Positions 1 to 32,099 of a stretch of 32,099 nt of DNA are shown here, piece after piece (within the stretch, counting starts at the first letter, position 1; each line of letters begins with the position of its first letter). The stretch comes from Thermoplasmata archaeon (lineage in GTDB: Archaea > Thermoplasmatota > Thermoplasmata > Lutacidiplasmatales > UBA184). A program made the translations under genes and the position numbers. The notes beneath the pieces were generated by a model. That model saw only the letters and a list, made by a program, of their open reading frames with translations, was not told where the DNA came from and searched no databases. The stretch is from the NCBI GenBank assembly GCA_021809545.1, contig JAKAYL010000017.1:1-32099 (forward strand), in the 5' to 3' direction.

Positions 1-290
1 TGCTGGTGATCCGCCCCTTCCAGGTGGAAGAGGATCGAGTGGGTCCTGCGGGTGTCCACGCCCACCTGATTGGCCGCTTGGCTCCTCTGGCCGGACTCCT
101 GGGCGATCGTGGCCCGTGCCTGTTCGAGGCGTTGGACTTCCTGGGAGAGCTGTTGAACCTGGTCGCTGGAGAAGATCAGGATGAGGTTCTGTTGTTGGAG
201 CAGCGTCAAATCCCCTTCGGGAACCTGGGTCGTTACGTTCTGGTCCCGGATCTCTCCCAGATACTTTGCAATCACACCACAGTTCGTCAT
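1..290 (-). CDS. Coiled-coil protein, C-terminus outside window
   Basis: An open frame starts at ATG 288-290 on the minus strand and runs without a stop to the left edge, so at least 96 residues are visible and the C-terminus is missing. It begins MTNCGVIAKYLGEIRDQN. From about residue 30 it becomes rich in Gln, Glu, Leu and Arg with a heptad-like pattern (LLQQQNLILIF, then VQQLSQEVQRLEQAR), which I read as a coiled coil. The start lies one base after the stop codon of the gene at 292-1476, so the two are almost certainly co-transcribed and translationally coupled. I do not recognise a family. The plus-strand frame over the same DNA is a less convincing shadow. Function unknown; a partner or regulator of the upstream protein is only an inference from the spacing. 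Confidence 0.7.
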   Translation of the reverse strand, partial: MTNCGVIAKYLGEIRDQNVTTQVPEGDLTLLQQQNLILIFSSDQVQQLSQEVQRLEQARATIAQESGQRSQAANQVGVDTRRTHSILFHLEGADHQ

Positions 291-291
291 G

Positions 292-1476
292 CTATCGGTC
301 CGTGAGTGGGAACAGAATATTTAGGGATTCCTCAGCCAGCGCATTCCGGATCAGCAATCCAACCCCTTCGGGGCCTTCCCTCACACGCAGGAAGGGGTCC
401 TCCCGGAGCGCCTCTGTGAGCATCGTCTCGAAGTGCCCCTTCCGCGTGTGCGTCCCCCCGAACCTCCGGGTGCGCTCCTGCTCGATCTGTTCGTAGGCGA
501 AGACGAACTCGTAGAGCGACCGGAAGACCTGGTCCTCCAGCTTCTCTCCCACCTTTTCGCGGTCCACCCCTTCCTCCTCGATCCCCTCGAGGTCGACGAA
601 ATAGACGGCCCCGTCCGGCGCGAGCACGGCGTCCTTGTCGAGCCAGACGTCGTGGAAGTCCAACCCGTAGTAGCGTTGCTTCGACGTGTCGAAACGCAAC
701 GTCCGGGCGAAGAGGGTGAGCATGGCGAGGGAGCTCTGGAGGAACCGGAGCTCGAACGCCAAGGCCTTGGCGTTGGTGTCCAGCCCGAAGGTATCGAAGA
801 CGTGGCGGACATTGTTGCCCACCGTGTTCTTGGCGTGGAAGTAGATGCGGACGTTCGACGGCACGAGGCGAAGCTCTTGGACGATGGGGCCGCGGAACTT
901 CCGGTACCAGTGGAGCGTGCGCAGACGATCCGAGAGCGCCTCCGGCAGGAAGGCCACCTGGACGACCGGAGCGATGAGGAATCCGTTGAGCGACGTGAGG
1001 TCGGCCCGCTCCGAGACGTTGAGCGCGATCTGGGCATGCTCCAGTCCCTGCCCCCCGTACGGTGACCCCCGAAGCCAGCGTTCTCCCGTGATGATCCGTT
1101 CGGTCTCTTCGGCGGGAGGAAGCGGGGAGGGCCTGCCCAACCGGTCCCGTACGTCCTTGTCCTCCGTAAGTTCCGAGGCGTAGGATCGGTCCAGGGGTCG
1201 GGAAGAGAAGGGGTCGACGGTCGAGCCCACCCCCTTGACCGAGAGATGGAAGCCCATCCCATCCAAGGTCACCACCGGGTCGGGCGAGACGGCCCCCCGG
1301 TTGTCGTCCTCCAGGAAGGTGTACGCTCGCTCTGGGGTTTCGTCCCATAGACCTGAGAGCGTCGGGGGAAGGTAGAACCGAGCGAACGGAAAATGGCCTA
1401 TCTCCCGGAAGTGCTGGTTCGTGAGGGTCTGGGCCGGATAGGCTTCGAGCGTGACTGGAACACCGGAGAGGCGCAT
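292..1476 (-). CDS. Uncharacterised protein, weakly kinase-like motifs
   Basis: A 394-residue soluble protein with ATG at 1474-1476. No signal peptide or membrane segment is visible. The middle and C-terminal parts contain YYGLDFHDVWLDKD (about residues 267-280) followed by GAVYFVDLEG (about 288-297). The order 'D-x-H-D...D' then 'hydrophobic-hydrophobic-D-x-E-G' resembles the catalytic and metal-binding loops of kinase-fold phosphotransferases, but no clear glycine-rich loop or VAIK lysine is seen, so this is a weak inference. The C-terminal part is charged and likely helical. It is the first visible gene of a leftward unit and its TAG stop is one base from the start of the coiled-coil gene. 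I do not recognise a named family; a phosphotransferase or pseudokinase is the best guess at low certainty. Confidence 0.7.
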   Translation of the reverse strand: MRLSGVPVTLEAYPAQTLTNQHFREIGHFPFARFYLPPTLSGLWDETPERAYTFLEDDNRGAVSPDPVVTLDGMGFHLSVKGVGSTVDPFSSRPLDRSYASELTEDKDVRDRLGRPSPLPPAEETERIITGERWLRGSPYGGQGLEHAQIALNVSERADLTSLNGFLIAPVVQVAFLPEALSDRLRTLHWYRKFRGPIVQELRLVPSNVRIYFHAKNTVGNNVRHVFDTFGLDTNAKALAFELRFLQSSLAMLTLFARTLRFDTSKQRYYGLDFHDVWLDKDAVLAPDGAVYFVDLEGIEEEGVDREKVGEKLEDQVFRSLYEFVFAYEQIEQERTRRFGGTHTRKGHFETMLTEALREDPFLRVREGPEGVGLLIRNALAEESLNILFPLTDR

Positions 1477-1536
1477 TGGAACCCTTCCCTTTCCCAGGGG
1501 GCTCGAGGATAAAGGGTTGACAGACGCCGGCAGACC

Positions 1537-2301
1537 TTACGGGCTTCCCGAGCTCGGAGACTCCGAGTCCGGCAAAGGCTCGAACGAGAAGGCCATAACC
1601 TTCTCCGTCGTTTGGCTCACCAGGGAGCCGTCAAAGCGGAAGACATCCTTCGGTTGTGCGCCGCGGGCGATCTGATCGAGCGCCGCCTCGTAGTGCCATG
1701 CTTCCCGCTGCTCACGCCGAACTTTCCACTTCGGGTGCTCGACCTGGTAAGCCGCCACAGCTGCGACGAAGACGATGGATGCCCCTATGGCCACCAGCAG
1801 CCATACTCCCGAAACGAAGGCAGCGAATATCATCACGCTGAACATGAGGGCGTACATGGCGAGCTGGAAGTAGAACATCCAGAAACCCTTCTCCACGGGC
1901 GGCGGCTTCCAATTGGCCTCCGCCGTCATCTCCACGATCCTCTTCCCGAGGGCGGCCTGACCGTTGACCATCAGCGAGGCGCCCACGCGGAGTGCCAGAC
2001 GTTCCCACTCTGCATTGGAAAGATGATAGTACATCGCGTCATGTATCACGAGGGACAGCTCCAAAGGGACCCCGGGATCCCAGTGGAATTTCGTCAGACC
2101 CTTCCTTGCATAGTGGAGTATCTTCGCGTACTCAGCACCGCCGCTGGCTGGCCACAGCACCTCAGAGGCCATCTGAGACTCTTCGGGGCTTAGCTTGTAG
2201 TCAGTGAAGAGATTCTTTGCGACGAGGGTGGAAAACAGTTTGTGCTGCTCGGGAGTGAACTGTTCCTTGCTCTTATTACCAGTTCCCAAGCCTTCTGTCA
2301 T
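1537..2301 (-). CDS. Hypothetical membrane protein, two TM segments
   Basis: About 254 residues from ATG 2301 (MTEGLGTGNK); an in-frame GTG at 2346 would add 15 residues. The N-terminal 140 residues are soluble and helical. Two adjacent membrane segments follow (around FYFQLAMYALMFSVMIFAAF and GVWLLVAIGASIVFVAAVAA), then a charged cytosolic tail with RGAQPKDVFRFDGS. A similar tail, RGADPKVILNPDGS, occurs in the same place after two membrane segments in the protein at 12582-13376, so the two are probably distant relatives. No family recognised. It lies 60 bp upstream (in minus-strand terms) of the 292-1476 gene and may or may not belong to the same transcript. Confidence 0.65.
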   Translation of the reverse strand: MTEGLGTGNKSKEQFTPEQHKLFSTLVAKNLFTDYKLSPEESQMASEVLWPASGGAEYAKILHYARKGLTKFHWDPGVPLELSLVIHDAMYYHLSNAEWERLALRVGASLMVNGQAALGKRIVEMTAEANWKPPPVEKGFWMFYFQLAMYALMFSVMIFAAFVSGVWLLVAIGASIVFVAAVAAYQVEHPKWKVRREQREAWHYEAALDQIARGAQPKDVFRFDGSLVSQTTEKVMAFSFEPLPDSESPSSGSP

Positions 2302-2588
2302 GCTGTAGATCTTCCCCAAACTTCGTTCCGAAAAGGATAGACCCACCTGCAGATAATCTCAGCGAAGGGCCCCTTCTCACGGACCCAGGGTCTCTCTGAC
2401 CAGATCTTCGGCAGAGACCTCCCATTGATGACCGTCAGGCTTGGGCGGTCGGCGACCAGGGGGCAACAACATCGCAAGACCTGTCATGACCGTGTGCTGC
2501 CCCTTCTCGGACATCTGGGATTGGATGAGACAGGTCATGTTCCATCAACCCAAGGCTTGATATCGGAGTCTGCCGGCACCCGCATCAA

Positions 2589-3110
2589 TCAAGTGCCGAG
2601 GTCCGTCCAAGCCGGGCTTGGAGGCAGCCCCAGGCTCTTTGCCACATTCGGTTTCAGGGGATACCGGAAGTTGGGGTGGGTCACTATGGCCACCACCTGA
2701 TTTGGTTTCAGGTTGGTGAACCGAAACCACTGCCCGTCAAACTGAGTTCCCGTGTTATTCGTCGATGGAATAAAGACCGAACTTCCCCCCCAAAGTGTCT
2801 TCATCATAGGAGGTCTGATGGACTGCCACGGCACCACGCGGTCAGATCGAAAATGATACCGAAAGACTACTGCGTCATCTGCCAAACCAATTACGTATGG
2901 GTCCGTAGAGATCACGTAAAGTATCAAGCCAAGCAGGAAGAGGTCGATAACAGCTATAGCGGGCATCATACTTCTTATCGGTGTCAATGGCAAATTGGCA
3001 ATCCCATATAGGTCAACAAGTGCAATTATTACTACGCCACAAGAAATATATATTTGAGAGCTGTTCAAGCCATTTGCTCTAATCCAACGGATTGTTTCTT
3101 CGTTCGCCAT
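2589..3110 (-). CDS. Small membrane protein, tandem copy A
   Basis: 173 residues from ATG 3108-3110. Two membrane segments lie in the N-terminal half (about residues 20-40 and 45-67), followed by a beta-rich soluble domain containing GLADDAVVFRYHFRSDRVVP and ending in a NLKPNQVVAIVTHPNFRYPL segment. The layout (paired helices, then a 'GL.D.aV.........vpW..I' strand) is reminiscent of bacterial PH-like membrane proteins of the YdbT/DUF304 type, but that is inference. It is a tandem duplicate of the gene at 3152-3676; the two align without gaps at a constant offset of 563 bp. A TATA-like box about 24 nt upstream of the ATG suggests its own leaderless promoter. Function unknown. Confidence 0.75.
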   Translation of the reverse strand: MANEETIRWIRANGLNSSQIYISCGVVIIALVDLYGIANLPLTPIRSMMPAIAVIDLFLLGLILYVISTDPYVIGLADDAVVFRYHFRSDRVVPWQSIRPPMMKTLWGGSSVFIPSTNNTGTQFDGQWFRFTNLKPNQVVAIVTHPNFRYPLKPNVAKSLGLPPSPAWTDLGT

Positions 3111-3280
3111 GGTAGTGTATCCTTAACACTGATATTTCGGCCATTTCCACATCAGGTGTTAGGGTCCGTCCAAGTCGGGCTTGGAGGCAGCCCCAGACTC
3201 TTTGCCACATTCGGTTTCAGCGGATACCGGAAGTTGGGGTGGGTCACTATGGCCACCACCTGATTTGGCTTCAGGTTGGT
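2601..3280. repeat. Imperfect tandem duplication, 563-bp offset
   Basis: Three blocks of high nucleotide identity recur at exactly 563 bp: 2601-2717 with 3164-3280, 2834-2886 with 3397-3449 (one visible mismatch), and about 2965-3000 with 3528-3563. DNA between the blocks is clearly more diverged. The duplication covers the two paralogous membrane-protein genes. The constant offset shows no indels since duplication. Confidence 0.85.
3131..3139 (-). promoter_or_regulatory. Candidate TATA box for gene 2589-3110
   Basis: On the minus strand this reads CGAAATATC, centred about 25 nt upstream of ATG 3110. That spacing would place transcription start at or next to the start codon (leaderless). No experimental support. 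Confidence 0.4.
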
Positions 3281-3676
3281 GAGTCGGAACCATTGCCCGT
3301 CAATCACTGTCCCGCTGCTATTTGGCGAGGGTATGAAAACCGAGCTGAATCCCCACAATACCATCATGGCAGGAGGCATAATTGATTGCCAGGATACCAC
3401 GCGGTCAGACCGAAAATGATACCGAAAGACTACTGCGTCATCTGCCAACCCGACAATATATGGGTCTGTGGAAACAAGATAGAGGAACACTGCAAGGCCG
3501 AAAACGTCTAAGACCAGCAAACCTGGTATCATACTTCTTATCGGTGTCAATGGCAAGTTCGCGATGACATACAAGTCCGTAAAGGCAGTGGCGAGAATCC
3601 CTCCAATGACACAGAATTGTGATATGCTCAACCCGGACGGCGGAATCCAAGTAACTACTTTTCTCTCGGGCACCAT
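3152..3676 (-). CDS. Small membrane protein, tandem copy B
   Basis: 174 residues from ATG 3674-3676, paralogous to its neighbour at 2589-3110. It has the same two N-terminal membrane segments and the same C-terminal soluble domain (GLADDAVVFRYHFRSDRVVS, then NLKPNQVVAIVTHPNFRYPL). The last 40 or so residues are almost identical between the copies while the N-terminal membrane part has diverged, a pattern that fits recent duplication with patchy gene conversion. Its start is 11 nt after the stop of the 3688-4188 gene, so it is probably co-transcribed with it. Function unknown; a PH-like membrane-associated domain is a structural guess. Confidence 0.75.
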   Translation of the reverse strand: MVPERKVVTWIPPSGLSISQFCVIGGILATAFTDLYVIANLPLTPIRSMIPGLLVLDVFGLAVFLYLVSTDPYIVGLADDAVVFRYHFRSDRVVSWQSIMPPAMMVLWGFSSVFIPSPNSSGTVIDGQWFRLTNLKPNQVVAIVTHPNFRYPLKPNVAKSLGLPPSPTWTDPNT

Positions 3677-3687
3677 GCTTCAAGACC

Positions 3688-4188
3688 TCAACATTGCTGA
3701 TGGATGGCAACGAGGTCTGAATAGGAGAAATATATCGAGCCGCCTGTGATCAACAGCCCTGCGCTCGTCCGCAGCTTCTCGGAAATCGGTGCACCTGAAG
3801 GCAAGAAAATCACCCCAGCAAATGCTCCCACCACCGAGAGTTCCGCCACTGCATACTCGGTGTAGTTTGCCACGTTGTACTGGTACGCGTAGCCTCCCCC
3901 GCACGCGGCATTGGATGATAAGAGTCCGGCGCCCCCGTTCAGGTTGGGGCCGTAGAGATCCCCGTATGCAATGACCGACAGCATCATGGGACCCAGCACC
4001 GAGAGCCATTCAACGAAGAACCACCCTTTCGATCCGAACGACCCTCCCGCCTCCCCCTCGATGAGCCAGGTACTGTCCCGGTGTCGCAGGGCGTCCTCTA
4101 GGGCGGCGGCCAGCGTCTGCCGCTCCTCTTTCCGGCCAACGAGGGGGAGGGGCGAGGGCGCCGGCTGGATGAGGGGTCGAGGGGGCAT
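3688..4188 (-). CDS. Membrane protein with truncated AAA-ATPase N-terminus
   Basis: 166 residues from ATG 4186-4188. Residues 14-48 (PLVGRKEERQTLAAALEDAL ... WLIEGEAG) look like the opening of an AAA/STAND-type ATPase: the conserved 'LVGR..E...L..aL' helix followed by the beta-strand that leads into the Walker A loop. The expected GEAGxGKT does not follow; after GEAG the chain goes to GSFGSKGWFF and then to three probable membrane segments (about residues 57-75, 108-130 and 140-158). The protein ends AIHQQC. I infer that a recombination or deletion joined an ATPase 5' end to an unrelated membrane-protein 3' part, giving a chimera that cannot bind ATP through a normal P-loop. It is followed closely by the duplicated membrane-protein gene at 3152-3676. 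Whether it is functional is unknown. Confidence 0.6.
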   Translation of the reverse strand: MPPRPLIQPAPSPLPLVGRKEERQTLAAALEDALRHRDSTWLIEGEAGGSFGSKGWFFVEWLSVLGPMMLSVIAYGDLYGPNLNGGAGLLSSNAACGGGYAYQYNVANYTEYAVAELSVVGAFAGVIFLPSGAPISEKLRTSAGLLITGGSIYFSYSDLVAIHQQC

Positions 4189-4420
4189 GGCCCGCTATGT
4201 AAGTGGGGACAAATGAAGCTGTTCCTGGGTGAGGAAGGGAGGCCGGGGAGCGGGCCCCGCCCAGTCTCTTCGTCCTGCGCCCCCCTTATCGCGCCAAGGT
4301 TCTGGTCCTTTTGAAGTCGAGAAATTGTATACGTTGGTAGCCTCCGCACAGTTTGGCGTGGCGGAAGAGGTCCGAAAGGATTCATCCCGACCCTACCGCA
4401 AGGCATATCTCTTAATTCGC

Positions 4421-4429
4421 CCATATATG
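4421..4429 (+). promoter_or_regulatory. Candidate TATA box for the ABC transporter genes
   Basis: CCATATATG is centred about 27 nt upstream of ATG 4452 in otherwise GC-rich DNA, the spacing expected for an archaeal leaderless transcript. A second AT-rich patch (CTTAATT at 4411-4417) sits just upstream. The rest of the gap 4189-4451 shows no gene. Confidence 0.5.
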
Positions 4430-4451
4430 ACGCACCTGTCCTGTTTCCGAC

Positions 4452-5288
4452 ATGAATTCAAACAACTCGAAAGGGACCCCTGCACCGACCCCTGCCTTCA
4501 CTTCCCTACCCACGGAAAAAGGATTGGAGGGCCAGACCTATGGAAAGGGAGGGAATGGCGCACTCGTCTCCCTCCGGGGCCTCACCAAACGCTATCCCAA
4601 GGTGGTCGCCCTCGATCACGTCGACCTGGAGGTCCGCCCGGGGGAGGTGGTCGGCCTGGTCGGTCCGAACGGCTCCGGGAAGACCACGCTCCTCCTGTGC
4701 GCCTCCGGACTTCTCGCCTCCGACGAGGGAACGGCCACCATCGCCGGACATGACGTGGTGACGGACGCGCAGGAAGCCCACCGGCGCATGGCCTTCATCC
4801 CCGAGATCCCCCAGCCTTTCGTCTACTTGACCCCGCAGGAGCACCTCCTCTTCACGGCCCGGGCCTTCGGACTCCCGGAGGGGTGGCAGGGGCAGGGGGC
4901 GGAACTGCTCAGGGACCTAGACCTGGACGAGAAGACCCAGAACCTGGCCTTCGAGCTCTCCAAGGGGCAACGCCAGAAGATCCATCTCGCCATGGCCATG
5001 CTACGGGCCCCGGAGGTGCTGCTGTTGGATGAGCCGCTGATCGGGATCGACCCGAAGGGAGGGCTCGCCCTCAAGCGATGGGTCCGCTCCACGGCGGAGA
5101 GGGGAGGAGCCGTCCTCATCAGTTCCCACAGCCTTGCGCTCATCGAGCAGGTCTGCACCCGGGTGGCCATCCTCCGCCGCGGAAGGCTCTTGGCGCAGGG
5201 CACGATCGACGAGCTGCGGCAGCAGGCCCGGGCACGTCCCGACACCTCCTTCGACGAGGTCTTCGTGACCATGACCGAGGAGCCTTGA
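4452..5288 (+). CDS. ABC transporter ATP-binding protein (ABC-2 type)
   Basis: 278 residues from ATG 4452. This is the cytoplasmic ATPase of an ABC exporter. All core motifs are present: Walker A GPNGSGKT at residues 71-78, signature LSKGQ at 169-173, Walker B VLLLDEP at 189-195 with the catalytic Glu, D-loop GIDP at 198-201 and H-loop His in SSHS at about 226. The order and spacing match single-domain ATPases that pair with ABC-2 permeases. The first 38 residues are a low-complexity Ser/Thr/Pro/Gly extension before the ABC domain, and an internal start would also be possible. The downstream membrane protein is the likely partner: its upstream frame overlaps this gene's stop codon and its GTG start is 38 nt on. 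The substrate cannot be told from the sequence. Confidence 0.93.
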   Translation: MNSNNSKGTPAPTPAFTSLPTEKGLEGQTYGKGGNGALVSLRGLTKRYPKVVALDHVDLEVRPGEVVGLVGPNGSGKTTLLLCASGLLASDEGTATIAGHDVVTDAQEAHRRMAFIPEIPQPFVYLTPQEHLLFTARAFGLPEGWQGQGAELLRDLDLDEKTQNLAFELSKGQRQKIHLAMAMLRAPEVLLLDEPLIGIDPKGGLALKRWVRSTAERGGAVLISSHSLALIEQVCTRVAILRRGRLLAQGTIDELRQQARARPDTSFDEVFVTMTEEP

Positions 5289-5326
5289 TCTCTGCGTCGC
5301 AGGGATCCGGGAGCCCCGGAGACGCC

Positions 5327-6946
5327 GTGGGCGCCCTGACGTGGCGGGATCGCCTCATCATGTGGAGAGGCTTGAAGTTCGCCTGGAAGAAGGGCATTTT
5401 CCCCATGATGCTCCTCATGTTCGGATTCTACGGGATCTTCTTGGGCTTGATGAATTTCCATGCCCGGGGGTCTCCGGCCTTCCTCCGACCGGCGGGCCTT
5501 CAGTACGTCGTCCTGCTCACCTTGGTCGTGGGAGTTGTCGTCGGCCTCTTGGCCGGCTCCGGGCTCTTCTCCCGCCAATGGAGCGACCTCCTCCTACCCG
5601 TCTCCTGGGATTCGCTGGTTCGAGCGCGGAGACGCCGGGGATTGCCACGGCTTCTCCTTTCGACCCCCCTGGTCCCGCTCCTTCTCTCGGCCGAGGCCAT
5701 CCCAGTTCCGGTGTCGGTTCCCCTCTTGCTCCGGCTCTTCCTGATCCTCTGCTGGACCTACGTGTCGGGAGCGCTCACGGCTTACTACCTCGTCATCTGG
5801 TCCCATATCTGGCTCGGAAGGATGCGACCCGAGAAGGCCCAGAGGATCGCCCGCTACGCGAAACCTATCCTTCTCGTCTCCACCTATCCGCTCGCCTTGG
5901 TCTTCGTGTTTGGCACCCTCCAAGGATCCCCGGTGGTGACGGCGTTCCTGCGCGCACTGACGCACGCCGCCGTCATGCTCATCCTGGCGCAACCGTTGGG
6001 GGCCGCGGATCTCGCAGGGATTTCGGCGAGCCTCCTCATCCCGGCGCTGCTCGTGGCCTACGCCGAGCCCAAGGACATCCGCGCCCGGCTCCCTCAGACC
6101 CTCTATCTGGTCTCGGAGGCAGGGGGGTCCCTCTCTCCGGAGAAGCCGCTCAAACCGGGCCTGTGGACCGATCTACGGCTCCGGTTCCGAGCCCGGTACC
6201 GGGACCTCGGGAACGGTTCACGGGCCGTTTCCGGGCTCATGCTCACACTGGGATTGCGTGGGGGCATGACCATCGCCGCCCTATTCTTTGCCGGGATGTC
6301 TATCTCCATCGCCGCGGTGCTCTTGGTCTCCGGAGTTGGATGGCACTTGGCGGCGTTCATCGGCGGAGGCCTCCTGGCGCTCTTCCTCCCCATGCTCGGG
6401 GTCATGTACCCCACTCAGGTCGCCCTACCCGGCACACCCGGTGGCTATAGCACGTCCCGGCTCCTCCCCTTCTCGGGACCTGAGCTCTTCCGGGCCCATG
6501 GAATTCTCGTGTGGCCGGTCCAACTGGCCCTCGCAGGCTATGCTGCCGTATTCACCTATGTGGTCCTCGGTGGCCCCTTCGCGTGGCTCGTCTTCGGTGC
6601 GGTCCTTACGTCGGAATTGCTCGTCACTTGGGCTTTCCAGACCGGGGTCTTCAGCGGGTCGGGGGGGCCCCACGGCAAGGGAATCTCTACCCCGCGCCTC
6701 CAGTGGGGAATAGGGGCCCTCTGCCTGTTCCTGCTCTACCCCATAGAAGGCTACGTGGCCTTCTCCGTCGTTGCCCCCACGGATCTCATCTTGGACGCGT
6801 ACATGCTCCTCATCTTGGGGGTCAATCTGCTCCTCATCGCAGGGCTCACCAGGGTCTCCGTTCGACGGTTCGCGAACCCGCCGGCCGAGGGGATTGGGCT
6901 GGGAACCCCTCCGTCCGGAACGAGTTCTCGGCGAGCGTTCCCTTGA
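5327..6946 (+). CDS. ABC transporter membrane subunit
   Basis: 539 residues from GTG 5327, chosen because GGAG at 5318-5321 lies at good spacing upstream; an in-frame TTG at 5285 overlapping the ATPase stop and an ATG at 5360 are alternatives. The protein has about a dozen hydrophobic segments in two groups of roughly six (residues about 25-240 and 300-520), separated by a charged cytoplasmic stretch containing RARYRDLGNG. This is the size and layout of a large ABC-2-like permease. Its position directly after the ATPase gene supports an exporter of unknown substrate. The C-terminus (PPAEGIGLGTPPSGTSSRR) is probably disordered. A hairpin at 6989-7007 follows the stop. Confidence 0.8.
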   Translation: MGALTWRDRLIMWRGLKFAWKKGIFPMMLLMFGFYGIFLGLMNFHARGSPAFLRPAGLQYVVLLTLVVGVVVGLLAGSGLFSRQWSDLLLPVSWDSLVRARRRRGLPRLLLSTPLVPLLLSAEAIPVPVSVPLLLRLFLILCWTYVSGALTAYYLVIWSHIWLGRMRPEKAQRIARYAKPILLVSTYPLALVFVFGTLQGSPVVTAFLRALTHAAVMLILAQPLGAADLAGISASLLIPALLVAYAEPKDIRARLPQTLYLVSEAGGSLSPEKPLKPGLWTDLRLRFRARYRDLGNGSRAVSGLMLTLGLRGGMTIAALFFAGMSISIAAVLLVSGVGWHLAAFIGGGLLALFLPMLGVMYPTQVALPGTPGGYSTSRLLPFSGPELFRAHGILVWPVQLALAGYAAVFTYVVLGGPFAWLVFGAVLTSELLVTWAFQTGVFSGSGGPHGKGISTPRLQWGIGALCLFLLYPIEGYVAFSVVAPTDLILDAYMLLILGVNLLLIAGLTRVSVRRFANPPAEGIGLGTPPSGTSSRRAFP

Positions 6947-7337
6947 GAGACCTCCTGATCACTACAACCCCCAAGGTCAAGGCGCCTTCTCCGCTCACTG
7001 AGCGGGGTGTGCGTAGCGTCGGACCACATCGTCTCTGTAGTCCTGAGAGTCTTGCCAGGGATGTTTGGCGGTAGCGGGTCGTACTCCTTCCGTCTCAAGA
7101 AGGTTTGACCCTACAGGACGAGGCCCTGCACTTTCCCCCGTTAACAACAACGCACTATCAGTAACTTCCCCGTAGGTTCGAGCCTGGTCACCCGGTGCTC
7201 CTGACGGAGCAATGGTACGAGGAAGTCAGTCCTTGGTCCGCTTCGGGAACGTGTCCACAAGCTCCTTCACCCAAGTGCGGGATCTCAGGAAATGTTGGGC
7301 CCATTGACATAGTCTTGCCGCGAACTATCCCATGGCA
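6947..7337. other. Gene-free gap with possible terminator hairpin
   Basis: No convincing coding frame. A stem CCGCTC (6991-6996) with GAGCGG (7000-7005), extendable by G.T and C-G pairs to about 6989-7007, follows the ABC permease gene and could help end transcription, although no T-tract follows. The gap lies between convergent genes. The rest holds nothing I can identify. Confidence 0.4.
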
Positions 7338-7970
7338 TCATTCGGTCAACTTCGGATCGTTTGACTGTTGCACTCCCAAATCCCCAAGCCCTGCTCGCCT
7401 CACGGCGACCGCCCTTGCCGCTCGGTTCCTCACCCAAGTCGTCCATTCGGTTCGGAGTCCCTCGGCCAGTCTTGGCTCGAGGTCTGAGAGGACCGCCTCA
7501 CCGGAGCTGGTCTTCAGCACCACAATGCTGGACATGATCAGCCTCTTGGTAGACATCTCTCGCAGGTCGATCCATGGAATGTATCGTCGTGTCTCCCCGG
7601 ATGCTCCTGGCCCGCGGTCCAGATGGATCCCAGCGGAGGCAAACCCCAATCTTTGAACTCCCCGCCGAACCATAGAGTGGCTGGCGACGAAAGCATAGAC
7701 TGCGATGGGAGTGACTGCGGACAGGAAGTCCGCGACGAGGGAGGCCCAATCATGTCCATCTGCGAGGAACCAATAGAGGAAGATAGCGGCCCCTACCCCC
7801 AATAGAAGCGAAGTGACCCCGGTGAGAATAGAGACCTTGCGGGCCCAAATCCTTACACTATTAGTCTCCCACCGGACGATGTCGCGTTCCGCAGGTTCAG
7901 GACACTTCCCGAGCAGTGCTTGGGAGTTCAGGTTACGGGGATACGGCTCTTCACCAACTGTATCCGGCAT
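7338..7970 (-). CDS. Small membrane protein, PH-like layout
   Basis: 210 residues from ATG 7968-7970. A soluble N-terminal stretch of about 40 residues is followed by two membrane segments (around VSILTGVTSLLLGVGAAIFL and a second near ADFLSAVTPIAVYAFVASHS) and a C-terminal soluble domain beginning GFASAGIHLDRG and continuing to YIPWIDLREM. The 'G...G.hL.......iPW..l' pattern also occurs in the proteins at 2589-3110, 3152-3676 and 11383-12399, so I group them as a locally expanded family of membrane proteins with a PH-like C-terminal domain. Direct homology is inferred from layout and this motif only. Function unknown. Confidence 0.7.
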   Translation of the reverse strand: MPDTVGEEPYPRNLNSQALLGKCPEPAERDIVRWETNSVRIWARKVSILTGVTSLLLGVGAAIFLYWFLADGHDWASLVADFLSAVTPIAVYAFVASHSMVRRGVQRLGFASAGIHLDRGPGASGETRRYIPWIDLREMSTKRLIMSSIVVLKTSSGEAVLSDLEPRLAEGLRTEWTTWVRNRAARAVAVRRAGLGDLGVQQSNDPKLTE

Positions 7971-8364
7971 CTAGTTTGTTTCGGCAGAATCCCCTCATCC
8001 AAGAAGGGTATATCCCCCTCACTGTCTACAGTACTCCCAGTGTTTGGGTTCTAGTCCCTTCGGACCCGAACCGGTCGTTCCTACCATTGTATCCCCCCAA
8101 TGCAATCGGCCACGGACGTCCAGAGCAGAGATGACCGGATTGTGCTTCCCCACCCAGTTGAGTTCTCATGAGACCTACATCCCGCGCGCGTGGACCTCGA
8201 TCGCAGACCCCCCTATGATCACGGCGTCGGCCGCTGCCTCCTTTGTGAGAAGGGCTCTGAGACAAAAGTCCCGCTCCTCGCCTTGGCGATGAGCCAACCC
8301 AACAGATCCCCGCTTCAGCTAAGTCAATGCCAGGGTTCTGGAGACTTCCCACATCATTACTACC

Positions 8365-8391
8365 TTGGTGCGAGTCCGGGAATTGCACCAA
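8365..8391. repeat. Dispersed hairpin repeat, copy 1
   Basis: The core GGTGCGAGTCCGGGAATTGC can fold with the following CACCAA into a stem of about 12 bp with one mismatch around a CGG loop. The same core with two substitutions occurs at 11124-11145. Confidence 0.6.
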
Positions 8392-8418
8392 AACTCTTTC
8401 TAATGCCCAGACATTCTA

Positions 8419-8439
8419 TGTTCTGCTCTGAACATGTTC
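8419..8439. promoter_or_regulatory. Candidate operator, GAACATGTTC palindrome
   Basis: GAACATGTTC at 8430-8439 is a perfect palindrome, and ATGTTC at 8419-8424 forms a second inverted repeat with GAACAT at 8430-8435 (6-bp spacer). It is about 48 bp upstream of the chosen start of a small membrane protein that is co-transcribed with a winged-helix regulator, which suggests an autoregulatory site. The same 10-bp core occurs at 24905-24914. Confidence 0.4.
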
Positions 8440-8486
8440 TTTCGTGAACCTAGCTTGGGCCGGATCGGGTGGACGGAGAGGCCCTC

Positions 8487-8789
8487 GTGATCAACGATCT
8501 CTTAGTGCTCGTGGATGCCGCGGTCTTGGGGCTGGCCGTGCTCTTGGTGTTCGTCATCCTCTCCTCCTCGGGAAGATACCGAGACCGGCGATTCCTTCTG
8601 GTTGGGATGGCCATCTTAGCCTTGGGAGCTCTGGGGGCGGGCGGACTCTCTGACGCTCTTTGGACAGGGTCCGTTCCCGGAATGTCCGGCGGGCTGGTGA
8701 TATCCCTCTTCCTCCTCTTCTCCGAAGGTTGTCTCTACCTCTCCCTCCTGCTACCGCGGGTGTGGAAGGTCCCAACCGGCCCGGGATAA
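8487..8789 (+). CDS. Small integral membrane protein
   Basis: 100 residues from GTG 8487, preferred because GGAGAGG lies about 8 nt upstream; an in-frame GTG at 8469 is the alternative. Almost the whole protein is hydrophobic, with three probable membrane helices (VLVDAAVLGLAVLLVFVIL, LLVGMAILALGALGAGGL and GGLVISLFLLFSEGCLYLSL) and a short basic loop RYRDRR after the first. The TAA stop is one base from the start of the winged-helix gene, so the two are translationally linked. I infer that it may sense a membrane signal for, or tether, that regulator. No family recognised. Confidence 0.65.
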   Translation: MINDLLVLVDAAVLGLAVLLVFVILSSSGRYRDRRFLLVGMAILALGALGAGGLSDALWTGSVPGMSGGLVISLFLLFSEGCLYLSLLLPRVWKVPTGPG

Positions 8790-8790
8790 T

Positions 8791-9306
8791 GTGTTGGACA
8801 ACCGGACACGACAGCGGATCGCCGGGTTCATCGGTTCCCACCCGGGTTCGAGTGCTCGAGCCATCCAACGCGGACTGAACCTGGGCTGGGGTGAGACCTC
8901 GTACCATCTTCAGGAGATGGTCAAGGGCGGGACGATCCTGAAGCACTCTTCCGCCCACCGTGACTACTACTTCTCCTCGGATGTGACCCCCGCGGACCGG
9001 GCAACGCTATCGGCGATGCAGAGTCCCATGGAGCGGCGGATCCTGGTCGAGCTTTCCCAGGGAAAGGAGGTGTCCTTTTCCGAACTCCTGTCCCGCATCC
9101 CAGGTGGGAGGTCTACGGTCGCCTTCCACCTCCGCTACCTGATCGTCATAGGTCAGGTCGCCGTACTTGATCCCCCGGGGGAAAGGCGATACCGGGCGCA
9201 GCAACCCGAGCGGGTCTTGCGCCTCTACCGGAACTTCCGGGACTCCTTCGGGGACCGCATGCGGGACGAGTTCACTTCTATCTGGGGCGCACTGGTGCAC
9301 GACTGA
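8791..9306 (+). CDS. Tandem winged-helix transcriptional regulator
   Basis: 171 residues from GTG 8791. Two helix-turn-helix units of the archaeal winged-helix type are visible. The first (about residues 1-60: RQRIAGFIGSHPGSSARAIQ, then GETSYHLQEMVKGGTI) and the second (about 80-140: ERRILVELSQGKEVSFSELL, then RSTVAFHLRYLIVIGQVAVL) each show the 'xxxxHLxxLxxxGxV' recognition helix and wing typical of ArsR/MarR-like archaeal regulators. The C-terminal 30 residues are a helical tail. Such double-wHTH proteins are common in Thermoplasmata and Methanomicrobia. It is coupled to the small membrane protein upstream. Its 3' end overlaps the convergent DUF929 gene by 29 bp. Its target may include the palindrome at 8419-8439 (inference). 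Confidence 0.85.
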   Translation: MLDNRTRQRIAGFIGSHPGSSARAIQRGLNLGWGETSYHLQEMVKGGTILKHSSAHRDYYFSSDVTPADRATLSAMQSPMERRILVELSQGKEVSFSELLSRIPGGRSTVAFHLRYLIVIGQVAVLDPPGERRYRAQQPERVLRLYRNFRDSFGDRMRDEFTSIWGALVHD

Positions 9307-11089
9307 GCTCGTACGTAGGAGCGAGCCAACGTGCCTCGGTCACCGGTCGGGATCTGATATTGGAGAGTTCCGGGTTGACGGGACGCCGGCGGACCCGGAG
9401 GAGGACGACACCCAGGGCGATACTCCCGAGGGCGACCAGCCCCACGATCGCCCATTCGGCCTCACCCGGCCCCAAGGCAGGGCCGCCACCCCCGCCCAAA
9501 CTTCCCCCGGGGGGGTGCAAGGTGAACACGACCCATGGGTCGTAGGCTAGTGAGGAATATTCCCCTCCGTTACCGGAGAAGGTGAGTGTCATCATAGCGG
9601 TGTGGGCCCCATAGAAGGTGGCAGCGTCCGCGGAGACCCGTAGCGGTCCCGAGTATCCACCCGAAGCGTTGGCGCTGGGACCCATCACTAGCTGCGAGAG
9701 CGTGGCATTGTTTGAGTTCCACACCTGGGAGAGCGTCTGGAGCGAGTTGTTGAAACTGAGGTGGGCTCCTCCGGCTGCGATGGTGTCGAGGGCCAAGCCC
9801 AGCTCGTCCCCGGAGTGCATCCAGGGCCACCCAGAGAGACCCACGTCGAACTTGATCCGGGTGTCGTTGCCGTTCACATCGAACAGGTGGAAGGTGACGT
9901 TCATGGTGACAGTGCCGATCGAGTTGTTGGCGGGGATTACGCTGTTGTTGGTGCGGTTGCCGTACATGTCGTTCGGGAGCCACTTTCCCGTCGCGGTGCT
10001 CACGTTGCTCACCCATTGCGTGCTGAGATTGACCTCATTGCCAGAATACGAGATCTGGGTGCTCTCCGGAACTGGGACAATGAGGTTGGCGTACGCCACG
10101 ACGTCCCCGGAGGGAGTGAGTTCCGCGGCCCCCGGGACAAAGAAGGAAAAGTTGTATTGTTCGGACAGATTGACCGAGTTCTCATCGTACACCAGTTCGA
10201 ACACCGGTTGGTCGCCACCGAATGCGAGGGTTACGTTCCCGCATTGGATCGGCGCTGTCCCGCGGCACGCGGACGCGGGAGGAGTGGACGCAGGGGAAGT
10301 GATCTCAGCCGCCAAGCCCAGGACCGCTGCTTGATCTGCCCCGAAGGTCGGGGGTGGGACGGAGGCTCTCTCGTCGGCGACCACGATGTAGGCCTCCAAG
10401 TAGAGTTGTGCCTGATGGATAGCGTCGTACACCGTGGAGTTCAGCGAGGGATGCTGGGTGATGTTGTAGACCTGAGCGGGGTTCAGTCCAGAGAGGTACT
10501 GGGGACCCACCAGACTCCCGAGACGCAGGAAGACGCCTCCCACGACGAAGAAGGGGATCCCCCCGTTGGTGTAGTTTGAGACGTACGATTGCTCTTGCGC
10601 CGTCAAGGGAGGGGGGGTGCTTGCTCCCTCTTTGACGTCGAGCGAAAGATAGTTGCTGGCAGTCTGAACGCCCGACAGGTTCACCCCCGGTGTGCCGGGA
10701 TATAGTTCCGTGGTGTTGGACGAGGTGTAGCTCGTGCCGGTGACCGTGCCGGTCGCGTTCAAGGCCAAGAGCAGCGGCCAAGAGGAAGAATCACAGTACG
10801 GGCAGGCGAGGGTGCCATAGAAGAAGAGCACCGGGAGTCCTCCTACGCCCCATATACTGCTACTTGGGGGGAGCCCCTCCCATCCGCCCGGTTCCGTCTG
10901 GAGACCCGCCGGGTGGACCGACACGTCTCCTTGAGCTGGCGAGATGGCCGGGACAGGCGAGAACGTACCCGGCAGGACGGCGCCTGCAGCCCCGCCGATG
11001 AGAACCACGAGGGAGATCCACACGAGCAGGAAGGAGTGCCTTCCTCTATGGGGTCTTATTCGCCAAGACAGACGGGTACGATCTGACAT
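9278..11089 (-). CDS. Secreted DUF929-type thioredoxin-like surface protein
   Basis: 603 residues from ATG 11087-11089. Residues 19-41 form a signal or anchor helix. A domain with LPVLFFYGTLACPYC (CxxC at Cys96 and Cys99), a Ser/Thr-rich 'SSNTTELYPGTPG' stretch, NYLSLDVKE, and a 'GGIPFF' cis-proline-like turn at about 176-181 matches what is known of DUF929, a thioredoxin-like family. A long beta-rich ectodomain of about 300 residues with many N-x-S/T sequons follows, then a Gly/Pro linker, one membrane helix (about residues 546-568) and a basic cytosolic tail. I infer a cell-surface protein, possibly with thiol-redox activity outside the membrane. Its gene end overlaps the convergent regulator by 29 bp. 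It is larger than typical DUF929 proteins because of the added ectodomain. Confidence 0.8.
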   Translation of the reverse strand: MSDRTRLSWRIRPHRGRHSFLLVWISLVVLIGGAAGAVLPGTFSPVPAISPAQGDVSVHPAGLQTEPGGWEGLPPSSSIWGVGGLPVLFFYGTLACPYCDSSSWPLLLALNATGTVTGTSYTSSNTTELYPGTPGVNLSGVQTASNYLSLDVKEGASTPPPLTAQEQSYVSNYTNGGIPFFVVGGVFLRLGSLVGPQYLSGLNPAQVYNITQHPSLNSTVYDAIHQAQLYLEAYIVVADERASVPPPTFGADQAAVLGLAAEITSPASTPPASACRGTAPIQCGNVTLAFGGDQPVFELVYDENSVNLSEQYNFSFFVPGAAELTPSGDVVAYANLIVPVPESTQISYSGNEVNLSTQWVSNVSTATGKWLPNDMYGNRTNNSVIPANNSIGTVTMNVTFHLFDVNGNDTRIKFDVGLSGWPWMHSGDELGLALDTIAAGGAHLSFNNSLQTLSQVWNSNNATLSQLVMGPSANASGGYSGPLRVSADAATFYGAHTAMMTLTFSGNGGEYSSLAYDPWVVFTLHPPGGSLGGGGGPALGPGEAEWAIVGLVALGSIALGVVLLRVRRRPVNPELSNIRSRPVTEARWLAPTYELSRAPVRPR

Positions 11090-11123
11090 GCTGGGAAAAG
11101 GCCCTCCCCCCTACATCCCGCTT

Positions 11124-11145
11124 TTGGTGCAAGTCCGGGACTTGC
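11124..11145. repeat. Dispersed hairpin repeat, copy 2
   Basis: GCAAGTC (11129-11135) and GACTTGC (11139-11145) form a perfect 7-bp stem around CGG. Together with the preceding TTGGT this matches 8365-8386 at all but two positions. It lies just upstream of the DUF929 gene start in the gene-free gap 11090-11382, which otherwise shows only the repeat at 11339-11361. Confidence 0.6.
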
Positions 11146-11338
11146 GTCCTCAGACGATGTGGAGGTCGGAGGTGTGCTCTGGCCACAATGGGAGGATGTG
11201 CTTCGTCACGGAATCAAACGACCGGCGTGGACTCGGCCTTCCTCGCGAAGCCGCCTCTGCAGCGCTTCTCCGACGTCCCCCCCACCCTTCGGTATCACCG
11301 GGGCCCTCTTCACAGCCTCCTTCCGTATCAGGGGTCTT

Positions 11339-11361
11339 GTCCCCTCGTGATCAGAACCGCA
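11339..11361 (+). repeat. GTCCCCTCGTGAT repeat, copy 1
   Basis: GTCCCCTCGTGATC (11339-11352) is followed directly by AGAACCGCA (11353-11361). The same two halves occur at 15453-15475 and, split by an insertion, at 12477-12524. This copy lies about 20 bp beyond the stop codon of the minus-strand gene at 11383-12399. Confidence 0.6.
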
Positions 11362-11382
11362 GTATAGGTGAATCCCCCACTC

Positions 11383-12399
11383 TCAAGATCCGTGGTTCGG
11401 AAGATCTGGAGGCCGGGGCCAACTCGCTGGTGGATCGATCCCGAGGATCTTCCAAGCGGTCTCGCCGAGTTCGAACGAGGGGCAATGTGGATCCTGGATA
11501 AGCGCCACGACCCACTCCGGGTGGATCTCATTGTTTCGTCCTATCAATGTGCGTCTTCCGCTTGTTGGGTCGCGGTACCTGAAACGCCACTGGCGAGCGG
11601 ATTGGTACATCTGCGGGATGAGGTCCAACGTCACTCCCTCCACTTTGGTCCAGGGGATGACCAGCTCGCGTCGCTCAGCTTGGAGATGAACGCCGCGGTC
11701 AGATAGTCCGAATTGATCGTACACCCATCGCGTGGAAATGGCTATCCCGATTAGTATCACGAACGTTATTCCGATAGCAACTTGGATTGTCAGGTAACTG
11801 GACCAGTCCCAGGAGTAGAAACCTAGTAGGGCTCCAAGGACGGTAGGAATTGTGACGATAGCCTCACATCCGCCAAGGACCATGGCCAAAGCCTCCGGGA
11901 CTTTCCCCCACCCGGGAGCACGCACAGGGATTGGCGGAATCCATCGAATGCCGTTCGACTCGAATGGTGTGTAGCGCTTTGCGAACTGCTCTACCTCTTG
12001 AGGGGTCAAACGAGTGTGGCCGGGCGACCCGTGCTTTCGTCCATGGCTTTGGAGCACTCCGGCGGCTCGAAGAGAACCGACACCGAGGAGGACCAATCCC
12101 ATAGTCGCCACTGCAGCTGACAAGAGAAGAAGAGGCAACCCGATGTTTGGGTTGGAGCGGATCACCTCCAGGGATCTTGCGGGATACCACTCAAACACTT
12201 CAGAGCCGGCAACCAGAATACTCCCGATCACTGCCAGCGCAAGTCGCTTCAGCAGGGCCCAGCGGTTCCGAGGACGAGGAACGATAGGCGCCAGGATGTT
12301 TCTGGGAGCAAGCTCAGGGGGAATGTAAAACGTGTCGCCACTGCTCTCGTCGGCCATAGTCAGGGAAACGATCCCCCTTGGACTATCTTTGGGAGACAT
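11383..12399 (-). CDS. Membrane protein, four TM segments plus PH-like tail
   Basis: 338 residues from ATG 12397-12399; an internal ATG near 12357 is possible. After a soluble N-terminal stretch there are two membrane helices (about residues 50-70 and 87-110), a linker of about 70 residues, two more helices (about 177-200 and 207-230), and a soluble C-terminal domain starting QFGLSDRGVHLQAERRELVI with IPWTKVEG directly after. That domain start matches the 'GL.D.gV.L.......PW..i' pattern of three other membrane proteins in the window, so I treat it as the longest member of the same local group. Function unknown. A short dispersed repeat follows the stop codon. Confidence 0.7.
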   Translation of the reverse strand: MSPKDSPRGIVSLTMADESSGDTFYIPPELAPRNILAPIVPRPRNRWALLKRLALAVIGSILVAGSEVFEWYPARSLEVIRSNPNIGLPLLLLSAAVATMGLVLLGVGSLRAAGVLQSHGRKHGSPGHTRLTPQEVEQFAKRYTPFESNGIRWIPPIPVRAPGWGKVPEALAMVLGGCEAIVTIPTVLGALLGFYSWDWSSYLTIQVAIGITFVILIGIAISTRWVYDQFGLSDRGVHLQAERRELVIPWTKVEGVTLDLIPQMYQSARQWRFRYRDPTSGRRTLIGRNNEIHPEWVVALIQDPHCPSFELGETAWKILGIDPPASWPRPPDLPNHGS

Positions 12400-12476
12400 T
12401 TCGCCACCGACAATTTTTCATCCCTTTGGCGGCAACTCCCGTTGAGGTCTGCCTTCTGTCTCTCTCTCGGAGCATG

Positions 12477-12524
12477 GTCCCCTCGTGATCCACCGCCCCC
12501 GAGAGGTTGCAACCTCCGAACCGC
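12477..12524 (+). repeat. GTCCCCTCGTGAT repeat, copy 2, with palindromic insert
   Basis: GTCCCCTCGTGATC (12477-12490) and CGAACCGCA (12516-12524) are the two halves of the repeat seen intact at 11339 and 15453. Here about 25 bp separate them, including the perfect 14-bp palindrome GAGGTTGCAACCTC at 12503-12516, which shares its last base with the second half. It sits about 57 bp beyond the stop of the minus-strand gene at 12582-13376. Confidence 0.55.
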
Positions 12525-12581
12525 ATCACGCCTGTGTTGCCCATACTCATTTCACCTCAGTCCCAAGCGATCAACCTGGCA

Positions 12582-13376
12582 CTACCCCAGTGCAAGCTTT
12601 CTCCTGCGACCTAGTGTTTCAAGAAGGGCGGGATGGTTGACCGAACCGTCGGGGTTCAGTATCACCTTCGGATCAGCCCCCCGGAAGATCGCTCGCCCGA
12701 CCGTAAGTAAGAGATAGGGGTCGCGAGGCGTTCCAGTCTTCGGAAACAGCATCTCGTGCCAACCCAGTGCGTAGAGTACGAGGCACACGAAAACAGCTAT
12801 GCCCAGAACTACCCAGAAAGGGGTGCTCCCAACGTCGACCCAGGTCGGATTCTCTATCGCTAGAAAGACGGGCACCAGCAAGGCGACCACATTGGAGGTG
12901 ACCTCCACGCCCAACCGAATCTGTTGATGTTTTCGGTCCTTCTCAAAATCCCCCTCATCGACTTTGTCCAGACCTCGCGCTCTCCACGAAAGCAGTGTGG
13001 CGTGGTCCTTGATTTTCTGCACACGATCGAGCCCAAGGACCTGAATGCAGACATCTGCGACTCGCTGGTAGTCCAGAAAGAGGACATCCTTGCGACTTGA
13101 TGGTGTTGCCGCGAATCGGCCAATTGTCAGCCTCCATTCTGGATTCGTTTCTTCCGCTACGCTCTGTATGTAGAACGGCATCTTGCCAGGATCGTCGTAC
13201 CGACCCCCCAGTGCGAATGCAATGTGTCCGACGAGATCCTTGTCATCCATGGGGAAAGCAGATGGTCCACCGCTCCCGATGCTGTCGGGCGGGAAGGTCA
13301 TTCCCGAGCCGAAGTTGTTCTGATCGCCCTGGGTCGACCGAGGTGTCCGAGTTTGAGGAGGATCAGAACTCGTCAC
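12582..13376 (-). CDS. Hypothetical membrane protein, two TM segments
   Basis: 264 residues from GTG 13374-13376; an internal ATG at GMTFPPDS, about 25 residues in, is an alternative. The first 45 residues are Ser/Gly/Pro-rich and likely disordered. A soluble helical domain follows (DLVGHIAFALGGRYDD onward), then two adjacent membrane segments (about residues 155-175 and 185-208) and a cytosolic tail with RGADPKVILNPDGSV. The tail motif and its position after paired helices recall the protein at 1537-2301 (RGAQPKDVFRFDGSL), suggesting distant homology. I do not recognise a named family. Confidence 0.7.
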   Translation of the reverse strand: MTSSDPPQTRTPRSTQGDQNNFGSGMTFPPDSIGSGGPSAFPMDDKDLVGHIAFALGGRYDDPGKMPFYIQSVAEETNPEWRLTIGRFAATPSSRKDVLFLDYQRVADVCIQVLGLDRVQKIKDHATLLSWRARGLDKVDEGDFEKDRKHQQIRLGVEVTSNVVALLVPVFLAIENPTWVDVGSTPFWVVLGIAVFVCLVLYALGWHEMLFPKTGTPRDPYLLLTVGRAIFRGADPKVILNPDGSVNHPALLETLGRRRKLALG

Positions 13377-13544
13377 TGAGCCTCACGCACCCCTTGAGAC
13401 ATCGATTGTGCGCAACGAACCTCCGCGTCTCGGTACGACTCTCCCTCCAAGATCGGCTTGTCTCTCTCGCCGTCCGTGGTGTTCACACAGCCTAGCGCCA
13501 TAATCAGGCACCTGCACAGGGAAGGTCGCTGGGTCATGACGCCT

Positions 13545-15119
13545 TCATGGAGCTTCTTCACGACGGGACTTCCGCCTCTTCTTTACTATCAAGACCACGA
13601 TGACAACTTCCACAACGACGATTACAAGCAACCCCGCGAGTAGCCAAGGGGAAGAATTGGCAGGAGTTGTGCAAGGTGGAGGAAGCAGGCCCACGGGCAC
13701 ACTCTTGACCGCCTGGACTCCCTGGGAGTCGGTTACGGTGAGGTTCGCCCTCCAAGCCCCCACCTGACCATAGGTGTGAGAGACATCCTGACCAGTCTGG
13801 TTGGGGCTCCCATCCCCGAAACTCCAGGAGAAGACGTAGGGAGGGGTTCCCCCGCTTGCGGATCCCGAGAAGGAGACGTTCCCCCCAGAGAATCCCGCGG
13901 TGCAGGACCCCAGGAGCTTGACCGAGGTCACGGTCCCGAAGGCTTGGAGCGGCACCAGGTTGAGCACCGTGTAGACGTCGGATAGGGTCCCGTTGCCGGC
14001 CACCGTGACGTTGATCTTGGAAGTCATATTTCCGGAAAGGGAGAGCCCCCCAGAAACCTTCCAGTACGAGAAGCCGTAGCCCGCGCACCCCGGTGCGGTC
14101 GCTGGATAAGTGCCCGCCGGGAAGGTGGCCGAGGAGTGATTGGCCTGAGGGGTGCCGTTGAAGGTGAGGGGACTGCAAACGGAGGGCTGCACAAGGAACC
14201 CGACCGTGTAGACAGGCGGTTGGACGATCAAGAGAAGCGTGGCGTTCGACGAGCCCCCCCCGGTATAGTTGACAAAGACCCTGACCGTGAAGTCACCGGC
14301 CCCCGTCGGTGTGCAGAGCAAAGACGAGAAGTCGGCCGTAGCGCATCCCGGGGGAAGGCCCGTGTAGGTATAGACAAACGTTCCAAGAAGGCCCGTGGCG
14401 AAAACACCCAGAGTGGTCGTGTGGCCAACACCCACCGGGTTGGGGGTTGCGTTGAACCCTAGGATTGTGGGCCCTCGGTACTGCTGGAACGTGATGTTCT
14501 GGGTCACGTTCGCACCGTTCACAGCAACGGTGCCCGTTGCCGGACTTGCCATGTAACCCGCTGCCGTGGTTACGGAGAAGGCATACCCCGTAGTGTTGTT
14601 GGCCAAGTGAGAAAAGTTGATGCGGGAGGTGTTCGAGGAACTAGTGGTGCCATTCAGCGCCACGGCCCAGGTTGTCCCGGCCGGCAACCCTGACTCTTGG
14701 AAGCCTACGGTATAGGTCGAACTTGTCGAGGTCGAGTTGCCGGGCACCCTGCCACTGGATGGAGAAACAACGGAGACATTGTTGGAGGTGTATTCTGCCA
14801 CATCGAGCTCTCCGTCCACGGGATCGAAGGCCACTGCGTCCGGGCTCACGGTTACGGGGCAGTCAGGGTTCCCGACCAGTTGGAAGTCCCTGAGAGGACA
14901 AACGGTCCACCCAATGTGGGAGGGGTACGAGGAATTGGCCGCCCGCAATGTCGTCTCCATCGATACGTTGCCCCCCGGAGTGGCGAAGGTGTCGACCCCG
15001 GACCGTAGCTGGGTGTGCGCGGCAAGTGTGATCCCCAAAGGAATACCCAAGAGCATACTGAAAACAACAAGAAGGGACCCCAAGGGAGCTACATTGCGCG
15101 GATGCGCAAGGAGCTTCAT
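13545..15119 (-). CDS. Secreted PKD-domain surface protein
   Basis: 524 residues from ATG 15117-15119. A signal peptide covers about residues 10-35. Next comes one stretch that looks like a single YVTN/NHL propeller blade (DAVAFDPVDGELDVAEYTSN), then YTVGFQESGLPAGTTWAVAL, the 'ESGLPxGTxW' motif recurrent in Thermoplasmata surface proteins. Two more beta-sandwich-like regions follow, then a PKD domain (about residues 425-485) with the typical YVFSWSFGDGSPNQTG and the following VSHTYGQVG. One membrane helix (about 491-514) and a basic tail KKRRKSRREE anchor it. Sequons are abundant. I infer a glycosylated cell-surface protein, perhaps adhesive. Related proteins usually carry several propeller blades, so this one may be a trimmed version. 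Confidence 0.85.
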   Translation of the reverse strand: MKLLAHPRNVAPLGSLLVVFSMLLGIPLGITLAAHTQLRSGVDTFATPGGNVSMETTLRAANSSYPSHIGWTVCPLRDFQLVGNPDCPVTVSPDAVAFDPVDGELDVAEYTSNNVSVVSPSSGRVPGNSTSTSSTYTVGFQESGLPAGTTWAVALNGTTSSSNTSRINFSHLANNTTGYAFSVTTAAGYMASPATGTVAVNGANVTQNITFQQYRGPTILGFNATPNPVGVGHTTTLGVFATGLLGTFVYTYTGLPPGCATADFSSLLCTPTGAGDFTVRVFVNYTGGGSSNATLLLIVQPPVYTVGFLVQPSVCSPLTFNGTPQANHSSATFPAGTYPATAPGCAGYGFSYWKVSGGLSLSGNMTSKINVTVAGNGTLSDVYTVLNLVPLQAFGTVTSVKLLGSCTAGFSGGNVSFSGSASGGTPPYVFSWSFGDGSPNQTGQDVSHTYGQVGAWRANLTVTDSQGVQAVKSVPVGLLPPPCTTPANSSPWLLAGLLVIVVVEVVIVVLIVKKRRKSRREEAP

Positions 15120-15140
15120 GAATTGCCAAGAGGGGCCCGG

Positions 15141-15150
15141 AATAGAAAAG
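15141..15150 (-). promoter_or_regulatory. Candidate TATA box for gene 13545-15119
   Basis: On the minus strand this reads CTTTTCTATT, centred about 27 nt upstream of ATG 15119, consistent with a leaderless transcript. Confidence 0.4.
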
Positions 15151-15452
15151 CGTGATGATTCCGGGCGGTGGGCTCGAGGAGGGCTGGTTTCGTCAGTATT
15201 CTTGAAGATCTTCGACAGTCACCGCCAAAGAGTGACACTTTGTCGTGTTCCGAGCCTGCGGCTCTCGAGTGACCGGGGTTCGAACCCATAGGTCTTGGAC
15301 CGCGTGCGGTTGGGCGTTCCCCAGAGCACCCGCGTGAGTTGACTTGCTGCGCGGCATTGACTACGATCGCGAGATTCGAGCCACCGCGTCACGGTAGGAT
15401 CCCCCCCTCAGGTCAGCTTGTTCCTCTCCCTTCCAGTCGTTCGATGATACCA

Positions 15453-15475
15453 GTCCCCTCGTGATTCGAACCGCA
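15453..15475 (+). repeat. GTCCCCTCGTGAT repeat, copy 3
   Basis: GTCCCCTCGTGATT (15453-15466) followed directly by CGAACCGCA (15467-15475); it matches copies at 11339-11361 and 12477-12524 and has the same orientation. It lies upstream of the six-repeat surface-protein gene. Confidence 0.6.
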
Positions 15476-15540
15476 GCATGGTTTGGCTCCCGCACACTGG
15501 CATCCTCAACCCCGTGGGTGGGTTGCCTCCCCGGAGAAGC

Positions 15541-15549
15541 CTATAAGTG
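15541..15549 (+). promoter_or_regulatory. Candidate TATA box for gene 15573-17777
   Basis: CTATAAGTG is centred about 28 nt upstream of ATG 15573, again suggesting a leaderless transcript for a surface-protein gene. Confidence 0.5.
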
Positions 15550-15572
15550 AGTCGGAGGCGTTTACCTAAGCG

Positions 15573-17777
15573 ATGGGACGGAACGACGCATCGTGGAAGT
15601 TCGTTGCCTGTCTGGTGGGTGTGAGCTGCCTTTTGGCGGGAGGCAGTTTCTTGGCCTCGGGTTCCAGCCTATCGTCCCCCTCGGGTGCGCCGACCCCGTT
15701 CTCTCACAGTCCCCGCTCAACGTACCTTCCTTATTCTTCCGGATCACCCGACCCCGCTCGCGGGGCGGTTCTCGCGAAGTCGACCAACGGCATCTCCATC
15801 CTTGCCAACGTCACGCTGGCCTCCGTGTCCATTACGCCGAACAGCGTTCTCTTGTCCCCGACCGGGGCGCAGAACTTCACGACCAACGTCACCTGTAGCG
15901 GGGGCCCGTGTCCCGCGGGGATCACCTACCGTTGGAATATGTCGAAGTCCGGGGTAGGGGTCCTGAACAACACGACCGCTTCGTCGGTCGAGTTTCAGGC
16001 GGGCACCGGGAACGGCAGCCTGCAACTGAACGTGACTGCGGAGCTGGGGAACCAATCGGTGAAGAGCCCGAACGCGAGCATCCAGGTCAGCTACTTGCTG
16101 GGCGAACTATCCTCGGTGAAGATCTCACCCGTGAACGCCCTCGTCTCCGCGGGCGGCTTGGCCACCTTCACGGCTACCCTTGGCTGCAAAGGCTCCTGCC
16201 CCACCTTCCCGAAGTACGTCTGGAACTTGAGCAAACCCGTGGGAACCCTGGGAGGGGCGGGGTACCAAACCTTCTTCACGGCCGGGGCCACCGGAGGTGT
16301 CGCGAACGTCACGGTGGTGGTGTCTGCGGAAGGCATCGTCCGCACCAGCACCGCCGTAGTGAGGGTGCTCCCATTGACGGAGATATTGAACTCCGTCAGC
16401 GTGGACCCCTACGAGCTCACCCTCGAGGTGAATCAGTTTGCCTCCTTCTCCATGGCGGAGAACTGTACGGGCGGACCCTGCCCCCTGTCCCTCCTCAATC
16501 AGAGCTGGACCTTGAGCAGCCCCTTGGGAACGCTCACTCAAACCCAGGGCACCTCCACCACGTTCACCGCTGGGGGTTCGGCCGGAGTGGAGGATCTGAC
16601 GGCCATCGCCACGATGAACGGGACCACGGTCCGGACGACCGTACCCATCACGATCGTAACTACGCCGCTTCCCAAGTTGCTCTCCCTCCACGTCACGCCC
16701 TTGTCGACCACGCTGGAGCAGGGAGGGACCCAGGATTTCACCGCCTCGCCGGCCTGTTCCTCGGCTTGTCCTTCGGGGATCCCCGTGACCTGGTCCATGG
16801 GGGGCCCGTCTACCAACCTAGGGACCTTCAACACTACGCAGGGGAACGCGGTCGCCTTCACCGCGAGCAATCTCACATCCTCCGGGCAATACCGGGTGTA
16901 CGTCTCGGCGCAACTGGGAAACAACAGCGTTGCGACGTGGGTCAATGTCACGCTGACCGGCACCCTCTACTTCGTGGTGTCCAGCGTCCAGATCACTCCC
17001 AGCAATCCCAGCATCATCCCCGGGGGAAAGGTGAACCTCACGGCCAACCCGGGGTGCTCACCCTCCTATTGTGGGGGGACCATGACCTACAACTGGACGC
17101 TGTCCAGCTCCCTCGGCACCCTGAATGTCGAGAACACCTCGACGGTCACCTTCCTGGCCGGTCCCACGGCCGGATCCGTGCAGGTCCAGGTCTACGTCTG
17201 GGACGAAGGGTACGGGGCGTTGAGCCGCCCCGTCGTGGTCAACATCACCCCGAACCTCGTCACGGTGACCTCGGTGGCCGTGAGCCCCTCCTCCGTCACC
17301 TTGTCCCCGGGAGGACAGCAGACCTTCACGGCCAAGTCGGTCTGCTCTTCCAGTTGCCCCCCGGGCATCCATTACGCATGGAAGCTCCTCGGGACCGACG
17401 GCCACTTCAATCCGCAGTTGGACCCGGCCGCGGTCTCGTTCCTTGCGGGGAACACCGTCGGGCAGGATACCCTGCAGGTGACAGCGACCCTCAATGGCTC
17501 TTCCCCAGTGGGGAAGGCGTCCATCACCATCTCCAACGGTTCCTCCAACATCGGGCCCCCGATCGGGAATGCGTCCTCGTCCTCAAAGCTCAGCCCGGAA
17601 GAGATTGCCGGGATCGTCGGGGTTGCCGTCGTGGGGGTAGCCGTGGTCCTTGTCCTCGCTCTCCGGGCCCGGCGCAAGAGCCGCCCTCCCGCGCCCACCC
17701 CGGCAAGCCTTTCCCCAACACCTACGGACCCTGCCCCTCCTCCACCCTCACCGACCGAGATCCCGCCCTCTGCGTGA
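15573..17777 (+). CDS. Large surface protein with six Ig-like repeats
   Basis: 734 residues from ATG 15573. A signal peptide covers about residues 8-30. Six tandem beta-sandwich-like repeats of roughly 95-100 residues follow (about residues 73 to 660). Each opens with 'SV.I.P....l..G....fta', carries a close cysteine pair (CSGGPC, CKGSC, CTGGPC, CSSAC, CSPSYC, CSSSC), then a 'Y.W.l' or equivalent Trp strand and ends 'F.aG...g...v.V.A'. The repeats are diverged, so this is an old array. One membrane helix (about 672-694) and a Pro-rich cytosolic tail end the protein. Sequons are dense. I infer a glycosylated, disulfide-stabilised S-layer-associated or adhesion protein. The UDP-sugar genes begin 127 bp downstream on the same strand. 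Confidence 0.85.
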   Translation: MGRNDASWKFVACLVGVSCLLAGGSFLASGSSLSSPSGAPTPFSHSPRSTYLPYSSGSPDPARGAVLAKSTNGISILANVTLASVSITPNSVLLSPTGAQNFTTNVTCSGGPCPAGITYRWNMSKSGVGVLNNTTASSVEFQAGTGNGSLQLNVTAELGNQSVKSPNASIQVSYLLGELSSVKISPVNALVSAGGLATFTATLGCKGSCPTFPKYVWNLSKPVGTLGGAGYQTFFTAGATGGVANVTVVVSAEGIVRTSTAVVRVLPLTEILNSVSVDPYELTLEVNQFASFSMAENCTGGPCPLSLLNQSWTLSSPLGTLTQTQGTSTTFTAGGSAGVEDLTAIATMNGTTVRTTVPITIVTTPLPKLLSLHVTPLSTTLEQGGTQDFTASPACSSACPSGIPVTWSMGGPSTNLGTFNTTQGNAVAFTASNLTSSGQYRVYVSAQLGNNSVATWVNVTLTGTLYFVVSSVQITPSNPSIIPGGKVNLTANPGCSPSYCGGTMTYNWTLSSSLGTLNVENTSTVTFLAGPTAGSVQVQVYVWDEGYGALSRPVVVNITPNLVTVTSVAVSPSSVTLSPGGQQTFTAKSVCSSSCPPGIHYAWKLLGTDGHFNPQLDPAAVSFLAGNTVGQDTLQVTATLNGSSPVGKASITISNGSSNIGPPIGNASSSSKLSPEEIAGIVGVAVVGVAVVLVLALRARRKSRPPAPTPASLSPTPTDPAPPPPSPTEIPPSA

Positions 17778-17904
17778 GGGACAAGACCGCCTCACTCAGT
17801 TGGTTCGGACGGCATCTGCGAGAGCTAGGCACTCGCTGCTTGGAGTCACCCGGGGCAGGCTCCCGGCGCGCCCTTCATCAACTCTTCTTCTCTGAAGTGG
17901 AAGG

Positions 17905-18753
17905 ATGAAGGTGGTCATCCCTGCGGCCGGTCTCGGGCGGAGGTTCCTTCCCGCCACGAAGAGCATGCCGAAGGAGATGTTGCCGGTCGTCGACCGACCC
18001 GTCATCCACTACGTGGTCGAAGAGGCCGTGCAGGCCGGCGCGACCGACCTCGTGATCGTCACGGGCCGGGGAAAGCGGGCCGTCGAGGACTACTTCGATC
18101 ACAACCCGGACCTCGGGAACGTCGGGGAGGCCCCCGAGCTCGAGGATCTCGAGGCCCTGACGCGCAAGGTCTCGATCTTCTACATCCGCCAACGGATGCC
18201 CCGCGGGCTCGCGGATGCCATCCACTGCGCGAAGCACTTCGTGGCGAACGAGCCCTTCGGGGTCCTCCTCGGGGACACCATCAATGTCTGCACTCCCCCG
18301 CTCCTCCGGCAGCTCCACGACCGGTTCGTGGCCCTGGGAGGGAAGCACTCCATCATCTCGGTCGAGACGGTGCCCGATGAGAAAGTCTCCGACTATGGGA
18401 TCGTCAAGGGGCGGGAGATCCAGCCGGGGGTCTTCGAGGTCGAGGACATGGTGGAGAAACCGAGCCTTGAGAACGCCCCCAGCCGCCTCGGGATCACCGG
18501 GGCCTACTTCCTCACCCCGGGCATCTTCCCGATCATCGAGGGACTCCCCCCGGACAGCCGCGGGGAGGTGCAGCTGACCACCGCGCTGAACATCCTCGCG
18601 AAGAAGGAGAAGGTGTACGCGGTCACCTTCGAGGGCAAGCGTTACGACATCGGCGACCGGGGGATCTGGCTCCGCACCAACATCGAGTTCGCGCTGAAGC
18701 ACCCCGTCCTCCGCACCGCCGTCAAGGACGCCTGCCGGGAGCTCGGCCCATGA
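17905..18753 (+). CDS. galU: UTP-glucose-1-phosphate uridylyltransferase
   Basis: 282 residues from ATG 17905, with GGAAGG immediately before the start. The enzyme joins UTP and glucose-1-phosphate to give UDP-glucose. The N-terminal signature is nearly canonical: IPAAGLGRRFLPATKSMPKE (consensus has Thr where the first Arg of RR stands), then MLPVVDRPVIHYVVEEA and IVTGRGKRAVEDYFD. The metal-site Asp in VLLGDTIN, GITGAYFLTP and the C-terminal RYDIGDRG, which carries the second catalytic Asp, are all present. Length fits bacterial and archaeal GalU. Its stop overlaps the next start (ATGA), so it is the first gene of a tightly coupled UDP-sugar unit. The Thr-to-Arg change in the nucleotide loop is unusual but need not abolish activity. 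Confidence 0.92.
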   Translation: MKVVIPAAGLGRRFLPATKSMPKEMLPVVDRPVIHYVVEEAVQAGATDLVIVTGRGKRAVEDYFDHNPDLGNVGEAPELEDLEALTRKVSIFYIRQRMPRGLADAIHCAKHFVANEPFGVLLGDTINVCTPPLLRQLHDRFVALGGKHSIISVETVPDEKVSDYGIVKGREIQPGVFEVEDMVEKPSLENAPSRLGITGAYFLTPGIFPIIEGLPPDSRGEVQLTTALNILAKKEKVYAVTFEGKRYDIGDRGIWLRTNIEFALKHPVLRTAVKDACRELGP

Positions 18754-19703
18754 GGGGGACGGCCCTGGTGAGCGGGGTCGCCGGCTTCCTCGGATCCCAC
18801 CTCGCGGAGCGCCTCCTCGGGGAGGGTTACCGCGTCATCGGCATCGACAATTTCGTCACCGGGCGGAGGGAGAACCTCCGCACCCTCCAGCGTTCCCCCG
18901 CCTTCACGCTTCTCCGCGGCGACCTTGCCCGCCCTCTCGCCCTCCCTCGGGCGAACGCCATCTTCCACCTCGCCTGTCCCGCCTCCCCGCCCCAGTACCT
19001 GCGTATCCCCATCGCTACCCTCGAGGTCAACGCCTTCGGCACCGCCCAGCTCCTCGCCCACGCGAAGAAGTGCGGGGCCCGGATGCTCCTCACCTCCACC
19101 TCCGAGGTCTACGGGGACCCCGAGGTCCATCCCCAGCCGGAGACCTACTGGGGACACGTGAACCCGAACGGGATCCGCTCCTGCTATGACGAGGGCAAGC
19201 GCTTCGCGGAGGCCCTTGCGATGGCCTGGCACCGGGAGCGGGATGTCTCGGTGAGGATCGCACGGATCTTCAACACCTACGGCCCTCGGATGGCCCCGGA
19301 CGACGGCCGGGTCGTCTCCAACTTCCTCGTCGCCGGATGGAAGGGGGAGCCGCTCCGGGTCCAGGGGACTGGGAAGCAGACCCGGTCCTTCTGCTACGTC
19401 CACGACATGGTCGAGGGGCTCGTCCGACTCTTCCACGCGGAGGAGGTGGACGGCCCGGTCAACCTCGGCAATCCCGATACCGAGCTCACCATCCTCGAGC
19501 TCGCGAACCAGGTGCGGAAGCTCACCGGGGAGCGCTCCGAGATCGTCTTCGACACGCGGGGCGAGGACGACCCCGAACGCCGCCGCCCCGACATCTCGAA
19601 GGCCAAGAAGCTCCTTGGCTGGTCCCCGGCCACTCCCTTCCCGAAGGGACTCGCCCTCACGGCGGATTACTTCAGGGAGCTTGTCGAGGCACGGTCCGCA
19701 TGA
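18750..19703 (+). CDS. UDP-glucuronate decarboxylase (UDP-xylose synthase)
   Basis: 317 residues from ATG 18750, overlapping the galU stop by four bases. It belongs to the extended short-chain dehydrogenases. The NAD-binding loop is GVAGFLG at residues 9-15; the catalytic residues are a Ser/Thr in LLTSTSEVYGDP (113-124) and Tyr146/Lys150 in CYDEGKR. Features that point to UDP-glucuronate decarboxylase over a generic epimerase are HLACPASPPQY (73-83), the HVNPNGIRSCYDEGKR block, GKQTRSFCYVHD and DDPERRRPDIS. The product would be UDP-xylose, made from UDP-glucuronate supplied by the next gene. Length matches bacterial soluble UXS enzymes. A UDP-glucuronate 4-epimerase is the main alternative and less likely from these blocks. 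Confidence 0.88.
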   Translation: MRGTALVSGVAGFLGSHLAERLLGEGYRVIGIDNFVTGRRENLRTLQRSPAFTLLRGDLARPLALPRANAIFHLACPASPPQYLRIPIATLEVNAFGTAQLLAHAKKCGARMLLTSTSEVYGDPEVHPQPETYWGHVNPNGIRSCYDEGKRFAEALAMAWHRERDVSVRIARIFNTYGPRMAPDDGRVVSNFLVAGWKGEPLRVQGTGKQTRSFCYVHDMVEGLVRLFHAEEVDGPVNLGNPDTELTILELANQVRKLTGERSEIVFDTRGEDDPERRRPDISKAKKLLGWSPATPFPKGLALTADYFRELVEARSA

Positions 19704-21061
19704 CGGCGCGATACCGGGGTCCACGACCGGGCATGGTCGGGATGGGGTACGTCGGCATGGCCACGGCCGCTGCCTTCGCCCACTACGGCATCCCCACCGT
19801 CGGCTACGACGTGGACGCGGAGCGGATCGCAAGCCTCCGGGGAGGCCGTGTGCCTGTCTACGAGGAGGGGCTTGCCCCCCTCGTGCAGAAGCAGGTCAGG
19901 GCCGGTCGCCTCTCCTTCGAGGACTCGATGGAGGAGCTCGTGCGGTCATGCCACGTGATCTTCCTTTCGGTGCAGACCCCCTCCACTGCGGACGGCTCCA
20001 TCGATCTCTCCTTCCTGAGCCAAGCGGCGATGGACGTCGGCATGGCCCTCCGCAAGGTCAAGTCGTGGCGGCTCGTCGTGGTCAAGAGCACGGTCGTGCC
20101 TGGGACGGCCGAGGGGCTCGTTGCCCGCGTCCTCGCCTCGGCGAGCGGACGGGCGGCCGGGAAAGGCTTCGCGGTCGCCTCGAACCCCGAGTTCCTCGCC
20201 GAGGGGACCATGGTGAAGGACGCCCTCCACCCCTACCGGATCGTCCTCGGTGTCTCGGACCCCCGGGGCGAGAGGACCCTCCGGGCGCTCTATGCCCCCT
20301 TCCGGACCCGGCTCGTCGTCCTTCCTCCCGCGGCCGCTGAGCTCGTGAAGTACGCCTCGAACTCGCTCCTTGCGCTCCGCGTCTCCTCCGCCAACGAGTT
20401 CTCCCGGATGGCCCGGGCCGCGGGGGTCGACGTCTACCCGGTCCTCGAGGCCGTGGGGATGGACCCGCGGATCGGGCCCCTCTTCCTCCGGGCGGGCCCT
20501 GGTTTCGGGGGCAGTTGCTTCACCAAGGACGTGAACGCCCTCCTGGCGTGGGCCCGCGACCGCTCGCTGGAGACCCCGATCCTCAACGCGACCCTGGAGG
20601 GGAACGAGCTCCAGGCGCGGCATGTGGCCGAGATCGCAGAGGCGGAGTCCCGCGGCCTCGAGGGGAAGAGGGTCGCCCTCCTCGGGCTCGCCTTCAAGGC
20701 CGGGACCTCGGACACCCGGGACTCCCGCGCCTACCCCATCACCGAAGCCCTCCTGCGAAAGGGCGCCACCGTCCTCCTCTACGACCCCCACGCCATGGAG
20801 GGCTTCCGGCGCGGGCTCTCCCGGAACGCGGCCCGGGAGATCGGGTCCCGCCTCTTCTTCGCGAAGGACCTGAAGGGGGCCCTCGGCGTCGCCGACCTCG
20901 CGGTGATCCAGGCGGATTGGGAGGAGTTCCGGAAGCTGAGAGGCAAGGACTGGGCATCCCTCAAGGATCGCCTGGTGGTCGACGCCCGCCGGTCCGTCGA
21001 CCCGAAGACCCTGCGCCGCGCCGGGGTCCGGTACGCCGCGGTCGGCGATGGCAACCCGTAG
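19700..21061 (+). CDS. UDP-glucose 6-dehydrogenase
   Basis: 453 residues from ATG 19700, overlapping the previous stop (ATGA); an internal ATG at residue 12 would also leave a complete Rossmann loop. The enzyme oxidises UDP-glucose twice with NAD to UDP-glucuronate. Visible are the nucleotide loop GMGYVGMATAAAF (14-26), FLSVQTPSTADGS, the NPEFLAEGTMVKDALHPYRI block (162-181), the substrate-binding ELVKYASNS and the catalytic cysteine in GPGFGGSCFTKD (Cys273), then GLAFKAGTSDTRDSRA in the C-terminal NAD domain. Length is normal. With galU upstream and the decarboxylase between them, the unit encodes a full route to UDP-xylose. Members of this fold also oxidise UDP-ManNAc or UDP-GlcNAc, but the neighbours favour UDP-glucose. 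Confidence 0.92.
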   Translation: MTARYRGPRPGMVGMGYVGMATAAAFAHYGIPTVGYDVDAERIASLRGGRVPVYEEGLAPLVQKQVRAGRLSFEDSMEELVRSCHVIFLSVQTPSTADGSIDLSFLSQAAMDVGMALRKVKSWRLVVVKSTVVPGTAEGLVARVLASASGRAAGKGFAVASNPEFLAEGTMVKDALHPYRIVLGVSDPRGERTLRALYAPFRTRLVVLPPAAAELVKYASNSLLALRVSSANEFSRMARAAGVDVYPVLEAVGMDPRIGPLFLRAGPGFGGSCFTKDVNALLAWARDRSLETPILNATLEGNELQARHVAEIAEAESRGLEGKRVALLGLAFKAGTSDTRDSRAYPITEALLRKGATVLLYDPHAMEGFRRGLSRNAAREIGSRLFFAKDLKGALGVADLAVIQADWEEFRKLRGKDWASLKDRLVVDARRSVDPKTLRRAGVRYAAVGDGNP

Positions 21062-21148
21062 CCCGACGGGGGGACGGAGAGGCACCCTGTACCCGCTCCG
21101 TGGCACTCCTAATAAGCGGTCGCGCTCTCGAAAAGGACCGGGCAAGGA

Positions 21149-22030
21149 ATGCGAGCGGTGATTACCCTGGCCGGGGAAGGCTCACGCATGCTCCCCGTCA
21201 CAAAGGGGCTGCGGAAGGAGATGCTCCCCCTCTTCTACAAGGGCCAGGGAGGGGTCCCCGTGCTCGCCCCCGTCGCCCACCTCGTGGTCAACTCCCTCCA
21301 CGCGGCCGGGGCGGACCACGCCACGATGGTCGTCGGCCGGGACGCGGAGGCGATCCTCAAGTACTTCACCCACGACGGCTCGCTCCTCGACCGTCACGCG
21401 CACCACCAGGACCGCCTGGTGGAGACGCTTGCCCTCTACGACCTCCTCGCGCAGATGCAGTTCACTTGGGTGGTCCAGAGCAAGCCGGCGGGGTTCGGGG
21501 ACGCCCTCCTCACGGCCGCCCCCGCCATCGACGGGGAACCTTTCCTCCTCCACGCCGCGGACGCCATCCTTCTGGAGCCCACACCTGGGAAGGCCCTCGC
21601 CGCGATGGCGACCCTCCTCACGAAGAAGAAGGCGGGAGCGGTGCTCTTCGTCCGGAAGGTCAAGGATCCGCGCCGCTACGGGGTCGTCGTCGGCAAGGCG
21701 GCGGGGCACTGGGAAGGGTACGGGTGCCTCGATGTGACGGGGATGGAGGAGAAGCCTGAGAAGCCCAAGAGCTCCTGGGCGGCGACCGCCATGTACGCCT
21801 TCACCCCCGAGATCTTCGATGTGCTGCGCGAGCTCTCCCAGCGGAAGGACGTCCGGGAGCTCGAGGTGACGAGCGGCATCACCGGGCTCATGGAACGGGG
21901 TCGCAAGGTCTACGCCCTCATCTCCCGCTCCGACGAGAAGTGGCTCTCCGTGGGCTCGCCGGAAGGCTACTTCCGGGCCCTCCACGAAAGCTATGAGGCC
22001 ACCGTCGGGAAGCCGTTCGTGAATCCCTGA
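21149..22030 (+). CDS. GalU-like nucleotidyltransferase paralogue, altered site
   Basis: 293 residues from ATG 21149, with GCAAGGA just before the start and an AT-rich TAATAA at 21109-21114 as a possible promoter. It has the sugar-phosphate nucleotidyltransferase fold: LAGEGSRMLPVTKGLRKEML replaces the usual AAGxGTR...PKxMLP, and residues continue with VVGRDAEAILKYF. Two key positions deviate. The LxGD motif is LHAADA (136-139 region), keeping the Asp, but the C-terminal 'Y/W-x-D-x-G' motif reads WLSVGSPEGY (265-274), so Ser267 stands where the second metal-binding Asp is expected. This suggests reduced or no catalysis, perhaps a regulatory partner as described for E. coli GalF, or a different chemistry. 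It is 87 bp beyond the UDP-glucose dehydrogenase gene and convergent with glyA. Confidence 0.8.
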   Translation: MRAVITLAGEGSRMLPVTKGLRKEMLPLFYKGQGGVPVLAPVAHLVVNSLHAAGADHATMVVGRDAEAILKYFTHDGSLLDRHAHHQDRLVETLALYDLLAQMQFTWVVQSKPAGFGDALLTAAPAIDGEPFLLHAADAILLEPTPGKALAAMATLLTKKKAGAVLFVRKVKDPRRYGVVVGKAAGHWEGYGCLDVTGMEEKPEKPKSSWAATAMYAFTPEIFDVLRELSQRKDVRELEVTSGITGLMERGRKVYALISRSDEKWLSVGSPEGYFRALHESYEATVGKPFVNP

Positions 22031-22050
22031 TCTTCCGGCCGAGGGATCCT

Positions 22051-23352
22051 TCAGACCGAGCCCGGCTGGACGAGATCGTAGTAGCGGTAGGCCGCCTCGC
22101 CCGCACCGAAGCAGTAGTGCACCTGGGTGAAGCGCTTCTTGAGCTCCTGAACGCGGGCGCCCACCTCCTCGGGGGACTTTCCCTTGTGGAGGAGATCGTC
22201 CATGAGCTCCGCGACGGCATCCATCTCGGAGGGGCCCATGCCGACCCGGGTGAGTTCCTGCGTCCCGAGGCGGATCCCTTCGGGATTCTTCGGGCTCTTG
22301 TCTCCTGGGAGGAGGTTCTTGTTGACCACCAGCCGGGCGCTCTCGAGACGCTTCGCCACGGACTCCCCGCCCCCCTCGCGCTCCACGCGGATTGCGACCT
22401 GATGGCTCTCCGTGAACCCCTTCTCTGCGCAGAGGACATTGAAGCCCCGCTGGTGGAGGGCGGCCCCGAGCGACTTGGCGTTCACGATCGTCATCCGCGC
22501 GTACTCCTGGCCGAACTTGAGGTGCTCCGCGAGGCTGACCGCGAGCGCGGCCATCTCGTTGAGATGGTGGTTGCTCGTGACCCCAGGGAAGGCCGCCTGG
22601 GTGAGCTTCTTGCGGAGCTCGGGGTCCTTGGAATCGGAAAGGAGGATCCCGTGCTGGGGGCCCGGGAGGGTCTTGTGGGTGGAGCCCGAGAGGACCGCAC
22701 AGCCCTCGTGGAGGGGGTCCTGGAACATCCCCGCGCCGATGAGACCCAGGACATGGGCCCCGTCGTACCATCCGGGGGCGCCGATCTCCCGCAGGGTCTC
22801 CTGCAGCTCGGTGAGCGGGAAGGGAAAGAGGAAGAGGGAGAGTCCGAAGAGGCAGACCTTCGGGCGCTCCTGGAGCAGGATGCGCTTCGTGGCATCGACG
22901 TCGAGTTGCATCTCCTTCGGGTCGAAGGCATAGTAGACCGGCTTCACGGACCGGATCCCGAAGGCCCCGAACGCCGCGGAGGAGATGTGCGCCCCCTCGG
23001 CCAGGCGGCAGGAGCCGAAGCGGTCGCCCGGCTCGGCCATCGCCCTCAGCACCGCGATGTTGGCGACCGTCCCCGAGATGGGACGGACGTCTGCGAACTC
23101 ACAGTGGAAGACTTCGCGTGCCAGTCGAAGGCACTCCAGCTCCACCTCGTCGACCCACCGGTTGCCCTCGTAGTAGCGCTCGCCGGGCAGTCCTTCCGCG
23201 TACCGGGAATGGAAGTCCGAGATGAGGAGCTCCTTGGCGTAGGGGGAGAGGAGGTTCTCCGAAGCGATCAGGGGAAGGGCCCCCTCGAACCAGGTCGAGT
23301 GGGTCTTGACGGAGGTCCGAATACGCTGAACCGTCGCTTCCAAGTCTTCCAT
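22051..23352 (-). CDS. glyA: Serine hydroxymethyltransferase
   Basis: 433 residues from ATG 23350-23352, preferred because GAGGTGG lies about 8 nt upstream; an in-frame GTG at 23364 adds four residues. A PLP enzyme that interconverts serine and glycine using a folate or tetrahydromethanopterin one-carbon carrier. Typical blocks are LIASENLLSPYAKELLISDF, YAEGLPGERYYEGN, VRPISGTVANIAVL, YDGAHVLGLI with the PLP-ring Asp, and the PLP lysine in SGSTHKTLPGPQ (about Lys227). The 'FGLSLFLFPFPL' stretch and overall divergence from bacterial GlyA fit the archaeal branch. It follows a small conserved-looking gene by 54 nt and is probably co-transcribed with it. The pterin used cannot be told here. Confidence 0.93.
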   Translation of the reverse strand: MEDLEATVQRIRTSVKTHSTWFEGALPLIASENLLSPYAKELLISDFHSRYAEGLPGERYYEGNRWVDEVELECLRLAREVFHCEFADVRPISGTVANIAVLRAMAEPGDRFGSCRLAEGAHISSAAFGAFGIRSVKPVYYAFDPKEMQLDVDATKRILLQERPKVCLFGLSLFLFPFPLTELQETLREIGAPGWYDGAHVLGLIGAGMFQDPLHEGCAVLSGSTHKTLPGPQHGILLSDSKDPELRKKLTQAAFPGVTSNHHLNEMAALAVSLAEHLKFGQEYARMTIVNAKSLGAALHQRGFNVLCAEKGFTESHQVAIRVEREGGGESVAKRLESARLVVNKNLLPGDKSPKNPEGIRLGTQELTRVGMGPSEMDAVAELMDDLLHKGKSPEEVGARVQELKKRFTQVHYCFGAGEAAYRYYDLVQPGSV

Positions 23353-23405
23353 GATGCTTACCACCTAGAGAGGGACCCCCCCTTTTCCACTGGAACCAGC
23401 GTTGC

Positions 23406-23714
23406 TCAGTCGCTCACGTGGGAATGCATCTGCTGGTTCTGGCGCTTGGCCCCTGCCGGGGGCCACTGGGCGAGAAGGTGCACGGGTCCGATCTCCTCTT
23501 CCTGGGTCTCGAACTTGAGGAGGGCGTGACTTCCCTCGAAGGCCTTGTGGATCTTGGTCACCATCTCGCTGAACTGCTCATCGGTGTCCCATTTGAAGGC
23601 GAGGTCTTTGGGACCCCGGATGAAGGAGAGCCCTGTCTCCTTTTGCACTTTCTCAGCCAACGCATGCGAGAGCGGCCCTTCCGTTGAGAAGAAGACCTCG
23701 ACGTATGTGATCAT
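23406..23714 (-). CDS. Small conserved-looking protein upstream of glyA
   Basis: 102 residues from ATG 23712-23714, with AAGGTG a few bases upstream as a ribosome-binding site. No membrane segment or signal. The N-terminus MITYVEVFFSTEGPLSHALA followed by a helical VQKETGLSFIRG suggests a small alpha/beta fold; the last 20 residues are polar and probably disordered. It lies 54 nt upstream of glyA on the same strand, so a role tied to one-carbon or amino-acid metabolism is possible but only by association. I do not recognise the family. The AT-rich stretch upstream probably contains its promoter. Confidence 0.65.
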   Translation of the reverse strand: MITYVEVFFSTEGPLSHALAEKVQKETGLSFIRGPKDLAFKWDTDEQFSEMVTKIHKAFEGSHALLKFETQEEEIGPVHLLAQWPPAGAKRQNQQMHSHVSD

Positions 23715-24063
23715 CCATTCACCTTACCTCTAGCTGTAGGGAAGGGTTGGTAAAAGGATTGCGATGAAAAGGAGGGTGGGGTGTGTGTGTGGGTTGGGTT
23801 ATATCACTCAATAAACAAGGATACGAAATATATGCATATATTTAAGCATTACCATTATAGAAACAACAGAATAGTAATCTAAAGAACTATATGTTGGGTC
23901 AGGTCTTACTAAGGGGAAATGTGTCAACCCTCACATGCTTGGATTATATCCAGAAATGGTGAGTTAGTTTCTGAAATGGGGTCTCTCGGATTTCTTCATT
24001 TTCCACTGGAAGAAGGGGGGTGGGTGGTAAGGCACCCCCCACGGCGTGGAGACCAGCCCGCCC
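23715..24063. other. AT-rich gene-free gap with G-quadruplex motif
   Basis: No gene is visible. From about 23800 to 23960 the DNA is strikingly AT-rich for this window (for example ATATATGCATATATTTAAGC at 23829-23848). Just before it, four G-tracts (23774-23776, 23778-23781, 23791-23793 and 23796-23798) on the plus strand satisfy the pattern of an intramolecular G-quadruplex. The gap lies upstream of the small gene preceding glyA and downstream of the zinc-ribbon gene. It could be a strong promoter region, a replication or segregation element, or recently acquired DNA; the sequence does not decide. Confidence 0.5.
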
Positions 24064-24798
24064 CTAGACTCCGAGTTCGCTGAAGAGCGTTCGAATCAGG
24101 ATGCCGATGGCCAAGTTGGCGAGGAAGATCCCCATCTCTTCTGGGTAGGCATCCATGGAAACGGAGCGGAACTTTGCCCTCCCCTCCACCACAGGCTTGT
24201 CGGCCCCGACGATGGTGAACTTCCCGGTGATCGTCTCGTAGATGGTGTACTCCACCCCGGCATAGAAGATCCGAGAGGGGCCGAGGGTCCGGGACTCCGT
24301 GACCCACACATCCTCCCCGGCCCCTATCACGATCTGGTCCTTGAGCGGGTGATAATACACCGTGGAGAGCGTCTCAGGGTTCCCCACGCGGTGGACCCGG
24401 TAGTGGGTGGAGAAGATCGTGGACAGATTCCGGAGCAGCTTCTCCTTCCGGGTGGGAAGCGGGACGGCCATCCAACGCTCGCCCCCGAGCTCGACTTCGA
24501 TGACGTTCTTCAGGATCTTGGCGACGGCCGAGATGCCAGTGACCGCCTCTCCTTCGTCCCCGTCCGCCGGGGACTCAACCCGCCGGAGCATGGGCCGGGC
24601 GACGGAGACCTCCACGGTACGATCCTGTAACTTTCCCAAGGCGGACCCGGCAGTCTCCTCCTCGAACCCGGGTGGCCGGGAAACGGGCCAGAGGTCCCGG
24701 GGGGTGCCGCACGTGGCACACTCCATAGCATCCGGGAATGCTTCCACACCGCATACAGGACAGGGTACGAGGGCGTGTTCGGTCAGTTCTGAGCTCAT
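24064..24798 (-). CDS. Zinc-ribbon protein with beta-rich C-terminal domain
   Basis: 244 residues from ATG 24796-24798, with GGAGG at ideal spacing upstream. Residues 13-30 form a zinc ribbon with two CxxC pairs (CPVCGVEAFPDAMECATC). A polar linker leads to a domain of about 160 residues (ELGGERWMAVPLPTRKEKLL to the end) with alternating strands and a final hydrophobic segment GIFLANLAIGILIRTLFSEL. The strand pattern and terminal hydrophobic helix recall tubby-like/LURP-one or scramblase domains, but that is a low-certainty structural guess. A GAACATGTTC palindrome lies about 107 bp upstream. Function unknown; membrane association through the last helix is plausible. Confidence 0.7.
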   Translation of the reverse strand: MSSELTEHALVPCPVCGVEAFPDAMECATCGTPRDLWPVSRPPGFEEETAGSALGKLQDRTVEVSVARPMLRRVESPADGDEGEAVTGISAVAKILKNVIEVELGGERWMAVPLPTRKEKLLRNLSTIFSTHYRVHRVGNPETLSTVYYHPLKDQIVIGAGEDVWVTESRTLGPSRIFYAGVEYTIYETITGKFTIVGADKPVVEGRAKFRSVSMDAYPEEMGIFLANLAIGILIRTLFSELGV

Positions 24799-25178
24799 TG
24801 GTCCTCCGCGACAAGGGGTGTTTCTCTCTCGCTAGCCATGCCTGAACATAGGGGCGAGCACATAGTCTCGGTGATACCGTACCCATTGGCCGAACATTTC
24901 CACCGAACATGTTCGGGTAACCTTTCGGCAGTCGGAGTTCCTGACCACAACCTCTGGTTCCCCACGTCCAACGTCCCCCAGAACATGCGGCGCAGACGAA
25001 CACCGTGCCGGAGCTCCCTCGGGGAAGGGACCCTTCGCGCTCCCCATGAAGGGCCCTTCCCCTAGGGCGAGTCGAGGAACCTCCCTGGACTGGGCCGCCG
25101 GTTTCTCGGTCAACACCCTGACGGTCTCCAAGGAACTCGTGTGGGTTCTCGAGGAGGGTCAGTCGAAACCCCCTTCGG
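24799..25178. other. Gene-free gap with operator-like palindrome
   Basis: No credible coding frame. CCGAACATGTTCGG at 24903-24916 is a perfect 14-bp palindrome, with a half-site CCGAACAT 12 bp before it and further GAACAT half-sites at 24843 and 24979. The region is the upstream sequence of the zinc-ribbon gene and also lies beyond the stop of the reductase gene at 25179-25760. Confidence 0.45.
24903..24916. promoter_or_regulatory. Candidate operator, CCGAACATGTTCGG
   Basis: A perfect 14-bp palindrome about 105 bp upstream of the zinc-ribbon gene start. Its GAACATGTTC core also occurs at 8430-8439, upstream of the membrane-protein/winged-helix pair, suggesting one regulator may read both sites. 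Confidence 0.45.
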
Positions 25179-25760
25179 CTACGGGATTCCTTCGTAATGA
25201 AGCAAGAGTTCCCCGTCCTCGCCGTGCTTCACCTCGAGGAGCTTGAGCGTGTTCTGTTCCTTCATCTTGCTCCAGTAGCGGGGGCCCCTTCCATAAACCA
25301 CCGGCATCACGAAGAACCAATAGTCGTCGGCGAGCCGGTGCCTCAGAACCTCTTGGACCAATCGGGGGCCTCCCTCTACGATGATGTTCCCTCCCTTCTC
25401 GCGTTTGAGCTTCGTGAGGATCTGTGCGAGGTCACCCTTCAGGATCCGCGTGTTCTCCCACCCCGGCTCCTTCAGCTGGTTCGAGAGGCAGACCTTGTCC
25501 ACGCGGTCGAGGAAGTGGGAGTAATCGAAGAAGTACTTCGGGTCGCTCGGTTTGCGGGCTTTCCCGGACCATACACGACGGTGGCCCAAGAAGGACCTTC
25601 GACCCATGACCACTGTGGTGACATCGTCGTAGCGGGAGATCCACATGTGGCGGAACAGCGCGTTGGCCGTTCTCATCGTCCGGTCCGAGCCCGGATATTT
25701 TGGAAACACGCCGCGTCCGTCCAACGTCATGTAGATGTTCGCGGTGATCTTGCGCGTCAT
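25179..25760 (-). CDS. RibD C-terminal/dihydrofolate reductase-like protein
   Basis: 193 residues from ATG 25758-25760. The fold signature of the RibD C-terminal domain/DHFR-like reductases is clear: ITANIYMTLDGRG at the N-terminus, VVMGRRSFLG (about 50-59), a central GDLAQILTKLKREKGGNIIV segment leading into EGGPRLVQEVL, and ADDYWFFVMPVVYGRGPRYW near the C-terminus. These enzymes reduce pterin- or pyrimidine-like substrates with NADPH; in archaea relatives act in riboflavin synthesis, and others are of unknown substrate. No deaminase domain is attached and no riboflavin genes are adjacent, so I give only the family. It is the gene following tRNA-His on the minus strand. Confidence 0.82.
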   Translation of the reverse strand: MTRKITANIYMTLDGRGVFPKYPGSDRTMRTANALFRHMWISRYDDVTTVVMGRRSFLGHRRVWSGKARKPSDPKYFFDYSHFLDRVDKVCLSNQLKEPGWENTRILKGDLAQILTKLKREKGGNIIVEGGPRLVQEVLRHRLADDYWFFVMPVVYGRGPRYWSKMKEQNTLKLLEVKHGEDGELLLHYEGIP

Positions 25761-25957
25761 CGGAGTGACGGCAGTGAGACCGGCGCACCTCTTTAGGTTT
25801 AGCTATCAAAAGGTGCTTGTTCCTGAGGGACCTTGCCTCAGTGAGAAGCGTCCCCTGAGGGCGCTCTCCGCCCGTCTCGGGGAACAGTTTGTGGTTGAGC
25901 CAGGGGGTCTCCGTGCCCGCGCCTCTCCCGGCCCCTCGGGCGTGTGGGGGGGAGGAA

Positions 25958-26030
25958 TGCCGGCGACGGGATTTGAACCCGTGTCTCCGGATCCACAGTC
26001 CGGAAGTCTGAACCGCTAGCCCACACCGGC
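25958..26030 (-). tRNA. tRNA-His (GTG anticodon), A73, no encoded G-1
   Basis: A 73-base tRNA read on the minus strand from 26030 to 25958. The acceptor stem GCCGGTG pairs with CGCCGGC (one G.T pair). The anticodon stem CCGGA/TCCGG encloses the loop CTGTGGA, giving anticodon GTG for histidine. The T-arm is ACGGG-TTCAAAT-CCCGT. The D-arm is weaker, with a C-A mismatch. CCA is not encoded. The base before the acceptor stem is C, so G-1 is not in the gene, and the discriminator (position 73, at 25958) is A. Most archaeal and bacterial tRNA-His have C73 paired with G-1. A73 without G-1 is the state known from Alphaproteobacteria. The gene starts 18 nt after the stop of the histidine ammonia-lyase gene, in the same orientation. 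Confidence 0.93.
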
Positions 26031-26048
26031 GTTGCGTTCCATCCCCCA

Positions 26049-27869
26049 CTATGTGCGTGTCGCCAGTAACGCAGTCCTAAGAACCTTTCCGGACGTCACC
26101 AGGTTCGCTGAGGAAGCGATGTGGGGCCATAGGAACGCATCCTCAGAGAGGAGAGGGATGGCGGGAAGAGCGTGGGTGGCTTCGCCGGATCGGACGAGTT
26201 CCCTCACCGCTCGCGCCGAAGGACTCAGGTCCTGCAGCTCTTCCTTTGTCGGTCGAGCAGGCGGGGCGTTTGGACCCGGGTGATGAAGTTGCGCGAGGCG
26301 CAGCTCAAGGGCTTGCAGGGCAACCATCAGTTCTATCGCAAGAATGTTCGTGACGTTGGTCACGACACGGCGGGCATGGCGCGCCCCAATGGGGGCCATG
26401 GAGACATAATCCTCAGCGTTGGAAGAGGTGGGGATCGAATCGACCGAGGATGGATGAGCGAGGACCTTGTTCTCGCTGACCAGGGCGGCGGCCGTGTACT
26501 GGGTGATCATGAACCCGGAGTTCAACCCGCCATCCACCGGCGCCAAGTCTCCCGGAAGACCACGATTGTGGTTGGAGTCCAGCAACATCTGGATTCGCCG
26601 CTCGCTGATCCCTCCCAGGCCCGCAAGCGCCGTCTTGAGGTAGTCCACGACCACGGATATCGGCTGTCCATGAAAATTGCCGCCAGAGTAGGCGTCGAAG
26701 TGGCAGACCTTGGGATCCTCGGGATAGTCCAGGGGATCCCCCACGAAGAACAACGGATTGTCGGTGACCGCGTTGATCTCTTCCTCGAGAACCTCCCACA
26801 CGTGATCGATGGCCGTCCCCGTGGCCCCATGCACTTGGGGTGCGCATCGGAGCGAGTACGCATCCTGAGGCGAGCTCGTTTCCTTGTTCACGAGCTTGCT
26901 GTGCTTCAGGAATGCGTGCATCTGGGCCGCAGCGGCGATCTGTCCCGCGTGGCGACGCACCTGCTGGACCTTGCCATCAAAGGCACGGGTGAATCCCATC
27001 ATCGCCTGCAGTGTCAACGATGCGGACAGGTTTGCGACCCCCCATAGGTTGTCGGCATCGTAGACCGCCAGGGCGCCCAGCGACGCCGACAGCGCCGTTC
27101 CGTTGGTGAGGGCCAGCCCTTCCTTCGCCTCGAGCGCCGCGATAGGACGGAGACCAGCCTTCTCCAGAGCAACGCGTCCCGAGTCAGGTCGCGGTCGCAT
27201 CTCCAAACGCGGGTCCCACCCGGACGAGCCGTGCTTGGGAGCGGTAGGGGTTAGTTCGGGAGAATCGTCGTGCCACGCAAACCCCTCTCCAATGAGTACG
27301 AGGGCGAGATGGGCGAGCGGAGCAAGATCTCCGGACGCTCCCACCGAACCCTGTTCAGGGATCCATGGATGAACGTGTGAGTTCAGCATTTGAACGAGCA
27401 GCTCGACGATCTCCGGTCGCACCGCGGAACGTCCCTCGACGAACGCCCGCACCCGGAGGAGCATCATTCCGCGGACAACCTCCGTAGGAAGCGGGCTCCC
27501 CACCCCGACGGAGTGGCTCCGAACGATGTTCTCTTGCATTCGACGCACTTCGTCAGCGTCCTTCAAGGGAGACGACTTGAAGTGCCCGAACCCGGTGAGC
27601 ACCCCGTAGATGAGGTCGCGGGGGTCGACCTTCCCGGTTTGGGCTTTCTTGGCCAGGGCATCACGTAGGGCATCGTCCACATACTTGCGGCTCCGTTCGC
27701 AACGGTCTCGCCAATCTCCCGCAAGTTCCACTCGCGCGAAATGACCCTTGCCATCTCCGCGCGCGACGCCTACAAGTTCGGAGATCGTCAGCCGACCTCC
27801 AGGGGAGATGTGGACCGTCAGGTTCGGGTCGGCGCTGTGCCCGAAACGAGGACGCAAGCCTTCAGTCAC
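26049..27869 (-). CDS. hutH: Histidine ammonia-lyase
   Basis: 606 residues from GTG 27867-27869, chosen because the family N-terminus (VHISPGGRLTISELVGVAR) follows soon after and GAGGGGAC lies just upstream; the frame is open to 27971. The enzyme removes ammonia from histidine to give urocanate. The MIO cofactor triad Ala-Ser-Gly is present in GSVGASGDLAPLAHLAL (about 178-180), YGVLTGFGH carries the catalytic Tyr (about 88), and KEGLALTNGTALS, the DNPLFF block and VDSIPTSSNAEDYVSM are conserved. The last reads NAEDYVSM where most enzymes have NQEDHVSM; the substrate-contacting Glu is kept. An extra 30-residue stretch (about 200-230) and a longer C-terminus make it longer than the usual 500-520. 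It lies between hisS and tRNA-His. A related aminomutase or other ammonia-lyase is possible but less likely. Confidence 0.88.
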   Translation of the reverse strand: MTEGLRPRFGHSADPNLTVHISPGGRLTISELVGVARGDGKGHFARVELAGDWRDRCERSRKYVDDALRDALAKKAQTGKVDPRDLIYGVLTGFGHFKSSPLKDADEVRRMQENIVRSHSVGVGSPLPTEVVRGMMLLRVRAFVEGRSAVRPEIVELLVQMLNSHVHPWIPEQGSVGASGDLAPLAHLALVLIGEGFAWHDDSPELTPTAPKHGSSGWDPRLEMRPRPDSGRVALEKAGLRPIAALEAKEGLALTNGTALSASLGALAVYDADNLWGVANLSASLTLQAMMGFTRAFDGKVQQVRRHAGQIAAAAQMHAFLKHSKLVNKETSSPQDAYSLRCAPQVHGATGTAIDHVWEVLEEEINAVTDNPLFFVGDPLDYPEDPKVCHFDAYSGGNFHGQPISVVVDYLKTALAGLGGISERRIQMLLDSNHNRGLPGDLAPVDGGLNSGFMITQYTAAALVSENKVLAHPSSVDSIPTSSNAEDYVSMAPIGARHARRVVTNVTNILAIELMVALQALELRLAQLHHPGPNAPPARPTKEELQDLSPSARAVRELVRSGEATHALPAIPLLSEDAFLWPHIASSANLVTSGKVLRTALLATRT

Positions 27870-28192
27870 GTCCGTCCCCTCGGGAAAACACCGTGCGACC
27901 GTTCCGACCCTCGAAGGTCGGAGACACGAATGGATCAACCAGGTTGGACGAACCCCATTCCTTCGGTTCAACCTGCCAAAGTTTCACAGAAGTGTCCATG
28001 ACCGTTGGCCCTCGGGGCCAGCGACTATCTCACAGATATTTGACCTTGGGGGGCTTCGAAGTGGGTTGCACATTTGCCTCAATACGACGGCTCTTCCGTT
28101 CGATGAGATGTTGTCGAAGGCTTCCCGTGTCTCCTCTAGAACCGCCTCCCAACCTGTCGCCCGTTCTCGGGCTTCGGAAGAGACGCCTTCGT
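27870..28192. other. Gap between hisS and hutH
   Basis: No separate gene is convincing. The hutH frame stays open to 27971, so part of this gap could encode an N-terminal extension, but that stretch does not resemble the family. A promoter for hutH may lie here; I see no clear TATA box. Confidence 0.35.
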
Positions 28193-29740
28193 CTATGGCT
28201 GTGAAGTTCTGGCCGGGTCGTAACGGGCCAGTATGTCCTTCACCGTCTCGACCAGTTTCGCTTCCGGAACCGTGACCTGGCCCGGGAGCGCCTCGAGCCA
28301 ACTCTTCCGGTTCGAGTGCTCTGCGCTCAACTCCTTTCCCCGGCGAAGATCCTTGATCGAAACCGTCCCCGCGGCTTTTTCTCGGTCTCCGCGCAGTACT
28401 GCCACGACCTTTCCCGTGTCGTCAGCATACCTCATCTGGCCCGCCAGGCCATCGCCCCCCATGTAGACCTCGGTGTTGATTCCTGCGGAACGGAGGCTGG
28501 CGGCGAGTGTGTGGTATTCCGACAAATTCTTGGAATTCAAGGCGATCACGATCACGGGGGCCGTGGAGCTCCCCACCGTAACGCGGCCAAGGAGCTTGAG
28601 GGCCGACAAGAGCCGATCGACCCCCACGGACGCTCCCGTTGCCGGGATCCGTTGTCCGGTGAACCTCTCCACGAGGTAGTCGTACCGTCCCCCTCCGAAC
28701 ACGCTGCCGAACCGACGGCGAACCCCGTCGCTATCCGTAATCTCCATGGTCAGTGTGGCTTCGAAGATCGGGCCTGTGTAGTAGGCCAGTCCGCGCACCA
28801 CGGTCGTGTCGAAGGTAACCCGGTCCTCGTCAACCCCCGCTTTGCGCAGGAATTCGTCGATCTCGACCATCTCCCGCACCCCTTCTTCCCCCGACTTCGA
28901 CCCCGAGAGCATCTTCTCGAGGGAACGGCAGTAGTCCAGACGTGACGTGGAGGAGACCTCCAGGAAGGAACGCACCTGCTCCACCTGCGTTTCGTACAGC
29001 CCCGCCCCGGGAGTGAAGCTACCACTGGGGTCTTTGCGCCCAATGCCCAAGAGGTCCACAACCCCGTCTAACCCTATCCGGTCCAACTTGTCGATGGCTC
29101 TCAGGACCGTCAGGGCCTTTTCCGACCACGCGGTCTCCTGTCCTTTCGCCCCGATCCCGATCTTCTCTATGAGGGCCCCCAGCACCTTGCGGTTGTTCGC
29201 CCGGACGATGTACTGTCCGCGATTGATTCCCAGGGCCTCCAGGGTCTCCGACATGATGCAACAGGCTTCCGCATCCGCCGCAACCCCGGGAACACCAATG
29301 CTGTCGAAGTCCATTTGATAGAACTCTTGGAATCTTCCGGGTTCAAGCGAGGCCTCTCTCCGGTATACGGGACCTACTTGGTATCGTCGGTAGGGCAAGG
29401 GGAAGTGGTGCCCCATGGCAACCACGCGGGAGAGGGGGGCCGTCAGGTCGTACCGTAGGGAAACCCATTCTTCCCTGTCCTTCCCTTCCTCATCTTTTCC
29501 GGTGTCTTCTTTCCAAGAGAAGATGCCCGCCGCCGGAGTGTTGCTCTCGGGTAAGAACTTCCCCAAGACGTCCACGAACTCGATGGCGGGTGTTTCCAGC
29601 GGGACGAACCCGTACCTTTCATACACCTGACGGATCGTTTCGAACATCCCTCGGCGCGCTTGTACTTCGTCCGAGTACGTGTCACGGAAGCCAGGCACGA
29701 GACGGGCCACTGGGCGTCTGGGTTCATCCGTGGGGTTCAT
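28193..29740 (-). CDS. hisS: Histidyl-tRNA synthetase, alphaproteobacterial-type
   Basis: 515 residues from ATG 29738-29740. Class II synthetase that charges tRNA-His. Motif 2 is RRYQVGPVYRRE (118-129), followed by PGRFQEFYQMDFDSIG (134-149); the histidine motif is VRGLAYYTGPIFEATL (315-330); motif 3 is ATGASVGVDRLLSAL (367-381); an anticodon-binding domain covers about 393-475. The 'GRFxEFYQxDxDxxG', 'IVRANNRKVL' and 'YTGPxFEAxL' blocks are those I know from the alphaproteobacterial HisRS group, unlike the bacterial/archaeal 'RGLDYYxxTVFE' type, which suggests horizontal acquisition. It is longer than the usual 420-500, with a short insert near residues 78-90. It is the first gene of a hisS-hutH-tRNA-His run. 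Confidence 0.92.
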   Translation of the reverse strand: MNPTDEPRRPVARLVPGFRDTYSDEVQARRGMFETIRQVYERYGFVPLETPAIEFVDVLGKFLPESNTPAAGIFSWKEDTGKDEEGKDREEWVSLRYDLTAPLSRVVAMGHHFPLPYRRYQVGPVYRREASLEPGRFQEFYQMDFDSIGVPGVAADAEACCIMSETLEALGINRGQYIVRANNRKVLGALIEKIGIGAKGQETAWSEKALTVLRAIDKLDRIGLDGVVDLLGIGRKDPSGSFTPGAGLYETQVEQVRSFLEVSSTSRLDYCRSLEKMLSGSKSGEEGVREMVEIDEFLRKAGVDEDRVTFDTTVVRGLAYYTGPIFEATLTMEITDSDGVRRRFGSVFGGGRYDYLVERFTGQRIPATGASVGVDRLLSALKLLGRVTVGSSTAPVIVIALNSKNLSEYHTLAASLRSAGINTEVYMGGDGLAGQMRYADDTGKVVAVLRGDREKAAGTVSIKDLRRGKELSAEHSNRKSWLEALPGQVTVPEAKLVETVKDILARYDPARTSQP

Positions 29741-29764
29741 GGCAAACCTGTTGATTGAGGTGGC

Positions 29765-29773
29765 GTAATAAGT
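29765..29773 (-). promoter_or_regulatory. Candidate TATA box for hisS
   Basis: On the minus strand this reads ACTTATTAC, centred about 29 nt upstream of ATG 29740. If used, the hisS transcript begins almost at its start codon and the hairpins further upstream are not part of its leader. Confidence 0.4.
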
Positions 29774-29878
29774 CCTTAGGTGCCGTGCGCAAGGGAGATG
29801 GGGCGTGCCTTGCTGCGGCCTCAGATACTCACGCTTGAAGTGGCGTACTGCTCACCAGAGCATGAGGGTGTCAGCTCA

Positions 29879-30094
29879 TCGGGCATCCACTGGGATGCCC
29901 GGACTTGGGTAGCAAGGGGGGAGGAGTCCCACCTACTGAAGTGACCAGAGCGGTCGTCGGTGTTTCCCCCGACCGTCCTGGTCACTTCACTAGCGGGTTT
30001 CTGGGATCTCGCTCGCGTGACCCCCCTCCCGGAGGGGGGTCTCCCGAGAAAACTCCCTCTGGGGCAATCCGCGAACGTGCCGGATCCTTCCGGC
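29879..30094. other. Cluster of four hairpins, possible structured RNA
   Basis: In order: a 10-bp stem 29879-29888/29893-29902; a long stem 29937-29948/29978-29989 (12 perfect pairs), extended after one mismatch by seven more pairs 29950-29956/29970-29976; a 9-bp stem GACCCCCCT/AGGGGGGTC at 30019-30027/30033-30041; and GCCGGA/TCCGGC at 30079-30084/30089-30094. There are no T-tracts that would mark simple terminators. Known RNAs I looked for (RNase P RNA, SRP RNA) lack their conserved cores here. It could be an undescribed non-coding RNA of either strand; that is inference. Confidence 0.5.
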
Positions 30095-30196
30095 CATCCC
30101 GCGCTCGGCGTACAGAGCCTACGATGTGATTACCCTCCGGGAAGTGAATTTAAGGAAGAATCCGGTTGACTTCGTGCAGTAAACAGTCCGCACCGG

Positions 30197-30203
30197 TAAA
30201 TAT
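30197..30203 (+). promoter_or_regulatory. Candidate TATA box for gene 30225-30743
   Basis: TAAATAT is centred 25 nt upstream of ATG 30225, consistent with a leaderless transcript. Confidence 0.45.
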
Positions 30204-30224
30204 CCGTTCGACAATGAATAGGAC

Positions 30225-30743
30225 ATGGAACCTACGGAAAGAGTTCCAGTACCCCCTTCCTTCTGGACCTTCAAGCCAGCTCCGTGGGCTGTCGTCGTAG
30301 GAATTATTCTTGGAGTCATCGGTATTCTTGTCCTGACTGTGGTGCTGCAGAACCTTTCTTACTGCCCATGTCGTACAGGCCATGCCGTCCCCAACGTCGA
30401 GTTGGGGGAGCTCCAAACAAGCGCCAGCACGGGCGGAGATCACTGGCTCAATCTGACGGTGGTTGGAGCGACCAGTGGGGTGACAACGGGGGGTTTGGGA
30501 TGGAAGATCGTGACTCCCTTGGGATCGACCGTGACTGGGTGGAATGTCTCGGTCATGGTCGGCATGAGAGCCCTGGCCACCTACTCGTGCGGAGCAACAT
30601 CCTGGACTTCCGTTGTCCAGGTGAACTCTTCAGAGGTGATGTCGTTCAACACCGGAGGTCAGAACCTGCTTGGAAGCAATGACAGCATCCAAGCAGTCGG
30701 ACTGAATCAAGGAAGCGTTTCAGGAGAGTACGGCCCTCTCTGA
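30225..30743 (+). CDS. Pilin-like secreted protein
   Basis: 172 residues from ATG 30225. A short polar N-terminus (FWTFKPAP) is followed by one long hydrophobic segment (about residues 20-42, AVVVGIILGVIGILVLTVVL) and a beta-rich ectodomain with sequons and the pilin-like WKIVTPLGSTVTGWNVSVMV and SFNTGGQNLLGSNDSIQAVG. A single N-terminal helix followed by such a domain is the layout of archaeal type IV pilins and related surface proteins, but the usual prepilin-peptidase cleavage motif is not clear. Three cysteines close to the membrane (YCPCRTG) and one in the ectodomain could form disulfides. It has its own promoter and is convergent with the GNAT-transglutaminase gene, 39 bp away. No further pilus genes are in the window. 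Confidence 0.65.
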   Translation: MEPTERVPVPPSFWTFKPAPWAVVVGIILGVIGILVLTVVLQNLSYCPCRTGHAVPNVELGELQTSASTGGDHWLNLTVVGATSGVTTGGLGWKIVTPLGSTVTGWNVSVMVGMRALATYSCGATSWTSVVQVNSSEVMSFNTGGQNLLGSNDSIQAVGLNQGSVSGEYGPL

Positions 30744-30782
30744 AGCAACCCACCCAATTCGAGCGATGACCGTGGCAGACTC

Positions 30783-32099
30783 TTACGTGCGGAATGTCTT
30801 GGGTGGAAGGGGCCTCTTCTTTCGGTCTTCCCCGTGGAGCCAGCGCGGTCCCCCGGGCCATCCCCGGTCAGACATTTCCAGGATCCGCGCATAGTAGGGG
30901 TTGACCGACCCCGTCCCATAGGAGAATCTTCCGTGGTCCTCGATCGGATAGTCGACGATCGCGGCCGCCTGAAACTGGTCCGGGCGAACGTACTCCATGT
31001 ATCCCTTGTGCCGGTTCAGGTCGATCCATTCCGGGTGTTGTTGAAGGTCCCAGACGCTGACCGGGCTTCCGGCGGGATGGTGGTACACGACACCACACAA
31101 ACAGTCCACGGCCCCCCAGGCGCCCTTCCTCCAAACCTCCACGATGGTGTGGCCGTAGTAGGCACGCGAGGGGTCTGCGAGGAAGACCAGACGGGAAGGA
31201 AATCCCGCAATCTGGAATGCAATGCATGCGACCCGGGACAGGTCCCCACACAGGTTCGTGCCGCGGGCGAGGATCTCCTCCTCGGTGCCCCCGAACACCA
31301 TCTCGGGCCAGGGGTCCGATTTCTTCTCTGCCATGCGCGCCAGCGCGGAGCAGATTCGGTGGAGCACGGTCTCTTCCGCGGTGGCACCCTTGACCGTGTC
31401 TCGGACGAAGCGCTCGAGCTCAGGTCTCGATCGCCTCCGGTAGGCTGGTCTGCGTGGGTGACTGCCCTCGTAGAGGAAACGGTAGGTCGCTGGGCAGAGG
31501 TAGAGCCACCGTTCGAGCAACACCTGCTCCACGGTCCCCTCCGGTGTCGGATACTGCCGAAACATGATCTGATAGGGGGGAGGGAACCCACGGACCCCCT
31601 GGAATCTTCTCAGGGATTTCGGCAGAGGTGGGGACTCCGGGGATCGAGCACTTCGTGACGTGTTATCCCCAGCCCCGGGGGCTCGGAGTTCCGCGGAGCG
31701 CATTTCACCTCGTAGGAGCCCGTAAAAGTCGCAGTCCAGCCAGGTCTTTCCCTTCCGATCGGACTGTCTGCGCGTGCCCTCCTTCACGAAGCCGAGCTTG
31801 GTGAGAACCCGGACCGAGGCGCGATTGGATGGCCACACCTGAGCTTCGATCCGATGCAGGTCAAGGTGCCGGAACGCTTCCGCGCAGACGGCTGCGGCCG
31901 CCTCCGTTGCGAGCCCTTCTCCCCAGTGGCATGGCTGCACTAGATAACCGAGACTGGCATATCCGTCCTCCCAGTTGAAGTCCGCCAACGAGACGGCACC
32001 GAGGGGCTCCCCCGACGTCCTGTCGAAGAGGTTGAGGGTCAGTGCCTCTCCAGTTTGCGCGGCCTTTCGGATCTTCTTGATGCGCTCAGCCTGCTCTTC
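30783..32099 (-). CDS. GNAT acetyltransferase-transglutaminase fusion, 5' partial
   Basis: The minus-strand frame is open from the right edge to the stop at 30783, showing 439 residues; the true start is outside the window. The N-terminal part is a RimJ/RimL-type GNAT acetyltransferase: GYLVQPCHWGEGLATEAAAA holds the acetyl-CoA loop, followed by LHRIEAQVWPSNRASVRVLT and KLGFVKEGTRRQ. After a Ser/Pro-rich linker (about visible residues 135-165) comes a transglutaminase/protease-like domain with Cys284 in GTNLCGDLSRVA, His317 in YYGHTIVEVW and Asp332 in WGAVDCLCG, the expected triad order. I infer a two-activity protein: transfer of an acetyl group, and peptide or amide chemistry by the second domain. 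The substrates are unknown. I saw no stop or frame change between the two halves. Confidence 0.8.
   Translation of the reverse strand, partial: EEQAERIKKIRKAAQTGEALTLNLFDRTSGEPLGAVSLADFNWEDGYASLGYLVQPCHWGEGLATEAAAAVCAEAFRHLDLHRIEAQVWPSNRASVRVLTKLGFVKEGTRRQSDRKGKTWLDCDFYGLLRGEMRSAELRAPGAGDNTSRSARSPESPPLPKSLRRFQGVRGFPPPYQIMFRQYPTPEGTVEQVLLERWLYLCPATYRFLYEGSHPRRPAYRRRSRPELERFVRDTVKGATAEETVLHRICSALARMAEKKSDPWPEMVFGGTEEEILARGTNLCGDLSRVACIAFQIAGFPSRLVFLADPSRAYYGHTIVEVWRKGAWGAVDCLCGVVYHHPAGSPVSVWDLQQHPEWIDLNRHKGYMEYVRPDQFQAAAIVDYPIEDHGRFSYGTGSVNPYYARILEMSDRGWPGGPRWLHGEDRKKRPLPPKTFRT

What the first reader, a model, noticed from the sequence alone, without database searches (positions are those of the whole stretch)
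25958..29740. Archaeal tRNA-His with A73 and no G-1 beside an alphaproteobacterial-type HisRS
Seen: the tRNA-His gene has A at the discriminator position and C, not G, before the acceptor stem. The hisS product has blocks (GRFQEFYQMDFDSIG, ANNRKVL, YYTGPIFEATL) that I associate with alphaproteobacterial HisRS. Known: most tRNA-His use G-1:C73 as identity elements, and Alphaproteobacteria are the recognised exception, with A73, no G-1 and a divergent HisRS. Inference: this archaeon acquired such a HisRS and its own tRNA, which otherwise looks archaeal, adapted to it. A change of tRNA identity following synthetase transfer, with both parties in one cluster, would be a notable case in Archaea.
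Basis: partly seen in the sequence, partly recalled or inferred. Interest (0 to 1): 0.88.

Follow-up and report, generated by a model that had tools for sequence, protein, structure and literature searches.

The report
Archaeon with a swapped histidine-tRNA code
One archaeon has replaced its own histidine-charging enzyme with a type otherwise found here in some bacteria, and its histidine tRNA lacks the two marks (an extra G and a C) that its relatives use to identify it, a rewiring previously reported for alphaproteobacteria and a few protists but, as far as I could find, not for archaea.

Summary
The only tRNA-His(GUG) found in this 98.98%-complete Thermoplasmatota-type genome has A73 and C at -1. 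The only HisRS lies about 2.2 kb upstream on the same strand. That HisRS is 45-49% identical to HisRS of G-1-less alphaproteobacteria and of some Planctomycetota. It falls in one clade with them (100/100), shares their 11-12-residue insert, and is only 25-30% identical to HisRS of its archaeal relatives (AU p=2e-8 against grouping with them). The contig is not a misbin: neighbouring genes are 62-85% identical and syntenic with congeners. Congeners keep ordinary archaeal HisRS (motif-2 Gln) and a G-1:C73 tRNA-His; 48 of 48 relatives read in full have G-1:C73, and no native tRNA-His was found in this genome. No Thg1 was found. The enzyme lacks the C73-reading Gln and, alone of 47 HisRS aligned, has Gln at the G-1-contacting Arg.

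Corrections: the HisRS is a third branch beside alphas and planctomycetes, not nested in alphas. The tRNA body is archaeal but differs from its family's tRNA (71-77% against >=93% among them), so co-acquisition is as likely as adaptation. A survey of 390 phylum genomes found one further A73 case (G311), with an unrelated divergent HisRS. Charging specificity is inferred, not measured.

The parts
25958..26030 (-). tRNA-His(GUG), 73 nt, intronless, no encoded CCA; A73 at 25958, G1:C72
   Evidence: only tRNA-His found in the genome
26031..26031 (-). position -1 of tRNA-His: C, not G
26049..27971 (-). hutH, histidine ammonia-lyase (PF00221; ASGDL MIO motif); stop codon 18 nt before the tRNA; real start probably downstream of the ORF start
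   Evidence: membership in the functional unit is not established
28193..29740 (-). hisS, histidyl-tRNA synthetase, 515 aa, of the clade found in G-1-less alphaproteobacteria and Planctomycetota
29321..29362 (-). HisRS motif-2 loop RREASLEPGRFQEF: no Gln at the C73 contact, Gln138 at the E. coli Arg123 (G-1 contact) position
28997..29050 (-). insert region LGIGRKDPSGSFTPGAGL shared only with the alphaproteobacterial and planctomycete HisRS in the alignment
28772..28801 (-). HisA catalytic motif VVRGLAYYTG, intact

Best explanation
This archaeon has lost the ordinary archaeal HisRS and the ordinary G-1:C73 tRNA-His of its genus. It now makes His-tRNA with a foreign HisRS/tRNA-His pair that does not use G-1 or C73. 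The enzyme belongs to the clade otherwise found here in G-1-less alphaproteobacteria and in some Planctomycetota. Its motif-2 loop has lost the residues that read C73 (Gln) and touch G-1 (Arg), and its partner tRNA carries A73 with no encoded G-1 and, in the absence of Thg1, no known means of adding one. Recognition most likely rests on the GUG anticodon plus A73, as shown for Caulobacter. Shown from sequence: foreign HisRS, absence of the native pair from the assembly, A73/C-1, absence of Thg1 (PF04446), and the motif-2 changes. Inferred: that the enzyme charges this tRNA without G-1, which nucleotides it reads, and that enzyme and tRNA arrived or changed together.
For: HisRS 46-48% to RRCH alphas over ~97% and 44-47% to Planctomycetota, against 25-30% to native archaeal HisRS. 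Clade support 100/100; AU rejects grouping with native archaeal HisRS, p=2.4e-8. Shared 11-12-residue insert. Motif 2 lacks the C73-reading Gln and alone of 47 sequences has Gln instead of Arg at the R123 position. Only one HisRS and one tRNA-His in the 98.98%-complete genome. No PF04446 hit in the genome; the control rang in Methanosarcina acetivorans. 48/48 relatives read in full are G-1:C73, and the other A73 genome, G311, also lacks the Gln. Contig authentic: galU, epimerase, ugd, second galU, glyA and a small ORF are 62-85% identical and in the same order in congeners. A tRNA-His with A73 lies just upstream of the same HisRS type in four of five planctomycete loci. GC3 of hisS 0.75 against 0.89-0.92 for galU, ugd and glyA.
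Against: Charging, the mature 5' end and RNase P cleavage were not measured. The assembly is a metagenome-derived draft in 83 contigs, so a native gene in the missing ~1% cannot be excluded. In Aeropyrum pernix C-1 and A-1 are tolerated and C73 is a weak element (PMC9976931), and Nanoarchaeum HisRS is indifferent to A73/C73 (PMC10100707), so altered bases alone need not mean an identity switch. The window tRNA has C72, not the U72 reported as a Caulobacter determinant. Two of the four planctomycete tRNAs happen to have G at -1. Only PF04446 was searched for Thg1.
Confidence: 0.82

Rival explanations
1. Co-acquisition: hisS and an already adapted tRNA-His came together as a block from another (unsampled) archaeon and displaced the native pair. 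The identity switch then happened in the donor lineage.
For: tRNA 71-77% to its own family's natives, which are >=93% alike, but 77-81% to intronless tRNA-His of other families of the class; AU against grouping with the family p=0.033; D-arm stem GGCT/GACT identical to family f3 tRNAs; no T-loop intron; linkage of hisS and tRNA here, in Planctomycetota and in G311.
Against: No archaeal donor with this HisRS was found among 293 phylum genomes; 73 nt carry little signal and the tRNA tree is poorly resolved; an archaeal tRNA beside a bacterial-clade enzyme still needs an earlier adaptation step.
Confidence: 0.45
2. Adaptation in place: a foreign hisS arrived alone and the genome's own tRNA-His lost G-1, C73 and its intron under the new enzyme.
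For: tRNA is archaeal in T-loop, anticodon loop ACTGTGGATCC and positions 1-5 GCCGG shared with congeners; less like planctomycete tRNA-His (59-68%).
Against: About a quarter of positions differ from otherwise nearly invariant family tRNAs, including stems not known to contact HisRS; positions U6/G67, G7/C66 and A49/U65 match the L079 planctomycete tRNA instead (comparison of sequences); the tRNA sits next to hutH and hisS.
Confidence: 0.35
3. Binning artefact: the hisS/tRNA contig belongs to another organism and the real native genes lie in assembly gaps.
For: MAG with 83 contigs; GC3 of hisS (0.75) and hutH (0.71) is lower than that of galU, ugd and glyA.
Against: Same 32-kb contig carries six genes syntenic and 62-85% identical to congeners; contamination 0.03%; both native hisS and native tRNA-His would have to be missing while 59 of 60 sampled family genomes show the native tRNA.
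Confidence: 0.03
4. Tolerance only: the HisRS reads mainly the anticodon and ignores -1/73, so A73 and C-1 are neutral drift rather than a new identity element.
For: A. pernix and N. equitans HisRS tolerate changes at -1 or 73 (PMC9976931, PMC10100707).
Against: 48/48 relatives keep G-1:C73; the only other A73 genome also has a HisRS lacking the Gln; relatives of this enzyme in alphas use A73 as a determinant (PMC9976931).
Confidence: 0.25

Closest known systems
RRCH-clade alphaproteobacterial HisRS/tRNA-His (Caulobacter crescentus system; Ardell and Andersson 2006; Wang et al. 2007; Yuan et al. 2011, cited through PMC9976931 and PMC3937112)
   Same: Same HisRS clade and insert, A73, no encoded G-1, no C73-reading Gln in motif 2, HisRS acquired by transfer.
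   Different: Host is an archaeon; tRNA body is archaeal with G1:C72 (Caulobacter uses U72); motif-2 loop is one residue longer and has lost the Arg123 equivalent, which the alphas keep; HisRS is a separate deep branch.
Planctomycetota HisRS with adjacent tRNA-His (loci L079-L083, this work)
   Same: Same HisRS clade; tRNA-His with A73 linked to hisS in four of five loci.
   Different: tRNA is bacterial in body with C1:G72, directly upstream of hisS; G at -1 in two of the four; Arg123 equivalent kept.
Trypanosoma brucei and Acanthamoeba castellanii G-1-less tRNA-His (PMC9976931)
   Same: A HisRS that works without G-1 and no guanylyltransferase gene.
   Different: Eukaryotic enzymes; not tested here for relationship.
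Nanoarchaeum equitans HisRS (PMC10100707)
   Same: An archaeal HisRS that is indifferent to A73 versus C73.
   Different: Keeps an encoded G-1 as major identity element and the Gln112 residue.

Membership tests
Histidyl-tRNA synthetase (HisRS) | Curated HisRS profile above cut-off, catalytic core and anticodon domain present | tested here: met
   TIGR00442 312 bits vs 286.75 cut-off; PF13393 and PF03129; HisA motif VVRGLAYYTG intact
Alphaproteobacterial (RRCH)/planctomycete-type HisRS clade | Groups with these HisRS to the exclusion of other bacterial, eukaryotic and archaeal HisRS | tested here: met
   100/100 clade; AU p=2.4e-8 against grouping with native archaeal
Alphaproteobacterial (RRCH)/planctomycete-type HisRS clade | 11-12-residue insert LGxGRKDxSGxFxxGxGL | tested here: met
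Alphaproteobacterial (RRCH) HisRS proper | Nested among alphaproteobacterial sequences | tested here: not met
   Window branches outside alphas + planctos (89/72) or unresolved
G-1-less tRNA-His system (Caulobacter type) | tRNA-His gene with A73 and no encoded G-1 | tested here: met
G-1-less tRNA-His system (Caulobacter type) | No C73-reading Gln in HisRS motif 2 | tested here: met
G-1-less tRNA-His system (Caulobacter type) | No post-transcriptional G-1 addition: Thg1 absent | tested here: met
   PF04446 absent from the genome; control rang in Methanosarcina acetivorans
G-1-less tRNA-His system (Caulobacter type) | U72 as determinant | tested here: not met
   C72 (G1:C72) in the window tRNA; determinant from PMC9976931
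G-1-less tRNA-His system (Caulobacter type) | Efficient charging of G-1-less A73 tRNA | not testable with these tools
   needs aminoacylation assay
Canonical archaeal tRNA-His/HisRS | Encoded G-1:C73 and motif-2 Gln | tested here: not met
   relatives meet the tRNA feature 48/48

The most novel reading that the evidence does not exclude
Linked hisS/tRNA-His pairs with the G-1-independent, A73 identity act as transferable identity modules that have crossed between bacteria and archaea and have displaced the canonical histidine code at least twice within one archaeal class (this genome and G311), each time with an unrelated HisRS that has lost the C73-reading Gln.
Probability: 0.3. Interest if true: 0.88.

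Novelty: new variant of a known kind. Interest (0 to 1): 0.77.

Why it matters
C73 was found in all 86 archaeal tRNA-His of one survey (PMC5029447) and is called universal in Bacteria and Archaea in a review (PMC6471195). The alphaproteobacterial change was argued to have arisen only once in bacteria and is used as a phylogenetic marker (PMC3937112). An archaeon with the same HisRS clade, plus Planctomycetota with it, shows that this trait travels. Together with a second independent archaeal A73 case it gives a comparative system for asking how an essential tRNA identity rule changes. Such pairs are also candidate orthogonal HisRS/tRNA-His pairs, as the E. coli pair is in Caulobacter (PMC3875453).

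Tried and rejected
Contamination or misbinning: rejected by synteny and 62-85% identity of neighbouring genes with congeners. Second hisS or hidden native tRNA-His: none found. Three of the genome's 34 tRNA hits are intron-containing Ser/Tyr/Leu genes by ARAGORN with introns allowed (the Ser call may be a misread anticodon); the four weakest hits, which got no locus, were not read. Thg1 rescue of G-1: no PF04446. A73 widespread in relatives: rejected. Of the pattern hits with non-C73 in 390 genomes, only G000 and G311 are real; G004, G034 and G399 read as intron-containing T-loops that shift the register, and G296, G330 and G342 as chance matches. tRNA remoulded from another tRNA of the same genome: best own-genome match is Arg/Cys with score 17.5 versus 32 for the congeners' tRNA-His. 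Search for the donor: the genome-contig scan with the single protein found only five Planctomycetota loci; Thermoplasmatota samples had none; other archaeal phyla could not be scanned. A first guess at alphaproteobacterial tRNA-His by blastn gave tRNA-Arg instead, so alpha tRNA-His features are cited from papers. Ardell and Andersson 2006 and Yuan et al. 2011 are not in the library and are cited through PMC9976931 and PMC3937112. Structure prediction was not run: it would not have tested specificity.
Full report
WHAT IS THERE. The window is a whole 32,099-base contig (C74) of a 1.96-Mb draft genome, 98.98% complete with 0.03% contamination. On the minus strand, in order, lie hisS (29740-28193), hutH (27971-26049) and tRNA-His(GUG) (26030-25958), the tRNA starting 18 nt after the hutH stop. 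The tRNA reads GCCGGTG TG GGCTAGCGGTTCAGACTT CCGGACTGTGGATCCGG AGAC ACGGGTTCAAATCCCGT CGCCGGC A: A73, G1:C72, no intron, no encoded CCA; the base at -1 is C. It is the only tRNA-His found in the genome and hisS is the only HisRS gene.

IS THE CONTIG REAL. glyA on this contig is 75-85% identical to glyA of congeners, and the block galU, epimerase, UDP-glucose dehydrogenase, second galU, glyA and a small ORF is syntenic with congeners G015 and G009 at 62-85% identity. So the odd pair lies in the archaeal chromosome and is not a stray bacterial contig. GC3 of hisS is 0.75 and of hutH 0.71, against 0.89-0.92 in galU, ugd and glyA, which fits later acquisition but is not proof, since the flanking 30783-31988 gene is also 0.75.

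WHAT RELATIVES HAVE. The four congeners and 56 further genomes of the family have a different HisRS, about 30-38% identical by local alignment and 25-30% over the full alignment. Their native tRNA-His, found in 59 of 60 family genomes and in all four congeners, was not found in this genome. Thirty of these tRNAs were read: all have G at -1, C at 73 and an intron in the T-loop. With 18 further tRNA-His from the phylum parsed in full, 48 of 48 are G-1:C73. A pattern search for any base but C at 73 in 390 genomes of the phylum gave only two true cases, this genome and G311. In the literature held, all 86 archaeal tRNA-His of one survey have C73 (PMC5029447), and a review calls C73 universal in Bacteria and Archaea (PMC6471195).

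THE ENZYME. Its best matches among annotated records are HisRS of Rhodobacterales and Rhizobiales (46-48% over about 97%); the next group is at 33%. A scan of genome contigs found the same type in five Planctomycetota loci (44-47%). A maximum-likelihood tree puts window, nine alphaproteobacterial and five planctomycete HisRS in one clade (100/100). Placing the window with native archaeal HisRS is rejected (AU p=2.4e-8); a wider tree agrees and leaves the window as a deep third branch. All members of the clade share an 11-12-residue insert (LGxGRKDxSGxFxxGxGL) absent from every other sequence shown. In motif 2, the native archaeal HisRS have the C73-reading Gln (EPQSGR and similar). The clade lacks it: window ASLEPGR, alphas KPGPGR, planctos IKPGKDR or similar. 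At the position of E. coli Arg123, described as the G-1 contact in PMC10100707, 46 of 47 aligned HisRS have Arg and the window alone has Gln (Gln138). The catalytic HisA motif is intact. No Thg1 (PF04446) was found in this genome or 30 family members, while the control rang in Methanosarcina acetivorans, so no G-1 is expected after RNase P.

HOW IT PROBABLY WORKS. From the characterised relative, Caulobacter (A73, U72 and anticodon as determinants, no G-1; PMC9976931), I infer that the window HisRS charges an A73, G-1-less tRNA-His through the anticodon and A73. This is inferred; no charging data exist. The tRNA has C72, so the set of determinants cannot be identical to Caulobacter's.

WHERE THE tRNA CAME FROM. 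Its T-loop, anticodon loop and first five acceptor bases are archaeal. It is 77-81% identical to intronless tRNA-His of other families of the class, 71-77% to its own family's (which are at least 93% alike), and 59-68% to the planctomycete ones. The D-stem GGCT/GACT matches family f3 exactly. A 74-column tRNA tree is poorly resolved, but grouping with the family is marginally rejected (p=0.033). In that tree the window tRNA falls between the planctomycete and the other archaeal tRNAs. I therefore put co-acquisition of an already paired hisS/tRNA-His slightly ahead of adaptation of the native tRNA. Either way the switch took place on a tRNA that is mostly archaeal.

A SECOND CASE. G311, of the same class but another family, has a tRNA-His with A73 and T at -1, read across a 55-nt contig overlap. 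It ends about 24 nt before a divergent hisS whose motif 2 is RYENDPKKGRYREF: no Gln, one extra residue. That HisRS is not in the alpha/plancto clade, lies outside the native archaeal group in both trees (on a long branch), and differs from its congener G430, which keeps EPQSGR. Its best solved relative is the Thermoplasma HisRS 1wu7 (organism from my own knowledge). In both A73 genomes the Gln is missing and hisS is linked to the tRNA; every native archaeal HisRS examined has the Gln.

COMPARISON WITH WHAT IS KNOWN. The alphaproteobacterial switch is known and was argued to have arisen once in bacteria after transfer of a eukaryote-like HisRS (PMC3937112). New here, as far as the library shows, are an archaeal instance in the same HisRS clade, with loss of the Arg123 equivalent; the presence of this HisRS and A73 tRNA-His side by side in Planctomycetota; and a second, unrelated archaeal A73 case. 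Archaeal precedents for relaxed recognition exist (A. pernix, N. equitans; PMC9976931, PMC10100707), so tolerance rather than a new identity rule remains possible.

LIMITS. One draft genome; no biochemistry; the donor was not found; other archaeal phyla were not scanned; alphaproteobacterial tRNA-His features are from papers, not read here; four weak tRNA hits in the genome were not read.

Noticed in passing
G311 contigs C12 end and C9 start (L184, L185:1-1451): Second archaeal tRNA-His with A73 and T at -1, about 24 nt upstream of a divergent hisS lacking the motif-2 Gln (RYENDPKKGRYREF); its congeners have an ordinary HisRS.
   Followed up: partly
L079:4850-4924, L080:3197-3270, L081:3382-3454, L082:4856-4928: Planctomycetota carry tRNA-His with A73 and C1:G72 directly upstream of an alphaproteobacterial-like hisS; -1 is C, T, G, G. 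I found no published mention.
   Followed up: partly
L117-L146 (30 genomes of the window's family): Native tRNA-His of this archaeal family carries an intron in the T-loop after TTCAAA, so ARAGORN misses it; the window tRNA has none.
   Followed up: partly
26049-27971: hutH between hisS and tRNA-His, 18 nt before the tRNA; closer (44-48%) to HAL of other genera of the family than to its congeners' (33-39%).
   Followed up: partly
2589-3676: Two tandem, similar small membrane-protein ORFs (173 and 174 aa) that share long identical stretches, looking like a recent duplication.
   Followed up: no
9278-11089: Secreted/surface-type protein of 603 aa with a DUF929 match and a C-terminal membrane anchor.
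   Followed up: no
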